Assembly: GCF_010450875.1 (NCBI RefSeq)
Contig: NZ_CP048422.1
Span: 1,395,001 to 1,459,000, forward strand
Length of the DNA stretch: 64,000 bases
Reading direction: 5' to 3'
From: Sphingomonas insulae
GTDB taxonomy: Bacteria; Pseudomonadota; Alphaproteobacteria; Sphingomonadales; Sphingomonadaceae
The notes under the pieces are model-generated. The model did no database searches. It saw only the letters and a list, made by a program, of their open reading frames with translations, and was not told the DNA's origin. This document shows, piece by piece, positions 1-64,000 of the stretch. Each line of letters starts with the position of its first letter. Within the stretch, counting starts at the first letter, position 1. The translations under genes were made by a program, and so were the position numbers.

Positions 1-768
1 ACCCAGTATCCCGGTGCGACTGACGAGTATCTGGCCGGAGCGCTGGATGATCTCGAACGCCCCGTCGGGCCGGACGATCAGGCTGATGTTCGATCCGTGC
101 CAGGGCTTCGGCGTGCCATGATCCGGCATATCGCCGGGGGTTTCCAGCGAAGCGACACCGCTCTGGTCGACCGTGATGGTTCCTAGCCGACGCCAGGGGC
201 CGTCGATCGTCGCCGATACGAACACGTCGCCGGTCCGCGTCTCGCTGGCGACGACGGCATAGCGCCCGTCCGGCAGGCGCAACGGCGTGATGTTATGCCC
301 CATGCCGCCACGATCGGCGGGCCAGGCGAGGCCCTGGTCGCGATAGGGGCCGAGCAGCGCGTCGCTGATCGCGATGACGGCGTTCGAACGCGGCCATGCG
401 CCGTGTCCATCCGCCTGATCCCAACGGCTGGCGAACATGCGGTAGCGGCCATCGCGTCCGCGAAGGATCGGGCCGTCCCAGTAATTCCACCGCTTCATGG
501 TGGCGTCTTCCAGACCGTTGGCGACGTCACGCCGGCCGACCTCGCGAGCGCCCCAGGCGGTCGCGCTGAGCGGGCGAAGCACCGGTGTCGGCATGAAATA
601 GTCGATGAACGCCTTCGGGCCGATTACCGGCACCGGCTCGCGAACCGGCGACGCGACCGGACCCGACTGCCCTGCGGCGGCGAGGGGCGTGAAGAGCATC
701 GCGATGGCGGCAATACCCGACGTCATCGCCGGACCGACGGGCAAGCGGCGTATCGAACGCAGGTTCAT
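1..768 (-). CDS. Secreted GH43-like five-bladed propeller glycosidase (C-terminus beyond the window)
   Basis: The reading frame is open for 256 codons from an ATG at 768 to the left edge without a stop, so the gene is partial. The first ~32 residues form a signal peptide ending near AAAGQ. The mature part begins with PKAFIDYFMPTP, then has WNYWDGPILRGRDGRYRMFASRW and later a GHNITPLRLPDGRYAV strand, the blade pattern of GH43/GH117-type propeller hydrolases found in polysaccharide loci. It lies 80 nt downstream of the GH42 gene in the same orientation, suggesting co-transcription and a role in trimming pectin side chains. The substrate cannot be read from the sequence. No strong ribosome binding site precedes the ATG; an ATG 12 codons further in is an alternative start. 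Confidence 0.6.
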   Translation of the reverse strand, partial: MNLRSIRRLPVGPAMTSGIAAIAMLFTPLAAAGQSGPVASPVREPVPVIGPKAFIDYFMPTPVLRPLSATAWGAREVGRRDVANGLEDATMKRWNYWDGPILRGRDGRYRMFASRWDQADGHGAWPRSNAVIAISDALLGPYRDQGLAWPADRGGMGHNITPLRLPDGRYAVVASETRTGDVFVSATIDGPWRRLGTITVDQSGVASLETPGDMPDHGTPKPWHGSNISLIVRPDGAFEIIQRSGQILVSRTGILG

Positions 769-848
769 CAGGTCAAAACTCCCCATCTGTATGCCGCCGG
801 TTTGGCCGGCGTTCCGGTATTCGCGGCGTCTAGGATCGCGTGTCCGAC

Positions 849-2951
849 CTATTTCGGTTCGCGGCGGGCAAGCTTTCCCTCCTGCTCGACGATGGCGACC
901 CCCCATGCGGGAAGGGCAATCCGCTGGCCGGCGGTGATCGTGCGCCCGCCCAGCAATTCGGTCCCCCCGCCCGGGACCGTCACCTGCTGCGCCGTCGCCG
1001 AATAGTTGAGGATATAGCGCACGTCCTTCCCGTCCTTCAGCGTCCCGCCCCGGACGATGATCGGGTATCGGACGCCGGGCATCGTCGGCTGGACGCCGGC
1101 TCGCGCGACCTCGCCCGCGACGATCTTCTCGACCATGGCGTCGCTCGGCATGAAGCCGACATAGGTGACCTCGCCTTTTCCCCAGGCGTTGCGGGTCATC
1201 GCGGCGCCGGCGGGCCACGACGGATGGCTGTAGCGGGCCACCACCTTGGCGGTCGTCGGGGTCAGCATTTCCATCCACCAGCGGATCCGGTTGTCGCCGG
1301 GGCCGACACCGAATGGATCGCCGTCGAGCGAGACGTTCTCCGGCGTCGCGAACAGCTGGTAGCGCACCCCCGCCGCCTCGGCGATCGCCCCCGGCTGGGT
1401 CGCATAGCGGACCTTGGTGTTCTCGTCGGCGAAGCCGCTCTTGAAGGTGTAGAGCAGGTGCCCGCCGCGCCGCGCATAATCGTTCAGCCGGCCGATTTCC
1501 GCATCGCTCGCCGCGTACAGCGCCGGCACGACGATCAGGTCGTAGTCGTCGAGCCTCGCGGTCGAATCCGGCGACACGATGTCCATTTCCACGTTCATCC
1601 GGTAGAAGGCGTCGTAGAACGGGCGGACGACCTGATTGTAATCGACGCCGCTCGGCCTGAACGCGTCGAAGGCGCTCAGCGCCCGGTTGCTGACGTAGAT
1701 CGCGACCCGGTTGTGCTTGGTCATACCCGCCAGCTTGGGGCCAAGCCGCTTCAGCTCTGCGCCGATCGTGCTCGCCTCGTCATAGACCGGGTTGGGCTTG
1801 TAATCCTGCGTCAGCAGCCCCCGCCAATAGGTTTCGATGGCATTCGCCGTGGTCGCCCAATGCCAATATTCGACCATCTGCGCGCCGGACGCGAGATGGC
1901 TGAAGGCCTGCAACCGCAACTGCCCCGGATAGGGCGTCCAGTTCGGGAAACCCTGTGCCTCCGTTTCCAGCACGAGATAGTTCTGGCCGTTGCGCATCGA
2001 GCGGGACACATCGCCGCCGAACGCGATCTCGGTCCCGGTCAGCAAGTCCTGGCTGGGGTGATAGATGTCGATTCCGGCGATATCGAGCGGTCGCGCCGAT
2101 TTCCAGTGATCGACCTCGGGCTGGATGCCGTACGAATGGCCCCGCCAGCCCAAGTCGAAGTTCTGCGTCATGAACTGGCCCGGCTTCGCGTGCGCGCGCA
2201 CCAGCTTCGCCTGCCACGTCAGGAAATCGGTGACGAGCCCGCGCTGGAATTCGGCGAAGGCGTTCGACATGCTGGCATTGATCGATGCGTTGGTGGACGG
2301 GAAATCCTCCCACCGAGTGATCCGGTTGCTCCAGTAGTTCAGTCCCCAGGCCGCGTTCAGCGCATCGAGGCTGGGCCATTTGCGCTTCATCTCGGCGACG
2401 AACGCCGCCTGCACGTTGGGACCGCTGGTGTTGTAGGCCTTGGTCTCGTTGTCGAGCTGGTAGCCGATGACCGCGGGATGATCCTTCACATGATCGACCA
2501 GCGCGACGATCACCCGTTCGGCGGCAGCGCGATAGTCGGGGTCGCTGATGTCCATGTTCTGCCGCGGTCCGTACTGCGCACGGACCCCGTTCGGCTGGAC
2601 CACCAGGACATTGGGATGCTGGCGCGCCAGCCAGGTGGGAATGGCATAGGTCGGCGTGCCCACGATCACCTTGATCCCCTGCCGGTGCATCGCGGCCAGC
2701 ATCCGGTCGACGTGGCGAAAATCGAAGACGCCCGGTTGCGGCTCGAGCGTGCCCCAGGTCGATTCGGCGATCCGCACGACGGATATGCCAGCCGCCTTCA
2801 TCATCCGCGCGTCTTCGTCGACGCGATCCACCGGCGTATATTCGTCATAATAGGCAACGCCATAGAGGATCGTGTCGGGCAGTTGCGCCCGCGTCGCCCC
2901 GCTCATGGTCAGGGCCGCCGCGAGCAGCCCCATCCTTATGCCAATCCCCAT
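849..2951 (-). CDS. GH42-type beta-galactosidase, secreted
   Basis: The product is 700 residues, as expected for GH42. It begins with a signal peptide ending near ATRAQ, followed by YGVAYYDEYTPVDRVDEDARMM, the usual GH42 opening, and a TIM barrel. The likely acid/base Glu is in YQLDNETK (about residue 169) and the nucleophile is in VLETEAQG (about residue 329 or 331). A C-terminal domain contains the GRTITAG and WGVAIVE strands of a beta-sandwich. I chose the ATG at 2951 because AGGAGAG lies 6 nt upstream; a start 12 codons earlier lacks this. The enzyme should remove terminal galactose from galactan or arabinogalactan side chains in the periplasm. It precedes the GH43-like gene. Confidence 0.85.
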   Translation of the reverse strand: MGIGIRMGLLAAALTMSGATRAQLPDTILYGVAYYDEYTPVDRVDEDARMMKAAGISVVRIAESTWGTLEPQPGVFDFRHVDRMLAAMHRQGIKVIVGTPTYAIPTWLARQHPNVLVVQPNGVRAQYGPRQNMDISDPDYRAAAERVIVALVDHVKDHPAVIGYQLDNETKAYNTSGPNVQAAFVAEMKRKWPSLDALNAAWGLNYWSNRITRWEDFPSTNASINASMSNAFAEFQRGLVTDFLTWQAKLVRAHAKPGQFMTQNFDLGWRGHSYGIQPEVDHWKSARPLDIAGIDIYHPSQDLLTGTEIAFGGDVSRSMRNGQNYLVLETEAQGFPNWTPYPGQLRLQAFSHLASGAQMVEYWHWATTANAIETYWRGLLTQDYKPNPVYDEASTIGAELKRLGPKLAGMTKHNRVAIYVSNRALSAFDAFRPSGVDYNQVVRPFYDAFYRMNVEMDIVSPDSTARLDDYDLIVVPALYAASDAEIGRLNDYARRGGHLLYTFKSGFADENTKVRYATQPGAIAEAAGVRYQLFATPENVSLDGDPFGVGPGDNRIRWWMEMLTPTTAKVVARYSHPSWPAGAAMTRNAWGKGEVTYVGFMPSDAMVEKIVAGEVARAGVQPTMPGVRYPIIVRGGTLKDGKDVRYILNYSATAQQVTVPGGGTELLGGRTITAGQRIALPAWGVAIVEQEGKLARREPK

Positions 2952-3632
2952 CCCGTTCTCTCCTATTTGTCGGACTATATAGATCAAGATGAAGAAAGAG
3001 GGGAAGTGACTTATTCGTGGCCGAACGGGTCAGGACGGCCGCCCTGGCGCATATCCGTCCGCTACTCCGCAGTGAGCAAGGAATGAGGTGGTCGGATGAT
3101 GTAGGACAAGAATACCGAAGGCGCATGGCCAATCTGTCAACAACAAGGCCGAGCCCAGGGTTGGTGCCAAGGATCGCAATCGAGGGAGCCGAGGACAGCA
3201 TCACGCGCCGTCGACGGTCCGACCGGACGCACGTTGCAGGTCAGCCAGGCGATCGACCGCGCAGGCGCGAAAGACCAGCCAAGGCATCCCCGCCGGACGG
3301 AAGCTGCGAGGCGGCTGGCTCATCGGCGTCGACACGACATATGATAGGTGACCCGTGCGGTTGAATGTCCTGGGTCAGTAACGGCGCACGTGCTCCCACG
3401 TCGACGCGGGGCTTTCGGCGGTGGCTACGCGATGTCGTTGGACCGCTCATCAGTGAGCGCCGAGCCTACGTCCCCCCGCCCGCGTCCATGACGGTTGCCA
3501 TATTGCTACATCGCGCAATCACCGCTGCCGGCGGGCAGGCAAGCCGGCGGGAAAATTTACGCGGATCACGGTTGCTTAGGGCGCCAAGTGGCGCGCCGTG
3601 CGTATTTCTCCGGTCGAACAGGAGAAGGCCGG
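2952..3632. other. Intergenic stretch of 680 bases without a convincing gene
   Basis: This gap lies between the divergently oriented GH42 gene and the small secreted-protein gene. Short open frames on both strands have implausible composition, with no ribosome binding sites or recognisable motifs. It presumably holds the two divergent promoters. I see no rho-independent terminator, tRNA or riboswitch in it. Confidence 0.5.
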
Positions 3633-4151
3633 ATGAAGACTGCTTCATTTTGCATCGCGCTGGCGGCGCTGACCATGGCTGGGGCTGCCGATGCGGCGAC
3701 CGTCCCCGAATGCATGGTGCGGGTGCTGCAGCCGGTGACGGACGATCTGGGCAATCGCTGGGACGCGGGCAAGCTGCTGCCGGTGACGATCCTGCGGCGC
3801 GACGCCAACGGGGCGTCGTACTGCACGCATGGGGGCTCGTGTATACCGCGCATGCGTGGCGCCGTGCAGGTCGTACGGCTCACCAATTGCCGCCCCGGCG
3901 CCGCGCTGGGTCACGGCGACTATCGCCTCGATCCCGACCCCAGGACGATGGGACGTGCCGACGCGAAGCGGGCGATGACGGCCCGCGGCGTGGGCGACAG
4001 GCTGGCGGCGCTGGGCTTTTCCAACGCCGCCATCGGCAGCTGGTCCGAAGACTATGTCGCGCATCCGGACTCGCCGAACGGGCGCCTCGTTGCCAGGGCG
4101 CTCGCCGGATCGAAGCCCGCGATCGCGGCGATGCGGGCGAAACGGTCGTGA
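3633..4151 (+). CDS. Small secreted cysteine-containing protein, function unknown
   Basis: The product is 172 residues with a clear signal peptide (MKTASFCIALAALTMAGAADA) and four cysteines in the first ~75 mature residues (ECMV, YCTH, SCIP, NCRP), which could form two disulfides in the periplasm. The ATG at 3633 has AGGAGAA about 7 nt upstream; the longer upstream frame is not protein-like. The stop codon overlaps the start of the next gene in a TGATG, so the two are translationally coupled. I do not recognise the family. The coupling suggests it is a partner, substrate or inhibitor of the downstream aspartyl-protease-like protein. Confidence 0.7.
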   Translation: MKTASFCIALAALTMAGAADAATVPECMVRVLQPVTDDLGNRWDAGKLLPVTILRRDANGASYCTHGGSCIPRMRGAVQVVRLTNCRPGAALGHGDYRLDPDPRTMGRADAKRAMTARGVGDRLAALGFSNAAIGSWSEDYVAHPDSPNGRLVARALAGSKPAIAAMRAKRS

Positions 4152-5176
4152 TGGGCCGGGTCGCGTCGGTCGCGCTCGCCGGCATCGCCGCCGTCGTCCT
4201 CGCGCCTGCGGTAGCGGCACAATCGGCCCCGCGCAGTGTGGTGCCGATACGCGAGGTCGATATCCGGCCGATCGGTACGCCGCGCTATGCGATCGAGGTG
4301 GTCGTGAACGGCACGCCGATGCTGGCCGGCCTCGATACCGGATCGACGGGATTGCGCCTGTTGCCGCGCGCGGCGGCGCTCGCCCGGATCGCGCCGGGCG
4401 GCGAACCGGAACGCTATGACTACGGCAGCGGCGTGTTGCTCGACGGGCATCAGGCGCGCGCCGACGTGGCGATCGGTGGTGCACGCAGCATGGTGACGGT
4501 GCAGGCGGTCGACCGGGTCGGGTGCAACGCCCGAAAGCCAGATTGCCCCGCATCGCACCTGGCGCCCGCGGATTACGGCCTGATGGGATCGGGGCAGGCG
4601 GGGCAGGGGTTCCCGGCGATCATCGGCATCCGGCTGGATGCGGGCCGCGTCGGCAACCCGCTGCCGCGCATGGGCGTCCATCGCTGGATCGTCCATCTGC
4701 CGCAGCGGGGCGGCGGCGGCGGCACCCTGATCCTCAACCCGGATGCCCGCGATACGGCCGGCTTCGTCCCGCTGCGTGCCGGTGCGGCCAATGCCCATGG
4801 CACCGTTGCGGGCTGCGTGGCGCTGGCGCTGCCCGGCGCCCGGCAGGCGTGCGGTCCGACGTTGTTCGATACAGGAGCGCCGGGGATCACCGTCCTTCAC
4901 GCCGATCGGCCGCCGGCATGGCAGCCGGGGCGGCGTGCGCGCCTGCTGCTGGACCCGGCACAGGGCGGGCGATCGCCGGTCGTCGGTTTCGTGACGGGCG
5001 ATCAGGCCCATGGCGCCAACACCAGCTTCCAGCCGGAGGCCGGCAGTCAGACGGTCGTGCACGCAGGGACGCTGCCCTTCTATGCCTTCGACGTGCTGTT
5101 CGACGCGGACAGCACCATGATTGCGGTGAGACCGAACCCCGATGCCGGGCCATCCACCGTGCCGCTATCCAACTAG
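4151..5176 (+). CDS. Pepsin-like/retropepsin-like protein with two DTG motifs, secreted
   Basis: The product has 341 residues: a signal peptide ending near AVAAQ, then a beta-rich protein. DTGSTG at residues 62-67 and DTGAPG at 240-244 sit at the ends of hydrophobic strands, 178 residues apart, close to the spacing of the two catalytic aspartates in bilobed pepsins. This could be a bacterial two-lobed aspartic protease, or a member of a DUF3443-like family that shares the first DTGS. The start ATG overlaps the upstream stop (TGATG); the in-frame extension upstream to 3365 is not coding. Activity is inferred from the motif pair alone. A pair of cysteines (C125, C132) lies between the two lobes. 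Confidence 0.65.
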   Translation: MGRVASVALAGIAAVVLAPAVAAQSAPRSVVPIREVDIRPIGTPRYAIEVVVNGTPMLAGLDTGSTGLRLLPRAAALARIAPGGEPERYDYGSGVLLDGHQARADVAIGGARSMVTVQAVDRVGCNARKPDCPASHLAPADYGLMGSGQAGQGFPAIIGIRLDAGRVGNPLPRMGVHRWIVHLPQRGGGGGTLILNPDARDTAGFVPLRAGAANAHGTVAGCVALALPGARQACGPTLFDTGAPGITVLHADRPPAWQPGRRARLLLDPAQGGRSPVVGFVTGDQAHGANTSFQPEAGSQTVVHAGTLPFYAFDVLFDADSTMIAVRPNPDAGPSTVPLSN

Positions 5177-5270
5177 GGGAATGTGCGCTGCCGATTGAAC
5201 GCGGGGCGATCGGCAGCAGCTCCGCGGTACTAACGCGTCATGCCCGGTCCGGCGCCGGTGGCCGGCGGTA

Positions 5271-5435
5271 TCAGTCGTCGTGTCCGGCAATGCCGCTTTC
5301 GTTCCGGGCGGCGGCTATCGCCATTTCGATATGCGCTGCCACCAGCGTGCAATGGCTCTCGTCGGCGATGGCCAGGGCCCGCACCAGCAATGCGACGACC
5401 TCTTTCAACTGCTCGGACGGTTGTTCCCGTGTCAT
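5271..5435 (-). CDS. Small helical protein, 54 residues, unknown function
   Basis: The frame runs from an ATG at 5435 to a TGA at 5271. The product begins MTREQPSEQLKEVVALLVRA and continues as an amphipathic helical protein with one Cys (SHCTLVAAHIEMAI). Codon use is GC3-rich and the composition is protein-like. The ribosome binding site is weak. Nothing identifies a function. It sits alone between the aspartyl-protease-like gene and the PAS-domain gene, and may be a minor helical accessory protein or a false positive. Confidence 0.45.
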   Translation of the reverse strand: MTREQPSEQLKEVVALLVRALAIADESHCTLVAAHIEMAIAAARNESGIAGHDD

Positions 5436-5686
5436 GCCATCGTCTCGATCAAACGGGACCGTCAGCGGTCGTGAAGCGGTCGGCCGACGATATCAGAGGT
5501 TTCGAAACCGGAACTGAACGAGCGCATGAAAAAGCCGTCATGCCTCGGCCCACCGCACGGTCGCCAGAACGGTGCGCTGGCGGGTCCGGCGCGGACCATA
5601 TGCGACTGCGACACGATCGAGCGTGATGCATTGATGATCCGCGATTTTCCCCTAGATTGACGATGCACCATGACGAAGGGGTTACG

Positions 5687-6367
5687 ATGCCGTCGGCTCA
5701 TTGTGTATCGACCGTGGATGGCATCATCCTGGCGGGCGACAGGGGGTTTTGCGAATTGCTGCAGCGCGACCAGGCCGATATCGTCGGCCTGTCGTTTCAG
5801 GCCGTCACCGATCCCCGCGACGTCGAGCGCAGCAAACGCATGCTCGCGGTTCTCGAAGACGGCGCGGCACCGGTACGCTTGCAGAAACGCTACATCCGCG
5901 CCGACGGCAGCAGCATCGCCGCCAACCTGTTCGTCACGCGGTTTTCCGATCCCGACAGGCTCGTCAGCACCCTGTTCTGGCGCGACCACGGGCGCGCACT
6001 GCCGCCCGCCCGCCTATGGGAGGCGGCGTTGCGCATCCGCCATGTCCACATCGCCCGCATGCGCCTGTTCGGAGAGGACCTGTGTACCGACCCGGTGGGG
6101 TCCCTGCTCATCGGCATCTATCTGGCGGAAGCGGAGGGAAGGAATGTCGAGCTTGCCGAGATCGCCGAATTCGCAAACCTTGCCGCGGCGACGGCAATGC
6201 GTTGGCTCACGCTGCTGGAAAAGCGCGGCCTGGTGCAGATCGGCGCGGGTCCTCCCCAGGCCATCCTGCTGACCCAGGACGGCCTGGGCCGGATCGAAGC
6301 CATGCTGTCGGCGGTCTATGACGTTCCGGAATCCATCCTGCTGGTCGCCGAGCATCAACAGGCATGA
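5687..6367 (+). CDS. PAS-domain protein with C-terminal winged helix-turn-helix
   Basis: The 226-residue product has an N-terminal PAS domain (about 5-110: VDGIILAGDRGFCELLQRDQADIVGLSF and the conserved ADGSSIAANLFVTRF strand pair). It is followed by a helix-rich segment and a winged helix (about 130-215: VELAEIAEFANLAAATAMRW, then KRGLVQIGAGPPQAILLTQDG). This resembles MarR/IclR-like DNA-binding domains coupled to a sensory PAS. The ATG at 5687 follows AAGGGG by 6 nt; a start 10 codons earlier is possible. It is a soluble single-protein sensor-regulator with unknown signal and targets. It stands alone and converges on the PL22 gene. Confidence 0.7.
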   Translation: MPSAHCVSTVDGIILAGDRGFCELLQRDQADIVGLSFQAVTDPRDVERSKRMLAVLEDGAAPVRLQKRYIRADGSSIAANLFVTRFSDPDRLVSTLFWRDHGRALPPARLWEAALRIRHVHIARMRLFGEDLCTDPVGSLLIGIYLAEAEGRNVELAEIAEFANLAAATAMRWLTLLEKRGLVQIGAGPPQAILLTQDGLGRIEAMLSAVYDVPESILLVAEHQQA

Positions 6368-6435
6368 ACGCGCAGCATCCGGGCGGACGATCAACGGGCG
6401 CCGGCCCTGCTTCAGGCAAAGACGGCTCCTCTATC

Positions 6436-7749
6436 TCAAATCGCCACGCTGTAGACGTGATTGGCGCCATGCATATTTGATCCGAAGACGATCTGCTTGC
6501 CGTCCGGCGTGAACGTCACGTTCGGCTCCAGACGATAATCGTGCGCGGACATGTCGACCAGTCGCGTCGACCGCATATATTCGGGCGTCACCAGGTCCGG
6601 ATCATAGGCTTGCGTTTCGCCGTCGACGATCTGTTCCGGGGTGAACAGGACGATCCATTTCCCGTCTTTGGCGTGAGCCACCATGTCGGCATCGCCGCCG
6701 TCGCCCGCAAAACGGCGCTGGTCGGGGGACACGTTGAAATGCACCGACCAGTCGTTCTGGCCGACCCGCCGCCACAGCCGCCGCCCGGTCGCCAGGTCCA
6801 GGCCGGCGACCCAGAATACCTGTCCGCGGGGGGTCTGGAGATCGTACCACAACCACTTGCCGTCCGGGCTGAAGAATTCGTGGCCCCAGATCTCCATATT
6901 CATCGTCCGCCGGTGCGTCGCCGCCAGTCCGCTGCCGTCGGTGCGGATGCGCCACATGCGGGTGACGCGATGCCAGGGCCCTTCGTGCGAAAAGATGATC
7001 TGGCCGGGATCGGTCGGCGAGAATTGCGGATGGTTCAACCAGTCCTGCGCACGGTGGATGACGCGGCGTTGCCCGGTCTTGAGGTCGATGACGAACAATT
7101 CCATCGGTACCCGCGCCGCCCAGCGTTGCAGCATGCGCACCCCTTTCGCCTTGGCGAAGTTGAGCGGGCGTCCGTCCGGACCCACTGCGGCATATTCGGC
7201 CTGGCCGAAGCGGCGATTGCGCGGGTCGGGCACGTCGGGCTGCAAGGGTGCATCGCCATAGGCGACGGTGCCGACGAACAGCGTGTCGTCGGCGTTGACG
7301 GCGCCGACCTGCCCCGCCTCGATCCGCGCGATCCGGCGGGTGCGGCCGCTATCGACGTCCACCGCGAAAAAGGTGCGCGGCCGGTCGGTCGGCTGACCCG
7401 TCCCCGGATCGGACACGCTGTAGAAGACGGTGCGCGACCGGCGTGCGGTGAACATCAGATCGGCGCGCGGGTCGGCCACCAGGATGCGGCGGGCATGAGT
7501 CTTCAGGTCGACCAGCACGATGCCGCGCGGGCTCGACATGACCATCAGGTCACCCTGCGGCGTGAAGCTGTTGCGATAGAAGTACAGCTTGTTGCCGCCC
7601 TCGTCGCCCGACAGGCGGACGATGCGGTGCCCGGTCCGGGGATCGGTCCAGTCGCGTGGCGGAGTGCCTGCCGGCACCTGCCCGATTGCCGCGGTGCCGC
7701 CTGCCGCTGCCGCCGCGCCGAGGAATTCGCGTCGTGTCGATCCGCTCAT
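6436..7749 (-). CDS. Oligogalacturonate lyase, PL22, Tat-exported
   Basis: The 437-residue product starts with a twin-arginine signal (STRREFLGAAAAAG), so it is likely exported folded. The rest is a seven-bladed propeller with oligogalacturonide lyase signatures: DWLNHPQFSPTDPGQIIFSHEG followed by PWHRVTRMW (manganese-site histidines) and GHEFFSPDGKWLWYDLQTP. The family cleaves short unsaturated galacturonides by beta-elimination to 5-keto-4-deoxyuronate. Periplasmic location is unusual for this class, which is mostly cytoplasmic in enterobacteria. The second of two adjacent ATGs (7749) is preferred because GGAG lies 5 nt upstream. It follows the six-hairpin glycosidase gene by 13 nt, so they form an operon. 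Confidence 0.85.
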   Translation of the reverse strand: MSGSTRREFLGAAAAAGGTAAIGQVPAGTPPRDWTDPRTGHRIVRLSGDEGGNKLYFYRNSFTPQGDLMVMSSPRGIVLVDLKTHARRILVADPRADLMFTARRSRTVFYSVSDPGTGQPTDRPRTFFAVDVDSGRTRRIARIEAGQVGAVNADDTLFVGTVAYGDAPLQPDVPDPRNRRFGQAEYAAVGPDGRPLNFAKAKGVRMLQRWAARVPMELFVIDLKTGQRRVIHRAQDWLNHPQFSPTDPGQIIFSHEGPWHRVTRMWRIRTDGSGLAATHRRTMNMEIWGHEFFSPDGKWLWYDLQTPRGQVFWVAGLDLATGRRLWRRVGQNDWSVHFNVSPDQRRFAGDGGDADMVAHAKDGKWIVLFTPEQIVDGETQAYDPDLVTPEYMRSTRLVDMSAHDYRLEPNVTFTPDGKQIVFGSNMHGANHVYSVAI

Positions 7750-7762
7750 CATCGCTCCAGGT

Positions 7763-10039
7763 TCAGGGGAGGGGGGTGAAGCCCTCGGCCCGCACGCGCC
7801 AGCCGCGCTGCGGAAAGCCGGGGGCGGGGCGATCCGCGCCATCCCAGCCGCCCGCCATCAGCCCGACCGCCATCAGCAACGCACCGTTCGAGGGGAAATA
7901 GGTCTCCGCGGCACGTGCATAGCCGGGGCCGTCGGGGTTTTTCGCCATCGCGACACCGCCGGCACCGCCGGATTTCGGTACCAGCCCCTCGGCATGCGCA
8001 TCGAGGTGGACGCGCGGCGTCATGCCCGTCGGTCCCCATTGGTTGTTGCGGCCGGGCGCGAACAGCCAGTCGACCGCCTTGTCCGGTTGCCCCAGCCGCG
8101 CCGCGGTCATTGCGATCATCGGATAGTCCCAGCCCCAGGTCTGGCGCATGTCCCAGTTTGCCTCGACCGCCTGCAACGTCCGGCCCATCGTCGCCCGGTC
8201 GATCCGCGTGCCGGGGATGAAGCCATAGGCCATCAGGAACGAGGGGTGGTCCCGGTTCCGGCATCCGTCCGGCTCGGCGTGCCGCCGGCAGCGATCCGAC
8301 ATGGCGACGCGCCAGAAATCGGGGACGGACGCCACCGGCAGGTACAATCCATCCCGCTTCGGTGGCGCCGCCAGCCGTGCGATCACCCCGTCCCAGTCCG
8401 CCCGCCGCGGCAATCCGCGCCGTGTCCGCCACTCCTGCGCCACGCCCAGCGCCCAGCGGAAATATTCGAGTTCGAACACCGGATCGCGGGTCGTCAGCGG
8501 ATCGTAATTCTCCTGCGCCGGGATCAGCGGCGGGCCGAGGTGGCAGACCGCGGCGTCGCAGGTCGGCCAGCTCGCCAGCACCTCCGCCGTCGCCTCGACC
8601 AGCGGGGCATATCGGTCGATCGCCGCGTGGTCCCTGCCGGCACGGCGGATCAATTCGGCCAGCAGGATCGGATGCGGCTGCTGCCACATGATGAACGGAG
8701 AGATCAGGCTGGGGCTGTTGCGCCCCCCCGGCCCGACCATCTTCGGCCACCAGGCGCCCTTCACCCGATGGCGCGCCGCCTCCGCACGGGCGGAGGGCAG
8801 GGTGCGCAGGTACCAGCCCATGCTGCGCTCGAGCAACTCGGGATGGCCCCAGGCCGCCTGCCATCCGCTGTGCCAGGGGTGCATTTCAAGATGGAACTTG
8901 CCGAACCAGCTGTTCGAAAACAGCCCCTCCTCCTGCGGCGGCAGCGTCCCCGATCCGTTGATCGCGGACAGATATTGCGACAGCACGACCCGGCGTTCGA
9001 GTTCCGCGGCGCGCGGGTCGCTGCTGCCGGTGAAATCGACCGCCGCGCCGCTCGTCCAGAACCGCCGCCAATGCGCGGCGACCGCAGCCGGCATCGCCGC
9101 GAAGCGCGGCAGGCGTATGGCCGTCGACTGCTGGCTGAAGGCGACAACGGTATGCAGTGTCGCCGCCTTGCCATGCACGGTCAGGCGGCCGTCCGCGGCC
9201 TGTGCGATCCGACCGTCTGACCGCACCGTCGACCAGTAGCGCGTCGCATCCAGCCGCCGCTCGATCCGCCATTCTCCCGGCGCGTGCGCCAACACCCGCG
9301 TCGCCTCGCCCGCACGCGGCGTCCAGTTCGAAGGATCGGGGTTGATCGCCGGTGCCACGCCCGGCCACGCCACCGACACGCCCAGCGCCCCGCGCGCGAC
9401 CAGCGGCGATGTCACCTCCACCGCAACGGCATCCACGCCGGGCAGCACCCGCGTCCGCACCTCGACGGGCTGGCCGTCGTACCGGAAACGGCTGGTCAGC
9501 GTGCCGGTCCACATGTCCAGCGTCTGCCGGGTGTCCGTGATACGCGCGATATCCGCCGGCCTGCCACCGACCGACAGCGCGATGCGGCCCAGCGACACGC
9601 GATGCGGGTTGGCGCGCAGCCAGGTGAATGCCGGATTCGTCTCCGCATCGCTCCACGCGCGCATCCAGGGATAGGGTTGATCGCCGCGGCCGGGCACGGG
9701 GACCATCGTCAGCCCGTCGCGTTCGGTATAGCCCTTGGGATTGGGGAAGCTGTGCCAACCCCATTGCGCCATGGTCAGCAGCGGCGCCAGTTCGGAATAC
9801 AGGGCCGGAAACGTCTGCAACCCGGTGATGTCCGCGGTGAAGCCCAGTTCGCCGTTGCCCAGCATGACTGGCGCATGCGGATCGGCCTTGGCGATGGCGA
9901 TCGCATGCCGTCGTACCAGCGCCTCGCGGTCGATCGGCTCCGCGGTAGCGACCGATACGGCCGCGAGCGGCAGGAGCGCGGCGAACACGATGGACCGCCG
10001 GATCATCGCCGCTTTCGGGCGGGACCGGACCTTACCCAT
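7763..10039 (-). CDS. Secreted six-hairpin (alpha/alpha) glycosidase, substrate unknown
   Basis: The 758-residue product has a signal peptide ending at SVATAEP. The N-terminal beta-sandwich opens with MLGNGELGFTADITGLQTF, as in GH65/GH95-type enzymes. A helical toroid follows with WFGKFHLEMHPWHSGWQAAWG, GAWWPKM and SPFIMWQQPHPILLAE, motifs of the catalytic (alpha/alpha)6 barrel. I cannot assign a CAZy family. Clustered with PL22 and a TonB receptor, it probably acts on pectin oligosaccharides. The ATG at 10039 is chosen because GGAGAGG lies 6 nt upstream. It is the first gene of the unit that continues into PL22, and is divergent from the TonB receptor. Confidence 0.7.
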   Translation of the reverse strand: MGKVRSRPKAAMIRRSIVFAALLPLAAVSVATAEPIDREALVRRHAIAIAKADPHAPVMLGNGELGFTADITGLQTFPALYSELAPLLTMAQWGWHSFPNPKGYTERDGLTMVPVPGRGDQPYPWMRAWSDAETNPAFTWLRANPHRVSLGRIALSVGGRPADIARITDTRQTLDMWTGTLTSRFRYDGQPVEVRTRVLPGVDAVAVEVTSPLVARGALGVSVAWPGVAPAINPDPSNWTPRAGEATRVLAHAPGEWRIERRLDATRYWSTVRSDGRIAQAADGRLTVHGKAATLHTVVAFSQQSTAIRLPRFAAMPAAVAAHWRRFWTSGAAVDFTGSSDPRAAELERRVVLSQYLSAINGSGTLPPQEEGLFSNSWFGKFHLEMHPWHSGWQAAWGHPELLERSMGWYLRTLPSARAEAARHRVKGAWWPKMVGPGGRNSPSLISPFIMWQQPHPILLAELIRRAGRDHAAIDRYAPLVEATAEVLASWPTCDAAVCHLGPPLIPAQENYDPLTTRDPVFELEYFRWALGVAQEWRTRRGLPRRADWDGVIARLAAPPKRDGLYLPVASVPDFWRVAMSDRCRRHAEPDGCRNRDHPSFLMAYGFIPGTRIDRATMGRTLQAVEANWDMRQTWGWDYPMIAMTAARLGQPDKAVDWLFAPGRNNQWGPTGMTPRVHLDAHAEGLVPKSGGAGGVAMAKNPDGPGYARAAETYFPSNGALLMAVGLMAGGWDGADRPAPGFPQRGWRVRAEGFTPLP

Positions 10040-10095
10040 AGCAACCCTCTCCATGACATTGGAGGTAACTTGTCATTCAACTTGGGTCAACGACA

Positions 10096-10139
10096 CTGAT
10101 AGAAAAATTGGGTGTTAGCCACAATTTGTATTGCAACTC
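10096..10139. promoter_or_regulatory. Divergent control region with GntR-type half-sites
   Basis: Bases 10123-10139 read AATTTGTATTGCAACTC, which matches 12 of 17 positions of the perfect palindrome at 14517-14533, with the TTGT and CAACT half-sites kept. On the minus strand TTGTGG and TATCAG (10096-10101) are spaced 17 nt and could be the -35/-10 of the glycosidase-PL22 unit. The element lies between that unit and the TonB receptor, so one site could control both. The link to the GntR regulator at 18190 is inference. Confidence 0.4.
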
Positions 10140-10204
10140 GCCGTCGTCTTGAGGCAATTGCATTGATGACACCGGTAGCAAAAACCGAATGGGGTGAGAG
10201 GATT

Positions 10205-13027
10205 ATGACGATTCGACAGGGTATGCGCGCGTCGTTCAGGGCGACGGTTTCAACATCCGCGCTGCTGATCGCCGGTGCCGTCGCGGCGCAGACGACGACG
10301 CCCCCCGAGGCCGTATCACCGCCGACATCGCAGATCGCGCCGCCGTCCACATCCCCGTCGCAGGAACAGCCGGTCGCCGCCGGCGCCCCGGTCCAGAGTG
10401 ACGGCGTTGCCGAGGGCGATGCCAGTCAGGAAGGGGGTCAGGAGATCATCGTCACCGGTTTCCGGTCGAGCCTGCAAAAGGCGCTGAACGTCAAGAAGAC
10501 CGAAGCCGGCGCGGTGGATGCGATCCTGGCCGAAGACATGGCGGACTTCCCCGACCTCAATCTCGCCGAATCGATTCAGCGTCTGCCCGGCGTGACGATC
10601 GAGCGTGATGCGGGGCAGGGGCGCACGATCAGCGTGCGCGGTCTCAGTGCTGACTTCACCCGCGTCCGCATCAACGGGCTGGAGGCGCAGGCGGCGGTCG
10701 GCGGCAATCGCAGCCGCGGCTTCGACTTTTCGATCTTCGCGTCCGAATTGTTCAACAGCGTCACCGTGCGCAAGACGCAGTCGGCGGAAATCGAGGAAGG
10801 CTCGCTCGGCGCCACCGTCGACCTCCAGACCGGTCGTCCGCTCGATTTCAAGGCGGGATTCGATGCCGCGCTGTCGACGCAGGGGTCGTATAACGATCTG
10901 TCGAAGAAGGTGCTGCCGCGCATCGCCGGTCTGGTCAGCTGGACGAACGACGACCAGACCTGGGGCGGCCTGATCTCGCTGGCCTATTCCGAACGGAAAC
11001 CGACCTCGGAAAGCTTCAACACCACCCGCTGGCAGGCCGGCAGTTCCGCGCAGGCCTATGGCACCAATGCGAACTTCGCCGGCTGCACGATCTGCGCCAC
11101 ACCCGCCCAGCGCGCCGAAGTGCTCAACGCCTTCTATCCGCGCATTCCGCGCTACACGTTCGGCCAGTTTTCCGAAGATCGCATGGGCATCACCGCCTCG
11201 TTGCAGTGGAAGCCGAGCGATCGCACCGAAGTGTCGATCGACGCGCTGCATTCCCGCTTCAACCAGGAATTCGAAAGCCCCAACATCGAGGCGATCTCGT
11301 TCAGCCGCTCGACGGCGACCGGCGTGCGCGAAACGATCGTGCGGGATTACGAGATCGATCGCGAAAAGAACGTCATTTCCTATGGCGTGTTCGATCGTGT
11401 CGACGTCCGTTCGGAAAACGGCTTCGACCGCAACGAGAGCCGCTTCACGCAGGTCTCGCTGAACGCACGGCACCAGTTCAGCGACAAGTTTCGCGGCCAG
11501 CTGAAGCTCGGCAAGTCGAAGGCGGAGGCGCTGACGCCGACGTCGATCTCGTACCAGTTCGACGTCAACAACGTGAACGGCTACACCTATGATTTCCGCA
11601 ACAACGATCGCTTGCCGCTGATCAAATACGGGTTCGACGTCACCGATCCGTCGAAATTCACCCTGACCGAAGTGCGCGCCAGCGAAGGCGGGGCCATCTA
11701 CGATCTCGAGTCCGCAGCGGCGGCCGTCGCCTACAAGTTCGACGACGTGTTCGAGCTGAAGCTCGGCGGCGAGCGGCGCGGCTATGGCTTCAACAGCTTC
11801 GGGCGCCAGCGCAACCGCGTGCTCAGTGCCGCCGAGCAGATCGTCAGCGTCGGCAACATCGGCAAGCTCGCCAGTCTCGATGGCAAGCTAGCGATCCCGA
11901 ACGGCGCCGACCTCAGCTACATCACGCCGGACATCTGGAAGACGACCGAGGCTATCGGGCTGTACAAGAACTTCCCGCTGGTCCCGACCTACAACGGCTT
12001 TCGTGAAGTGTCGGAGACGGATACCGGCGCCTACGCACAGCTAGACTTCGCGCAGCCGTTCGGCGGCACGACGCTGCGCGGCAACGTCGGCCTGCGCTAT
12101 GCGCGAACCGAAACGGCGTCTTCGGGCTTCCTCAACACGACCTATGTGACCGTCGACAACAAATACGAGGATTGGCTGCCGTCGGCGAACCTGGCGCTGG
12201 ATGCGACCGACCGGCTGGTGTTCCGCTTCGGCGTCGCCAAGGTGATGTCGCGCCCGACGCTCAGCAACCTGACGCCGGGCGGCTCGCTCAACACCTCGGG
12301 CCAGACGATCTCCTACGGCAACCCGCTGCTCGAACCGTTCCGCGCGAAGAACGTCGACCTGGCCGCCGAATGGTATTTCGCACCGGAATCGCTGCTCGCC
12401 GTCGCGGTATTCTACAAGAAGATCGATTCGTTCATCGCCAGCGACATTTCGTTCCTGCCCTATCGCGAACTGGGCCTGCCGGACTCGCTGCTCGTCGGCA
12501 CGCCGTCGTCGCCGGACCAGATCTTCCAGGTGACGCGCAACATCAACGGCACCGGCGGCACGCTGAAGGGTGTCGAGTTCCAATATCAACAACCGTTCAA
12601 ATTTCTGCCCGCTCCGTTCGATAACCTCGGCTTCATCGGAAACTACACCTACGTCGACAGCCGCGTAAATTACCGAACCGTGGCAGACCCGCTGTATAAC
12701 CGATTGACCGGCCAGTCTAAAAACCTGTTCAATGCGACACTGTATTATGAGGTGAAGGGGTTCAGCGCCCGCGTTTCGGCCGCCTATCGCGACGCATATC
12801 TGGTGTCGTTCCCCGGCGGCAATGGCAACACCGAAGAGGGGATCAAGGGCGCGACGAACATCGATGCCGCGATCCGCTACGACCTCACGCCAAAATTCAG
12901 CCTGACGCTGGAGGGCGTGAACCTGACCGATACCTATTCCGACAGGTATGCCGACGTGACGGACCGCGTGTCCAACTATCGTCACTTCGGCCGCGAAATC
13001 CTGTTCGGTCTGCGTTGGCGCTACTGA
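10205..13027 (+). CDS. TonB-dependent receptor, pectin oligosaccharide uptake
   Basis: The 940-residue outer-membrane protein has a signal peptide ending near AVAAQ and a proline/threonine-rich linker. A TonB box follows (EIIVTGFRSSLQKAL), then a plug (AILAEDMADFPDLNLAESIQ with RLPGVTIERD, and RTISVRGLSADFTRVRING), then a 22-strand barrel ending in ILFGLRWRY with the terminal aromatic residue. This is the TonB receptor type that dominates Sphingomonas carbohydrate loci. Flanking PL22, GH28 and GH105 genes point to oligogalacturonides as cargo. The ATG at 10205 follows GAGAGGATT; the frame upstream is open but not protein-like. A strong terminator follows the stop. Confidence 0.9.
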   Translation: MTIRQGMRASFRATVSTSALLIAGAVAAQTTTPPEAVSPPTSQIAPPSTSPSQEQPVAAGAPVQSDGVAEGDASQEGGQEIIVTGFRSSLQKALNVKKTEAGAVDAILAEDMADFPDLNLAESIQRLPGVTIERDAGQGRTISVRGLSADFTRVRINGLEAQAAVGGNRSRGFDFSIFASELFNSVTVRKTQSAEIEEGSLGATVDLQTGRPLDFKAGFDAALSTQGSYNDLSKKVLPRIAGLVSWTNDDQTWGGLISLAYSERKPTSESFNTTRWQAGSSAQAYGTNANFAGCTICATPAQRAEVLNAFYPRIPRYTFGQFSEDRMGITASLQWKPSDRTEVSIDALHSRFNQEFESPNIEAISFSRSTATGVRETIVRDYEIDREKNVISYGVFDRVDVRSENGFDRNESRFTQVSLNARHQFSDKFRGQLKLGKSKAEALTPTSISYQFDVNNVNGYTYDFRNNDRLPLIKYGFDVTDPSKFTLTEVRASEGGAIYDLESAAAAVAYKFDDVFELKLGGERRGYGFNSFGRQRNRVLSAAEQIVSVGNIGKLASLDGKLAIPNGADLSYITPDIWKTTEAIGLYKNFPLVPTYNGFREVSETDTGAYAQLDFAQPFGGTTLRGNVGLRYARTETASSGFLNTTYVTVDNKYEDWLPSANLALDATDRLVFRFGVAKVMSRPTLSNLTPGGSLNTSGQTISYGNPLLEPFRAKNVDLAAEWYFAPESLLAVAVFYKKIDSFIASDISFLPYRELGLPDSLLVGTPSSPDQIFQVTRNINGTGGTLKGVEFQYQQPFKFLPAPFDNLGFIGNYTYVDSRVNYRTVADPLYNRLTGQSKNLFNATLYYEVKGFSARVSAAYRDAYLVSFPGGNGNTEEGIKGATNIDAAIRYDLTPKFSLTLEGVNLTDTYSDRYADVTDRVSNYRHFGREILFGLRWRY

Positions 13028-13050
13028 CCTCCCCCGGTCGGCGTCGGTCT

Positions 13051-13084
13051 GGTGCGGAGCGTGGATCACGCTCCGCACCTTTTT
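13051..13084. terminator. Bidirectional rho-independent terminator
   Basis: The arms GGTGCGGAGCGTG (13051-13063) and CACGCTCCGCACC (13067-13079) are perfectly complementary over 13 bp with a GAT loop, followed by TTTTT at 13080-13084. It ends the TonB receptor transcript at 24 nt past its stop. It lies in front of the convergent GH28 gene and could also serve that strand weakly. Confidence 0.9.
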
Positions 13085-13098
13085 CCTCACCCTTTACC

Positions 13099-14478
13099 TC
13101 ACAGGCCGGTGACGCCTGTGGATCGCAGCAATGCGGGCGGCGTCCCGTCGAGCGTATCGATCGTGCAATCCTCGAACCGCCAGTTCCGCGCATCGGCGAT
13201 CTCGCCGCCCTCGCGCACGTCAAGGCGCAGCTTGCGGAACGTGAAGCTGTCCAGGGGCGCATCGGGATAGGCCGCGGCCTGAAAGGCGATCTTGCCGCCG
13301 ACCGCACGGACGTTGTCGATCGATACCCCGCTGATGTGCGGCAGGCCCTTGTCGCGCGGGACCGGCGTGGCGAGTGCGCGATAATGCGGCGGCACCGTCG
13401 CCAGCCCGGCGGGAATCTTGGCGTAGCTGTAGTTGGGGTACCAGTTGAGATTGACCTGAAACAGCGTCGCGACATCCTGCATCACAACGTCGGCGATGCG
13501 GATATCGCGGATGGTGCCACCGCGCGTCGAGCCCGACTTGAAGAAGATGCCGATGGGCACCGGGTGCATTATCGTCAGGCCGGCGATATCGATGTTGCGA
13601 AACCCGCCGGACGTTTCGCTGCCGAAGGTCATGCCGGCGAGTGCATCGCGCACGACGCAGTCACGGATCGTCACGTCGCGGCAGGGGCGGGCGACGCGCA
13701 GGCCATCCCAGTCGCGCCCGGCCTTGATGCAGAGCGCATCGTCGTTGACCGAAATATCGCATCGTTCCACCCGCACCCGTTCAGAGGAATCGATGTCGAC
13801 GCCATCGGTAGAGGGGCCGCGGCCGCCGATGTTGTTTCGGATCGTCAGGTCGGCGACGGTGACATCGCGCGAATAGCAGACGTGGACGGTCCAGAATCCC
13901 GATCGCGTCAGCATCAGTCCATCGACGCGGACGCGATCGCAGTCGAACACCTGGATCAGGCGCGGCCGGCGGCAGTCGTAGTCGGCCGCCCAGCGCAATC
14001 CCCTGGGATCGTAGGCCCGTCGCATCCGCCAGTAGGAATCCCAGAAGACCTTGCCATCACCGTCGATGATGCCTTCGCCGGTCACCCGCGCATCGCGCAC
14101 GCGATACAGGTTCACCAGCGCGGCCGGCCACGGCATCTCGATCCCCGCGACGCGGGTCGGCATCATCGGGTAGGCGGCGATGTCGCCGACCCCGCGCAAC
14201 GTCGCGCCGCGCGCCACGTCGAGCGTCACGCCCGATGCGACGAACAGCGCGCCGGATCGATAGACGCCGGGACGCAGCCGCACGGTACCGCCGCCGGCGC
14301 GTGCCGCCGCATCGATCGCCGCCTGGATCGCGCGCGTCTCGATCGCATCGCCATCGCCCACCGCGCCATGATCAGCGGGATCGATCACCCGCGCGGCGGC
14401 AAGGAGGCGGGCCGGCAGCAAGGGCAGGGCGAGGCCTGCCGCGACGAGCGTCCGTCGGGTGAATTCGGGTCGCGGCAT
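13099..14478 (-). CDS. GH28 pectinase (exo-polygalacturonase or rhamnogalacturonan type)
   Basis: The 459-residue product has a Tat-like leader (EFTRRTLVAAGLALPLLPARLLA) and a right-handed beta-helix. GH28 catalytic motifs are present: STDGVDIDSS (NTD region), VNDDALCIKAG (the Asp pair) and FGSETSGG, followed by FKSGSTRGG. It hydrolyses alpha-1,4-galacturonic linkages or the galacturonate-rhamnose linkage of pectin; exo action is more likely given the FGSE form. The second ATG (14478) has GAGAGG 7 nt upstream and is preferred to that at 14484. It is transcribed divergently from the GH105-DUF4861 gene across a perfect palindrome. Confidence 0.88.
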   Translation of the reverse strand: MPRPEFTRRTLVAAGLALPLLPARLLAAARVIDPADHGAVGDGDAIETRAIQAAIDAAARAGGGTVRLRPGVYRSGALFVASGVTLDVARGATLRGVGDIAAYPMMPTRVAGIEMPWPAALVNLYRVRDARVTGEGIIDGDGKVFWDSYWRMRRAYDPRGLRWAADYDCRRPRLIQVFDCDRVRVDGLMLTRSGFWTVHVCYSRDVTVADLTIRNNIGGRGPSTDGVDIDSSERVRVERCDISVNDDALCIKAGRDWDGLRVARPCRDVTIRDCVVRDALAGMTFGSETSGGFRNIDIAGLTIMHPVPIGIFFKSGSTRGGTIRDIRIADVVMQDVATLFQVNLNWYPNYSYAKIPAGLATVPPHYRALATPVPRDKGLPHISGVSIDNVRAVGGKIAFQAAAYPDAPLDSFTFRKLRLDVREGGEIADARNWRFEDCTIDTLDGTPPALLRSTGVTGL

Positions 14479-14516
14479 CGGCATTCCTCTCGGGATCAGG
14501 ATCGGGTTCCTGTCCC

Positions 14517-14533
14517 AAGTTGTTGCACAACTT
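14517..14533. promoter_or_regulatory. Perfect 17-bp palindrome, candidate GntR operator
   Basis: AAGTTGT-TGC-ACAACTT is a perfect 7-bp inverted repeat with a 3-bp spacer, the geometry of FadR-subfamily GntR operators (TTGT-N3-ACAA core). It lies in the 110-bp region between divergent GH28 and GH105-DUF4861 genes. It overlaps a possible -35 (TTGCAC, 14524-14529) spaced 17 nt from TAGAGA, so binding would repress the rightward transcript. The GntR gene at 18190 is the last gene of that transcript. Confidence 0.6.
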
Positions 14534-14588
14534 TACCAGCTGGCCTAGAGACGGAAGCGCGAAAACGATCATGAGGAGGGGGGAATCG

Positions 14589-16832
14589 ATGCGATCGATC
14601 AAGCGGTTGACGATGGCCGCGGCGGGCGCGGCGACCGTGGCGTTCGCGCTGCCCGCCGGCGTGGCGGCGCAGGGTGCGCCGACGTTCGGCATGGAACCGG
14701 CATGGCAGGTCGTGCCCGCCCGGCCCAATCTCGTCTTCGCGCCGGATCGTATTCCCGATCGAGCCGCGGTGCTGCGCGCGGCGGATTACGTCGCTGCGGC
14801 GCAGATCGCCGACATGGCGCGCCATCCGCTGCCGCTGTCGACGGGCGGGGCGCTGGATTCCGCCGCCTCCAACTGGGTCGCCGCGACCTTCTACGTCGGT
14901 GCCGCACGCCTGGCGCGCGTGTCTTCGCAGCCCGAAACCCTGCGCTTCCTCACGGCGACCGCCGAACATTACAATTACGCGATGCGCGGCGCGCGGTCGG
15001 GCAAGACGATGCTGAACGCCGACGATATCGCGATCGGCGACCTGTATCAGGAACTGTATGCACGGCGGCGGCAGGACGGGGTGCTGATGCCGCTCCAGCA
15101 ACGGCTCGACTATTCGATCCCCCACCTGATGCGGACCGAAGAGACGCCGGCGCTGGTGTGGTGGTGGTGCGATGCCCTCTTCATGGCGCCACCGGTGATG
15201 GCACGGATGTCGGCGATCACCGGCGATCCCAAATATCTGATCGCGATGGACAGGGAATGGCGGCGGACCGCCGGGCTGCTCTGGGACAAGCAGCAGCGCC
15301 TGTTCTTCCGCGACGCACGGTTCCTCGACCGGACGTCCGCCAATGGTGCGCCGGTGTTCTGGTCGCGCGGCAACGGCTGGGTGCTCGCCGGACTCGCCCG
15401 CACGATCGAGGCGATGCCGGCCGACTTCGCCGGTCGCAATTATTATCTCGACCTGTTCCGCCAGCTCGCCGCGCGCACGGCCGAATTGCAGGGCCGGGAC
15501 GGGCTGTGGCGCGCCAGCCTGCTCGACCCGGCGGCATTCCCGGAACCGGAGACGTCGGGGTCGGGCCTGCTGCTCTACGGTATCGCGTGGGGCGTCAACC
15601 ACGGCCTGTTGCCGCGGAATCGCTACGTCCCCGCGGTGACGCGTGGCTGGGCGGCGCTCAACCGGCATGTGTTGCCGTCGGGATTGCTCGGTGCGGTGCA
15701 GAAGACGGGCGACCAGCCGGTCGCGACCGCCGCCACCGATGTCGGCCTGTATGGTACGGGCGCCTATCTGCTGACGGCGATGGAGGTCGCCGACCTCGCC
15801 AGGGGCGCCGCGGCCTTGCCCGTCCCCCAGCCGCAGGCGGACAGTGAACAGGTCATCGCCAGCACCACGCCGCAACCGCCGGCGCCGCGGACCGTCACCG
15901 GCGACGCGGAGCGCGCCCGGCGCGCGGCGGAAATGACGGCCACGGCGGCGCTCGCCTACGACCCCGCCGTCCTCGGCCGTCCCGCGACGATCGAACCGTT
16001 GACGCCCCCTACCGGCGATGCCGCCCGTCCGCGCGCGATCGTCCATTATGCGCCGGAACGGCTCGACGATATCCTGTGGGAAAACGACAAGGTCGCGTTG
16101 CGCATCTACGGTCCCGCGCTGGAAGCCAAGGAGCCGCCGTCCGGCTCGGGCATCGACGTGTGGGGCAAGCGCGTGCGCTGGCCGTTCATGCAGCGCCAGT
16201 TGCGGTTTCCCAACTATCACGTCGACCGCGGCGAGGGCCTCGACTTCTACGACGTGGGCGGCAGCCGTGGGGCAGGGGCGCTCGGCATATGGTACGGCAA
16301 CAAGCTGTGGACGTCGCGCAACTGGGCGACGCACCGCGTGCTCGACACCGGCGGCAAGGTCGCGCGGTTCGAGGTGACGTACAAGCCGTGGCCGGTCGAC
16401 GTCGTCCGCCGCGTCTGGGAAACGCGCAGTTTCGCGCTGCCCATGGGATCGCATTTCACCCGCATGGTCTCGACGCTCGGTTCCGACGATAGCAAGCAAC
16501 CGCTGGTCGTCGGCATCGGTATCGGCAAGCGCAAGACCGCCGCCGGCACGGGCCGCGTCGTCCGCGATCAGGCGAACGGTCGCCTGACCTTCCACGAACC
16601 CGCCGATCCCGGCCATGGCGCGGTTTCGATCACCGTCGCCGCCGATCCGGCCACGGTCGTCGGCTTCGCGCAGGATGCGGACAATTACCTGATGCTGGTC
16701 AGGGTCCAGCCCGGCACGCCCTTCGCATATTACACCGGCTACGGTTGGGATCGCGGGCTGGACGTGCGCAGCGCCGCGGACTGGGACGCGCTGGTCGCGG
16801 GAACCCGGTTCGATTTCGATGCCGGTCGTTAA
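14589..16832 (+). CDS. Fusion of GH105 unsaturated glycuronyl hydrolase and DUF4861
   Basis: The 747-residue product has a signal peptide (to about GVAAQ, residue 28). Residues ~40-400 are a GH105 (alpha/alpha)6 barrel with LNADDIAIGDLYQELYARR, WWWCDALFMAPPVMARM and FWSRGNGWVLAGLARTIEAMP. Residues ~470-745 form a DUF4861 beta-sandwich (YAPERLDDILWENDKVALRIYG, GIDVWGKRVRWPFM, FYTGYGWD-like end). GH105 removes the unsaturated uronate left by pectin lyases; DUF4861 often sits as a separate gene in such loci. Length is about twice that of a lone GH105. AGGAGGGG precedes the ATG at 14589. It is first in an operon with PL10 and GntR. Confidence 0.88.
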   Translation: MRSIKRLTMAAAGAATVAFALPAGVAAQGAPTFGMEPAWQVVPARPNLVFAPDRIPDRAAVLRAADYVAAAQIADMARHPLPLSTGGALDSAASNWVAATFYVGAARLARVSSQPETLRFLTATAEHYNYAMRGARSGKTMLNADDIAIGDLYQELYARRRQDGVLMPLQQRLDYSIPHLMRTEETPALVWWWCDALFMAPPVMARMSAITGDPKYLIAMDREWRRTAGLLWDKQQRLFFRDARFLDRTSANGAPVFWSRGNGWVLAGLARTIEAMPADFAGRNYYLDLFRQLAARTAELQGRDGLWRASLLDPAAFPEPETSGSGLLLYGIAWGVNHGLLPRNRYVPAVTRGWAALNRHVLPSGLLGAVQKTGDQPVATAATDVGLYGTGAYLLTAMEVADLARGAAALPVPQPQADSEQVIASTTPQPPAPRTVTGDAERARRAAEMTATAALAYDPAVLGRPATIEPLTPPTGDAARPRAIVHYAPERLDDILWENDKVALRIYGPALEAKEPPSGSGIDVWGKRVRWPFMQRQLRFPNYHVDRGEGLDFYDVGGSRGAGALGIWYGNKLWTSRNWATHRVLDTGGKVARFEVTYKPWPVDVVRRVWETRSFALPMGSHFTRMVSTLGSDDSKQPLVVGIGIGKRKTAAGTGRVVRDQANGRLTFHEPADPGHGAVSITVAADPATVVGFAQDADNYLMLVRVQPGTPFAYYTGYGWDRGLDVRSAADWDALVAGTRFDFDAGR

Positions 16833-16851
16833 GAACAACAGGAGAGAGAGC

Positions 16852-18159
16852 ATGTCCCGTCTGTCGTGGCTCGCATTGGCCATCACACCGATCGCGCTGT
16901 CCGGCGCACCGGCAAGCGCCAAGGTGATCGGCCGGAACACGCCGGCGCAGTCGCTGACCGCCGATCGCATCGCCGCGTTGCCGAAGGCGCAGCAGGCCGC
17001 CTGGACGGACTATCTGCGCCGGTCGCAGCGGCAGCGCGCCGCCGATCGCGCCAGCCTGCCGGCCGAGCTGAAGCCGGGCCAGACCCCGCCACCTCCACCC
17101 AAGGCGGTCGGTGGTGGTCAGTACAACATGCCGCTGGACCGCGATGCCGCCTGGTACGCCGGTCCCGTCGCGCGCAGCACCGCCGATACCATCGTCAGTT
17201 TCCAGACCCCGGCCGGCGGCTGGAGCAAGAACCAGAACCGTGCCGGTCCACCCCGTCTGCCGGGCCAGCGCTATGCCAACGATGCCGAGACGATGGATCC
17301 CGACCGGTCCAACTTCGACGCGCCGGAGGACCGCTACTGGACCTTCGTCGGCACGCTCGACAACGATGCGACGTGGACGGAAATGCGCTTCCTGGCAAAG
17401 GTGGCGGCGACCTTGCCCGGTCGCGACGGCGATCGGTATCGTGCGAGCTTCACGAAAGGCGTCCGCTATCTGCTGGCGGCGCAATATCCCAACGGCGGCT
17501 GGCCACAGATATATCCGCTGGAGGGGGGCTTCCACGACGGTATCACGTTCAACGACAATGCGATGGCGGAAGCGGCATTGCTGCTGCAGGCGATCGCCAC
17601 CGAACCGGCCTACCGCTTCGTGTCCGCGGACCTGCGCACCCGGTCCGCGGCGGCGGTGAAGCGCGGCGTCGACCTGATCCTGCGTGCACAGGTGCGGACC
17701 GGCGGCCAGCTGACGGGCTGGCCGCAACAGGTGGACCCGCTGACCCTCGCGCCGATCTCTGCCCGCAACTACGAACCGCGCTCCATCGCCAGCGGCGAGA
17801 CGACGGACGTGCTGTTGTTCCTGATGCAACAGCCCAACCCCGGCCCGGCGATCAAGACCGCGGTGACCAGTGGCATCGCCTGGCTGAAGGCGCGCGCGGT
17901 CTACGATCACGCCTGGGAACGGGTCGGCGACGAGGGGCGCAAATTCTTTCCCCGCCCGGGCGGCGGTGCCTTGTGGTCGCGCAACTATGACGTGGCGACA
18001 CAACGGCCGATCTTCGGCGACAAGGACAAATCGATCCACGACGACGTCAACTTCATCTCGGTCGGGCGCCGCAACGGCTATAATTGGTGGGTCACCGTTC
18101 CCCAACGGGCGCTGGACGCGTATGTCGGATGGGCGAGCCGCAACGGCGTAGCGTCTTGA
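16852..18159 (+). CDS. Pectate lyase, PL10, secreted
   Basis: The 435-residue product has a signal peptide ending at GAPASAKV. The PL10 barrel shows IVSFQTPAGGWSKNQN, then NGGWPQIYPLEGG and HDGITFNDNAMAEA, and IHDDVNFISVGRRNGYNWW near the end. PL10 enzymes cleave polygalacturonate by Ca-dependent beta-elimination outside the cytoplasm, producing the unsaturated oligomers used by the upstream GH105 domain and PL22. It starts 19 nt after the GH105-DUF4861 stop, with AGGAGAGAG before the ATG at 16852. Confidence 0.9.
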   Translation: MSRLSWLALAITPIALSGAPASAKVIGRNTPAQSLTADRIAALPKAQQAAWTDYLRRSQRQRAADRASLPAELKPGQTPPPPPKAVGGGQYNMPLDRDAAWYAGPVARSTADTIVSFQTPAGGWSKNQNRAGPPRLPGQRYANDAETMDPDRSNFDAPEDRYWTFVGTLDNDATWTEMRFLAKVAATLPGRDGDRYRASFTKGVRYLLAAQYPNGGWPQIYPLEGGFHDGITFNDNAMAEAALLLQAIATEPAYRFVSADLRTRSAAAVKRGVDLILRAQVRTGGQLTGWPQQVDPLTLAPISARNYEPRSIASGETTDVLLFLMQQPNPGPAIKTAVTSGIAWLKARAVYDHAWERVGDEGRKFFPRPGGGALWSRNYDVATQRPIFGDKDKSIHDDVNFISVGRRNGYNWWVTVPQRALDAYVGWASRNGVAS

Positions 18160-18189
18160 CCGGCCGCCCTGGAGGGATGTGAGCGAACG

Positions 18190-18924
18190 ATGAAGATCAC
18201 CAAGGCCGCATCGCTCGCCGATGATCTGGTGGGTCAGTTCGAGGCGAAGATCCTGTCCGGCACGCTCAAGCCCGGCGAGCGCTTCCCCACCGAGATGACG
18301 ATCACGACCGACTTCGGTGTCAGCCGGACCGTGGTGCGAGAGGCGTTCGCCCGGCTGGCGGCCCGCGGCCTGCTCGAATCGCGGCGCGGATCGGGCGCCT
18401 ATGTCGCGGAAGGGGCGCGCTATCAGGCGTTTCAGGTCACGGCGGCAGAGTTGCGCGAACTCGACGACGTACTCCGCCTGCTCGAGATGCGGACCGGTTT
18501 CGAGGCGGAGATGGCGTCGATCGCCGCGCAACGCCGCACCGAGGACGATCTCGCCGCGATGCGTGCCTGCATGGATCAGATGGCGCGCAGCACGGATATG
18601 GATGCGTCCGTCGCCGCCGACAGCGCGTTCCACGCCGCCATCGCGAGGGCCACGGGCAATCCCTATTACCTGCGGTTCACCGACTTTCTGGGGATCCGCC
18701 TGGTGCCGTCGCGACGCCTGTACCTGCGGACCGACAGTCCCCGTTCCCACGCCGCCTATGCGAAGTCGATCAACAAGGATCACATGGCGATCTACGAAGC
18801 CATACACGCGCAGAACCGCACGCAGGCTGGCCGCGCCGCACGGCGGCACATGGAAAAAAGCTACGAGCGATACAATGCCCTGAAGCAGAGCGCTGCCGAC
18901 GAAGGGGTGATCGAGGCGGGCTGA
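18190..18924 (+). CDS. GntR-family transcriptional regulator, FadR subfamily (FCD domain)
   Basis: The 244-residue product has an N-terminal winged helix (8-75: PGERFPTEMTITTDFGVSRT and VVREAFARLAARGLL) and an all-helical FCD ligand domain. The usual metal ligands are present: D144 and H148 (ADSAFHAAIARATGN), H198 and H220. It starts 30 nt after the PL10 stop, so it is probably the last gene of the GH105-PL10 operon. It is the most likely local regulator of the pectin genes through the palindromes at 14517 and 10123, with a uronate or keto-deoxy sugar as ligand. The ligand is inference; ExuR/UxuR of enterobacteria are related models. Confidence 0.88.
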   Translation: MKITKAASLADDLVGQFEAKILSGTLKPGERFPTEMTITTDFGVSRTVVREAFARLAARGLLESRRGSGAYVAEGARYQAFQVTAAELRELDDVLRLLEMRTGFEAEMASIAAQRRTEDDLAAMRACMDQMARSTDMDASVAADSAFHAAIARATGNPYYLRFTDFLGIRLVPSRRLYLRTDSPRSHAAYAKSINKDHMAIYEAIHAQNRTQAGRAARRHMEKSYERYNALKQSAADEGVIEAG

Positions 18925-19019
18925 TCGCGGCCATGCGACGTCGCCGTCGGTCATGATACCGGTCCAATGCCAACGAAGGCGCCGAACCCCCGGGTGGCGG
19001 GCGTCATTCGCGGCACGGT

Positions 19020-19310
19020 CTAAGGACCGCGACCGGCACCCGGCGTTGGCAATGGTCCGTGTTCGGTGAGCGCGACCACCTCGAAATCGAAACGCTTCCA
19101 CCCGTATCGTTTTGCCGCCTGTTGCGTCAGCGCCTGTTTGGCCGCTGCCTCCTTTGCGGAAGCGGCATGGCCCCAGAACACCTCGGTCTTGCCGTCGTGC
19201 AGGTGCGCGACGATGCGCCAGTAATGCGTGAACGGCGCGCTGGTCGGGCCGATCGTCTTCACATAACCATCCGCCATCGTCGCGGTCAGGTAGCGTTTCT
19301 TCCTCGCCAT
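19020..19310 (-). CDS. Small conserved-type hypothetical protein, 96 residues
   Basis: The product is basic at both ends (MARKKRYLTATMADGYVKTIG), with an aromatic strand region (HYWRIVAHLHDGKTEVFWGHAA) and a helical Ala-rich segment. It is soluble, with no signal peptide or Cys. The composition and a compact alpha/beta pattern support a real gene. I do not recognise the family. It lies 95 nt beyond the convergent GntR gene and 49 nt after the DUF3253 gene's stop, in the same direction as DUF3253. Confidence 0.6.
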   Translation of the reverse strand: MARKKRYLTATMADGYVKTIGPTSAPFTHYWRIVAHLHDGKTEVFWGHAASAKEAAAKQALTQQAAKRYGWKRFDFEVVALTEHGPLPTPGAGRGP

Positions 19311-19358
19311 GCCCCACGCATTAGCGGGGGCATCGCGGTTGCGGGAGGGGGGGCGGGC

Positions 19359-19622
19359 TCAATCGCCGTCGCGACGCGCGATCCTGTACGGTCCCGATCG
19401 CGTTGCCAGCGGTTGCCCTTTCCAGCTCAGTCGCACCAGCCCGTCTTGCACCAGTTCGTCGATCGCGGCGTGGACCGCAGCCATCGCGCTGCGCCAGTCC
19501 GGCGCGATCGCGCGCGCCACCTCGCTCGGGCAGATCGTCGCATCCGGTGCGCGGCGCGCGAGCAGGGACAGCGCCGCGGTCCTCGGGTCGGTCATCCGGA
19601 CCGCGTCGGCCCGACGCGCCAT
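19359..19622 (-). CDS. DUF3253-type small winged-helix-like protein
   Basis: The 87-residue product contains ALSLLARRAPDATICPSEVARAIAPDWR, the conserved core of DUF3253, then AAIDELVQDGLVRLSWKGQPL and GPYRIAR. The pattern looks like a minimal winged helix. The function of the family is not established. The ATG at 19622 has GGAG 9 nt upstream; a second ATG at 19595 would give 78 residues, nearer the usual length. The much longer upstream open frame is not coding. Confidence 0.65.
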   Translation of the reverse strand: MARRADAVRMTDPRTAALSLLARRAPDATICPSEVARAIAPDWRSAMAAVHAAIDELVQDGLVRLSWKGQPLATRSGPYRIARRDGD

Positions 19623-19838
19623 CCCGTCAAGCTCCGAAAGGCTCGCCGCCTGATCGATGATCGGGCTGGTGGTTCGCCCACCGGCGGCTGTCCCGTGCCG
19701 GCGCACTACCGTAAAGGCCGCCGAACGCTGCCGCGATGCGGGTGACCGGAGCCGATGGGGGCGAAGGGCGTTGCCCGGTATGAACCTGCGGAATGGCCGT
19801 TGGTGCCGACGCGTTTTTGTCGGAAGAGAGTGTATTCG

Positions 19839-20384
19839 ATGCTCATTCTGGAAGGGCTGGCCGCGGTTGCGGCGATCGTGGCCGGCACGGACAGCCCGCC
19901 CGCTGCGGCGACGCTGGCGCCGGGAACGGTCGCCATCGCCCCCGCTGCGGGACCGGCACTGTCGAGCGAGGCGGCGCGCGTCTTCGACGATGCGGTGCAA
20001 CGGGCGATGTTGCGAGCGCGGTTCACGCCGCTGCCGGGCCAGGGACACGGTCGATACGCGGCGAGCGTCACGGTGACGCGGACATCCCGCGGGGTCGTCG
20101 CCGCCGAAGGCCGCCCCGCTCCGCCGCCGCTGGCGAACCTGAACGGCAGCGTCAGCGTCGCTTTGTCCCCCGGAGGCGAGCGATTGAGCGACCTGGTGGT
20201 GACCGAATTGAAGGTCGTCCTCTCCCGCCGTGGCGATGCCCGGCCGGTATGGTCGGGCAGTGCCGTCACCGCACGGGTCACCGGTAACCGGACGGGCGGG
20301 ATCGATCTGGTCGCGCAGACGCTGGCCGATGCGGTGATGGCGCAATTTCCCCGGCAGGCGGCAGGTCCGGTGTCGATCCCCTGA
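19839..20384 (+). CDS. Secreted protein of unknown function, 181 residues
   Basis: The product begins with a hydrophobic leader (MLILEGLAAVAAIVAG) and continues as an Ala-rich beta-strand protein (YAASVTVTRTSRGVVAAEG, LSDLVVTELKVVLSRRGDARPVW). This periodic pattern suggests a periplasmic beta-sandwich. GGAAGAGAG lies 8 nt before the ATG at 19839; an in-frame start at 19755 is less likely. Its stop lies 3 nt from the stop of convergent cobA. No family recognised. Confidence 0.6.
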   Translation: MLILEGLAAVAAIVAGTDSPPAAATLAPGTVAIAPAAGPALSSEAARVFDDAVQRAMLRARFTPLPGQGHGRYAASVTVTRTSRGVVAAEGRPAPPPLANLNGSVSVALSPGGERLSDLVVTELKVVLSRRGDARPVWSGSAVTARVTGNRTGGIDLVAQTLADAVMAQFPRQAAGPVSIP

Positions 20385-20387
20385 CGC

Positions 20388-21191
20388 TCATCCGGTCAGC
20401 GCGTGCGCCGTCACCGTCGATGACGATGGCGATGGCGATGGCGATGGCACCTCTGCCGAAGGGGCCATCGCCGCACCGATCAGCAGCAGGGCGGGATCCG
20501 TGCTGCCGATCGCGCGCACAAGGAACGACAAGGCATCCAGCCGACCGCGGATCAGCCGTTCGTCGGGCAGCGAGACGTTGACCGCGATGACCACCGGCGT
20601 GTCCGCGGCAAGGCCCGCTTGCATCAGTTTGCGCGCGATCTCGCCCGCCGCGGCGCGGCCCATATAGACCGCGAGCGTCGCATCGGGACGGGCGAGCGCG
20701 GTCCAGTCGAGGTCCAGCGGTTCGCCCTGCCGGGCATGCGCGGTGACGAAGGTCAGCGATCGGGCCAGCCCGCGCAACGTCAGCGACAGCGTGCCGGATG
20801 CCGCCGCCGCGCTTGCCGCGGTGATGCCGGGGCAGACGTGGACGGCGATGCCGGCCGCGGCACAGGCCCGTATCTCCTCCGTCGACCGGCCGAATACGGA
20901 TGGATCGCCGCCCTTCAGGCGCACCACGCGCTTGCCGGCGCGGGCGGCGGCGACGATCAGGTTGTCGATCGTGCCCTGATCCTTCGAATGGCGGCCGGAT
21001 CGTTTGCCGACGCCGATCCGCTCGACGCCCGCCGGGAGCAGGTCGAGCACGCCGGGACCGACCAACGCATCGTAGAAGACGATGTCCGCCGCCTGGATCA
21101 GCCGTTCGGCCTTGCGGGTCAGCAGGTCGGGATCGCCGGGTCCGGCGCCGACGAGCCAGACGGTGCCGGGGGCGATGGCGTCATGCGGCAT
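20388..21191 (-). CDS. cobA: Uroporphyrinogen-III C-methyltransferase (siroheme synthesis)
   Basis: The 267-residue product shows VWLVGAGPGDPDLLTRKA, FYDALV and VRLKGGDPSVFGR (the SAM-binding loops), then CPGITAASAAAA and a GLARSLTFVT strand. The enzyme makes precorrin-2 for siroheme, the cofactor of NirB, which explains its place at the end of the nitrate cluster. It overlaps the nasA stop by 11 nt and is translationally coupled. The C-terminus ends in a Ser-Pro repeat (SPSPSPSPSSS) encoded by a hexanucleotide repeat. Confidence 0.93.
   Translation of the reverse strand: MPHDAIAPGTVWLVGAGPGDPDLLTRKAERLIQAADIVFYDALVGPGVLDLLPAGVERIGVGKRSGRHSKDQGTIDNLIVAAARAGKRVVRLKGGDPSVFGRSTEEIRACAAAGIAVHVCPGITAASAAAASGTLSLTLRGLARSLTFVTAHARQGEPLDLDWTALARPDATLAVYMGRAAAGEIARKLMQAGLAADTPVVIAVNVSLPDERLIRGRLDALSFLVRAIGSTDPALLLIGAAMAPSAEVPSPSPSPSSSTVTAHALTG
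20425..20448. repeat. Four tandem GATGGC hexamers inside cobA
   Basis: GATGGC is repeated four times, encoding a Ser-Pro run near the C-terminus of CobA on the minus strand. Being a multiple of three, changes in copy number would alter only tail length. Confidence 0.9.
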
Positions 21192-23775
21192 GGGTGGAGC
21201 CTTCCTGCAAGAGCTTGGCGAGCGCGGGGCGGCACGAGCCGCAATTGGTGCCCGCCTTCAGGGCGGTGCCGATCGCGGCGACGTCGGTCAGCCGGCGTTC
21301 GGCGATGGCGGCGAGGATCGTCGCCAGCCCCACGTCGAAACAGGCGCAGACGATCGGGCCGCGGTCGACCTGCTTGCCCGGCGCGCGGCCGGCAAGCAGC
21401 GTCGGGGCCGCCTGCGCCTCCGCCAGCTGTGCGACCAGCCAGTCGCGCGGCGGCAACTTGCCGTCGCGGGTGACAAACAGCGCGGCCGCCAGCCGTCCGT
21501 GCTGGAGGATGGCGATGCGCCGGGTGCCACGGGCCCCATCGATCGCCTCCAGCCGCTCGCCCGCCGGCAACAGCGCGTCGAGCCGCGCGGCATCGCCGTT
21601 GCCCGCCAGGTCCCACGCAGTGCCGCACGGCACGGCGATGCGGGTCGCCCACAGGCAGGCGGGCCGCGCGGCGAGTTCGCCGGCGACGATGACGAAGCCG
21701 CGCCAGGCGGTGGCGACCGGGGCGATCCGCGCCGGGGTCGATTTGAAACCGGGCTGGCCGGAAATCGGATCGGCGAGCGGTCGCGGCAGCAGGCCGGTGC
21801 GCCCGCCGGTCGCGGTGCGATCGGTCCAGTGGATCGGCGTGAACAATTCGCCGGCGCGCTGCGTCGCGACGACCGCGACCCGGAACAGGCTGTCGCCCTG
21901 CGCCGTCGCGACACGGGCGAGGCCGCCGTCTTGCAGCGCAAGCCGTGCGGCGTCGTCGGGATGCACCTCGACCAGCGGTTCTTCGCGATGGCGGGCGAGC
22001 CTGGGCGACAGGCCGGTGCGGGTCATGCTGTGCCACTGGTCGCGGTAGCGGCCGGTGTTGAGCGTCATCGGCCATTCCGCCAGCGGCGCGACAAGCGGCT
22101 TTTGCGTCACCGGCACCAGTCGCGCACGCCCGTCGGGCGTTGGAAAGCGGCCGTCGGCAAACGGCGTGCCGCCCCATCGGAACGGCTGCATCGCGTCATA
22201 GGCGGCATTGCCGCCCGCGGCGTGCCCGGGCAAGGCGAACAGCCGCGACCCGTCGTTTTCATAGGCCGACAGACGGCAATGTTCACGCCAGATCTCGGCA
22301 GGCCGATCATAGGCGAAGGCGGTCTTCCACCCCATCCGCCGGGCGACCTGCGTCACGATCCACCAGTCCGGCCTCGCGTCGCCGGGCAGCGGCAGGAAGG
22401 CGCGCTGGCGGCTGATCGTGCGATCGGAATTGGTGACGGTGCCGTCCTTCTCGCCCCAGGCGGCGGCGGGCAGGCGCACGTGCGCATGGACGCTGGTGTC
22501 GGTGTCGGCGATCACGTCGCTGACCACGACGAACGGGCAGCGCGCCAGCGCCTCGCGCACCCCGCCCGCATCCGGCATGGACACGGCCGGATTGGTCGCC
22601 ATCACCCACAATGCCTTGATCCGGCCGTGGCCAAGCTCGCGGAACAGGTCGATCGCCTTCAGCCCCGGTCTGGTCGCCATGTTGGGCGCCGCCCAGAAGC
22701 GGCCGACGCGCGCGACATTGTCGGGTGCGAAGTCCATGTGCGCGGCGAGCGTCGTGGCGAGGCCGCCGACCTCGCGTCCGCCCATCGCATTGGGCTGTCC
22801 GGTGATCGAGAACGGTGCCGCGCCGGGCTTGCCGATGCGGCCGGTCGCGAGATGGACGTTGAGGATCGCATTGACCTGATCGGTGCCGGCGAGCGACTGG
22901 TTCACGCCCTGGCTGAAGATCGTGACGGTACGGGGCGTCGCGGCGAACAGGTCGAAGAAGCGCCGGAGGTCGTCCGGCGCCACATCGCAGGTGCGCGCGG
23001 TCGACCATAGATCGCTGCCCTCTTCGAACCCGTCCCAGAAACCGGCCGGCGTCGCGACATGGGCGGCGAGGAAGGCATCGTCGACCACGCCCGCGGCACG
23101 CGCCCAGGCCAGCAGGCCGTGCATCAGCGCGACATCGGTGCCGGGGCGGATCGCCAGGTGCAGATCCGCCTCGTCCGCCGTCTCAGTCCGGCGCGGATCG
23201 ATGACGACCAATGTCGTCCCCCGCGCGGCGCGGGCGGCCTGGATGCGCTGATAGACGATCGGGTGGCACCAGGCGGTATTGCTGCCGACCAATACGATCA
23301 GGTCGGCAGCGTCGAGGTCCTCGTAGCGCGCCGGCACGATGTCTTCACCGAATGCACGGACATGGCCGGCGACCGCGCTCGACATGCAGAGCCGCGAATT
23401 GGTGTCGATATTGGCCGAGCCGATGAAGCCCTTCATCAGCTTGTTGGCGACATAATAGTCCTCGGTCAGCAACTGGCCGGAGACGTAGAAGGCGACGCTG
23501 TTCGGCCCGTGTTGTGCGATGGTGTCGCGAAAGCGTTTGGCGACGAGGTCGAGCGCCTTGTCCCACGATGCGCGGCGCCGGCCGATCATCGGTGTCAGCA
23601 GGCGCTGGTCGAGGCCGATCGTCTCGCCGAGGTGCGTGCCCTTGGAACACAGGCGACCGCGGTTGGCGGGGTGGTCGGGATCGCCGGCGATGGTCGCGGT
23701 ACGCGCGCCCGTCGGGGTGGCCAAGATGCCGCAGCCGACGCCGCAATAGGCGCAGGTGGTGCGGATGCCTGTCAA
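21181..23775 (-). CDS. nasA: Assimilatory nitrate reductase catalytic subunit
   Basis: The 864-residue cytoplasmic molybdoenzyme begins with a 4Fe-4S site (C8, C11, C15, C43), then the bis-MGD domains (SSAVAGHVRAFGEDIVPARYEDLDAADLI, GSNTAWCHP, GVNQSLAGTDQVNAILNVHLATGRIG, TNPAVSMPD) and the dinucleotide-binding C-terminal part (LNTGRYRDQWHSMTRTG). A BFD-like [2Fe-2S] domain follows (C810, C812, C845, C848; CACFDVG and GTNCGSCRPAL), as in Klebsiella NasA. Nitrate is reduced to nitrite for NirBD. No separate flavoprotein reductase gene (NasC type) lies nearby. A 223-bp gap separates it from nirD upstream. Confidence 0.95.
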   Translation of the reverse strand: MTGIRTTCAYCGVGCGILATPTGARTATIAGDPDHPANRGRLCSKGTHLGETIGLDQRLLTPMIGRRRASWDKALDLVAKRFRDTIAQHGPNSVAFYVSGQLLTEDYYVANKLMKGFIGSANIDTNSRLCMSSAVAGHVRAFGEDIVPARYEDLDAADLIVLVGSNTAWCHPIVYQRIQAARAARGTTLVVIDPRRTETADEADLHLAIRPGTDVALMHGLLAWARAAGVVDDAFLAAHVATPAGFWDGFEEGSDLWSTARTCDVAPDDLRRFFDLFAATPRTVTIFSQGVNQSLAGTDQVNAILNVHLATGRIGKPGAAPFSITGQPNAMGGREVGGLATTLAAHMDFAPDNVARVGRFWAAPNMATRPGLKAIDLFRELGHGRIKALWVMATNPAVSMPDAGGVREALARCPFVVVSDVIADTDTSVHAHVRLPAAAWGEKDGTVTNSDRTISRQRAFLPLPGDARPDWWIVTQVARRMGWKTAFAYDRPAEIWREHCRLSAYENDGSRLFALPGHAAGGNAAYDAMQPFRWGGTPFADGRFPTPDGRARLVPVTQKPLVAPLAEWPMTLNTGRYRDQWHSMTRTGLSPRLARHREEPLVEVHPDDAARLALQDGGLARVATAQGDSLFRVAVVATQRAGELFTPIHWTDRTATGGRTGLLPRPLADPISGQPGFKSTPARIAPVATAWRGFVIVAGELAARPACLWATRIAVPCGTAWDLAGNGDAARLDALLPAGERLEAIDGARGTRRIAILQHGRLAAALFVTRDGKLPPRDWLVAQLAEAQAAPTLLAGRAPGKQVDRGPIVCACFDVGLATILAAIAERRLTDVAAIGTALKAGTNCGSCRPALAKLLQEGSTHAA

Positions 23776-23920
23776 AGCCCATTCGCTTTCGAAGAATTGC
23801 GCATGAGAGCTTGTTGTGAACCTGCCTCGCAGACGTCGTCAGCCCGGCCCCGTTCCGAGGTCCACCGTGCCGCAACGGCTGGACACGAGGCTCGAATGGG
23901 TCGCCCCGCCGCGGAGTGGA

Positions 23921-23939
23921 CCCCGGAATGAGTCCGGGG
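23921..23939. repeat. REP-like hairpin between nirD and nasA
   Basis: CCCCGGA-ATGAG-TCCGGGG is a perfect 7-bp inverted repeat embedded in the 223-bp nirD-nasA gap. It resembles the short palindromic intergenic repeats common in sphingomonads. It may stabilise the nirD 3' end or damp read-through into nasA. No gene is visible in the rest of the gap. Confidence 0.6.
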
Positions 23940-23998
23940 TGACGGAGGAGATGGGGGAGCGGCAGTCCTTTCCATGCCGAGGAGGAGCAGGGCGCCCG

Positions 23999-24337
23999 TC
24001 ACGCCGCCGCCTGCAAGGCGCCGGTGCGGCAGATCAGGACGCGGCCGCCGGTGATCTTGACCGGGATGACGGGCGTGCAGCCCTTGTCCCCGCCCAGCGC
24101 CTCTCCGGTCGTCAGCGAGATACGCCAATTGTGCAGCGGACAGGCGACCGCGCCGCCGTGGACGATGCCCTGCGACAGCCGGCCATGCTTGTGCGGGCAG
24201 CGGTCGAGCAGGGCGAAGACCTTGCCCTCGCCGGTGCGGAACAGCGCGATGTCGTCGCCGCCGGTGACCTGTACCGTCCGGCTGCCCCGCACGGGGATTT
24301 CATCGACCCAGCCGATATCGAGCCATTCGCCGGTCAT
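23999..24337 (-). CDS. nirD: Nitrite reductase (NAD(P)H) small subunit, Rieske type
   Basis: The 112-residue product has the Rieske pattern CPHKHG and CPLHNWRI and a short N-terminal beta domain (WLDIGWVDEIPVRGSRTVQV), typical in length for NirD. It pairs with NirB in the six-electron reduction of nitrite to ammonium in the cytoplasm. Its ATG overlaps the nirB stop (ATGA). Confidence 0.93.
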   Translation of the reverse strand: MTGEWLDIGWVDEIPVRGSRTVQVTGGDDIALFRTGEGKVFALLDRCPHKHGRLSQGIVHGGAVACPLHNWRISLTTGEALGGDKGCTPVIPVKITGGRVLICRTGALQAAA

Positions 24338-26796
24338 GCCATTTCCCTCACGTTGTCGAGAGGCGTGAAGACGGCCATCGGCGCGTGCTGTTCGCGCTCC
24401 TCGCCGCCGGCACGCGCGGCCCACGGATCGTCCTGCATGAAGCGTTGCGAGAACAGGAAGCGCTCGGCAAGCGCGTCGCGCCCTTCGGCATCGTCGGCGA
24501 TCCGTTCGCGGATGTATGCGACGCCGACCCGCTCGATCCACGGGGCGGTGCGTTCCAGATACCGCGCCTGTTCGCGGTACAATTGGATGAAGGCGGCGCA
24601 ATGATGCATCGCCTCTGCCTCGGTCGCGACCTTGCACAGGAAGTCGGTGGCGCGCACCTTGATGCCGCCGTTGCCGCCGACGTGCAATTCGTAGCCGCTG
24701 TCGACGCAGACCACGCCGAAATCCTTGATCGTCGCCTCGGCGCAATTGCGCGGGCAACCGGATACGGCGATCTTGAACTTGTGCGGCATCCAGCTGCCCC
24801 AGGTCATCCGTTCGATCTTGACGCCGAGGCCGGTCGAATCCTGCGTACCGAAGCGGCACCATTCGCTGCCGACGCAGGTCTTCACCGTGCGCAGCGACTT
24901 GCCATAGGCATGCCCGCTGACCATGCCGGCGGCGTTGAGGTCGGCCCAGACCGCGGGCAGATCCTCTTTCTTGATGCCGAAGATGTCGAGCCGCTGGCCG
25001 CCGGTCACCTTGACCATCGGCGCATCGAATTTCTCGACCACGTCGGCGATCGCGCGCAATTCCCTGGGGCTGGTCAGGCCGCCCCACATCCGCGGCACGA
25101 CCGAATAGGTGCCGTCCTTCTGGATGTTGGCGTGCATGCGTTCGTTGACGAAGCGGCTCTGCTGGTCGTCCTTATAGTCGCCGGGCAGTGCGCAGAGCAG
25201 ATAATAGTTGAGCGCCGGGCGGCACGACGAACACCCGTCCGGCGTCGACCAGTGCAGCTTCTGCATGACCTCGGGGATCGATCGCATGCCCTGCGCGACG
25301 ATCTCGCGCCGGACATCGTCATGGCCGAAGCTGGTGCATTTGCACATCGTCTTGGGTCCGGCCTGCACCTCGTCGCCGAGTGTCAGCGCCAGCAGCGTCT
25401 CGACCAGGCCGGTGCACGAGCCGCAGCTGGCCGACGCCTTGCAGGTGGTCCGCACCGCATCGAGGCTGTGCGCGCCCTTGGCGATGCAGCCGACGACCTG
25501 CCCCTTGGTGACGCCGTTGCAGCCGCAGATTTCCGCCGTGTCGGAAAGCGCCGCAACGGCGGCCTTAGGGTCCGCCGCGCCCCCTCCCGAGGCGAAGGAC
25601 TGGCCGAAGATCAGCATGTCGCGGATCGGCGCGACATCCTCGCCGCGCTTCAACAGGTCGAAATACCAGCCGCCGTCGGTGGTGTCACCGTACAGCACGG
25701 CGCCGACCACCTTGTCGCCGCGCACGACGACCCGCTTGTAGACGCCGCGGCTGGCATCGCGCAGCACGATGTCTTCCGCGCCGTCGCCGCCGGAAAAGTC
25801 GCCCGCCGAAAACACGTCCAGGCCGGCGACCTTCAGCTTGGTCGACGTCACCGATCCGCGATAGCCGCTGTGCCGCCCGACCAGCCCGTCGGCCAGGGCG
25901 CGGCACATGTCCCACAGGGGTGCGACCAGGCCATAGACGTTGCCGTCATGTTCGACGCATTCGCCGACCGCCAGGATCGCGGGGTCGCTGGTGACCATGT
26001 GGTCGTCGACCTTGATGCCGCGGCCGATCGCCAGCCCGGCATCGCGCGCCAGCGCGACCGAAGGGCGGATGCCGACCGCCATCACCACCAGGCTGGCGGG
26101 GATGACCGTACCGTCCTTCAGCGCCACGCCCTCGACCCTGCCGTCGCCGACGATGCCGGCCGTGTGCGCTTCGGTCAGGATGGTTTGACCGCGCGCCTCC
26201 AGCGCCTGTTTCAGCAGCCAGCCCGCCGCCTCGTCCAGCTGCCGTTCCATCAGCGTTGGCATCAGGTGAATGACGGTCACCTTCATGCCGCGCAGCGTCA
26301 GGCCGTGTGCCGCCTCCAGCCCCAGCAGCCCGCCGCCGATCACCACCGCATCGCCGCCCGCATCGGCGGCGGCGAGCATGTGGTCGACGTCGGCCATGTC
26401 GCGGAAGCTGATGACGCCGGGTAGGTCCTTGCCCGGCACCGGGATGATGAACGGGTCGGAGCCGGTGGCGATCAGCAGCCGGTCATAGCCGACGGTGCGA
26501 CCGGAGCGCGCCGTCACCGTCCGGGCCGCGCGGTCGATCGCCCGTACCGGATCGCCCGACACCAGTTCGATGCCGTTGTCGGCATACCAGGCGGCATCGT
26601 TGATGACGATCTGTTCGAACGTCTTTTCGCCAGCCAGCACCGGCGACAGCATGATCCGGTTGTAGTTCACATGCGGTTCGGCACCGAAGATCGTCACGCG
26701 ATAGCGGGCGGGGTCGCGCGCGATCAGCTCCTCCACCGCACGGCAGCCGGCCATGCCGTTGCCGATGACGACGAGGTGTTCCTGTGGTTGCGTCAT
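24334..26796 (-). CDS. nirB: Nitrite reductase (NAD(P)H) large subunit
   Basis: The 820-residue product begins with an FAD motif (VVIGNGMAGCRAVEEL), then an NAD motif (VVIGGGLLGLEAAHGL). Two BFD-like cysteine clusters follow (CGCNGVTKGQVVGC, CKASASCGSC). The siroheme/4Fe-4S domain has TCVGSEWCRFG and SGCPRNCAEA. It reduces nitrite to ammonium with NAD(P)H. Its start overlaps the porin stop and its stop overlaps nirD, so the three are translationally coupled. The ATG at 26796 gives the canonical N-terminus; upstream open frame is shadow. Confidence 0.96.
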   Translation of the reverse strand: MTQPQEHLVVIGNGMAGCRAVEELIARDPARYRVTIFGAEPHVNYNRIMLSPVLAGEKTFEQIVINDAAWYADNGIELVSGDPVRAIDRAARTVTARSGRTVGYDRLLIATGSDPFIIPVPGKDLPGVISFRDMADVDHMLAAADAGGDAVVIGGGLLGLEAAHGLTLRGMKVTVIHLMPTLMERQLDEAAGWLLKQALEARGQTILTEAHTAGIVGDGRVEGVALKDGTVIPASLVVMAVGIRPSVALARDAGLAIGRGIKVDDHMVTSDPAILAVGECVEHDGNVYGLVAPLWDMCRALADGLVGRHSGYRGSVTSTKLKVAGLDVFSAGDFSGGDGAEDIVLRDASRGVYKRVVVRGDKVVGAVLYGDTTDGGWYFDLLKRGEDVAPIRDMLIFGQSFASGGGAADPKAAVAALSDTAEICGCNGVTKGQVVGCIAKGAHSLDAVRTTCKASASCGSCTGLVETLLALTLGDEVQAGPKTMCKCTSFGHDDVRREIVAQGMRSIPEVMQKLHWSTPDGCSSCRPALNYYLLCALPGDYKDDQQSRFVNERMHANIQKDGTYSVVPRMWGGLTSPRELRAIADVVEKFDAPMVKVTGGQRLDIFGIKKEDLPAVWADLNAAGMVSGHAYGKSLRTVKTCVGSEWCRFGTQDSTGLGVKIERMTWGSWMPHKFKIAVSGCPRNCAEATIKDFGVVCVDSGYELHVGGNGGIKVRATDFLCKVATEAEAMHHCAAFIQLYREQARYLERTAPWIERVGVAYIRERIADDAEGRDALAERFLFSQRFMQDDPWAARAGGEEREQHAPMAVFTPLDNVREMA

Positions 26797-27995
26797 ATCG
26801 TCCAGTCCAGTTGGAGCCAGAGTTTGCGGGTATCGGTGGCGAAGCGGTCGGCGCGGTAATCGGCATAGCGGAGCGCTGCGGTGGTGCGGCCGATCCTGGC
26901 CTGCGCGAGCAGGTCGACCTCGTTGCCGTAATGGCGGATCAGCCGGTCGCTCTCGAAGCGATGGTAGATCGCCTGGAACGACACGTTTTTCAGCGTGCCG
27001 AGCTGCTTCCATCCCCAGCCGGCGCTGGCGTACAGGTCGCGGACGCCGTCGGGCGGCGTGGTGGTGAACTTGTCCGCCCATCCCTGGAATTTGAACACCG
27101 ACGACAGCGGGGTCTGGAAGCTGGTGAGCGCGGTGCCGCGATCGGCGCCGAGCACTTCATAGCCGGCGCCCAACTTCGGCCCGGCGAGATCGACCGCGAC
27201 ATCGGCGAGCCAGTAATCGGCGCGATAATCGTTGGGGTTGCGGTGATAGTCGGACTGGCGGGCGTGGCTGGCCTGCCAAGCGACGCTGGTCCTGCCGAAC
27301 GTGCGCGACCCCGACAGCCGCACGCCATAGCTTTGGCTCGACAGGCGATAGCCCTGCACCGGCGCCTCGTCCTGGTCGACCAGATAGGCGAAGCCGGTCA
27401 GCGTGCCGATCGGCGACGCCCAGCCGAGCGTCGCAAAGACATTGTCGCCGCCCACCGCCTGTTGCCGCGCGCCGGCGCCATCGATGCCCCAGATCGTGCG
27501 GACGCCCCAGGCATAGGTCACGTCGGCCTTCACGCCCTTGGCCGGCACCACTTCGGCCCGCACCGCATCGAAGGTCTGGGCATTGTTGCGAAACGCGGCA
27601 TTGCCGACGAAACGTTCGTCGTCGATCGCGATCCGCTGCCGGCCCGCGGTGACGGTCAACGGCGCGGTGCGATATTGCAGCTGCGCACGGTACAGCGCGA
27701 TATTCTGCGGATCGCCGACCTGCGGGCGGAGGTTCGCCGCCCCGTGCAGGCCATCGTAATAATCATCGACGATCGCAAGATTGCCCTGCGCCTCGACCAG
27801 TGCCGACCAGGCGCCCTGGCGGGCCTGTACCCCGGCGCGGATGCGCGCGACGACCGCATCCGCGCGATCGGGCAGGCCGTCCTGGTCGACATGTTCGTAG
27901 CGCAGCCGCGCATCGGCGAGCGGGGTCAGCGTCTGCGCCGCGGCAGGTGCCGTGCAGGCGATCGAGAGGAGGGGAAGGGCGGTGGCAAAGCGCAT
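26793..27995 (-). CDS. Outer-membrane porin of the nitrate operon
   Basis: The 400-residue product has a signal peptide ending APAAAQ, then alternating amphipathic strands (ADARLRYEHVDQDGLPDRADAVVARIR, AALRYADYRADRF) and a C-terminal strand ending WLQLDWTI. It matches alginate-export-like porins. Sitting between narK and nirB with 1-nt and overlapping junctions, it most likely lets nitrate or nitrite across the outer membrane. A start 13 codons upstream would overlap narK; the ATG at 27995 is preferred. Confidence 0.82.
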   Translation of the reverse strand: MRFATALPLLSIACTAPAAAQTLTPLADARLRYEHVDQDGLPDRADAVVARIRAGVQARQGAWSALVEAQGNLAIVDDYYDGLHGAANLRPQVGDPQNIALYRAQLQYRTAPLTVTAGRQRIAIDDERFVGNAAFRNNAQTFDAVRAEVVPAKGVKADVTYAWGVRTIWGIDGAGARQQAVGGDNVFATLGWASPIGTLTGFAYLVDQDEAPVQGYRLSSQSYGVRLSGSRTFGRTSVAWQASHARQSDYHRNPNDYRADYWLADVAVDLAGPKLGAGYEVLGADRGTALTSFQTPLSSVFKFQGWADKFTTTPPDGVRDLYASAGWGWKQLGTLKNVSFQAIYHRFESDRLIRHYGNEVDLLAQARIGRTTAALRYADYRADRFATDTRKLWLQLDWTI

Positions 27996-27996
27996 G

Positions 27997-29235
27997 TCAG
28001 ATCCGAACCATACCGGCGGCGCCCCAGCGCGCACGCCATCCGCGCTTCACTAGCGTCAGTCCGGCGAGAGCGACCAGCGCGAGGCCGGCAAAGATCAGGA
28101 AGCCTGACGAAAAGCTGCCCGTCAGCTGCTTGGCGACGCCCAGCGACGAGGCGAGGTAGAAGCCGCCGATGCCACCGGCGAAACCGACCAGCCCGGTCAT
28201 CACGCCGATTTCGGCGGCGAAGCGCTGCGGCACCAGCTGGAATACCGCGCCGTTGCCGGTGCCGAGCGCCAGCATCGCGCAGACGAACAGCGCCAGCGCC
28301 GATTGCACGCTCGTCGCCATGCCGACGCCGGCGAGGGCGAGCGCGGCGACGACGAACACCCCGGTCAGCGCCTTCACCCCGCCGACGGCATCGGCCAGCG
28401 CGCCGCCCATCGGCCGCACCAGCGATCCGGCGAACACACAGGCCGCGGTGCAATAGCCGGCCTGGATCGTCGTCAGCCCGAACCGGTCGGTGAAATAGAT
28501 CGGCAGGCTGGCGGCCAGCCCCACGAAACCGCCGAAGGTCACCGCGTAAAAGCCCATCAGCCACCATGCATCGGCACTTTTCAAGGGCGTCAGATACTGG
28601 CCGAAGCTCTTGGGCGCGGGCGCGTTCGGTGCGTCCTTTGCCAGCAGCATGTAAGCGACGAACACCAGCGCCAGCGGAATGCAGGCAAGGCCGAGCACCG
28701 CATTCCAGCCGAACAGCTTGGCGAGCGCTGGCGCGAACAGCGCGGCAAGCACCGTTCCGGAATTGCCCATGCCGGCGAGGCCCATCGCCTTGCCCTGATG
28801 CTGCGGCGGATACCAGCGGCTGGCGAGCGGCAGTGCGATCGCGAAGCTGGCGCCGGCGAACCCCAGTATCACTCCCAGCGCCAGCGTGCCCGCAAAGCTG
28901 TTCACACCCATTGCCCAGGCGCTGAACAACCCGGCGATGACGATGATCTGGCTGATCGCGCCCGCTTTCTTCGGCCCGATGCGATCGACGAGCAGGCCGT
29001 TGACGACGCGCAGGATCGCGCCCGCCAGAGTCGGGGTCGCGACCATCAGCCCCTTTTCCGCCGGCGTCAGTGCCAGCGTCTTGGCGATCTCCGGCGCCAG
29101 TGGCCCCAGCAGCACCCACACCATGAAGGCAAGGTCGAAATACAGGAATGCGGCGATCAGCGTCGGCGTATGGCCGCTCGCCCAGAAGCCGGTCTTGTCG
29201 CTCGTTCGATCGTCTTGCCAGATTGCCGTGGCCAT
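27997..29235 (-). CDS. narK: Nitrate/nitrite MFS transporter, NarK family
   Basis: The 412-residue protein has 12 predicted membrane segments. NNP family motifs are visible: FYFDLAFMVWVLLGPLAPEIA near the N-terminus, GFAGASFAIALPLASRWYPP and GKAMGLAGMGNSGTVLAAL in helix 5, and GFVGLAASLPIYFTDRFGL in the second half. It imports nitrate or exchanges nitrite. The ATG at 29235 follows a GGGGGA stretch; the open frame upstream overlaps the leader RNA and is not coding. First gene of the narK-porin-nirBD operon, controlled by the leader described at 29261-29380. Confidence 0.92.
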   Translation of the reverse strand: MATAIWQDDRTSDKTGFWASGHTPTLIAAFLYFDLAFMVWVLLGPLAPEIAKTLALTPAEKGLMVATPTLAGAILRVVNGLLVDRIGPKKAGAISQIIVIAGLFSAWAMGVNSFAGTLALGVILGFAGASFAIALPLASRWYPPQHQGKAMGLAGMGNSGTVLAALFAPALAKLFGWNAVLGLACIPLALVFVAYMLLAKDAPNAPAPKSFGQYLTPLKSADAWWLMGFYAVTFGGFVGLAASLPIYFTDRFGLTTIQAGYCTAACVFAGSLVRPMGGALADAVGGVKALTGVFVVAALALAGVGMATSVQSALALFVCAMLALGTGNGAVFQLVPQRFAAEIGVMTGLVGFAGGIGGFYLASSLGVAKQLTGSFSSGFLIFAGLALVALAGLTLVKRGWRARWGAAGMVRI

Positions 29236-29260
29236 GTGCCGTCCCCCATCTGCGATGGAC

Positions 29261-29311
29261 AAAGAAAAAGCCGCCAGGACGGCGGCCATTGCTGGCTGCA
29301 TCCTGGCGGCT
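29261..29311 (-). terminator. Leader terminator of the narK operon
   Basis: On the minus strand AGCCGCCAGGA and TCCTGGCGGCT form a perfect 11-bp stem with a 21-nt loop, followed by TTTTCTTT. It lies 26 nt before the narK start codon, so it must attenuate the operon unless antitermination occurs. Confidence 0.9.
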
Positions 29312-29380
29312 TCGTTGCCGTTCAAGGGGAGGGCGCTCGCCAATCCCCATGTCGTCGCCACCGCCCTTCGTTGGATGGTG
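29261..29380 (-). promoter_or_regulatory. ANTAR/NasT-type antitermination leader RNA of narK
   Basis: Upstream of the terminator, two hairpins have identical hexaloops AACGAA. P1 (29359-29380) has arms CACCATCC and GGGCGGTG with one mismatch and a G-U pair; P2 (29307-29320) has a perfect 4-bp stem CGGC/GCCG. ANTAR proteins recognise paired hexaloops with A at position 1 and G at position 4, and both loops fit. The 3' side of P2 is the start of the terminator's 5' arm, so P2 and terminator exclude each other. The ~39-nt linker is longer than usual and can fold by itself (GGGG/CCCC around GGCG/CGCC). NasT, encoded 1.5 kb upstream, is the expected ligand. Confidence 0.8.
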
Positions 29381-29536
29381 TCGCCGTCTATTTCGTGTCC
29401 GGCGTCATCGCCCGACGATCAGGAAGCTGCCTGATTCGCGGGGTAAGTGCAAGGGGGTTTCGCACATGCAGCAAACTGGACCGGTGGTGGTCGTGGATGG
29501 TCCTCTCAAGGACAATGCGACTGCCGGACGCCTCTG

Positions 29537-29567
29537 CCCGTCATCCCGCGAACGCCGGGATGGCGGG
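29537..29567. repeat. REP-like palindrome upstream of the narK leader
   Basis: CCCGTCATCCCG and CGGGATGGCGGG pair over 12 bp with one G-U and a 7-nt loop, resembling the CATCCCG-type intergenic repeats of sphingomonads. It lies between the nasS stop and the narK leader and may separate the two transcripts. Confidence 0.6.
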
Positions 29568-29602
29568 TGGGGTGGCGGCGGCGGGGTGGAAGGGAATGGA
29601 GG

Positions 29603-30802
29603 TTAGTCCAGCCCCCGCAGATAGGCCGGTATCTCGTCCGGGTCGAAGGCGCGCCCGTCGAAGAAGCGGTCGCTGCCGAGGATCAGCCGCCCCTGTGTCG
29701 CCCCGACCCCGGTCGCCGAACCGATCGACCCTTCCATCTTCGAACTGGCGCCGGGCAGCGTCGCCGACGATCCGGCCAGCGCGGCCCGGTACAGGTCGGG
29801 GCGGAACACGCCCTCCGCCGCCTTCGCCTCCTCTTCCGCAAACGGCGTACCGTCCCATCGCGTCATCTGCGAATAGAGCCAGGCCGCCTGGCTGCGCCAC
29901 GGGAAGTTCGCCGCCTCGCGATACTGGAACATGAAGTCGGGGATGTGCAGCGCCGCGCCATCGCGTGCCAATCGCACCCGGTCGGTGATCGCGCGCAGGA
30001 TCGTCGCGGCCGGCGCATCGCAATATTCCCGGCGCGACAGGATCGCCGCGCTGTCCTCCGCCGTGTCCGGCGCGACGAAATGCGCGGCGGCGCGGTGCAG
30101 CGCCCGCAGCAATGCCGCGACCTCCTCGCCGCGCTCGGCGGCGGCGTCGGCGCGCATCGCCAGCACCTTTTCGACGCCGCGCCGCCAGATCTGGGCGGTC
30201 ACCAGAGCGATCCGGCCGACGCCGCGATCCACGGCGATGCTGTTCCAAGGTTCGCCGACGCAGATCCCGTCGACCTCGCCGGCCGCCAGCGCATCGGCGG
30301 CGAACGGCGGGCTGGTGACGACGATCTCGACGTCCAGATCGGGACGCACGCCGACGGCCGCCAGCCAATAGCGCAGCATGTAATTGTGGCTCGAATAGCG
30401 ATGCACCACGCCGAACCGCAAACGTCGCCCGGTGGCGACCACGGCGCGCAGTCTCTCGCCCAGCCTGACCGGATCGGCCAGCCCGTCGCCCAGTCCTACC
30501 GTCTCGGCAAGCGCGGTCGACAGCGTCACGGCATTGCCGTTCAGTCCCAGCACGAAGGGGACGGCCAGCGGCACTGCGGGCCGCCCGCGCCCCAGCGTCG
30601 TCGCGATCGCCAGCGGCGCGACCATGTGCGCGGCATCGGTATGGCCGTACAGCAACCGGTCGCGCACCGTCGCCCAGGTGAGGTCGCGGACGAGGTCGAT
30701 GGCGACGCCTTCGCTGGCGGCAAAGCCCTGTTCCTTCGCAAGGATCGGCAGTGCGGCGTCGACCAGCGGCAGGAATCCGATGCGGAAGAGGGGGAGCGTC
30801 AC
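29603..30802 (-). CDS. nasS: Cytoplasmic nitrate sensor NasS
   Basis: The 399-residue product is an NrtA-like periplasmic-binding fold (FRIGFLPLVDAALPILAKEQGFA, TWATVRDRLLYGHTDAAHM, VGEPWNSIAVDRGVG, FPWRSQAAWLYSQMTRW) but has no signal peptide, so it stays in the cytoplasm. In the known NasS-NasT system NasS holds NasT inactive until nitrate or nitrite binds. The start is GTG at 30802, overlapping the nasT stop (GTGA) with GGAGA 6 nt upstream. The gene precedes narK and may run toward its leader. Confidence 0.9.
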   Translation of the reverse strand: MTLPLFRIGFLPLVDAALPILAKEQGFAASEGVAIDLVRDLTWATVRDRLLYGHTDAAHMVAPLAIATTLGRGRPAVPLAVPFVLGLNGNAVTLSTALAETVGLGDGLADPVRLGERLRAVVATGRRLRFGVVHRYSSHNYMLRYWLAAVGVRPDLDVEIVVTSPPFAADALAAGEVDGICVGEPWNSIAVDRGVGRIALVTAQIWRRGVEKVLAMRADAAAERGEEVAALLRALHRAAAHFVAPDTAEDSAAILSRREYCDAPAATILRAITDRVRLARDGAALHIPDFMFQYREAANFPWRSQAAWLYSQMTRWDGTPFAEEEAKAAEGVFRPDLYRAALAGSSATLPGASSKMEGSIGSATGVGATQGRLILGSDRFFDGRAFDPDEIPAYLRGLD

Positions 30803-31380
30803 GGCAGGTCTCCCATCAGCGCATCGCTGGTGACGATCGCCTCGGCGATCTCGGCGATGCGGCGGTTCGATTGCATCGCATGGCTGCGCAACAGCGCATA
30901 GGCGGCGGGTTCGTCGAGGTGGCGGCGACGCATCAGGATCGCCTTGGCCCGGTCGATCGCCTGCCGGTCGGCCAGCGCGCTCTTCGCCTCGGCCAGTTCG
31001 GCCTGCAACCGGGCAAAGGCCTGGAACCGGCGGATGGCGAGGTCGAGCACCGGCTTGATCCGCTGCCGGGCGAGGCCGTCGACAATATAGGCGGACACGC
31101 CGGCATCGACCGCCGCCGCCGTCGATTCGGCATCGCTCTGGTCGACGAACATTGCGATCGGTCGGGCCAGCGCGCGGCTCATCGCGAAGAAATCCTCCAG
31201 CACGTCGCGGCTCGGGTTCTCCAGGTTGACCAGCACCACCTCGGGCCGCGCCGCCTCCAGCTGCGCCAGCATCGGCCCGCCGGGATCGATCAGCACCAGA
31301 TCGCCCAGGGCCGCATCGCGCAGGCCCTCAAAGATGATCGCGGCGCGCGTCCGGCTGGTGTCGATGATCGCGATCCGCAT
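30799..31380 (-). CDS. nasT: ANTAR-domain antiterminator NasT
   Basis: The 193-residue product has an N-terminal receiver-like fold (MRIAIIDTSRTRAAIIFEGL, VVLVNLENPSRDVLEDFF) and a C-terminal ANTAR three-helix bundle (about 125-185: ALADRQAIDRAKAILMRRRH, EPAAYALLRSHAMQSNRRIAEIAEAI). ANTAR domains bind paired hexaloop RNA hairpins and prevent terminator formation. The receiver lacks the usual phosphorylation triad, as in other NasT proteins, fitting control by NasS rather than by a kinase. nasT-nasS form an overlapping pair. The RNA target is almost certainly the narK leader at 29261-29380. Confidence 0.92.
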   Translation of the reverse strand: MRIAIIDTSRTRAAIIFEGLRDAALGDLVLIDPGGPMLAQLEAARPEVVLVNLENPSRDVLEDFFAMSRALARPIAMFVDQSDAESTAAAVDAGVSAYIVDGLARQRIKPVLDLAIRRFQAFARLQAELAEAKSALADRQAIDRAKAILMRRRHLDEPAAYALLRSHAMQSNRRIAEIAEAIVTSDALMGDLP

Positions 31381-31516
31381 GGGCCGATCCTATGCTGCCC
31401 CGCAGCACATTGCCATTCCGGACCGGTAAGCGGCTTGCACGACATTGGAAAACGCAGCCTGTGCGATTGCGCCGGGCGGCGTTGCGGGCAACAAGTGCGC
31501 AATGACAGGAAAGCCT

Positions 31517-33333
31517 ATGCGTATCGTCCTTGCCCTAATGCTGCTGTCGGCATCGCCGATCGTCCAGGCGAGTGCGCCGTTGCCCGCCCCTGGTCCGGCC
31601 GCGTCGACCACCGCGCAGGACGCCGCGTTGCTGAAGTTCCTGGACGAGGCCTATGACAGGCAGCTCGATCTCAGCCCGGAATCGCTGACGCAGCTCGGTT
31701 TCAAGACGCACTACGACCGGCTCGACGATTACACCGACGCCGCCGCAATCCGCGCGCAGGCGTTGAGCGAGCGTCAGCTGAAGGCGATGCGTGCCCGCTT
31801 CCCACCCGAGCAATTGGGCGAGAGCGCCCGCGTCAGCTTCCGCCTGTTCGAATATGAGGTGGAGCGGGGCCGCCAGTCGCTGCCGTTCCGCAAGCTGCGC
31901 TTTCCGGTGTCGACCAACGGCAGCCCGGCGGGCGACATTCCCGTGCTGCTCATCAACAACCACAAGGTCGATACACTCGCCGACGCACGGGCCTATATCG
32001 CCCGGCTGCGCGATACCGAACGCGTCATGCGCGAAGTCACGACGACGATGCGCGAACAGGCGGCGGCGGGGATCATCCCCAACAAGGTGAATTTCGCCCC
32101 CGCGCGCGCCGATGCCCGCGCGGTCGTCACCGGCGTGCCGTTCGACGCCGGCGCGGATTCGACCGTGATGGCCGATTTCCGCAAGAAGGTGACGGCCCTG
32201 CACCTGCCCGCCGCGACGCAGGCCACGCTGCTTGAGGACGCGCGTGCGGCACTGACCGGGCCGTTCCGTCGTGGCTATGACATGCTGTTCGCGACGCTGG
32301 ACGCGATCGAGCCGCTGTCGAAGGGCAATTTCGGCGCTTGGAGCCTGCCGAACGGTGCCGCCTTCTACGCCGACCGGTTGAAGAGCGCGACCACCACCGA
32401 TCTGACCGCGGACCAGATCCACGCGCTCGGCCTGCGCCAGGTCGCGGCGATCCGGCAGGAGATGGAAGCGATAAAGCGCGAGGTCGGCTTTACCGGCACG
32501 CTGGAGCAGTTCTTCGACAAGGTCCGCACCGATCCGCAGTTCAAATATCCGAACACGGCGGGGGGCGCGAGCAGTATCTGGGCGATGCGCGCGGCGTGAT
32601 CGCGTCGGTGATGACCGCAGCGCCCCGCTATTTCCGGGTGCTGCCCAAAGCGCCGCTGGAGGTGCGCGCGGTCGAGAAATGGCGCGAGAAGACGGCTTCG
32701 ACCGCCTTCTACAATCCGCCGTCGGCGGACGGATCGCGGCCGGGCATCTATTACGTCAACTTGGTCGACATGAACCAGACGCAGAAGGTGCAGGTCGCCG
32801 GCATCGCCGCGCACGAGGGGGCGCCCGGCCACCATTTCCAGATCGCGCGCCAGCAGGAGCTGGTCGGCATCCCGAAATTCCGCAAGTTCGGCGGCTATGG
32901 TGCCTATGTCGAGGGATGGGGCCTGTATTCGGAGCGGCTTGCCAACGAAATGGGCATCTACAAGGACCCCTATGCCCGGTTCGGTATGTTGTCGTTGCAG
33001 GTGTGGCGGGCGATCCGGCTGGTGCTCGACACCGGCATTCATTCGAAGCGCTGGACCCGCGAACAGGCGATCGCCTATTTCCGGGCGAACAGTTCGGTTT
33101 CGGACACCGACATCGCGCGCGAGGTGGACCGTTATTTCAACTGGCCGGGGCAGGCGACCAGCTACATGGTCGGGCAGTTGAAGATCGCCGAATTGCGCGC
33201 TCGCGCCGAACGCGAACTGGGGCCGCGCTTCGACATCCGCGACTTCCACGAAGCGGTGCTGGACCAGGGCGCGTTGCCGCTCGACGTGCTCGACGAACAG
33301 GTCGGTCGCTACATCGCCGCGCACCGGCAATAA
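31517..33333 (+). pseudogene. DUF885 family zinc peptidase-like gene, interrupted by a frameshift
   Basis: Reading from the ATG at 31517 (AGGA 6 nt upstream) gives a signal peptide (to VQASAPLP) and DUF885 sequence up to about 32560. There the frame breaks at a run of six G (32560-32565) and ends at 32599. The continuation in the +1 frame starts REQYLGDARGVIAS and carries the metal-site motif HEGAPGHHFQ and the family's C-terminal part to 33333. One base missing from the run explains it. Restored, the protein would be about 600 residues, the family norm. It may be a real inactivation or a homopolymer sequencing error. It is followed 4 nt later by the M1 aminopeptidase. Confidence 0.8.
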
Positions 33334-33337
33334 GCGG

Positions 33338-35956
33338 ATGCCCGATCGTCGCGACCTGTTGAAGGGGGCCGTCGTCCTTCCCGTCGTCGGCTGGCCGCCG
33401 GCGGCTGCGGCGGCGGCCGATCCGCTGGTCCAGCCGGGCATCGCGCATGCCCTCGCGATCCGGCGCGCAAGGCAGATCGCTGATCTGCGCTACGATATCA
33501 CGCTCGACCTGACCGCGGCGGATCGCGCCATCGGCGAGGTGGCGATCCGGTTCGACCGCCATGACGGCGGCGACCTCATCCTCGATTTCCGGGGCACGAT
33601 GCTGGCGGCGCTGGTCGCGAACGGCACGCCGATATCGGTGGCGACGCGGCGCGATGGTCATCTGGTGCTGCCGGCCAGCGTGCTGAAGACCGGCGCCAAC
33701 CTGCTTTCCGCCCGGTTCGAGACGCCGATCGCGGCGGCGGGCGCGGCGATCATCCGCTTCCGCGATCCCGCCGATGGCGGCGTCTACCTCTACACCCTGC
33801 TCGTCCCGTCAGACGCCAATCTGCTGTTCCCCTGTTTCGACCAGCCGGACCTGAAGGCGAAATTCCGCTGGCGGCTGACCACGCCGGCCGACTGGACGGT
33901 CATCGCCAACGGGCCGGTGGAGGCGCGCGAGCCGGTGGGCGCAACGGTGCGCTGGCGATTCGCGGAAACGGCGCCGATCTCCACCTACCTTGCCGCCTTC
34001 GCCGCCGGGCCGTGGGTCGGCACCACCTCGGCCCCCGCCGGTGAACGGCCGATCACGCTCTATGCCCGCCGCTTGCGCGCACGCGAAGTCGACGCGGACG
34101 TGCAACTGGCCACCAACCGCGCCGCGGTGCGCTGGCTCGCCGACTGGTTCGACGTGCCGTTCCCCTTCGCCAAGCTCGATCTGGTGCTCGCGCCCGCCTT
34201 CCCGTTCGGCGGGATGGAGCATGTCGGCGCGGTCTTCTACAACGAGGACCGGTTCGTCTTCCGCGAACCGCCGACGCTGCCGCAACGATTGTCGCGCGAC
34301 CAGACCATCTATCACGAGATCAGCCACCAGTGGTTCGGCGATTTCGTGACGATGCGCTGGTTCGACGATCTGTGGCTGAAGGAGGGTTTCAGCACCTTCA
34401 TGGCGGCGCGTATCCAGGCCGATCTGCAGCCGGACAGCAACGCATGGACGACGTTCCTGCTGTCGATCAAGACCCCCGCCTATCGCGCCGATGCGACCAG
34501 CGGCACCGCCCCCCTGTGGCAGGCGCTCGACAATCTTGACGCCGCCAAGAGCAATTACGGACCGATCGTCTACAACAAGGCGCCGGCGGTCATCAAACAA
34601 TTGGCGTTCTACGTCGGGGAGGATGGTTTCCGCCGCGGGCTCAACCTGTTTCTTACCCGCCATGGCTATGCCAATGCGACGTGGCAGGATTTGCTCGGCG
34701 CCATCGGCGAGGCGTCGGGCGTCGATCTGGCGCAGTTCGGACGGCAATATGTGCTGCGCGCCGGCCTGCCGCGGATCGACACGCGCCTGCGCCTCGACGG
34801 CGGCACGATCGCCGCGCTCGACCTTGTCCAGCAACCGGCGCGTACGCTGCCCGGCGATCCCGGCGGAACATGGCCGATGAAGGTCCGCGTCCGCCTCGGC
34901 TATCGCGATCGCGATGACGTGGTGGTCGACGCCCGCTTCGACGGGGCGACGGCGCGTGTCGCGGCGGCCGTGGGGTTGCCGGCGCCCGACTATGTCTGGG
35001 CGAACGACGCCGACCAGGGCTATGGCCTGTTCATGCCCGATCCGCGCACGGTCGCATGGATCGCCGAAAAGGTCGGCACCGTTCGCGACAGCCTGCTCCG
35101 CGCGCTGCTGTGGAGCGCCTTGTGGGACGTGGTGCGCGACCTGCGGCTGTCGCCCGAACGCTATCTGGCCGTGCTGTTGCGCGAACTGGCCGGTGAGCGC
35201 GACGAACAGATATCGCGCACCATCCTGTCGCGGGGCGCGACCGCGCTCGACACCTATCTGACCGAGGCGCGGTCGGCACCGCTGCGCACCCGCTGGGAAG
35301 CGGCGCTGCTCGCGCGCATCGACGATACCTCGCTCGGTTATGGGTTGCGCAAGGACGCGCTCGACCGGTTGATCGCAACCGCGCGCACGCCGCTGGCGCT
35401 CGACCGGCTACGCGCGCTGCTGGCCGGGCGGGCGACGCTGGCGAACGACCCCATCCGCCAGCCGACCCGCTGGGCGATCGTGCGCCGGCTGGTGACGATC
35501 GACGCACCCGACGCCGCGGCGCTGTTCGCCGCCGAACGCCAGCGAGATACCTCGACCGAAGCGGCGAAGGATGCGTTCGTCACCGCCGCGGCGACACCGA
35601 GCGCGGCGGTAAAGAGCGCCTATTTCAAACGCTATTTCGACGACACCACGCTTAACGAGGCGTGGGCGAGCGAAAGCCTCACCGCGTTCAATGCGGATGC
35701 GCAGGCGACGCTGACCATCGGTTTCCTGCGGCCGGCGCTCGATCGGCTGCTGTGGATTCGCCAAAATCGCCGCATCTTCTTCCTGCCCGCATGGATCGAC
35801 GCCTTCATCGGTGGCCAGGTGAGTGCAGAGGCGCTGGCCATCGTCGACGCCTTTCTCGCCGGCCAGCCGACCTTGCCGGTCGACGTCCGCCGCAAAGTGC
35901 TGCTGGCGCGCGACGAGCTGGAACGCACCGTGGCGATCCGCCGCACTCCCGCCTGA
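33338..35956 (+). CDS. M1 family aminopeptidase, exported
   Basis: The 872-residue product starts with a Tat-like leader (RRDLLKGAVVLPVVG). The M1 catalytic domain carries HEISH at 326-330 and the third zinc ligand E349, exactly 18 residues after the second His. The substrate motif normally GxMEN is GGMEH at 291-295, an Asn-to-His change. A long helical ERAP1-like C-terminal domain follows. It cleaves N-terminal residues from peptides, probably in the periplasm. The gene starts 4 nt after the DUF885 stop and overlaps the next gene (TGATG). Confidence 0.9.
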   Translation: MPDRRDLLKGAVVLPVVGWPPAAAAAADPLVQPGIAHALAIRRARQIADLRYDITLDLTAADRAIGEVAIRFDRHDGGDLILDFRGTMLAALVANGTPISVATRRDGHLVLPASVLKTGANLLSARFETPIAAAGAAIIRFRDPADGGVYLYTLLVPSDANLLFPCFDQPDLKAKFRWRLTTPADWTVIANGPVEAREPVGATVRWRFAETAPISTYLAAFAAGPWVGTTSAPAGERPITLYARRLRAREVDADVQLATNRAAVRWLADWFDVPFPFAKLDLVLAPAFPFGGMEHVGAVFYNEDRFVFREPPTLPQRLSRDQTIYHEISHQWFGDFVTMRWFDDLWLKEGFSTFMAARIQADLQPDSNAWTTFLLSIKTPAYRADATSGTAPLWQALDNLDAAKSNYGPIVYNKAPAVIKQLAFYVGEDGFRRGLNLFLTRHGYANATWQDLLGAIGEASGVDLAQFGRQYVLRAGLPRIDTRLRLDGGTIAALDLVQQPARTLPGDPGGTWPMKVRVRLGYRDRDDVVVDARFDGATARVAAAVGLPAPDYVWANDADQGYGLFMPDPRTVAWIAEKVGTVRDSLLRALLWSALWDVVRDLRLSPERYLAVLLRELAGERDEQISRTILSRGATALDTYLTEARSAPLRTRWEAALLARIDDTSLGYGLRKDALDRLIATARTPLALDRLRALLAGRATLANDPIRQPTRWAIVRRLVTIDAPDAAALFAAERQRDTSTEAAKDAFVTAAATPSAAVKSAYFKRYFDDTTLNEAWASESLTAFNADAQATLTIGFLRPALDRLLWIRQNRRIFFLPAWIDAFIGGQVSAEALAIVDAFLAGQPTLPVDVRRKVLLARDELERTVAIRRTPA

Positions 35957-36738
35957 TGCCGGCACCCCTCATCCTCGCGCGGATCGCTGCGATCGAACTG
36001 ATGCGCATCGCATCGCCCGATGCGCATCAGGGCGCCGTCGCGGATGCGGATGCGGTCTATGCGATCGCCAACAGCGCGATCACCCGGATCAACAAGCGCG
36101 ACGGCCGCATCCGGGCGGCCTGGCGCGGCGATCCGCTGCGCTACAAGCACGTCAACAGCTGCATCGTGCATGGCCGCGCGCTGGTCTGCGCGGCATCCAA
36201 CTATCCGGATACGCCGATGCGCAGCCAGGTGCTGTGGTTCGACCGCGTCACCATGCGGCTCGAGCGCGAACGCGATCTCGGGGTGGGGGCAGGATCGCTG
36301 ACCTGGCTCGACCGGCATGGCGGCGCGTGGTGGGCGGGGTTCGCCAATTACGACGGTCGCGGCGGAACGGCCGGCCGCGATCACCGTGCGACGGTGCTGG
36401 TCGAATACACGGCATCGTTCGTGGAGCGCCGCCGCTGGCGCTTCCCCGCGGCGGTGCTCGATCGCTTTGCCCCGCGCAGCACGTCCGGCGGCATTTGGGG
36501 CGACGACGGCCTGCTCTACGTCACCGGACACGACCGGCCGGAACTCTATGTGCTGCGAACGCCATGTGCGGGCGACACGCTCGATCTGGTCGAAACGATC
36601 GCCACGCCCACCGGCGGGCAGGCGATCGGCTGGGACGGTGCCGACCACCGCCGGCTATGGTCGATCGACCGGGCGGGATCGCAGGTGGTGCTCAGCGCGC
36701 TGCCCGGTGATCGTCCCGCCCGCCGACGGTGTTCCTAG
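35956..36738 (+). CDS. Beta-propeller-like hypothetical protein
   Basis: The 260-residue product has repeated strand pairs with Asp/Gly turns (YAIANSAITRINKRDGRIRAAWRG, GSLTWLDRHGGAWWAGFANYDGRGG, GGIWGDDGLLYVTGHDRPELYVL). This suggests a four- or five-bladed propeller. The N-terminus is weakly hydrophobic without a clear signal. The ATG overlaps the M1 peptidase stop (TGATG), so the three genes from 31517 form one coupled unit. No function can be assigned. The end lies 7 bp from the convergent DUF937 gene. Confidence 0.65.
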   Translation: MPAPLILARIAAIELMRIASPDAHQGAVADADAVYAIANSAITRINKRDGRIRAAWRGDPLRYKHVNSCIVHGRALVCAASNYPDTPMRSQVLWFDRVTMRLERERDLGVGAGSLTWLDRHGGAWWAGFANYDGRGGTAGRDHRATVLVEYTASFVERRRWRFPAAVLDRFAPRSTSGGIWGDDGLLYVTGHDRPELYVLRTPCAGDTLDLVETIATPTGGQAIGWDGADHRRLWSIDRAGSQVVLSALPGDRPARRRCS

Positions 36739-36745
36739 CCTGTCG

Positions 36746-37057
36746 TCAGGATTTGCCGAACAGGCCGCCGAGCATTCCGCCCAGGCCGCCGGCGTTGTCG
36801 CCGCCGCCCAGCATGGCGCCCAGATTGCCGAGCGCGCCTTCGCCGCCCAGATGGCCGAGGATCTGCTGCAACGCATCCGGCGACAGGCCCGTCGATTCGG
36901 CTGCGCCCGCGACCGTATCGCCGGGCTGCGTATGGGCGACGCCCAGCGCGGAGATCGCGGCGGCGACCTGTTCGGGCGACAGGCCGATCTTCCCGGCGAG
37001 GTTGGCGATCTCGGGATTGCCGGCCACCTGGCCGAGGATGCCGTCCAACAGACCCAT
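36746..37057 (-). CDS. DUF937 family protein, Gly-rich tail
   Basis: The 103-residue product (MGLLDGILGQVAGNPEIANL, KIGLSPEQVAAAISALGVA, then a Gly-rich end GGDNAGGLGGMLGGLFG) fits DUF937/YidB-like small proteins, whose role is unknown. It is helical with a glycine-rich tail and no signal peptide. AAGGAGATCG precedes the ATG at 37057. The large open frame around it on the same strand is only high-GC shadow of hrpB. Confidence 0.8.
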   Translation of the reverse strand: MGLLDGILGQVAGNPEIANLAGKIGLSPEQVAAAISALGVAHTQPGDTVAGAAESTGLSPDALQQILGHLGGEGALGNLGAMLGGGDNAGGLGGMLGGLFGKS

Positions 37058-37144
37058 CGTCGATCTCCTTCGTGTGATGTCGCGCCTGCATAGCAGACCG
37101 CGCCTGTCGCGTCGCGCGGCGATCCGTGGCACAGGCGACGCGCC

Positions 37145-39592
37145 GTGACCGACCTGCCGATCCTCGCCGTCCTGCCCGATCTGCTCGCCGCCCTCGTGCA
37201 GGGCAGCAACGCCGTGCTGGTCGCGCCGCCGGGGGCGGGCAAGACCACCGCGGTCGCGCCGGCGCTGCTCGACCAACCGTGGTGCAGCGGCGAAGTGCTC
37301 GTCCTGTCGCCCCGCCGGCTTGCCGCGCGCGCGGCGGCGGAACGGATGGCGGCACTGGCGGGGCAGGCGATCGGCGGCACCTATGGCTATGCGACGCGCA
37401 TGGACAGCCGCCGGTCGGCGGCGACGCGGGTGACGGTGGTGACCGAGGGGATCTTCGTCGCGCGGATCCAGGCCGATCCCGAACTCGGCGGTGTGTCGGC
37501 GGTGCTGTTCGATGAGGTCCACGAACGCAGCCTCGACGGCGATTTCGGCCTCGCGATGGCGCTCGACGCGCAAGGATCGCTCCGCCCCGATCTGCGGCTG
37601 GTGGCGATGTCGGCCACGCTCGACGGCGCGCGGTTCGCGGCGCTCATGGGCGATGCGCCGGTGATCGAGAGCGAGGGACGCAGCTATCCACTCGACCTGC
37701 GCCATATCGGCCGTTCGGCGGACGCGCGGATCGAGGATGCGATGGCGAGCGCGATCCGGCGCGCGCTGGGGGAGGCGGAGGGCGGCCTTCTCGCCTTCCT
37801 GCCCGGTGTCGCCGAGATCGAGCGGACGGCGGAGCGGCTGGCGAACCTGCCCGAGGATATCGTCGTCCACGAACTGCACGGCAGCCTCGACCCGGCGGCA
37901 CAGCGTGCCGCGATCCGGCCGGAACCCGACGGGCGGCGCAAGCTGGTGCTCGCCACCTCGATCGCCGAAACCAGCCTGACGTTGGATGGCATCCGCATCG
38001 TCGTCGATTCTGGGCTGGCACGCCGCCCGCGCTACGATCGTGCCGCAGGCATGACGCGGCTGGTCACCGAACGCGCCAGCCAGGCGGCGGTGACGCAGCG
38101 CGCCGGACGTGCGGCACGGCTCGGGCCAGGCGTCGCCTATCGCCTGTGGGAAGAGGCGGCGACCGGCGGCCTGCCGCGCTTCGACCCGCCCGAGATATTG
38201 GAAGCGGATCTGTCCGGCCTCGTTCTGGCGGCGGCACTGTGGGGCGTCGGCGATCCGCGCGATCTCGCCTGGCTCGATCCGCCGCCGCCGGCAGCGGTGG
38301 CGGAGGCGCGCGAGCGGCTGGCTGTGCTGGACGCCGTCGATGCGGACGGTCGACCGACCGGCCACGGCCGCCGTATCGCGGCGATGCCGATGCCGCCGCG
38401 GCTCGCCCACATGCTGCTGCGCGCCGGCGACCTCGGGCAGGGGCGGATCGCGGCGGAGGTGGCGGTGCTGCTGTCCGAACGCGGCCTCGGCGGCGGCGAT
38501 GCCGATATCGAGACGCGGCTGCGGCGCTGGCGTGCCGAGCGCGGCACCAAGGCGGTTGCGGCCCGCAAGCTCGCCGAACGCTGGGCGCGGCTGGCCGGCG
38601 CGGGGCAGGGGGCCGACGCCGATGCCGAGGGGGTCGAGGTGCCGATCGCGCTCGCCTTTCCCGACCGCATCGCCCGCCGGCGCGACGCCGGCGGCGAACA
38701 TTGGGCGTCGGTCGGCGGACGGGGCTTCCGCCTCGATCCCGCCACCGCGCTGGCGCGTGCCGAGTGGCTTGCCGTCGCCAATACGCAGGGTGCGGCATCG
38801 GGCGCGCGCATCCTCGCCGCGGCGCCGATCGATCTCACCACGATCGAGCGGCTGTTCGGCAACCGGATCGAGATACGGCGCACCGCCGACTTCGACCCCG
38901 CCACCGGCGGCGTCACGACCTTGCGCGAACGCCGGCTCGGCGCGTTGCGACTGGCGTCGGGGCCGGATGCGCATGCCGATCCCGCAGCGGTAGCGGCGGC
39001 ATTGCTGGAGGGGGTGCGCACCCACGGTCTCGCCCTGCTGCCGTGGAGCACGGGCGCGCAGGCGCTGCGCGCGCGCGCAACCTATGCCGGCGTGCCGCTC
39101 GCGGCGATGCTGGCGGACGGGCTCGACGATTGGCTGCCGCCGTTGCTGGAGGGGCGGCGGCGCCTGGATGCGATCCCGCCGGGCATGCTGACCGAGGCAA
39201 TCCGCGGCGTGATCGGCTGGGACATGATGCGCCAGGTCGACCGGCTCGCGCCCGCCGATTTCACCAGTCCGGCGGGCAGCACCCACGCCATCGATTACGC
39301 CGCGGAGGGCGGGCCGAGGGTCGAATTGCGCGTCCAGGCCTTGTTCGGACTGGCGGAGCATCCCTGCATCGGCTCCGATCGCATGCCACTGGTGCTCAGC
39401 CTGACCTCGCCCGCCGGTCGACCGATCCAGACGACCCGCGACCTGCCGGGGTTCTGGGCAGGCAGCTGGACCGCCGTCGCCAAGGAGATGCGCGGGCGCT
39501 ACCCCCGCCATCCCTGGCCCGACGATCCCGCCGCCGCATCCGCGACGTTGCGCACCAAAAAGGCTGATGCGCGCGCGTCCGGGACACGCTAG
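37145..39592 (+). CDS. hrpB: ATP-dependent helicase HrpB
   Basis: The 815-residue DEAH-box protein has Walker A PPGAGKTT (GAGKT 30-34), DEVH at 123-126, SAT at 156-158 and motif VI QRAGRAARLGPG, then the HrpB-specific C-terminal domain ending RYPRHPWPDDP. It is a cytoplasmic RNA/DNA helicase of unsettled role, usually single-copy. The start is GTG at 37145, 87 nt from the divergent DUF937 gene; an alternative is the first internal ATG. Confidence 0.93.
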   Translation: MTDLPILAVLPDLLAALVQGSNAVLVAPPGAGKTTAVAPALLDQPWCSGEVLVLSPRRLAARAAAERMAALAGQAIGGTYGYATRMDSRRSAATRVTVVTEGIFVARIQADPELGGVSAVLFDEVHERSLDGDFGLAMALDAQGSLRPDLRLVAMSATLDGARFAALMGDAPVIESEGRSYPLDLRHIGRSADARIEDAMASAIRRALGEAEGGLLAFLPGVAEIERTAERLANLPEDIVVHELHGSLDPAAQRAAIRPEPDGRRKLVLATSIAETSLTLDGIRIVVDSGLARRPRYDRAAGMTRLVTERASQAAVTQRAGRAARLGPGVAYRLWEEAATGGLPRFDPPEILEADLSGLVLAAALWGVGDPRDLAWLDPPPPAAVAEARERLAVLDAVDADGRPTGHGRRIAAMPMPPRLAHMLLRAGDLGQGRIAAEVAVLLSERGLGGGDADIETRLRRWRAERGTKAVAARKLAERWARLAGAGQGADADAEGVEVPIALAFPDRIARRRDAGGEHWASVGGRGFRLDPATALARAEWLAVANTQGAASGARILAAAPIDLTTIERLFGNRIEIRRTADFDPATGGVTTLRERRLGALRLASGPDAHADPAAVAAALLEGVRTHGLALLPWSTGAQALRARATYAGVPLAAMLADGLDDWLPPLLEGRRRLDAIPPGMLTEAIRGVIGWDMMRQVDRLAPADFTSPAGSTHAIDYAAEGGPRVELRVQALFGLAEHPCIGSDRMPLVLSLTSPAGRPIQTTRDLPGFWAGSWTAVAKEMRGRYPRHPWPDDPAAASATLRTKKADARASGTR

Positions 39593-39603
39593 AGGGATCG
39601 ACT

Positions 39604-39885
39604 ATGCCTACCGCCCGTATCTTCCAACGCCCCAAGAACGCGATGCAGTCCGGCAAAGCCCGGACCCAGACCTGGGCGCTCGAATTCGAACCCGCCGAAC
39701 CCAAGCAGCCCGACCCGCTCACCGGCTGGGCCGGCAGCGGCGATACGCGCGAACAGGTGAAGCTGAGCTTCCCGACGCAGGCGGCGGCGATCGCGTATTG
39801 CGAGGCGCAGGGTCTGGATTATGAGCTGACCGCCGCGCCGGAGCGCAAGCTGAAGCTTCAGGCATATGCGGACAATTTCCGCTGA
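39604..39885 (+). CDS. ETC complex I subunit (NDUFS4-like)
   Basis: The 93-residue product (ARIFQRPKNAMQSGKARTQTWALEFEP, then WAGSGDTREQVKLSFPTQAAAIAYCEAQG) matches the alphaproteobacterial NDUFS4 homologue, an accessory subunit of the peripheral arm of NADH dehydrogenase. It is full length, and its ATG is 11 nt after the hrpB stop. Confidence 0.93.
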   Translation: MPTARIFQRPKNAMQSGKARTQTWALEFEPAEPKQPDPLTGWAGSGDTREQVKLSFPTQAAAIAYCEAQGLDYELTAAPERKLKLQAYADNFR

Positions 39886-40130
39886 TCGGGTAACAGCGTA
39901 ACGGCGTTTCGTGCGGCAGCGCCGGGTTCGAACCTGTCGGGCAAGCACCTTCGTCCCGGGCATCCATGCGTGGAGCATCGGCCGACCGTCGAACCCCGCG
40001 CGCGGCGGCAGCGCGACCGTCGCGTCATCGCGCGCAATGCCCGCCCCGCTGCCACCCCGCGTCCGCCGTGCCATCCCCCCGCTTACGGGGAAAAGGGACG
40101 GGGCCGACACGTGCCGACCGGTGCGTGTCG

Positions 40131-40658
40131 TTACCGCCCGGCAAGCTCCGCCAATATCCCGCCACCCAGCAGCAAAAGCATCTTGGCATCGATCGCCACG
40201 CCGGCCCGCCGCTTCTCCGCGACGAAGCCTTCCACCGCCCGCAATGGTACGCGGTGCACGGTGATGTTCTCCTGCGCGTCGCCGCCGCCGTCGCCGGTGC
40301 GGGTCAGGCCGGTCGCCACGACCAGCGTGAAGCATTCCGACGTCATGCCCGGCGACGAATAGAATATGCCACGCTCCTCGACGATCGTCGCGTGATAGCC
40401 GGTTTCCTCCTCCAGCTCGCGCCGCGCCGCCTCGGCGACGCTTTCATCCGCGCTTTCGTCGCCGACCAGTCCCGCGGGCAGTTCCAGGCACGTCCGCCCC
40501 AGCGGCACGCGATGCTGCTCGACCAGGATCAGCTGTCCCTGGGCATCGATCGCCACGATCACCGCGGCCGCGATCGACCCGACCCGCTCGGCATATTCCC
40601 ACGGTCCTGCGGTCCGTACGGAGAGATATTTGCCCTGCCAGGGCGTTTCGATGGTCAT
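40131..40658 (-). CDS. Nudix hydrolase, ADP-ribose pyrophosphatase type
   Basis: The 175-residue product contains a full Nudix box (G-x5-E-x7-REL-x-EE-x-GY: GDESADESVAEAARRELEEE, then TGY) preceded by ELPAGLV, as in ADP-ribose pyrophosphatases, and followed by YSSPGMTSECFTLVVA, matching the NudF/NudE pattern. It hydrolyses nucleoside diphosphate derivatives in the cytoplasm. Its ATG overlaps the stop of the upstream TPM gene (ATGA). The 245-bp stretch between it and the complex I gene has no gene. Confidence 0.9.
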   Translation of the reverse strand: MTIETPWQGKYLSVRTAGPWEYAERVGSIAAAVIVAIDAQGQLILVEQHRVPLGRTCLELPAGLVGDESADESVAEAARRELEEETGYHATIVEERGIFYSSPGMTSECFTLVVATGLTRTGDGGGDAQENITVHRVPLRAVEGFVAEKRRAGVAIDAKMLLLLGGGILAELAGR

Positions 40659-41326
40659 AATTCGATCAACCGGTCCGGCAATTCGTTGGTATCGTCGATC
40701 CGGGGCGGAAAATGCTCGGCCAGGACGATGCCGATCTGGCGTACCGCCTCGGCCATGCCGTCCCCCGGCCGGCCGTCGCGGGTCGCCGCGATCAGCCCCG
40801 CCATCGCCGCGCCCCACACGTCGGGCGCGACGCGCGAATGGATCGCCGCATCGGCAATGATCTCCGCCCGGTGCTCGTCCAGCGACAGATAGAGCAGCAC
40901 GCCGGTCGCATCACGCGTCCGTGCCTCCGCACTCGCGCGGAACAGCGCCAGCGCGCGCGCATGGACGCGGCGCGCCTCGGTGCTGCCCGGCGTCAGCGCC
41001 AGCCGCAGCGGCATATAGGCCAGGATTGCCCGCACGATCAGAAAGGCGACGACCAGCAGCACCAGCGCCACGGTGAACAGCCCGCCCGGGGCGGGCGCCC
41101 CGTCCCATGGATCGGCGACCAGGCCATGCAGCCACACCGCCGCATCCGGCCGCAATGCCAGCAGCGCGAGGACAAACAGCATCGCCAGCACCGCCCAATG
41201 CAGCGCGACATCGTGATATTTGTCCGATCGCCGCGCGACGATCGTGACGATCTCGCCCGCGGTATGCAGCTCGGCCGCCGCCACCGCACTCGCCACGCGG
41301 GTGCGATCCTCGTCGGTCAACCGCAT
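40655..41326 (-). CDS. TPM-domain membrane protein
   Basis: The 223-residue product begins MRLTDEDRTRVASAVAAAEL and HTAGEIVTIVARRSDKYHD, a TPM start. Two or three hydrophobic segments (ALHWAVLAMLFVLALLAL, GLFTVALVLLVVAFLIV) and a C-terminal domain with RDATGVLLYLSLDEHRAEIIAD and GDGMAEAVRQIGIVLAEHFP follow. It is the second TPM protein of a LemA-TPM-TPM unit, one nucleotide after its neighbour's stop. The function of such modules in bacteria is unknown; membrane maintenance is a guess. Confidence 0.85.
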   Translation of the reverse strand: MRLTDEDRTRVASAVAAAELHTAGEIVTIVARRSDKYHDVALHWAVLAMLFVLALLALRPDAAVWLHGLVADPWDGAPAPGGLFTVALVLLVVAFLIVRAILAYMPLRLALTPGSTEARRVHARALALFRASAEARTRDATGVLLYLSLDEHRAEIIADAAIHSRVAPDVWGAAMAGLIAATRDGRPGDGMAEAVRQIGIVLAEHFPPRIDDTNELPDRLIEL

Positions 41327-41327
41327 G

Positions 41328-42224
41328 TCACCAGCTCCCGGAGGCGCCACCGCCTCCAAAATCGCCGCCACCACCGCCGGTGAAGCCACCGCCGCCCCAG
41401 CTGCCGTCGCTGCCGCCGCCACCGCCGGACCCGCCGCCCCAGCCACCACCGCCCGATGACCGGCCGATCTCGTTGGCGATGCTCCACAGCACGATCGGCA
41501 AAGCGCCACTGTCGTGGCTGCGATAGCGCGTGCCCCACGGGCCCGCCTGTTTCTTCTTGCGGAACAGCGGCACCAGCACGAACAGCAGGACCACCGCCCA
41601 GAAGATCAGGCCGAACGGCACGCCGCCACCGCTGCGACCGGGGGTCGATCGGCGGTGCGCCTGATCGAACTGCTTCGTCGCCGCATCCAGCCGCGCCTGC
41701 GCCTCTTCGGGGGAGGCGCGCAGCTGCTGGGCGAGTGCGTCGGTGCCGGCGGTCATCGCACCGGGAATGTCGCCGGCCTTCAGGCGCGGCATCATGTCCT
41801 GATTGATGACGACGCTGGACAAGGCATCGGTCAGGATCGGCTCCAGCCCACGCCCCACCTCGATACGTGGTCCGCGTCGACCGGCCGGCTCGTTCGGCGC
41901 GATGAACAGGATGGCGCCGTTATTGACGTCCTTCATCCCCACGCCCCAGGCGCGACCCAGCTTGTAGCCGTATTCCTCGATCGGATAGCCCTGCAAATCG
42001 GGGATCGTCGCGACCACCAGCTGGCGCTTGCTGTCCTTCTGCAACGCCTCCAGTTTCGCGGTCAGCGCGGCTTCCGCTTCGGGCGGCAGGACGTTGGCGG
42101 CATCGACCACCAGCCCGGTGAACTTCGGAAACGTCTGCGCCGATGCCGGCGCGACCATCGTCCACGCCAGCATCGTCAGGAGCGCCGCCCGCCATCCGGC
42201 GAGCGCCCGTGCGGCGAGCGTCAT
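41328..42224 (-). CDS. TPM-domain protein with glycine-rich tail (YgcG-like)
   Basis: The 298-residue product has a signal peptide (to APASAQ), then a TPM domain (FTGLVVDAANVLPPEAEAALTAKLEAL, LVVATIPDLQGYPIEEYGYKLG, NGAILFIAPNE). A membrane segment follows (FGLIFWAVVLLFVLVPLF), and a Gly/Ser/Trp-rich C-terminus of about 50 residues. This is the exported YgcG-type partner of LemA. It starts 5 nt after the lemA stop. Confidence 0.88.
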   Translation of the reverse strand: MTLAARALAGWRAALLTMLAWTMVAPASAQTFPKFTGLVVDAANVLPPEAEAALTAKLEALQKDSKRQLVVATIPDLQGYPIEEYGYKLGRAWGVGMKDVNNGAILFIAPNEPAGRRGPRIEVGRGLEPILTDALSSVVINQDMMPRLKAGDIPGAMTAGTDALAQQLRASPEEAQARLDAATKQFDQAHRRSTPGRSGGGVPFGLIFWAVVLLFVLVPLFRKKKQAGPWGTRYRSHDSGALPIVLWSIANEIGRSSGGGGWGGGSGGGGGSDGSWGGGGFTGGGGGDFGGGGASGSW

Positions 42225-42229
42225 CGCCG

Positions 42230-42829
42230 TCAGCTCGCATTCCCGAAGTTGACGCTCGGCGCCTGCTCGGCGCCCGGCGTCGTCGCCGCGAACGGCGTCA
42301 GCGGCTTGGCGCCGTAGAAGATGCGTGCGCCGACCGCGTCGGGGAAGGTGCGGATGCGCGTGTTATACGCCTGCACCGCCGTGTTGTAATCGGTGCGGGC
42401 GATGGTGATGCGATTCTCGGTGCCTTCCAGCTGGCTCATCAGCGTGGTGTAATTGCCCTGGCTCTTCAGCTCCGGATAGGCTTCCTGCAACCGCTGGAGC
42501 GACAGCGTCACCGCACCCTGCGCACGTTCGAACGCCTGCATCTTGGCCGGATCGGTCAGTTCATCGCCGCTCAGCTTCACCTGATTGGCGCCGGCGCGGG
42601 CCTGCGTCACCTGCACCAGGATATCCTTTTCCTGCGCGCCCGCAGCCTTCACCGTCGACACGAGATTGGGGATCAGGTCGGCGCGACGCTGATACTGGTT
42701 CTGCACGTCGGCCCAGCGCGCCTTGGCATTCTCCTCGGCGGTGGGGACGGAATTGATGCCGCAGCCGGCCAGCGACATGCTCGCGGTGGCGGCAAGGGCA
42801 AAGGCGGCAATCGGGCGACGCGACGACAT
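42230..42829 (-). CDS. lemA: LemA family lipoprotein
   Basis: The 199-residue product has a lipobox leader (ATASMSLAGCG) and the LemA core (ENAKARWADVQNQYQRRADLIPNLV, SQLEGTENRITIARTDYNTAVQAYN, TFPDAVGARIFYGAKPL). It is a coiled-coil-rich lipoprotein of unknown biochemical role, conserved with TPM proteins. The second Met (42829) is preferred because AGGAGG lies 6 nt upstream. First gene of a three- or four-gene unit ending with the Nudix hydrolase. Confidence 0.92.
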   Translation of the reverse strand: MSSRRPIAAFALAATASMSLAGCGINSVPTAEENAKARWADVQNQYQRRADLIPNLVSTVKAAGAQEKDILVQVTQARAGANQVKLSGDELTDPAKMQAFERAQGAVTLSLQRLQEAYPELKSQGNYTTLMSQLEGTENRITIARTDYNTAVQAYNTRIRTFPDAVGARIFYGAKPLTPFAATTPGAEQAPSVNFGNAS

Positions 42830-42944
42830 GAACATCCTCCTGGGCGATCTGTCCTATCCATATAGGACAGTGAACGGGCTTGGCGAAGGGATAATCGCCG
42901 CCTAATCTCGCCACCCTAGGGAGATAACGAGGGAAGCGGCGATC

Positions 42945-43388
42945 ATGTTCAAGGAATTCAAGACCTTCATCGCACGCGGTAATGTGCTGGATCTGGCCGT
43001 GGCGGTCATCATCGGTGCCGCGTTCGGCAAGATCGTCACGTCGTTGACCGAAGACGTCATCATGCCGGTCATCGGCAAGATTTTCGGCGGCCTCGATTTT
43101 TCGGGCTATTTCCTGCGCATGGGGCCGGTGCCGGCGACCTACACCGGATCGCTGTCGGACTATGCCGCGCTCAAGAAGGCGGGGGTGCCGCTGCTCGGCT
43201 ACGGCGAATTCATCACCCAGGCGGCGAACTTCATCATCGTCGCCTTCATCATCTTCATGATCGTGCGCGCGGTAAACCGGCTGATGCCGAAGGCCGAAGC
43301 GCCAGTTGCGGCGGCTCCGGTCGAGCCGGCGGACGTCACTCTGCTCCGCGAAATCCGCGACGAACTGAAAGCGCGCCCGCGGGTCTGA
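42945..43388 (+). CDS. mscL: Large-conductance mechanosensitive channel
   Basis: The 147-residue product has the canonical N-terminus (FKEFKTFIARGNVLDLAVAVIIGAAFGKIV), a first membrane helix with the pore constriction, a periplasmic loop, a second helix (FIIVAFIIFMIVRAVNRL) and a C-terminal amphipathic helix. It releases solutes on hypo-osmotic shock. The length is typical. The gene is monocistronic. Confidence 0.96.
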   Translation: MFKEFKTFIARGNVLDLAVAVIIGAAFGKIVTSLTEDVIMPVIGKIFGGLDFSGYFLRMGPVPATYTGSLSDYAALKKAGVPLLGYGEFITQAANFIIVAFIIFMIVRAVNRLMPKAEAPVAAAPVEPADVTLLREIRDELKARPRV

Positions 43389-43395
43389 CCATCGG

Positions 43396-43441
43396 CGGCG
43401 GCGACAAGCGACCCCGGGAAAACCGACCGTCGTCGCCGTTT
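43396..43441 (+). terminator. Possible terminator after mscL
   Basis: CGGCGGCGAC and GTCGTCGCCG pair with one G-U across a 23-nt loop, then TTT. The U tract is too short for a confident call. It lies between mscL and the convergent Rrf2 gene. Confidence 0.3.
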
Positions 43442-43490
43442 GCGCGGGGACGACGATGACGCGGTGTCGTGCGGCGAATCAGGTTCGGCG

Positions 43491-43922
43491 CTATGCCGCG
43501 ACCAGCTGCTCCGCGGTCGCATCCGCCAGGCTGGTCCCGTCCAGGATGCGCGCCGTTTCGTCGCGCACGCGCATCATCGCGTGGCGAATGGCGCAGTCCG
43601 CCTCGCTCTTGCAGTCCGCGCAGGCGCGATAGGCGGTGCGGCTGACGCACGGCACCAGCGCCAGCGGCCCCTCGATGATCCGGATGATCTCGCCCAGCGA
43701 GATCAGGTGCGCGGGCCGGGCGAGCACATAGCCACCCATCTTGCCCCGCGTGCTGGTCAGCAATGCGGCGTCGCGCAGGTCCGCCAGGATCAGCTCCAGG
43801 AACTTGCGCGGCACGTTGGCGGCGATCGCGATGCGGCCCATCGGTATCGGTGGTGTGGCGGCGGGTGCTTCGGCAAGGAACAGCATCGCGCGCAGCGCGT
43901 AGCGGGAACGCTGGGTCAACAT
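43491..43922 (-). CDS. Rrf2-family transcriptional regulator with Fe-S cysteines
   Basis: The 143-residue product opens MLTQRSRYALRAMLFLAE and has a winged helix (VPRKFLELILADLRDAALLTSTRGKMGGYVLARP). A cysteine set follows (LVPCVSRTAYRACADCKSEADC), suitable for a [2Fe-2S] or [4Fe-4S] cluster as in IscR or RirA. It is likely an iron- or redox-sensing repressor. No Fe-S operon is adjacent, so IscR itself is unlikely; RirA-like or NsrR-like roles are possible. Confidence 0.88.
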   Translation of the reverse strand: MLTQRSRYALRAMLFLAEAPAATPPIPMGRIAIAANVPRKFLELILADLRDAALLTSTRGKMGGYVLARPAHLISLGEIIRIIEGPLALVPCVSRTAYRACADCKSEADCAIRHAMMRVRDETARILDGTSLADATAEQLVAA

Positions 43923-43944
43923 GATGGCGCCGATATGGGCGTAT

Positions 43945-44300
43945 AATGTGGCGAGCGAAAGGCGTGGATTGCAGAGGCTTGCCGCGTCGCCTATATGGGG
44001 CGTGCCGGCTTCCAGCCGGCTATGGCGATAAACGGTGGCGTTGCATAGACGCAGCGGACCCGGGGGCAGTACCCGGCGGCTCCACCATCGCAGTTGAGGC
44101 GCCCGGTGCCACGCTTCACGCGTGGGGACGGAACTTCAGCAGCGCTGACGGGGCCGAACTAGGATCGACGTGTGTTGAAATGCGCTGTCTTTCGCTCGGA
44201 ATGGGACCACCGCAACGGCCCATTACACAAGTGCCAACGATAACGAAGCACTCGCGATTGCGGCGTAACTGAGGGCCTAACGGCCTGACGTTATACCAAG
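43945..44300 (+). ncRNA. ssrA: Two-piece permuted tmRNA (transfer-messenger RNA)
   Basis: The gene is circularly permuted, as in alphaproteobacteria. The acceptor piece comes first and ends in GGCGGCTCCACCA at 44087, with a T-arm-like region just before. A removable segment follows, then the coding piece starts at 44150 (GGGGCCGAACTAGGATCGAC). The resume codon GCC is at 44233 and the tag reads ANDNEALAIAA to the TAA at 44266-44268. It is followed by the hairpin GGCC-TAAC-GGCC. The RNA rescues stalled ribosomes and marks the nascent chain for proteolysis. Outer ends are approximate. Confidence 0.9.
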
Positions 44301-44613
44301 ATTACGCGGTTGGACCCACCGGGCAACAGAAGGGATTCCAGCGGTACGGGGAGCACCGGGCAACAGAAGCTCCCCACCTCTTCGATCGATCCACGATGCT
44401 GTTGGATGCGGACGTCGCCAACCGACTAACCTGTCGCGGCAATATGCCGGGGACTGTCCTACGGCCCGGGGCATCGCTATCGATCCGCCCGCCGCGCGTC
44501 CTGCCCGCCCCGGTTCGCGATGGGTGCAGGAATCGAAACGATCGGGGCGGTTCGTTTCGATACGAGTGCCCCACTTGTTCATGTTGTTCAACTTGGCCGT
44601 GGACGGCAGGGCG
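44301..44613. repeat. Intergenic region with a 16-bp direct repeat next to tmRNA
   Basis: CACCGGGCAACAGAAG occurs at 44317-44332 and again at 44354-44369, a 37-bp period. No gene is recognised in the stretch. It separates the tmRNA from the end of the symporter gene. Confidence 0.6.
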
Positions 44614-46155
44614 CTATCGCTGCGCCCCCGCCACCGGGTTGTTGCCCCACAGCCGGTCGTACGACCAGCCCGACAGGTCCTCGACCACCGCGGCGCGCTC
44701 GGGATCTGAGGGCGCCCGGGCGCCGCCCCGGAACCGCTCGATCTCGTCGAGCAGGATCGCATGGGTCCGCGGATCGAGCCGGAAGCGGGTCGATACCAGC
44801 ACCCCGAATATCAACATCGCGATCGTCCCCAGGCCAAGGACCCCGACGATCGCCGCGATCGCCTGCGGGCTCTGCGTCGTCGCCTTTGAAACGAACCCCG
44901 ACGCCTGCATCACCTGCCCGACGAGGATGACCGCCAACGCCTGGCTCATCTTGCGCACGAAGGTCATGACGCCGGCGAACGCCCCTTCCCGGCGGCGGCC
45001 GGTGACGATCTCGTCGACGTCGGCCATGTAGTTGTAGGTCGCCCAGGGGATATAGTTCAGCGCGCCGCGGCCGAGGCCGGCGAACACGACGGGCAGCCAG
45101 AACAGCGCCGACGTGGCGGTATAGCCCGCGCCGTACATGGCGAGGAAGATCACTACGCCGATGCCGAAGCTCAACGCCGCAAAGCGATAGGCCGCGGCAG
45201 GCGACAGGCGCAGCGCGAAGTTGATCGCCAGCACCACCGCGATCAGCTGGACGATATACGTCACGCCGACCAGCTGCCCGACGATCGCGGTCGATCCGGC
45301 GAGCGCGAAGATCACGAAATAGGTGAACGCCGCATTGTAGATATCCTGGCTGATATAGCCGCCCAGGTACATGCCCAGGTGCAGGCGGAACGCCCGGATG
45401 CGCAGCGTCGAGAACAGATTGCGGTACAGCGCCGCGAACGCCGCGCCCAGCGTCGGCCGGTCGCGCGCCTCGGCTTCGGCAAGCTCCGGCGGCCGCTGCC
45501 GTTCCCAGCTGAACGTGTAGAGCAGCCCCGCCGCGCCCATGAACAGGATCGAGAAGATGATGCCCATGTACAGATAGGTATCGGGGCTGTCCGGACCGAG
45601 ATAGGCGATCAGCCAGGCCGGCAGGAACGCCGCGGCGATCGCCGAACACTGGCCGCACAGGATGCGCGCACCGGCGAACTTGGCCTTGGTCTTGTAATCG
45701 GTCGCCATCTCGCTGGCGAGCGTCTCGTACGGGATGATCTCCAGCGCATAGACCATCTCGAACAGCACGTAGGTGACGAGGTAATACCAGAAGCTTTGCC
45801 CGGCGACCCACATGATTGCGAACGAGGGCAGCAGCGGGATCGCCGCGAGGATGAAGAAGCGCCGCCGCCCGAACCGCCGGCCCAGCCACGTCCTACCGAT
45901 ATTGTCGGAGACATGCCCGATCAGCGGACTGGTGAACGCATCGAGCACCCGCGCGACGCCGAAGATGATCGTCGCCTGCGCCGCGGATAGCCCGCAGAAG
46001 CTGGTGTAGAAGATCAGGATCCACGTCGAGATGACCGCCATCGACCCCGCGCCGAGCACATCGTTCGAGCCGTAGGCGAGCAGGCTGTACCAGCGGACCG
46101 GCCGCGATGGCGCGGTGGGCAGGACGGGTGCTGCGGCGATGGGGTCGGTGGCCAT
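44614..46155 (-). CDS. GPH-family sugar:cation symporter
   Basis: The 513-residue protein has about 12 membrane segments and GPH (MelB-type) hallmarks: FGVARVLDAFTSPLIGHVSDN (cation-site Asp region), GRRFGRRRFFILAAIPLLPSF, and ALEIIPYETLASEMATDYK. A cytoplasmic C-terminal extension holds DEIERFRGGARAPSDPE. Related proteins carry melibiose, glucuronides or unsaturated rhamnogalacturonides. Its place downstream of GH105, GH53, GH35 and rhaM points to an oligogalacturonide or rhamnogalacturonan fragment. A 103-bp gap with a REP-like hairpin separates it from GH105. No strong ribosome binding site is visible. Confidence 0.88.
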   Translation of the reverse strand: MATDPIAAAPVLPTAPSRPVRWYSLLAYGSNDVLGAGSMAVISTWILIFYTSFCGLSAAQATIIFGVARVLDAFTSPLIGHVSDNIGRTWLGRRFGRRRFFILAAIPLLPSFAIMWVAGQSFWYYLVTYVLFEMVYALEIIPYETLASEMATDYKTKAKFAGARILCGQCSAIAAAFLPAWLIAYLGPDSPDTYLYMGIIFSILFMGAAGLLYTFSWERQRPPELAEAEARDRPTLGAAFAALYRNLFSTLRIRAFRLHLGMYLGGYISQDIYNAAFTYFVIFALAGSTAIVGQLVGVTYIVQLIAVVLAINFALRLSPAAAYRFAALSFGIGVVIFLAMYGAGYTATSALFWLPVVFAGLGRGALNYIPWATYNYMADVDEIVTGRRREGAFAGVMTFVRKMSQALAVILVGQVMQASGFVSKATTQSPQAIAAIVGVLGLGTIAMLIFGVLVSTRFRLDPRTHAILLDEIERFRGGARAPSDPERAAVVEDLSGWSYDRLWGNNPVAGAQR

Positions 46156-46199
46156 GGATGCTTACTCGGTTAGCGGTCCGTCCTCACCCGTCCGGCCCT

Positions 46200-46220
46200 C
46201 CCTCTCCCATCGGGAGAGGG
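46200..46220. repeat. Perfect 9-bp hairpin between GH105 and the symporter
   Basis: CCCTCTCCC-ATC-GGGAGAGGG is a perfect palindrome in the 103-bp intergenic gap. With no U tract on the minus strand it is more likely a REP-type element or mRNA-stabilising stem than a terminator. Confidence 0.65.
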
Positions 46221-46258
46221 AAAAGACGCCGAAGGCGGCGAGGGCGAGGACGGCACGA

Positions 46259-47374
46259 TCAGATGTAGGTGCGCAGGAATTCGCCGAGCGCGACCATGGC
46301 GAGGCTCTGGCCGTAGGGCATCGAGGTGAGGGCGATGTCCTTGTAGAATTGCTGCGTATCGCCCATCGCGGTGCCGAAGCTGACCTGCTTCAACTCGCCC
46401 GCCTCGTCGATATTGGCGAGCACGCCGCGCACCGCCTTGATGCCGACCGCCTCGTAATGGCGCGGCAGATAGCCCTTACGCACGCCCTTCAGGATACCGT
46501 ACGCGAAGCCGGCGGTCGCCGAGGCTTCGAGGTAGCTCGACGGGTCCATGATGAGCGTGTGCCACAGGCCGGTCTCGTCATCCTGCGTCTGGGCGAGCGT
46601 CTTCACCTGCGCCTCGAGCGTGTCGATCAGGAACATGCGCAAGGCGTCGCCCTGCGGCAGGTCGAGGATCTCGATGATCTCCGGAATTGCGATCGTCACC
46701 CAGCAATTGCCGCGCGCCCACAGCGCCTCGGCGAAATTATGCCGCCCGTTGAAGTCCCAGCCGTGGAACCACAGGCCGGTCTTCTTGTCGAACAGGTATT
46801 TGATGTGAACGAGGAACTGGCGCTTCGCCTCCTCGATATACTGGGGCCGGCCCAGCAGCAGGCCGATCTTAGCGAGCGGCAGCACGCTCATCATCAGCGT
46901 GTCGTCCCACATCTCACCCTGGTTCTCGTCGTTGTAGACGATGTGCTGGAACCCGCCCTCCTCGGTCTTGGGCAGGCCGTCCGGTGCCATCAGCCATTCG
47001 GCCCAGGTATCCAGATAGGGGATGTAGCGCGGGTCCGGCTCGTGCTCGTACAAATAGGCGAGCGTGATGAACGGTGCGACCGTGTTGATGTTCTTGGTCG
47101 GCGTGCCCTCGGCGAAGCGATCCTCGAACCATTGCTTGATGATCGTCAGCGCCGCCTTGTCGCCGGTCTGCTCGTAATAGCGCCACATGCCGAACAGGCC
47201 GACGCCGTGGGTCCATTCCCAGCCGGCCCAGCCCTTGGTGTCGATGATCCGACCGTCTTCCAAGTGGAGCAGGAACTCGCCGGTCTCGTCCTTGATGTTG
47301 ACGAGGTTGTCCATCAGCTTGGCGATGGCGGCGGTGACCTCCTGGCGGGGGATGTCGTGGGTGAGGGCGGCCAA
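46259..47374 (-). CDS. GH105 unsaturated rhamnogalacturonyl hydrolase
   Basis: The 371-residue product has the GH105 motifs WEWTHGVGLFGMWRYYEQTG, MWDDTLMMSVLPLAKIG, WARGNCWVTIAIPEI and DPSSYLEASATAGFAYGI, with no signal peptide, so it is cytoplasmic. It hydrolyses the unsaturated uronate at the non-reducing end of rhamnogalacturonan fragments after import. The start is TTG at 47374, directly after the GH53 stop; AGGAGA lies 6 nt upstream. It contrasts with the exported GH105-DUF4861 fusion at 14589. Confidence 0.92.
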   Translation of the reverse strand: MAALTHDIPRQEVTAAIAKLMDNLVNIKDETGEFLLHLEDGRIIDTKGWAGWEWTHGVGLFGMWRYYEQTGDKAALTIIKQWFEDRFAEGTPTKNINTVAPFITLAYLYEHEPDPRYIPYLDTWAEWLMAPDGLPKTEEGGFQHIVYNDENQGEMWDDTLMMSVLPLAKIGLLLGRPQYIEEAKRQFLVHIKYLFDKKTGLWFHGWDFNGRHNFAEALWARGNCWVTIAIPEIIEILDLPQGDALRMFLIDTLEAQVKTLAQTQDDETGLWHTLIMDPSSYLEASATAGFAYGILKGVRKGYLPRHYEAVGIKAVRGVLANIDEAGELKQVSFGTAMGDTQQFYKDIALTSMPYGQSLAMVALGEFLRTYI

Positions 47375-48619
47375 TTAGTGTCTCCTGGGCTTGAACGGGG
47401 TGGCCGCATAGTCGCGCGCCATCTGTCGGTAGAGGTCGAGAAAGGCGGGGTCGGCATCGTAGCGACCGCCATGGCCGCGCGACGGCGTCGTGCCATTGGG
47501 CGGTGCCGCCGCTGTGGACGCGACCGGCGCGGCACCGGGCGCCTCGGCGGCATTGATACCCTGCGACAGCAGGTCGGGCTTGGTGCCCTCGCCGGCGTTG
47601 ACGCCGTCCCGCGTAAAGATCGCTTCCTGGTGGCGGATCGGTTCCCAGATGAAGCTGCCCCAGCCGTTCGGCTGTGCGTGGACGAGGTCGTTGACGTAGC
47701 GTTTGCGCGACGAATATTCGAGCGCCATGAAGCCATGGTCCGGGTACGCCTTGGCGAAGCCTTCGAAGGTCCGCTGCCAGTCGCCCTGCGCCGCCTGCTG
47801 GTAGCAGGAAAAGCCGGTGGCATCGAAGCGCACGCCGCGCGCCAGCAGCTGGTCCATCCAATAGCGCACGATCGGCCAGTGCCGGCCGAGATGGTTGTGG
47901 ACCGCGACCTTCGCATCCGGCGTCGTCTCGCGCGCGCCGGCGATCCCTGCCTTCAGCAGGGCCGCGAAGCGATCGTAGCCGCCAGTGGCGGTGTTGGTGC
48001 CGGCGACATCCATGTGCACCGCATCGGTCTGCGGATTGCCGGTCGGAATGGTCAGCGGCACACGCCCGTCGGGCCAGAGCATGCCGAACGTCGTCTCGTT
48101 GCCGATCACGACGAGATCGGGATAGGCGCCGCCCGCCTTCAACGCCGACAGCGCCTCGACGGTGTGACGATGGACGGCATCGACCAGCCTGGCGAATGGC
48201 AGGTTGGCCCAGGCGGCGGGCTTGTCCTGATGCTGCGGGTCCGCCCAGGTGTCGGAATAATGCAGCGTCAGCGAAAAATGGAATCCAGCCTGCTTGATCC
48301 GCCGACCGAAGGCGACGGTGCGGGCGATGTCGGCCCATGGGCCGCCCGGCTTGCCCTTGGAATAGCCGTTGGCGGGATCGACGAACAGCCGCAGCTTGAT
48401 CGCATTGAAACCCGCATCGCGCAGGATCGCCAGGGCATCGCGGCGCCTGCCGCCCTCGAAATAGGTCGCGCCCTCGGTCTCGTCCTCGGTAAGCCATGTG
48501 ACGTCGGCACCGAGCAGATACGGCCACGGGCGTGCCGCCGCAGCGCGTGTCGGCGCGAGGCTCGCCACACCGGCAGCGGCGAGACCCAGCCCGAGGGTGC
48601 GGCGGGTCAGTTCGCTCAT
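47375..48619 (-). CDS. GH53 endo-beta-1,4-galactanase, Tat-exported
   Basis: The 414-residue product has a twin-arginine leader (ELTRRTLGLGLAAAGVA), then the GH53 barrel (YLLGADVTWLTEDE, GFNAIKLRLFVDPANGYS, LTLHYSDTWADP). Catalytic residues are E175 (VVIGNETTFG, acid/base) and E301 (FMALEYSSRKR, nucleophile). It cuts beta-1,4-galactan side chains of rhamnogalacturonan I. A Pro/Ala/Gly insert (about 365-385) interrupts the C-terminal region. Its ATG overlaps the GH35 stop (ATGA). Confidence 0.93.
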   Translation of the reverse strand: MSELTRRTLGLGLAAAGVASLAPTRAAAARPWPYLLGADVTWLTEDETEGATYFEGGRRRDALAILRDAGFNAIKLRLFVDPANGYSKGKPGGPWADIARTVAFGRRIKQAGFHFSLTLHYSDTWADPQHQDKPAAWANLPFARLVDAVHRHTVEALSALKAGGAYPDLVVIGNETTFGMLWPDGRVPLTIPTGNPQTDAVHMDVAGTNTATGGYDRFAALLKAGIAGARETTPDAKVAVHNHLGRHWPIVRYWMDQLLARGVRFDATGFSCYQQAAQGDWQRTFEGFAKAYPDHGFMALEYSSRKRYVNDLVHAQPNGWGSFIWEPIRHQEAIFTRDGVNAGEGTKPDLLSQGINAAEAPGAAPVASTAAAPPNGTTPSRGHGGRYDADPAFLDLYRQMARDYAATPFKPRRH

Positions 48620-51600
48620 TTCGATGCCTCGATCCGCTGCGGCGCATCGACCATCCGCACCGGCAAGCCGCCCTTGACCGTGCGCATCGTGACGAGCTTC
48701 ACCGGCTCCAGCATGTCACCGGGCGCGCCGTCGGACGTCACCGCGAGTGCAATGGTGTTCGTGCCGTGGTGGTTGAGGATGCCTTCGGGGATCGGGAACA
48801 CGCGTTGCGGTCCGACATGCGCGATGAACTGGCCTATGTTCCAGCCATTGACGAACACGAGCGCGCGATAACGGGCAACCGAACGCGGCGTATCGGTATC
48901 GCCGAACGCCACCGCCACCGTCGTATCCTGCCCCTTTGGCAGCGCGAGGTCGAAGCGGCTACGATACCAGGTGGTGCCGGGCTGTACGCTGGTCGGCGCG
49001 GCCTGCCACTTGGCATCGTCGAAGCCGGGCAGGTGCCAGCCCGTGCGCTCCCCGTATTGGCCGCCGTTGTTGGCGACGCCGCGCGCCGGATCGGGCAGAT
49101 CCTCGCCGCCCTGCTTGCCCTGGATCTTCCACGCGACCGGTACCGCGAAGCTGCGCCCGCCCGGTGCCTCGATCGAGGCGGAGATAAGCCCGCGCGCTTC
49201 CTTGTGCGCATCGTCGCTGTCGAGATCCCAATTGTGGCCGTTGTTGCGCACCATGATGCTGACGACGTGTTCGCCCGTGCCTTGTGCACTGGCGGGCAGG
49301 TCGAACCGGGCGGTGCCGGTCGTGATCGGACGGGGCAGCCCGCCCGGCAATTCGTCCTGACCGACGAACCGGCCGTCGACCCACACCTGTACCATTCCCG
49401 AGCCACCAGCGCCGTAATAGAGCGCGATCTGCTTCGCATCCGGCGTGCCGGTGAAACGGCCGCGATACCAGACGTCGCCGTCATGGAAGCCATAGGCATC
49501 CATCGACAGATTCGGTTGGCCGTCGGGACGCGCGGTGATGCTGGCATAGGGTTTGCCCTCCGCCGACTGCCACATGCTGTCGTCGAAGCCGGGCTGCGCC
49601 TCGGGCGAGCCGTAGGCGGCGCGCCACGTCAGCGTCGGAAGCGAGATGGGGGCGGGGCCAGCGAGGTTGCGTTCGGCGGTGCGGCTGCCGATCGCGGTGG
49701 GCCTGGTGGCGACGGCGCTATCGTTCCAGCGGATGCTCTTCACCGCCTTGGCGGCCCAGATTTCCAGCGGCGTGTCTTCGCGCGTGTCGCCGATAATCGC
49801 CAGCGTGCCACCCTTCAGCGTAACGCTGCGCACCAACGCCGGGCCGCGGACCAGTGCGGGACCCTGCCGCCAGTAGCGGACCGCCTCCGCCTCGTCGGCA
49901 AGGATCAGCGTCAGCGGCGGGCGTCCGCCGCCCTCGACCCTTACGACAGCGCGCCCCTGATGCGGGTAATCGAGACGCAGGTCCCCCTTCGCCGCATCGA
50001 ACCGGCTCGTCGCCTGTCCTTCCAGCACCCGCACCTGCGGCGCGGACTCATAGCGCAACATCGTCTCGCCGGATTCACCGGCGCGGCCGTAAAGCAGCAT
50101 CAGATCCGATCCGTCGACGCTCATCGCCGCCTGCAGCTCGGACGTCGAATAGACCAGCCGCTGCTTGCCGATGGTGACGCCGGCGACCAGCCATTTCGCG
50201 TCGAAGCCGTTGAGGCGCATCGGTTCGGCGGCGGGCAAGGTGTAGCGGCCATCGGGCAGATCGGCGGTGATGGTAAAGCGGTCGTCGGTGCTGCCGTTCG
50301 ACGGCTTGTGCGTCACCATCAGGAAGCGGGCATCGGTTTCCGGATTCTTGTTGTGATAGACCTGTACATTCGGTGACGACACGATCGGCTCACCCGCCGG
50401 GACCATGCCGGCAAGGTCCGGCACGGCGGCAATCAGGCCGCCCAGTTGCTTCATCTCCTCCGCCTTCGTGCGCAACTCGCGCGGTTCGGAGATCGCGGAA
50501 CCGTAATCGTAGCTGGTGAACACCACCGGCGCGGGCAGCCAGCCCCAACTGGTGCCGCCATAGCCCATGTAGACGCTCTGGATGTCGATGCCGTTGGCCA
50601 GGTTGGTGCCGTAGAACACCCGCTGGAACCGCTTGCCGCGCTGGATCGCGTTGCAGTCATAGCCGCCGTTCGATCCCCAATAATCGAACCAGCCGCCGCC
50701 GAATTCGGCAAGGAACGCCGGCGTATCGGGTGAGGCGGAGGCGCCGCCCTTGGCACCACCGGTGCCGTAGTAGCCCCAGTCGGGTGCCGCCGATCCGCGC
50801 GTCGGCTTGCCCTGCGCGGTACAGGTGCCACCGGGATAACCATCGAACGCATACAGGTCGTTGGGCCCGTGGACGACGTTCGCGACCGTGCTGCTTTCCG
50901 GCACCCAATAACCGTTGCGACCCTGGTCGTTGTGGAACAGCGGCACGGTGATGCCGTCGCCGCGCGCCTTGGCGTAGAGATGGTCCATGTAGCGGCGCTG
51001 CGCCGAGGTGGTAAGCGCCAGTTCGTTCTCGATCTGGTGCAGGATGACCGACCCGCCGTTATTGATCTGATGGCGCGCGATGATCGCGTCGATCCGCGTC
51101 AGCCATTCGTCCGCCGCCGCCATATAGGCGGCATCGTCGGTCCGCGCGCGCCCGCGTTGGTTGACCAGCCAGCCGGGAAAGCCGCCGCGCGACAGCTCTG
51201 CATTCACATAGGGGCCGGCGCGGGTGATGACATACAGTCCCTCCTCCGCAGCCTCGCGCAGCACGCGATCCATGTCGCGGATGCCGGTAAAATCGTACAC
51301 GCCCTGTTTCGGGCTGTGATAGCCCCAGTCGAAGTAGATCGCGACGGTGTTGAAACCGCTTGCCTTCAGCTTCTGCAGCACGTCGCGCCACAGGTCAGGG
51401 CTGGGCAGGCGGAAGGGGTGGAATTCGGCGGACCAGATCACCCTACGCTTGCCGTCGATCATCAGCGAGCGGGCATCGTAGCTGACCCGGCCGAACGTCT
51501 TGACGGGGGCGGCGAGGTTTTCGGTCGGCTTGGCGACCTGCGCGTGCGCCGTGGAAGCGAGCAGCAGCGCCAACATTCCGGCCGTGCTGCGCTTAATCAT
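48616..51600 (-). CDS. GH35 beta-galactosidase, large secreted form
   Basis: The 994-residue product has a signal peptide (to STAHAQ). The barrel carries acid/base E193 (HQIENELAL) and nucleophile E299 (FLAEFGGGW). Several beta-sandwich domains follow, including jelly rolls with MVQVWVDGRFVGQDELPGG and RALVFVNGWNIGQFIAHVGP. The length and domain order resemble fungal LacA rather than short bacterial GH35. It removes galactose from galactan oligomers. A small duplication (GPALVR twice) lies near residue 580. Its start overlaps rhaM by 8 nt. Confidence 0.93.
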   Translation of the reverse strand: MIKRSTAGMLALLLASTAHAQVAKPTENLAAPVKTFGRVSYDARSLMIDGKRRVIWSAEFHPFRLPSPDLWRDVLQKLKASGFNTVAIYFDWGYHSPKQGVYDFTGIRDMDRVLREAAEEGLYVITRAGPYVNAELSRGGFPGWLVNQRGRARTDDAAYMAAADEWLTRIDAIIARHQINNGGSVILHQIENELALTTSAQRRYMDHLYAKARGDGITVPLFHNDQGRNGYWVPESSTVANVVHGPNDLYAFDGYPGGTCTAQGKPTRGSAAPDWGYYGTGGAKGGASASPDTPAFLAEFGGGWFDYWGSNGGYDCNAIQRGKRFQRVFYGTNLANGIDIQSVYMGYGGTSWGWLPAPVVFTSYDYGSAISEPRELRTKAEEMKQLGGLIAAVPDLAGMVPAGEPIVSSPNVQVYHNKNPETDARFLMVTHKPSNGSTDDRFTITADLPDGRYTLPAAEPMRLNGFDAKWLVAGVTIGKQRLVYSTSELQAAMSVDGSDLMLLYGRAGESGETMLRYESAPQVRVLEGQATSRFDAAKGDLRLDYPHQGRAVVRVEGGGRPPLTLILADEAEAVRYWRQGPALVRGPALVRSVTLKGGTLAIIGDTREDTPLEIWAAKAVKSIRWNDSAVATRPTAIGSRTAERNLAGPAPISLPTLTWRAAYGSPEAQPGFDDSMWQSAEGKPYASITARPDGQPNLSMDAYGFHDGDVWYRGRFTGTPDAKQIALYYGAGGSGMVQVWVDGRFVGQDELPGGLPRPITTGTARFDLPASAQGTGEHVVSIMVRNNGHNWDLDSDDAHKEARGLISASIEAPGGRSFAVPVAWKIQGKQGGEDLPDPARGVANNGGQYGERTGWHLPGFDDAKWQAAPTSVQPGTTWYRSRFDLALPKGQDTTVAVAFGDTDTPRSVARYRALVFVNGWNIGQFIAHVGPQRVFPIPEGILNHHGTNTIALAVTSDGAPGDMLEPVKLVTMRTVKGGLPVRMVDAPQRIEASK

Positions 51601-51907
51601 GGTGGAAGATCATCGGCAACGCGGTTTCCACCGGGCGGTTATCCGCTTCGACCTCCATCAGCGGCGCCATATAGTCCCACCAGCGCCTCATCACCGGATG
51701 ATCCGGCAGCGCGTCGCGACGGTTGTGGTCCGCCAGCCGCAGCACCGCGAAGAGCGAGAGCGTCTGTTCGTCGAGAAAGATCGAATAATCGTGGATGCCG
51801 CTGTCCGTCAGCAAAGACGACAGCTCGGGCCAAATCTCGTCATGGCGGCGGCGATATTCGTCGATCACGCCGGGTTTCAGCTGCATCTTGAATGCATGGA
51901 TCGACAT
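51593..51907 (-). CDS. rhaM: L-rhamnose mutarotase
   Basis: The 104-residue product matches RhaM in length and motifs (KMQLKPGVIDEYRRRHDEIWPEL, DYSIFLDEQTLSLFAVLR, HPVMRRWWDYMAPLMEV). It interconverts rhamnose anomers, feeding the dehydrogenase encoded at 53631. GGAGGGG lies 5 nt before the ATG at 51907; a TTG one codon earlier is less likely. First gene of the rhaM-GH35-GH53-GH105 operon, with successive overlaps. Confidence 0.95.
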   Translation of the reverse strand: MSIHAFKMQLKPGVIDEYRRRHDEIWPELSSLLTDSGIHDYSIFLDEQTLSLFAVLRLADHNRRDALPDHPVMRRWWDYMAPLMEVEADNRPVETALPMIFHHD

Positions 51908-51921
51908 CAAAACCCCTCCAG

Positions 51922-51934
51922 ACCATTATATGGT
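51922..51934 (-). promoter_or_regulatory. rhaM operon promoter with overlapping palindrome
   Basis: ACCAT-TAT-ATGGT is a perfect 5-bp inverted repeat in the 74-bp gap before rhaM. On the minus strand it contains a consensus TATAAT (51925-51930), so a protein bound there would block a -10 element. Two further ACCA half-sites lie upstream (51935-51955). Confidence 0.5.
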
Positions 51935-51981
51935 ATTGGTATGTAGGATTTGGTAAGCGGTTATCGTTCGGACGTCAAACG

Positions 51982-53493
51982 CTAACCGCGCCAGAGTGGC
52001 GTATCGGTGACGGTCACATCGATTGTGTCCTCCATCCGGAAAGGCGGACGCTGGTCGGGCGTTGCGGTGGCGAGTGCCAGACCCTCAACGTGCAGCCCGC
52101 GGGCGTGGCGCACCCATAGTCCCCAGGCCGGCGTGACCCCGAACATGCTCGGTTCGGGATAGGCGGAGGCGAGTTCCTGTGGTCGGCGCGCGGCATCGGC
52201 CGCCGTGCCGCCGCCCGCGTAGGTCAGGCGGATGTCACGCAGCACGACATCCTCGACCGGACGATCGGGCAGGCCGGCGATCGTTGCGGCGAAACGGTGA
52301 TCGATGCCGGTCGCGACGATCTGTTCGATGCGGATATTGCTGATCGCGCCAAGCCCTGTGCCGGCAGGACCGCGGCGGCGGTCGCCGATGCGCAGGAACA
52401 GCGGTGCGGTGGTGACGTCCCGCATCGTCAGGCGGCGCACGACGACATCGTCCATCACCCCGCCATCGACCATTTCGAGCGCAAGGCCACGGCAATGGTG
52501 GAAGGTGCAATCCTCGATCCGGATCCTGCGATAGCCGCCGTTGCTTTCGGTGCCCAGCTTGATCCGTCCGGTGGGACGGTCCCGGTCCGGCGCCAGCAGC
52601 TGCGTGGTGCGGCGCGTCCCGTCCAGCATCGTGCCGAGATCATAGCCACTGACCGCGCAATGGCGGACGACGACATTCTCGGCGGCGATCGCGCTGCCGA
52701 GGGCGAAGCTGCTCTTGATGATGATCGCGTCGTCATTGGGCGTGTTGACGCGACAGCGTTCGACGACGGTGTCGCGAACGCAATCGAGATCGATGCCATC
52801 GCGGTCGGTGTCGATCGACAGATCGTGGATATGCAACCCGCGCGTCCCGGTGGCGAGGATTGCGAAATGCCCGCATTTCAACATGCTGAAGCCGGACAGG
52901 CGGATGTTCCGGCCGTTCTTGAGCGCGATGGCCTTGTTGCCGAGTCCGTTCATGCGCGCGGCATCGGGTTCGAGCTTTGCGATTTCCGCGGCGCTCATCT
53001 GGCGCATCGATAGCGGGCGCTCGCCGGTCTGCGCCTTCCACCGTGCGCCGGGGCCGTCGCGGGTCAGGCCGATGCCGTGGATCAGTCCGGGTCCGGTGAT
53101 GGCCACGTCCTCCACGTCCTCGCCACAGATCAGGCTGTTGTGCCAATGACTGTGGCCAAAGTCCTGATAGAGCTGGTCGCCGTTATTTTCGGGCAGGTCA
53201 TAGCCCGTGCCGGTCGCGGCTTCGATGACCGCGCCCTTCGCCAGCACGATGGTGACGCGACTGCGCAGGCGGATCGAATAGCAGCGGTAGCGACCCGCGG
53301 GGACGGTGACGGTGCCGCCCTGCGGACGCGCGGCGGCGGCGGCGATGGCAGCGTTGATCGCGGGGGAGTCGAGCGCCTTGCCGTCGCCCTTCGCGCCATG
53401 GTCGCGGATGTCGATCATCGTCGCGGCGTGCGCTGGGAAGGGGAGGAAGATGGTGGTCATCCCGAGCGTGGCGGCACGGCGGGAGACGTGCAT
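51982..53493 (-). CDS. GH28 glycosidase, secreted
   Basis: The 503-residue product has a signal peptide (to FPAHAAT) and a beta-helix with GAKGDGKALDSPAINAAIAAA. GH28 motifs are DTDRDGIDLD, NTPNDDAIIIKSS and GTESNGGYRR. It probably hydrolyses galacturonide or galacturonate-rhamnose bonds in rhamnogalacturonan. Only a weak GGGA precedes the ATG at 53493. It lies 137 bp downstream of the rhamnose dehydrogenase gene, separated by a REP-like hairpin. Confidence 0.85.
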   Translation of the reverse strand: MHVSRRAATLGMTTIFLPFPAHAATMIDIRDHGAKGDGKALDSPAINAAIAAAAARPQGGTVTVPAGRYRCYSIRLRSRVTIVLAKGAVIEAATGTGYDLPENNGDQLYQDFGHSHWHNSLICGEDVEDVAITGPGLIHGIGLTRDGPGARWKAQTGERPLSMRQMSAAEIAKLEPDAARMNGLGNKAIALKNGRNIRLSGFSMLKCGHFAILATGTRGLHIHDLSIDTDRDGIDLDCVRDTVVERCRVNTPNDDAIIIKSSFALGSAIAAENVVVRHCAVSGYDLGTMLDGTRRTTQLLAPDRDRPTGRIKLGTESNGGYRRIRIEDCTFHHCRGLALEMVDGGVMDDVVVRRLTMRDVTTAPLFLRIGDRRRGPAGTGLGAISNIRIEQIVATGIDHRFAATIAGLPDRPVEDVVLRDIRLTYAGGGTAADAARRPQELASAYPEPSMFGVTPAWGLWVRHARGLHVEGLALATATPDQRPPFRMEDTIDVTVTDTPLWRG

Positions 53494-53516
53494 GTGTTCC
53501 CGTGTGCCGTCCGCCT

Positions 53517-53534
53517 CCCCGGCGGAAGCCGGGG
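53517..53534. repeat. REP-like hairpin between GH28 and the dehydrogenase
   Basis: CCCCGGC-GGAA-GCCGGGG is a perfect 7-bp stem with a tetraloop, similar to the element at 23921. A degenerate partner copy (CCCCGGC/GCCAGGG) lies near 53586. Confidence 0.6.
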
Positions 53535-53630
53535 TCCAATCGGCATGATGCCGGCGATGATTCACTAGGATCTGTCCATCAGGACCCCGGCCTTTGCCAG
53601 GGAAGCGATAAAGGGGAGGCGCTGCACCGC

Positions 53631-54392
53631 CTATTGCAGGTTCACATAGGCGCCGCCGTCGACCAGCAGCGATGCGCCGGTGACGTATTGCGCCAGGTCT
53701 GACGCCAGGAAGACGGTCGGTCCGACGAGGTCCTCGGGCTGCCCCAGCCGCCCGAGCGGGATGCGGCCCTCCATGTACGTCCGTTTGGCCTGATCGGCGA
53801 GGTCGTCCTTGTTGATGTCGGTCAGGATCGTGCCCGGGAACAGTGAGTTGCAACGGATGTTGTGCTTGCCCAGCGCGATCGCGACCGACTGCATGAGCGA
53901 ATGCAGCCCCGCCTTCGTCGGCGTGTAATGCGTTTGATATTCGCCGCCGACCAACGCCGAGATCGACGACATGGCGATGATCGAGCCGCCGTCACCCTGC
54001 TTCACCATCTGGTTCGCCGCGGCCTGCACCATGAAATAGGCGCCATGCAGATTGACCTTCATCGTCCGCTCGAATGTGTCGACCGGCATGTCGAGGAAGG
54101 CGTGGAAGGGGCAGATCCCGGCGTTGTTGACGAACACGTCGACCCGGCCGAGCGCTTCGACGGCTTTGGCGATGAAGGCGGTGGCGGTGGCGGGGTCGGA
54201 GACGTCGCCCTGCACCGCGATGCCTTTGCGGCCCAACGCCTCGATTTCGGCGACCGCGGCGTTCGCCCCATCGACGTCGCGGCTGAAGTTCAGCGCGACG
54301 TTTGCGCCATGGCGCGCGCAGCCTATCGCCACGGCGCGGCCGATCCCGGCCGACGCGCCGGTGACCAGCACGGTCTTGCCCTCGAGCAACAT
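53631..54392 (-). CDS. L-rhamnose 1-dehydrogenase (SDR)
   Basis: The 253-residue short-chain dehydrogenase has the cofactor loop TGASAGIG (11-18), NNAG (89-92) and catalytic S143/Y156/K160 (HYTPTKAGLHSLMQ). The block VNNAGICPFHAFLDMP and the end YVTGASLLVDGGAYVNLQ strongly resemble characterised bacterial L-rhamnose 1-dehydrogenases (LRA1 type, Sphingomonas/Azotobacter). It oxidises rhamnose to rhamnonolactone. The ATG at 54392 has AAGGAG 6 nt upstream. It follows the IclR gene by 19 nt. Confidence 0.88.
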   Translation of the reverse strand: MLLEGKTVLVTGASAGIGRAVAIGCARHGANVALNFSRDVDGANAAVAEIEALGRKGIAVQGDVSDPATATAFIAKAVEALGRVDVFVNNAGICPFHAFLDMPVDTFERTMKVNLHGAYFMVQAAANQMVKQGDGGSIIAMSSISALVGGEYQTHYTPTKAGLHSLMQSVAIALGKHNIRCNSLFPGTILTDINKDDLADQAKRTYMEGRIPLGRLGQPEDLVGPTVFLASDLAQYVTGASLLVDGGAYVNLQ

Positions 54393-54411
54393 ACGTATCT
54401 CCTTACGAAAC

Positions 54412-55209
54412 TCAGTCGGTGTGCGGCTCGAAGCCGAGATCGTGGCTGATCGCATCGGCGGTGCCACGCACCTCGTCGGTCAGCGTCGTCATGCGATCAT
54501 CGCTCATATATTGCGCGGCGCTCGACACGCTGATCGCGCCGACGATCTTGCCGGCGGCATCGCGGATCGGCGCGGCGACGCAGCGGATCTGGTCCTCGTT
54601 CTCTTCGAGATCGAACGCGCGCCCGCAGGCGGCATAACCCTCCATGCGCGTGCGCCAGACCGTGGCATCCGCCTTCATCGATCCCGCCGCCTGATCCGCC
54701 GCGAAACGCTCGTCCCAATAGGCGGGCGAGGAATCGATCATCAGTGCCTTGCCGAGTCCGGTGGAGCTCAACGGCTGACGATCGCCGACCCGGCTGGAAA
54801 TGGTGATGCGGCGGCGGCCCGGTACCTTGTCGAGGTACAAGGCGAAATCGCCGTCGAACACACCGAGATGCACGGTGTCCTCGGTTGACGCGGCCAGTTC
54901 CTCAAGATGCGGGCGGGCGACCTGGACGAGGTCGGCCTGCGCTTGGGCCAGTGTGCCGAGCAGCAGCAGCTTCGGGCCAAGGCGGTAACCGGCGCGAGGG
55001 GTAAAGGCGAGATAGCCGCGATCGACCAAAGCAGACAGCAGCCGGTGCGTCGTGCTCTTGGTCAGGTCCAGCTTGGCCGCGAGTTCGCTGAGGGTCAGCA
55101 CCTCGTGGCTCACCGCCTCGATCAGGTCGAGCCCACGCATCAGCGTCTGACTGCCCGCGCCGACTGCGCCGGTGGTGTCGGGCTTTTCGATGGTTGCCGT
55201 GGTGGTCAT
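54412..55209 (-). CDS. IclR-family transcriptional regulator
   Basis: The 265-residue product has an N-terminal winged helix (about 20-85: LMRGLDLIEAVSHEVLTLSELA, LTKSTTHRLLSALVDRGYL) and an IclR effector domain (VHLGVFDGDFALYLDKVPG, LSSTGLGKALM, GYAACGRAFDLEENEDQIRCVAAPI). It likely controls the rhamnose/rhamnogalacturonan genes; the ligand may be rhamnose-derived or KDG-like. The ATG at 55209 has AAGGAG 5 nt upstream. It sits between the TonB receptor and the dehydrogenase. Confidence 0.9.
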   Translation of the reverse strand: MTTTATIEKPDTTGAVGAGSQTLMRGLDLIEAVSHEVLTLSELAAKLDLTKSTTHRLLSALVDRGYLAFTPRAGYRLGPKLLLLGTLAQAQADLVQVARPHLEELAASTEDTVHLGVFDGDFALYLDKVPGRRRITISSRVGDRQPLSSTGLGKALMIDSSPAYWDERFAADQAAGSMKADATVWRTRMEGYAACGRAFDLEENEDQIRCVAAPIRDAAGKIVGAISVSSAAQYMSDDRMTTLTDEVRGTADAISHDLGFEPHTD

Positions 55210-55231
55210 GTCCACTCCTTAGGACGCCCTC

Positions 55232-55250
55232 TTACATCCTGGCAATGTAA
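55232..55250. promoter_or_regulatory. Palindrome upstream of the IclR gene, candidate autoregulatory site
   Basis: TTACAT-CCTGGCA-ATGTAA has perfect 6-bp arms with a 7-bp spacer and lies 23 nt before the IclR start codon. Its position suggests binding by IclR itself. Confidence 0.45.
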
Positions 55251-55300
55251 CAAGCGACCGGCCGCCGCGCGTGCGACGACCGGCCAGGGGGAGGAACGGG

Positions 55301-58300
55301 TCAGAACTTGAGCTGGAAACCGGCGAAGAAACGCTGTCCGGGATAGTAGACTTCGGACGTGCCGATGGTCTTGATGTAGCTCTTCGAATATTCCTTGTTG
55401 ATGTTCTGCATTTCCATGAACAGGCTATAATGCCACTGCGGGAAGCGGAAGGTTATCTTGCCATCCAGATAGCCTTCGCCCTTGCGGTAGATCGGATTGT
55501 TGCCGTTGTTGGCATTGACGGCCTCGACCAGCCAGTCCGAGCGGAAGTTGTAGCTGAGGCGGGCGTTCAGCCAGTCCTTGTCGTAGAAAACGCTGGCATT
55601 GTACGTCCACTCCGACAGGCCCGGATATTCGTTGAGTGGCAGGCCGGTCGCGCTGTTCGTCAGATTGGTACGGATCGCGCGGGCATAAGTGACGTTGCCG
55701 CTCGCACCCAACCCGTCGAACGGTTTGGGAAGGAAGGTGAAAGCGGTTTGCGCACTCGCCTCGATCCCGTCGAGCAATGCACCGAAGCCGTTGACCGGCT
55801 GGCGCACCGTATAGGTGATGCCGTCCTGAAACAGGTCGACGCCGCTGCGGGTGACGTTGGGGACCACGAAGCTCTTCTCGTACTTCTTATAGTAGCCGAC
55901 GCTCACCAGCGTATCGCGATTGGGATACCAGGAGAGGTTCACTTCCCATTGGTCGGCGCGGTACGGGACCAGAGCAGGGTTGCCGGCCGTGCAGACGTCG
56001 TCGGCCGCCGAGATGGTCGCGTCGTCCAGACAATTGATGTTGGGGACGAGATCCAGCGGACGCGGACGGGCAAGGTTGCGGGCCCAGTTCGCGCGGGCGA
56101 CCAGGTTGGGGGTAATTTCCAGCGCCGCGTTGAAGGCCGGCAGGATGTCGTGATAACTGTTCGTGAGCGACAATTGCTGCGCACCCAGCGTGACCGTCTC
56201 GACCGCGCCGGTAACCGCGTTGAAGCGGGTAACGCGGCTGATGTTGGTGCCCGTGCCCTGGTCGCGGGTGTAGGTGTAGCGGACGCCGGCATTGCCGGTC
56301 AGCCGCATGCCGAACACCGTCGTGTCGACGTTGCCCTGCAGATAGCCGGCGGCGATCGTCTCCTTGATGCGGGCCTGCGGGATCTGGGCCAGGCCGTTGG
56401 CCTCGAACAGCAGATCGTGATCGAAGCCCGACAGGTCGAAATACTGGCTGAGCAGTTCCGGCGTGAAGTTGGCGAACGCGATCCGGTTGGGAATGTTGGA
56501 TGGGGCGCCCTTCAGGCCGGTGAACAGCGGCGCTCCACCGCTGGTCGCGCCGAGCGACGTGAGGAGCGCTGCATATTCCGCCTGGGTCAACTGGTTCGTG
56601 TAGGTGCCGTTGCCGGTCTGCGTGGTGCGCGCGGTTACCGTCGAGACGATGTTAGTCGTATACGACACGTTGGCCGTGGTCTGGTAGACCTGCGGCATCA
56701 CGTTCGGGCCGGTCAGCAGTCGGCTGCCACCGCCGTTGTAGACGAGATAGCTCTGCTTGCGGAACTGGCCGCCATATTCGATGCTCTTGAGGGGGCCGGC
56801 ATCGACTTCCCAGTCGATGTCGAGCTTCAGCTGGTCTTCGCTGTTGCTGGTATAACCCGGGCGATACTGCACCGTCGGTCCCAGCACGGTCGAGGCAGTC
56901 CCGATGTTGTTACCCGGCCGCGTGAAGTTGGTGTAGATGCTGGGGTCGGCGGGATTGATCGTGCTCGGATAGGTGAAGACGGGTATGCCGAGATCGTTGC
57001 GGGTATCGACGGAAACCCCGGCGATGCCGGTGGACAGCGAAACGAGATTGGTTTCGCCCTCCGTCGTGGCGGTGGAGTGCGAAACCAGCCCCTTGATCTG
57101 GATCCGGTCGAAATCCCAGTCGAAGCCGCCGAGATAGTAACGCGACTGCTGATCATATTGGAAGTCGCGGCGCTGGACGCCGAGGATGTTGCTCGATCCG
57201 CTATAGTTCGGTGCCGCGGTGGTGCCGATGTTCACCGGATTGGCGGCGGTGGTATAGCTGGTCACGACGTGGTTGGCGTCGACGGTCGCGCTGCTTTGTA
57301 CGACCTGCGGTCGCGACGTCGCGCCGTTGAGGCCGGCCGGCAGGGCGGCATCAAGCGGGAAGCGCTGGAAACGGCCGAGGTCGAGCGAATAGTTCGTGTC
57401 GAACAGCCGCTGGTTGCGGTTGTTGAGCGTCGCCTCTCCGAAGACGCGGAAGTTGGGCGCCACCTCATATTGTACCGTCAGATCGCCCGAGATGCGCTTG
57501 TCGCGGCGAACGAGATTCCGATAGCGCGGCCCGGTGGATGCCCAGTCGAAGAACTGGGTTTCGCACGCGAGGCGACGAGCAGTGGCGTTAGACGTGTTCT
57601 GGCCACCGACGCCGGCGCAGCTCGCATAGGTGTTGAAGTTGGAATACAGCGGGTCGGCAACCGTTTTCTGATCGGAATGATCGAAGTCGGCGAGGCGATT
57701 GTAATTGGTGTTGCTGCTGTAATCCTGTCGTGTGCTCTTGTCGTCGTATGTGACGTTCAGCAGCACGCCGAGACCGTCGATCAGGAACTTGGGCGTGCCC
57801 AGGATCACCGTCGCGCGCGGCCGCCAGTCTTGCGTCAGGTCCAGATGCTGTTCGGAGAACACGACGCTACCGAGCGCCTTTTTCAATTCCAGCGGCTTGC
57901 GCGTCTCGATCGACACGGTGCCGCCGAGGCCGCCTTCGGTCAGGCTGGCCTGATAGCCCTTGAACACATCGATCGATTTGACCAGCTCGGTCGCGAGCTC
58001 GCGGAAGTCGCCCGCGCGGGTCCCGTTCGCCGATGCCTGACTGACGCCGTTGATTTCGACGCGGTTGAGATCGGGTTCGACACCGCGGATCGACACCTGC
58101 GTGCCTTCGCCGAAGTCGCGACTGAGCTGGACGCCGGTGATGCGTGAAAGCGAATCGCCGACGTTCTTGTCGGGGAAGCTGGCGATGTCGTCGGCGACGA
58201 TCGAATCGACGACGGTGCCGGCGTTGCGCTTGCGCGCGATCGCGGATTGCAGCGAGGCACGGGTGCCGACGACCAGAATGTCCTCGGGGCTGGCTTCGGG

Positions 58301-58528
58301 ATCGTTGGCGTCGGGGGCGCCGGTGGCGGACTGGACCGGGGCGTCAGCGGCGGCGGGGTTGCCTGCCGGTGTTTCGGCCCGTGCCTTCGGTTCGACCGCC
58401 GCGGACGATGGCGCGACGGCGCGGTCGCCGGGAACCGGACGGGTCTGCGCCGCAGCGGGTGCGACGCTACCGCCGAGGGCGATGGCGAGGGCGGATGTCG
58501 TCGCGAGAATGCGGCGGCTGGCGATCAT
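55301..58528 (-). CDS. TonB-dependent receptor, rhamnogalacturonan locus
   Basis: The 1075-residue product has a signal peptide (to APAAAQ) and a TonB box (EDILVVGTRASLQSAI). The plug has ADDIASFPDKNVGDSLSRI, TGVQLSRDFGEGTQVSIRGV and LGGTVSIETRKPLEL, followed by a long barrel ending RFFAGFQLKF. It likely imports rhamnogalacturonan or galactan oligosaccharides across the outer membrane. A GGGGAGAA precedes the ATG. It is divergent from PL11 across a 341-bp region and 91 bp upstream of the IclR gene. Confidence 0.92.
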   Translation of the reverse strand: MIASRRILATTSALAIALGGSVAPAAAQTRPVPGDRAVAPSSAAVEPKARAETPAGNPAAADAPVQSATGAPDANDPEASPEDILVVGTRASLQSAIARKRNAGTVVDSIVADDIASFPDKNVGDSLSRITGVQLSRDFGEGTQVSIRGVEPDLNRVEINGVSQASANGTRAGDFRELATELVKSIDVFKGYQASLTEGGLGGTVSIETRKPLELKKALGSVVFSEQHLDLTQDWRPRATVILGTPKFLIDGLGVLLNVTYDDKSTRQDYSSNTNYNRLADFDHSDQKTVADPLYSNFNTYASCAGVGGQNTSNATARRLACETQFFDWASTGPRYRNLVRRDKRISGDLTVQYEVAPNFRVFGEATLNNRNQRLFDTNYSLDLGRFQRFPLDAALPAGLNGATSRPQVVQSSATVDANHVVTSYTTAANPVNIGTTAAPNYSGSSNILGVQRRDFQYDQQSRYYLGGFDWDFDRIQIKGLVSHSTATTEGETNLVSLSTGIAGVSVDTRNDLGIPVFTYPSTINPADPSIYTNFTRPGNNIGTASTVLGPTVQYRPGYTSNSEDQLKLDIDWEVDAGPLKSIEYGGQFRKQSYLVYNGGGSRLLTGPNVMPQVYQTTANVSYTTNIVSTVTARTTQTGNGTYTNQLTQAEYAALLTSLGATSGGAPLFTGLKGAPSNIPNRIAFANFTPELLSQYFDLSGFDHDLLFEANGLAQIPQARIKETIAAGYLQGNVDTTVFGMRLTGNAGVRYTYTRDQGTGTNISRVTRFNAVTGAVETVTLGAQQLSLTNSYHDILPAFNAALEITPNLVARANWARNLARPRPLDLVPNINCLDDATISAADDVCTAGNPALVPYRADQWEVNLSWYPNRDTLVSVGYYKKYEKSFVVPNVTRSGVDLFQDGITYTVRQPVNGFGALLDGIEASAQTAFTFLPKPFDGLGASGNVTYARAIRTNLTNSATGLPLNEYPGLSEWTYNASVFYDKDWLNARLSYNFRSDWLVEAVNANNGNNPIYRKGEGYLDGKITFRFPQWHYSLFMEMQNINKEYSKSYIKTIGTSEVYYPGQRFFAGFQLKF

Positions 58529-58786
58529 GGTAATTCTCCCCTTTTAGGCCGCGCTTCGCGACCGATCGGCTCTGCGTGTCGCCGCAGTTGCCGGTGCGTG
58601 ATGAAGTGAGCGGGCGTTATCCGGCGACGGTGGATCCGGCGGCAGGCGCGTGGGGGCGTCGCACGGGTCGGAACTGTCGCTGCATCGGCCGTGTCATTCG
58701 CATCCCCTCCAATTCCAACGCGGCTGTTGCCGTTCGTCGCGGCCCTCTTGGCCATTCGTTTGTCCACATGCTGGACCAGTGTTCCG

Positions 58787-58823
58787 ATCTTATGTTGCCA
58801 AAATTTGAAATGCAATCATGATT
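58787..58823. promoter_or_regulatory. Overlapping divergent promoters with AATCATGATT palindrome
   Basis: Minus strand: TTGCAT (58810-58815) and TAAGAT (58787-58792), 17 nt apart, toward the TonB receptor. Plus strand: TTGCCA (58795-58800) and CATGAT (58817-58822), 16 nt apart, toward PL11. The palindrome AATCATGATT (58814-58823) overlaps the receptor's -35 and PL11's -10. The rest of the 341-bp gap has no gene. Confidence 0.4.
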
Positions 58824-58869
58824 TGTGAGACATTTGGTCGAACGGACCGATGCGGCCTGAGAGGATGGG

Positions 58870-60804
58870 ATGATGCAGCGTAACAGGATCAATACGTTGG
58901 CGGGATGCGCAGCTGGCGCGGCCCTGCTCGCGAGCGGCATGGCGGTGGCTGCGCCGGTTCGCAACATGGAGCGACTCGATCGCGGATTGGTCGCTACGCC
59001 GGCCAAGGACGGCGGTTGGCTGGTGAACTGGCGCCTGCTTGCGAGTGACGGAAAGTCGGCGCGGTTCGACGTTTATCGCGATGGCCGCAAGCTCAACCCG
59101 CTCCCGATTGCCGATGCCACTGCTTTCGTCGATCCGCATGGCGATGCCACCGCCCGCTACACCGTCCGGGCAGTGGGCGGCCCCAAGGCCGGCATGCCGA
59201 GCGCCGCGGCACTGATGCTTCCGCGCGGCTATCTGTCGATTCCGTTGACCCCTCCGCCGGCCGGTACGACGCCGGACGGCCAAAGCTATACCTATACCGC
59301 CAACGATGTGTCGGTCGGCGATCTGGATGGCGACGGGCGGTATGAGATGGTGTTGAAGTGGGATCCCACGAACAGTCATGACAACAGCCAGGTGGGCTAC
59401 ACCGGCAACGTCTTCCTCGACGCCTATACGCTCGACGGCAAGCGGCTATGGCGTATCGATCTGGGTCGCAACGTTCGCGCCGGCGCGCATTATACGCAGT
59501 TCCAGGTTTTCGATTTCGACGGTGACGGCAAGGCGGAGGTCGCGGTGAAGACCGCCGACGGTACGATTGACGGGGTTGGAAAGGCGATCGGCGACAAGAA
59601 TGCGGACTGGCGTGGCCATGACGGCGAAGTACCACAGCCGGATCGCACCGGCGCGAAGCTGCTGCCGGACGGCACCAAGGTCGCGCCGCTGCAAGGGCGT
59701 ATCCTGAAGGGGCCGGAATATCTGACGATATTCGATGGCCGCAGCGGGCGCGCGCTTGCCACCGCGCCGTACGATCCTCCGCGCTATGCAGGCGGCAATC
59801 CGACGTTCGAGCAGCTGCGCGACACCTGGGGAGACGGCTACGGCAACCGGTCGGACCGGTTCCTGGCAGGTGTAGCGTTGCTGGATGGGCGGCTGCCGAG
59901 CATGATCTTCGGCCGCGGCTATTATGCCCGCACCACGGTGGCGGCATGGGACTTTCGAGGCAGCAAACTGACCCGGCGCTGGCTGTTCGACAGCGCGGCG
60001 GCCGGCAACCAGGATTATGGCGGGCGCGGCAATCACCAATTGAGCATTGCCGACGTCGATGGCGATGGGCGCGACGAGGTGATCTATGGATCGATGGCGA
60101 TCGATGACACGGGCAAGGGACTGTGGACGCAGCCGCTTTACCATGGCGACGCCATGCATGTCGCCGATCTCGACCCGTTACGCCCCGGATTGGAAAAATG
60201 GGGCGTCCATGAAGAGGTGAAGCGCAATGGCGGCATCGGATCGGCCTTGCTCGACGCTCGGACCGGACAAATGCTGTGGAGCAAGCCTGCGGACAAGGAT
60301 ACCGGTCGCGGACTCGCCGCCGACATCGATCCGCGTCATGTCGGTGCGGAATTGTGGGGATCGAACAGCCGCGACCTGTTCGACGTGCATGGTCGCAGCA
60401 TCGGACCGGCGCCGCGGCAGACCAACTTCGCGCTCTATTGGGATGGTGATCTGCTTCAGGAACTGCTCGACGGCACGACGATCAGCAAGTGGGACTGGCG
60501 GTCCGGAACGGCGACGCCGCTGCTCCACCCGGAAGACGTCGCCTCGAACAACGGGACCAAGGCGAACCCGGCATTGCAGGCCGACATATTGGGCGACTGG
60601 CGCGAAGAGGTGGTCTGGCGATCGGCCGATAATCGCGAATTGCGTATCTATGTGACGCCCTATCCAACCCGGCATCGGTTGGTGACGCTGATGCAGGATC
60701 CCGTCTATCGCATGGGCGTGGCGTGGCAGAATACGGCCTATAACCAGCCACCGCACCTGTCCTATTTTCCGGGTAGTCTTAGCGCGAGTGATATCGCCGA
60801 ATAG
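58870..60804 (+). CDS. Rhamnogalacturonan lyase, PL11, secreted
   Basis: The 644-residue product has a signal peptide (to GMAVAAP) and the PL11 N-terminal sandwich (MERLDRGLVATPAKDGGWLVNWRLL), then an eight-bladed propeller rich in calcium loops (DLDGDGRYE, DFDGDGKAE, DVDGDGRDE). It shows YLSIPLTPP, WDPTNSHDNSQVGYTGNVF, GIGSALLDARTGQMLW and ILGDWREEVVWR. It cleaves the rhamnose-galacturonate backbone of rhamnogalacturonan I by beta-elimination. GAGAGG lies 5 nt before the first of two adjacent ATGs. It converges on the DUF418 gene 7 bp away. Confidence 0.95.
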   Translation: MMQRNRINTLAGCAAGAALLASGMAVAAPVRNMERLDRGLVATPAKDGGWLVNWRLLASDGKSARFDVYRDGRKLNPLPIADATAFVDPHGDATARYTVRAVGGPKAGMPSAAALMLPRGYLSIPLTPPPAGTTPDGQSYTYTANDVSVGDLDGDGRYEMVLKWDPTNSHDNSQVGYTGNVFLDAYTLDGKRLWRIDLGRNVRAGAHYTQFQVFDFDGDGKAEVAVKTADGTIDGVGKAIGDKNADWRGHDGEVPQPDRTGAKLLPDGTKVAPLQGRILKGPEYLTIFDGRSGRALATAPYDPPRYAGGNPTFEQLRDTWGDGYGNRSDRFLAGVALLDGRLPSMIFGRGYYARTTVAAWDFRGSKLTRRWLFDSAAAGNQDYGGRGNHQLSIADVDGDGRDEVIYGSMAIDDTGKGLWTQPLYHGDAMHVADLDPLRPGLEKWGVHEEVKRNGGIGSALLDARTGQMLWSKPADKDTGRGLAADIDPRHVGAELWGSNSRDLFDVHGRSIGPAPRQTNFALYWDGDLLQELLDGTTISKWDWRSGTATPLLHPEDVASNNGTKANPALQADILGDWREEVVWRSADNRELRIYVTPYPTRHRLVTLMQDPVYRMGVAWQNTAYNQPPHLSYFPGSLSASDIAE

Positions 60805-60811
60805 TGCCGTC

Positions 60812-62161
60812 TTACCGTGGCGCGGCATGGCCTTTCAGGTTGGGCGCGCCATAGGCGATCCGGCGGAGCAGCGTCTCCGCCGGGCCCATTTCGTAGCGCG
60901 ACAGCCACAGCCGGCACAGGATTGCCGATATCGCCCAGATCGCCGCTGCGATCAGCCACAATTGCGGCAGCGAGAACATTCCGACGTAACCCGCCGCATA
61001 GAAGATAAATGCGCAAAGGATCGATTGCAGACAATAGACGCTCAGCGTCATCCGACCCATTGCGCGCAGCGTCACCGCGCGTCCGAGCAGCCCGGTCCGG
61101 AACAGCATCACGGCGAGCCCGACATGGCCAATCGTCATTAATAGCCGCGCAGGCTCGAACGACGCCTCTGCCATGATCCAGCTCCAGCCGGGTACGAGTG
61201 GCGACCCCATGTCGAGTCCGGTGTACGCCATCATCGCGACATGCGCGCTGCGCAACACGAGACCACCTGCATAGCCGCCGACGAGCATCCGGCGATACGT
61301 GGCGATCGGCGCGCTGCCCGTGAGGATGCCCAGCCGGAACAGGGCCATGCCGATCAGCATGAAACTGAGGCTCTCGGCGATATCGACCCAGCCGGTGATC
61401 GTCAGATTTTCACGCATCCAATAACCTGCGCTCCAGTGTAGCAGCCCGATCGGATTGGTGCGCTGGGCGATCCGCTCTGCACGCTGCTGGGGCGTTGGCC
61501 GGATGCTGGCGCGGTGTTCGCGCTCCGCGTCGATCGCGGTACGATCATCCGCGGTGAGCGAGAGGCCGCGCTCCAGCCGCACGGCCGCGACCTGACCCTG
61601 TTCCAGCTGTACGACCTGCTGGTGAGTCCGGAAGGCGGTATTCGCTGCCAGTGCCGTAGTGAGCAGGGCCGCAGCGGTCAGGAGAGCGCGCGGGCGGGCG
61701 GTGCGGAATGCGAGCAGAAAGAGTCCGCTGATCCCGTAATTCCACAGGATTTCACCGGGCCACAGGAACAATAGCCATTGCGCAACGCCAAAGCCCATCA
61801 GGGCGATCGAACGCCGGACCCAGATATCGAGCGGGCGGGGCGATGCGCCGGTGCCATCGGTTCCGCCTTCTGCGCGACGCAACATGATGAGCATGCTCGC
61901 CCCGAACAGAATGGTGAACAAGCCGCGCATCGCGCCCTGAACGAAGATGGTCTGCATGCCCCAGGCCACCCATTCCGCATTCCACCTCGCGGGGAATTTG
62001 GTGAGCGGATAATCCGCCACATCGCCCATGGCGTGGATGTTCATCAGCAGGATGCCGCAGACGGCGATCCCGCGCAGCACGTCAAGCGTGTGGATACGCT
62101 CCGCGGGCGTCGCGGCGCCGATCGGACGATCGAATTCGGCAGTGTGGCGATAATCGAGCAT
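60812..62161 (-). CDS. DUF418 family multi-span membrane protein
   Basis: The 449-residue product has about 10 hydrophobic segments. DUF418 signatures are IHTLDVLRGIAVCGILLMNI near the start, FTILFGASMLIMLRR, YGISGLFLLAFR, and, late, RAMGRMTLSVYCLQSILCAF. The family is found in the inner membrane and its role is unknown (possibly transfer or transport of acyl groups). The ATG at 62161 is chosen for the canonical N-terminus; a TTG 21 codons earlier also opens the frame. Neither has a good ribosome binding site. Confidence 0.85.
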   Translation of the reverse strand: MLDYRHTAEFDRPIGAATPAERIHTLDVLRGIAVCGILLMNIHAMGDVADYPLTKFPARWNAEWVAWGMQTIFVQGAMRGLFTILFGASMLIMLRRAEGGTDGTGASPRPLDIWVRRSIALMGFGVAQWLLFLWPGEILWNYGISGLFLLAFRTARPRALLTAAALLTTALAANTAFRTHQQVVQLEQGQVAAVRLERGLSLTADDRTAIDAEREHRASIRPTPQQRAERIAQRTNPIGLLHWSAGYWMRENLTITGWVDIAESLSFMLIGMALFRLGILTGSAPIATYRRMLVGGYAGGLVLRSAHVAMMAYTGLDMGSPLVPGWSWIMAEASFEPARLLMTIGHVGLAVMLFRTGLLGRAVTLRAMGRMTLSVYCLQSILCAFIFYAAGYVGMFSLPQLWLIAAAIWAISAILCRLWLSRYEMGPAETLLRRIAYGAPNLKGHAAPR

Positions 62162-62367
62162 GTTGGGTAGGCCGCACTGGAATGATCGATACACACGCCC
62201 CCCGGCGTCGATCCCGATGCGCAATCCGTGGCGATCTTACCATCGGTTAATACGTCAGCGCTGCGTTCCAAAGCGGGAAGCGGCAAATCGATCGTGCGAC
62301 GGAACACCCCGCGCCGACACCGGTTCGCTTGAAGAATAACGGCGTTGCGCAAAATTATGGGGGAAAA

Positions 62368-64000
62368 ATGGACGATCGCGGACATCAGGCGGCAAGCCCG
62401 TGGGCGTTGTCCCGCGGCGGGTGGAAGGCGGTGCTGACCCGCACCTGGGCAGAGACGAGCAGCGACAATGTCGGGCTGATCGCGGCCGGCGTCGCCTTCT
62501 ACGGCTTCCTAGCGCTGGTGCCGCTGCTCGGCGCATTCGTGCTGAGCTATGGTTTGATCGCCGATCGCGCGACGGTGATCGCCGACGTCAACCGGTTGGC
62601 ATCGGTCATGCCGGCGGATGCCGCACGGCTGGTCGGCGAGCAACTGCTGAACGTCGTGCAGTCGTCCGACGGCAAGAAGGGGCTGGGTCTGTTGCTGGCC
62701 CTCGCGTTGGCGTTGTTCGGTGCGCGCAACGCGGCGGGCGCCGTCATCACCGCGCTCAACGTCGCCTATGAAGAGGAGGAAAAGCGCGGATTCGTTAAGG
62801 TCAATCTCCTGGCACTTGGCATCACGGCAGCGGCGGTGGTCGTCGCGCTCGTCGCGGCGGTCGCGATCACGGCGCTGGGCAAGTTGCAGGACCTGCTGCC
62901 CGGTGCCCCCGGCTTCGTGGTTGCGGCCGGCAAGCTCGGCTCTTACGCCCTGCTGCTGGTTGCGGGCGCTGGCGCGGCGGCGACCCTGTATCGGTATGGA
63001 CCGTCACGGGCACAGGCACGCTGGATGTGGCTGACCCCGGGGTCGCTGTTCGCGGCGCTGGGCTGGTTGATCCTCAGCCTGGGCTTCGGCCTGTATGTCG
63101 CCAGCTTCGGCAATTACAACGCGACCTACGGTTCGCTCGGCGCGGTCGTCGTGATGCTGACGTGGATGTACCTGTCGAGCTACATTCTGGTGTTCGGGGC
63201 CGAACTCAACGCCGAATTGGAACATCAGACGGCGCACGACACCACCACGGGGATGGCGCGGCCGCTGGGCAGCCGGGGCTCGTGGGTCGCGGATCATGTC
63301 GCAGGAGATAAGGTGGACCGCGTCGCACCGGCCGAAAGCCACCGTCGCCAGCATGGCATGGTATCCGAATTCGCCGTGAGCCGCGTCACGGCGCGCGCGG
63401 CGCAGGTCGCCGGACTGGGCAAGGCCGGGCTGGCGACCAGCGCCACCGCGACGATCGCACTACGGCTGCTGCGCAAGCCGGGTCAGGCACGGGTGGGCAT
63501 GGCGCTGCTGGGGGCCAGTGCGCTGGCGGCGTGGCTGACGCGGGAGCGGATGCAGATTCGCGCCGTCCTGTTCGATCTCGACGGTACGCTCGTCGACAGC
63601 AACGGCTTTCATATCGACGCCTGGGAGAGGGTGTTCCGGGAGGGCGGCCATGTCGTATCGCGTGAGCGGATCGCCGGTCAGATCGGCAAGGGTGGCGACC
63701 TGCTCGTGCCGGCGCTGCTTCCCGATGTTCCGCAGGCGGAACGGAACCGGCTCGCGACGCGACATGGCGAGGTGTTCAAGGCACGCTACCTCGACCTCGT
63801 CCGGCCATTTCCCGGAGCGACGTCGCTGCTGCGCCGCGTCAACGCCAGTGGTCGCCAGGTGGTGCTCGCCTCGTCGGCGAGCGGCGAGGAGCTGGACCAT
63901 TACGTCAGGCTTCTCGGCGTCGAGGGCCTCGTCACGGCCAAGACGTCGAAGGAGGACGTGTCGACCACCAAGCCCGCCGGCGACATCTTCGCCGCCGCCC
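62368..64000 (+). CDS. YihY/BrkB-like membrane protein fused in frame to a HAD phosphatase (runs off window)
   Basis: A single frame of 544 codons without a stop extends from the ATG at 62368 (GGGGG 5 nt upstream) to the right edge. Residues ~15-290 are YihY/BrkB-like with six membrane spans (NVGLIAAGVAFYGFLALVPLL, WMWLTPGSLFAALGWLI, YGSLGAVVVMLTWMYLSSYI). A charged linker follows. Residues ~395 onward are a HAD hydrolase: FDLDGTLVDSNGFH (Asp nucleophile 403), motif II LASSAS, motif III Lys in TTKPAGD. The in-frame fusion is unusual. An internal ATG at 63550 with a GGAG could let the HAD part be made separately. Confidence 0.75.
   Translation, partial: MDDRGHQAASPWALSRGGWKAVLTRTWAETSSDNVGLIAAGVAFYGFLALVPLLGAFVLSYGLIADRATVIADVNRLASVMPADAARLVGEQLLNVVQSSDGKKGLGLLLALALALFGARNAAGAVITALNVAYEEEEKRGFVKVNLLALGITAAAVVVALVAAVAITALGKLQDLLPGAPGFVVAAGKLGSYALLLVAGAGAAATLYRYGPSRAQARWMWLTPGSLFAALGWLILSLGFGLYVASFGNYNATYGSLGAVVVMLTWMYLSSYILVFGAELNAELEHQTAHDTTTGMARPLGSRGSWVADHVAGDKVDRVAPAESHRRQHGMVSEFAVSRVTARAAQVAGLGKAGLATSATATIALRLLRKPGQARVGMALLGASALAAWLTRERMQIRAVLFDLDGTLVDSNGFHIDAWERVFREGGHVVSRERIAGQIGKGGDLLVPALLPDVPQAERNRLATRHGEVFKARYLDLVRPFPGATSLLRRVNASGRQVVLASSASGEELDHYVRLLGVEGLVTAKTSKEDVSTTKPAGDIFAAA

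Follow-up and report, generated by a model that had tools for sequence, protein, structure and literature searches.

We propose that the intergenic leader of narK, found on the minus strand of the window (the whole 64-kb stretch of DNA analysed here), is very probably a nitrate-responsive NasS-NasT attenuator, composed of three hexaloop-type hairpins (P0, P1 and P2) and a spacer hairpin, PM (Table 1). Without nitrate, NasS would hold NasT, and the transcript would stop at the terminator (29311-29269). In presence of nitrate, freed NasT would bind the hexaloops of the nascent leader and hold P2; with P2 held, the 5' arm of the terminator would be occupied, leading to read-through into narK, the porin gene and nirB. 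P0 and P1 most likely load NasT on emerging, and PM most likely takes the place that a short linker has in other ANTAR targets and would keep P1 close to P2. The binding of NasT to each loop, the holding of P2 and the response to nitrate are points that we infer by analogy with known systems. The leader is ordinary in principle and of a known kind, unusual by its three loops and its folded spacer.

Table 1 Features of the narK leader and its surroundings in the window, and second leaders before nirB in other loci
Feature	Position	Strand	Basis or remark
nasT, ANTAR regulator	30799..31380	-	PF03861, 65 bits
nasS, nitrate sensor-type NMT1_2 protein	29603..30802	-	PF13379, 212 bits
Conserved dyad TTTGCTGCATGTGCGAAAC upstream of promoter	29457..29475	-	by eye, in 27 relatives and the window, of 82
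Candidate -35 element TTGCAC	29447..29452	-	CTTGC conserved; spacer 17 nt in window
Candidate -10 element CAGCTT	29424..29429	-	conserved; P0 begins 7 nt downstream in window
P0, third hexaloop-type hairpin GTCGGGC-GATGAC-GCCGGAC	29397..29416	-	folding and alignment
Single-stranded linker ACGAAATAGA between P0 and P1	29387..29396	-	partly conserved; alignment A2
P1, bipartite hairpin (upper stem and basal stem)	29353..29386	-	basal stem by folding
PM, middle hairpin filling the P1-P2 'linker'	29323..29351	-	folding
P2, antiterminator hairpin CGGC-AACGAA-GCCG	29307..29320	-	
Intrinsic terminator, 11-bp stem and T-run, 5' arm common with P2	29265..29311	-	
narK, nitrate/nitrite MFS transporter	27997..29235	-	MFS_1, 143 bits
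Second leader before nirB	L052 9079-9235		
Second leader before nirB	L054 5817-5662		
Second leader before nirB	L055 8059-8219		
Second leader before nirB	L057 9699-9830		
Second leader before nirB	L058 8267-8399		
Second leader before nirB	L061 5305-5174		
Second leader before nirB	L265 10559-10685		

The locus and its proposed attenuator

On the minus strand, the genes follow each other in the order nasT, nasS, leader, narK, an alginate-export-type porin and nirB. A profile search of the whole genome yielded a single ANTAR match, which is nasT (31380-30799), the ANTAR regulator of this genome. An earlier reading of the letters alone (the sequence-only reading) had placed it about 1.5 kb upstream of the leader; the measured distance is about 1.4 kb (gene ends 30799-30802), with nasS in between. 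The narK start codon, an ATG at 29235 placed by homologue alignment, is preceded by a ribosome-binding region at 29250-29239. A conserved promoter-like sequence, TTGCAC-17-CAGCTT, predicts a transcript start near 29417. Upstream of the -35 element, the stretches compared share a dyad (TTTGCTGCA..TGCGAAA in the window), a possible activator site. Visual inspection of the start site in the window gave no sigma-54 promoter. Sphingomonad leaders have a sigma-70-like promoter, unlike the leaders of two other alphaproteobacterial families (L210-L261), which are preceded by a sigma-54-like TTGGCAC-N5-YTGC (by eye). Between nasS and the narK promoter lies a palindromic repeat-like element (29542-29581), at the place of which some relatives have long inverted repeats. 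Elsewhere in the window, positions 43965-44340 hold an alphaproteobacterial tmRNA, also matched by the permuted-tmRNA model.

ANTAR targets are characterised by a pair of hairpins, each with a stem of 3 bp or more and a hexaloop whose first base is A and whose fourth base is G (A1/G4). The sequence-only reading had claimed two such hairpins with a common hexaloop, and both were borne out: the upper hairpin of P1, CACCATCC-AACGAA-GGGCGGTG (loop 29372-29367), and P2 (loop 29316-29311) each carry AACGAA. The loop-closing pair of P1 is C-G in 78/78 aligned leaders; that of P2 is C-G in the leaders listed, the search having demanded C-G or G-C there. The terminator pairs AGCCGCCAGGA with TCCTGGCGGCT over 11 bp (29311-29269), followed by five T, and reaches -34.6 kcal/mol when folded alone. 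Its 5' arm includes the 3' arm of P2 (29310-29307), so that the two folds are mutually exclusive, just as had been read from the letters. The full leader folds as terminator, and forcing P2 in it costs 9.0 kcal/mol; the transcript cut after P2 folds P2, which is found in the minimum-energy fold of such transcripts in 82/82 leaders.

Scanning the 64-kb window for two A1/G4-hexaloop hairpins with an overlapping terminator gave one site, the narK leader; 30 Markov copies of it together gave three matches, or 0.1 chance sites per copy. A covariance search with the ANTAR motif had been suggested as a check; no Rfam family reached its gathering score in the narK leader. The models isrD and mir-885 scored below threshold nearby and were discarded.

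Conservation and covariation in relatives

Loci with nasT were gathered from 100 related genomes, including the window's own (34 larger stretches), and from the best 80 of 493 relatives, mostly Sphingomonas and Sphingopyxis with some Blastomonas and Novosphingobium. Of 94 rows with P2, one (L045) lacked a countable P1, having an AACGGG loop on a 2-bp stem there; the rest came to 82 distinct leaders, window included, after removal of exact duplicates. In L045 (G026), the matches to nasS, narK and nirB are each split into two pieces and the P1 stem is interrupted, which probably reflects frameshifts or assembly errors. Outside the 82 stand L049-L055, L057, L058 and L061 (other leader types, by eye), L085 and L111 (with the three loops, but rejected by the selection rule) and L084 and L143 (sequence available only up to nasS). 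L056, L059, L060, L062, L063, L065 and L064 (the last without nasS match) never entered; L060 has two hexaloops 22 nt apart. Alignment A2 (MAFFT) comprises 78 of the 82 leaders, L125, L127, L131 and L144 having been removed by hand as near-duplicates.

A1 and G4 of P1 and P2 occur in 82/82 leaders by construction, as the search demanded them; the P2 loop reads AACGAA in 53 of the 82 and AATGAA in 26. In the 78 aligned leaders, the upper stem of P1 is 93.3% paired with double changes at 5/7 pairs, and the terminator stem is 99.2% paired with double changes at 3/11 pairs. Taking the stems of P0, P1 and the terminator together, 97.2% of cells are paired and 13/25 pairs are changed on both sides. 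Shuffles, which ignore relatedness, gave 87.6% and 8.2 pairs, with 0/500 reaching the observed values, and slid controls, which allow for relatedness, stayed at or below 54.6% paired. Compensatory changes in the leaders of relatives, proposed beforehand as a check on the switch, were thus found: the P1 and terminator stems covary, and so does P0.

A third hairpin precedes P1 and P2

The switch had been considered complete with two hairpins, and ANTAR targets are expected to have exactly two hexaloops. This does not hold here, as 81/82 distinct leaders also contain P0, a conserved hairpin of hexaloop type at the predicted transcription start, 34-39 nt ahead of the P1 loop; in the exception (L042), the corresponding loop has 5 nt. 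G occupies loop position 4 in 80/81 leaders (C in L101), with the caveat that P0 was picked by its stem first and G4 served as tie-break. At position 1, 70 leaders have A and 11 have G; position 2 is A in 76/81, and positions 3, 5 and 6 are variable. The stem is 98.1% paired in the 78-leader alignment, with double changes at 5/7 pairs, and the loop-closing pair is C-G in 75/78. Loop and stem follow the rules by which ANTAR targets are recognised, as far as the available parts of the respective papers state them (PMC3369931, PMC7496416, PMC8934654). The window's own P0 (loop 29409-29404) has G1 and G4 and one G-G mismatch in its stem. In Paracoccus, hairpin HII, a change of which has relatively little effect on expression with nitrate, was matched to a GACGAT loop; a G1 hexaloop may hence be a weak or auxiliary NasT site, which bears on P0 of the window. 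We likewise infer the role of P0 and the binding of NasT to it.

An ordinary two-hexaloop switch of P1 and P2 would require no such role: P0 would then be no more than a hairpin protecting the 5' end of the message against decay, with a loop resembling the others for different reasons. We regard this as unlikely, if worth keeping in mind. The position of P0 at the predicted transcript start fits it, as do the 11 G1 loops, the window's among them, and the finding that loop positions 1 and 6 can pair in 37/81 leaders (G-U included; G-C in the window), in which case folding often yields a tetraloop. Moreover, several divergent clades keep P1 and P2 without P0 (L049-L051 and L053, by eye). However, a stabilising stem needs neither a 6-nt loop nor the G4, A2 and C-G closing that P0 keeps at the above frequencies. 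A further reading, in which P0 is no RNA hairpin and its sequence is a DNA operator, an inverted repeat that spans the start site and is bound by a repressor or activator, seems very improbable. It draws on the imperfect palindrome near +1 and the adjoining conserved upstream dyad, but G-U pairs are common in P0 (35/78 at one pair), its arms change jointly while their sequence is not kept, and its centre is asymmetric with positions 1, 2 and 4 conserved.

The spacer between P1 and P2

The sequence-only reading had described a foldable linker of about 39 nt, longer than in known examples. Its length and its ability to fold were confirmed (38 nt linear distance from the P1 upper stem to P2, 29358-29321), whereas its nature as a linker was not, as the interval consists mostly of the P1 basal helix and hairpin PM, so that 3 nt stay unpaired in the window; this rules out a loose long linker. 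Measured linearly, the 38 nt lie outside the 2-25 nt of curated ANTAR targets and the 5-12 nt of eut leaders; not counting PM, 72/82 leaders have 4-7 unpaired nt from the base of P1 to P2. In 77/82 leaders, the minimum-energy fold shows PM as a hairpin of its own, and 5/82 show none. The P1-P2 segment folds better than its shuffle mean in 77/82 leaders and has z < -1.5 in 72/82 (mean -3.0), values biased toward low z, as the segments were taken from the predicted fold. Since its loop has 3-6 nt and is not conserved, PM looks like a spacer; for the same reasons, a fourth hexaloop was ruled out.

The long linear linker marks a variant, given that the published motif definition, in the part available, allows a variable linker (PMC3369931). 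The earlier suspicion of a variant architecture was right in substance, but incomplete, as P0, the P1 basal stem and PM had been overlooked. Among the points against the reading with three loops and PM is the published linker limit of EutV, which PM circumvents only if it is folded in time.

The leader type goes with nasT and nasS

Leaders of the window's type are kept together with NasT proteins 78-92% identical to that of the window, even before an MFS protein of 28% identity, and Sphingomonadaceae with a leader of other type have NarK 72-85%, NasT 55-64% and NasS 44-64% identical. In S. faeni-type species (L043, L044, L046, L048, L118-L120, L122-L126, L130, L133, L134, L137 and L142), the gene after the leader encodes a non-orthologous MFS protein, 26-28% identical to NarK, and leader and nasTS are kept; nirB is kept in all four of these loci that were checked. 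The correlation with the leader model over 26 loci is 0.94 for NasT, 0.86 for NasS, 0.58 for NirB and -0.28 for the transporter, resting on two clusters and no gradient, with the model trained on one of the clusters. When the leader model was run on the 100 genomes, own included, the 18 with a close NasT, 17 of them in the training set, had one strong match each; under strict filters, the other 82 had no match better than E 0.0017. A second strong target in the genome of the window was dismissed, as model R1 gives one strong site and a weak opposite-strand score at the same place. Judged by these sequence comparisons, the leader type appears to belong to the regulator nasT/nasS and not to the transporter.

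That nasTS and narK are separated by a plain terminator, or by an attenuator that acts constitutively and independently of NasT, would agree with the strength of the terminator alone, but has next to no probability, as conserved hexaloops and the overlap with P2 would be purposeless in such an element and the leader type segregates with nasT/nasS. The ANTAR/NasT switch already seen in the letters is instead well supported by the hexaloop rules, the overlap of P2 and terminator, the adjoining nasTS, the covariation and the co-inheritance with NasT.

Three loops elsewhere in Alphaproteobacteria

The reanalysis of family f73 (30 loci, of which 5 lacked an anchor and 1 was a duplicate, leaving 24 aligned) revealed three loops at near-constant spacing in 22/24 leaders, the third 54-59 nt before P2. 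The column of this third loop has A1 in 23/24 and G4 in 24/24, and its stem is 90.1% paired with double changes at 4/6 pairs. Such recurrence argues against P0 as a mere 5'-end stabiliser, and so does the third loop in a second leader before nirB. Second hexaloop leaders of this kind occur in seven loci of Sphingomonadaceae with divergent NasT (Table 1), with three R1/G4 hexaloops in 6/7 and two by scan in L055. Among the divergent clades of the family, P0 was recognised by eye in L052, L054, L055, L057, L058 and L061.

Scans for a third hexaloop on a stem of at least 5 bp, a rule that misses 4-bp stems and with P2 mis-set in some f73 leaders, gave 15/21 in an earlier pass over f73 (1.9 by chance) and 7/20 in family f50 (2.5 by chance). 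From 289 sampled Alphaproteobacteria, 36 regions were retrieved and 34 of them entered the scan, which detected 14 leaders and gave 6/14 versus 1.3 by chance, according to shuffles. Rhodobacter sp. CZR27 has the loops AACGGC, AAGGAC and AATGAC at spacings of 27 and 23 (the last by eye), and Azospirillum brasilense has AACGGC, GACGGC and AACGGC. That all alphaproteobacterial leaders have three loops is ruled out by two-loop leaders such as those of Methylocystis and Leisingera; the scan also gave two loops for Rhizobium sp. 007 (nasS-side leader), Methylobacterium and Ponticoccus. Pararhizobium reaches two only if one counts a 3-bp P2 set by eye; Ruegeria has one. Of 12 named plasmid loci, seven yielded leaders by scan and L263, L266 and L268 then by eye; no leader was obtained from L262 and L273. 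On a Caballeronia plasmid (L277), ANTAR-type leaders lie at 3405 (-) and 3857 (+), on opposite strands within 0.5 kb.

We cautiously favour the view that many alphaproteobacterial NasT leaders are hexaloop arrays, in which the third loop would be a working NasT site loading a second dimer or oligomer and the spacer hairpin would keep the last two loops in reach. If true, the dual-hexaloop rule and the linker limit would be just one form of ANTAR control. Leaders with three conserved loops, two of which always stay outside the terminator, lend themselves to separating recruitment from antitermination, and single removal of P0, P1 or PM would part the two. With a long but folded spacer, a leader would have a natural way round the published linker limit, and searches for two loops with a short linker would miss or misread leaders with three loops and PM.

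Comparison with known systems

Here and below, published systems are described as given in the available parts of the cited papers. ANTAR targets are defined there by two hairpins with A1/G4 hexaloops and a variable linker (PMC3369931). The EutV targets of the Enterococcus faecalis eut genes resemble the narK leader in their pair of A1/G4 hexaloops, the second of which overlaps the 5' arm of the terminator (PMC3369931, PMC8934654), and are harmed by mutation of A1 (PMC3369931), a point against P0 of the window with its G1. They differ by a linker of 5-12 nt, compared to 38 nt linear distance with the P1 basal helix and PM inside in the narK leader, the 4-7 unpaired nt of which come close to the eut value (PMC3369931). 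In eut, a linker of 14 nt in vivo or extended by 20 nt in vitro drastically reduced or abolished antitermination. An extra upstream hairpin like P0 also sets the narK leader apart from eut leaders; an extra single G4 hexaloop is found in the eut sRNA EutX, not in the operon leader (PMC8934654).

The nasF leader of Klebsiella oxytoca, controlled by NasR, shares the nitrate response, P1 and P2, C-G closing and A1 and G4 (PMC7496416, PMC3369936), and SELEX revealed that NasR prefers a C-G loop-closing pair (PMC7496416). In contrast to the narK leader with NasS-NasT, it has the one-component NasR and two described hairpins. Actinobacterial ANTAR RNAs are alike in their dual stem-loops with A1/G4 hexaloops, but have curated linkers of 2-25 nt (PMC8164766). 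In the available parts of the open-licence literature, supplements aside, no ANTAR operon leader with more than two hexaloops is described, and the targets are called dual.

The gene arrangement is likewise known, as nasTS lies beside nitrate-assimilation genes in Paracoccus and beside nirA in Bradyrhizobium (PMC3795266, PMC5424462, PMC4724949). In favour of the proposed control, a narK-lacZ fusion of B. japonicum needs nasT (PMC4724949); against it, in B. diazoefficiens narK expression is increased in a nasT mutant under denitrifying conditions, despite a predicted NasT hairpin in the leader (PMC6759348). NasS-NasT of Paracoccus denitrificans dissociates on nitrate or nitrite, after which NasT binds the nasA leader (PMC3795266). 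Changing its hairpin HI severely lowers expression, while a change of HII has relatively little effect on nitrate and leads to doubled expression on ammonium (PMC5424462). From the distances to nasA, we assigned HI and HII in a related strain, HAMBI_2443 (L266), to hairpins with the loops AACGGC (6872) and GACGAT (6920, G1). A short-stemmed AATGAT loop lies between the two hairpins, and this leader showed no T-run terminator. The Paracoccus leader has been described with hairpins HI and HII, whereas the narK leader has three hexaloops and PM.
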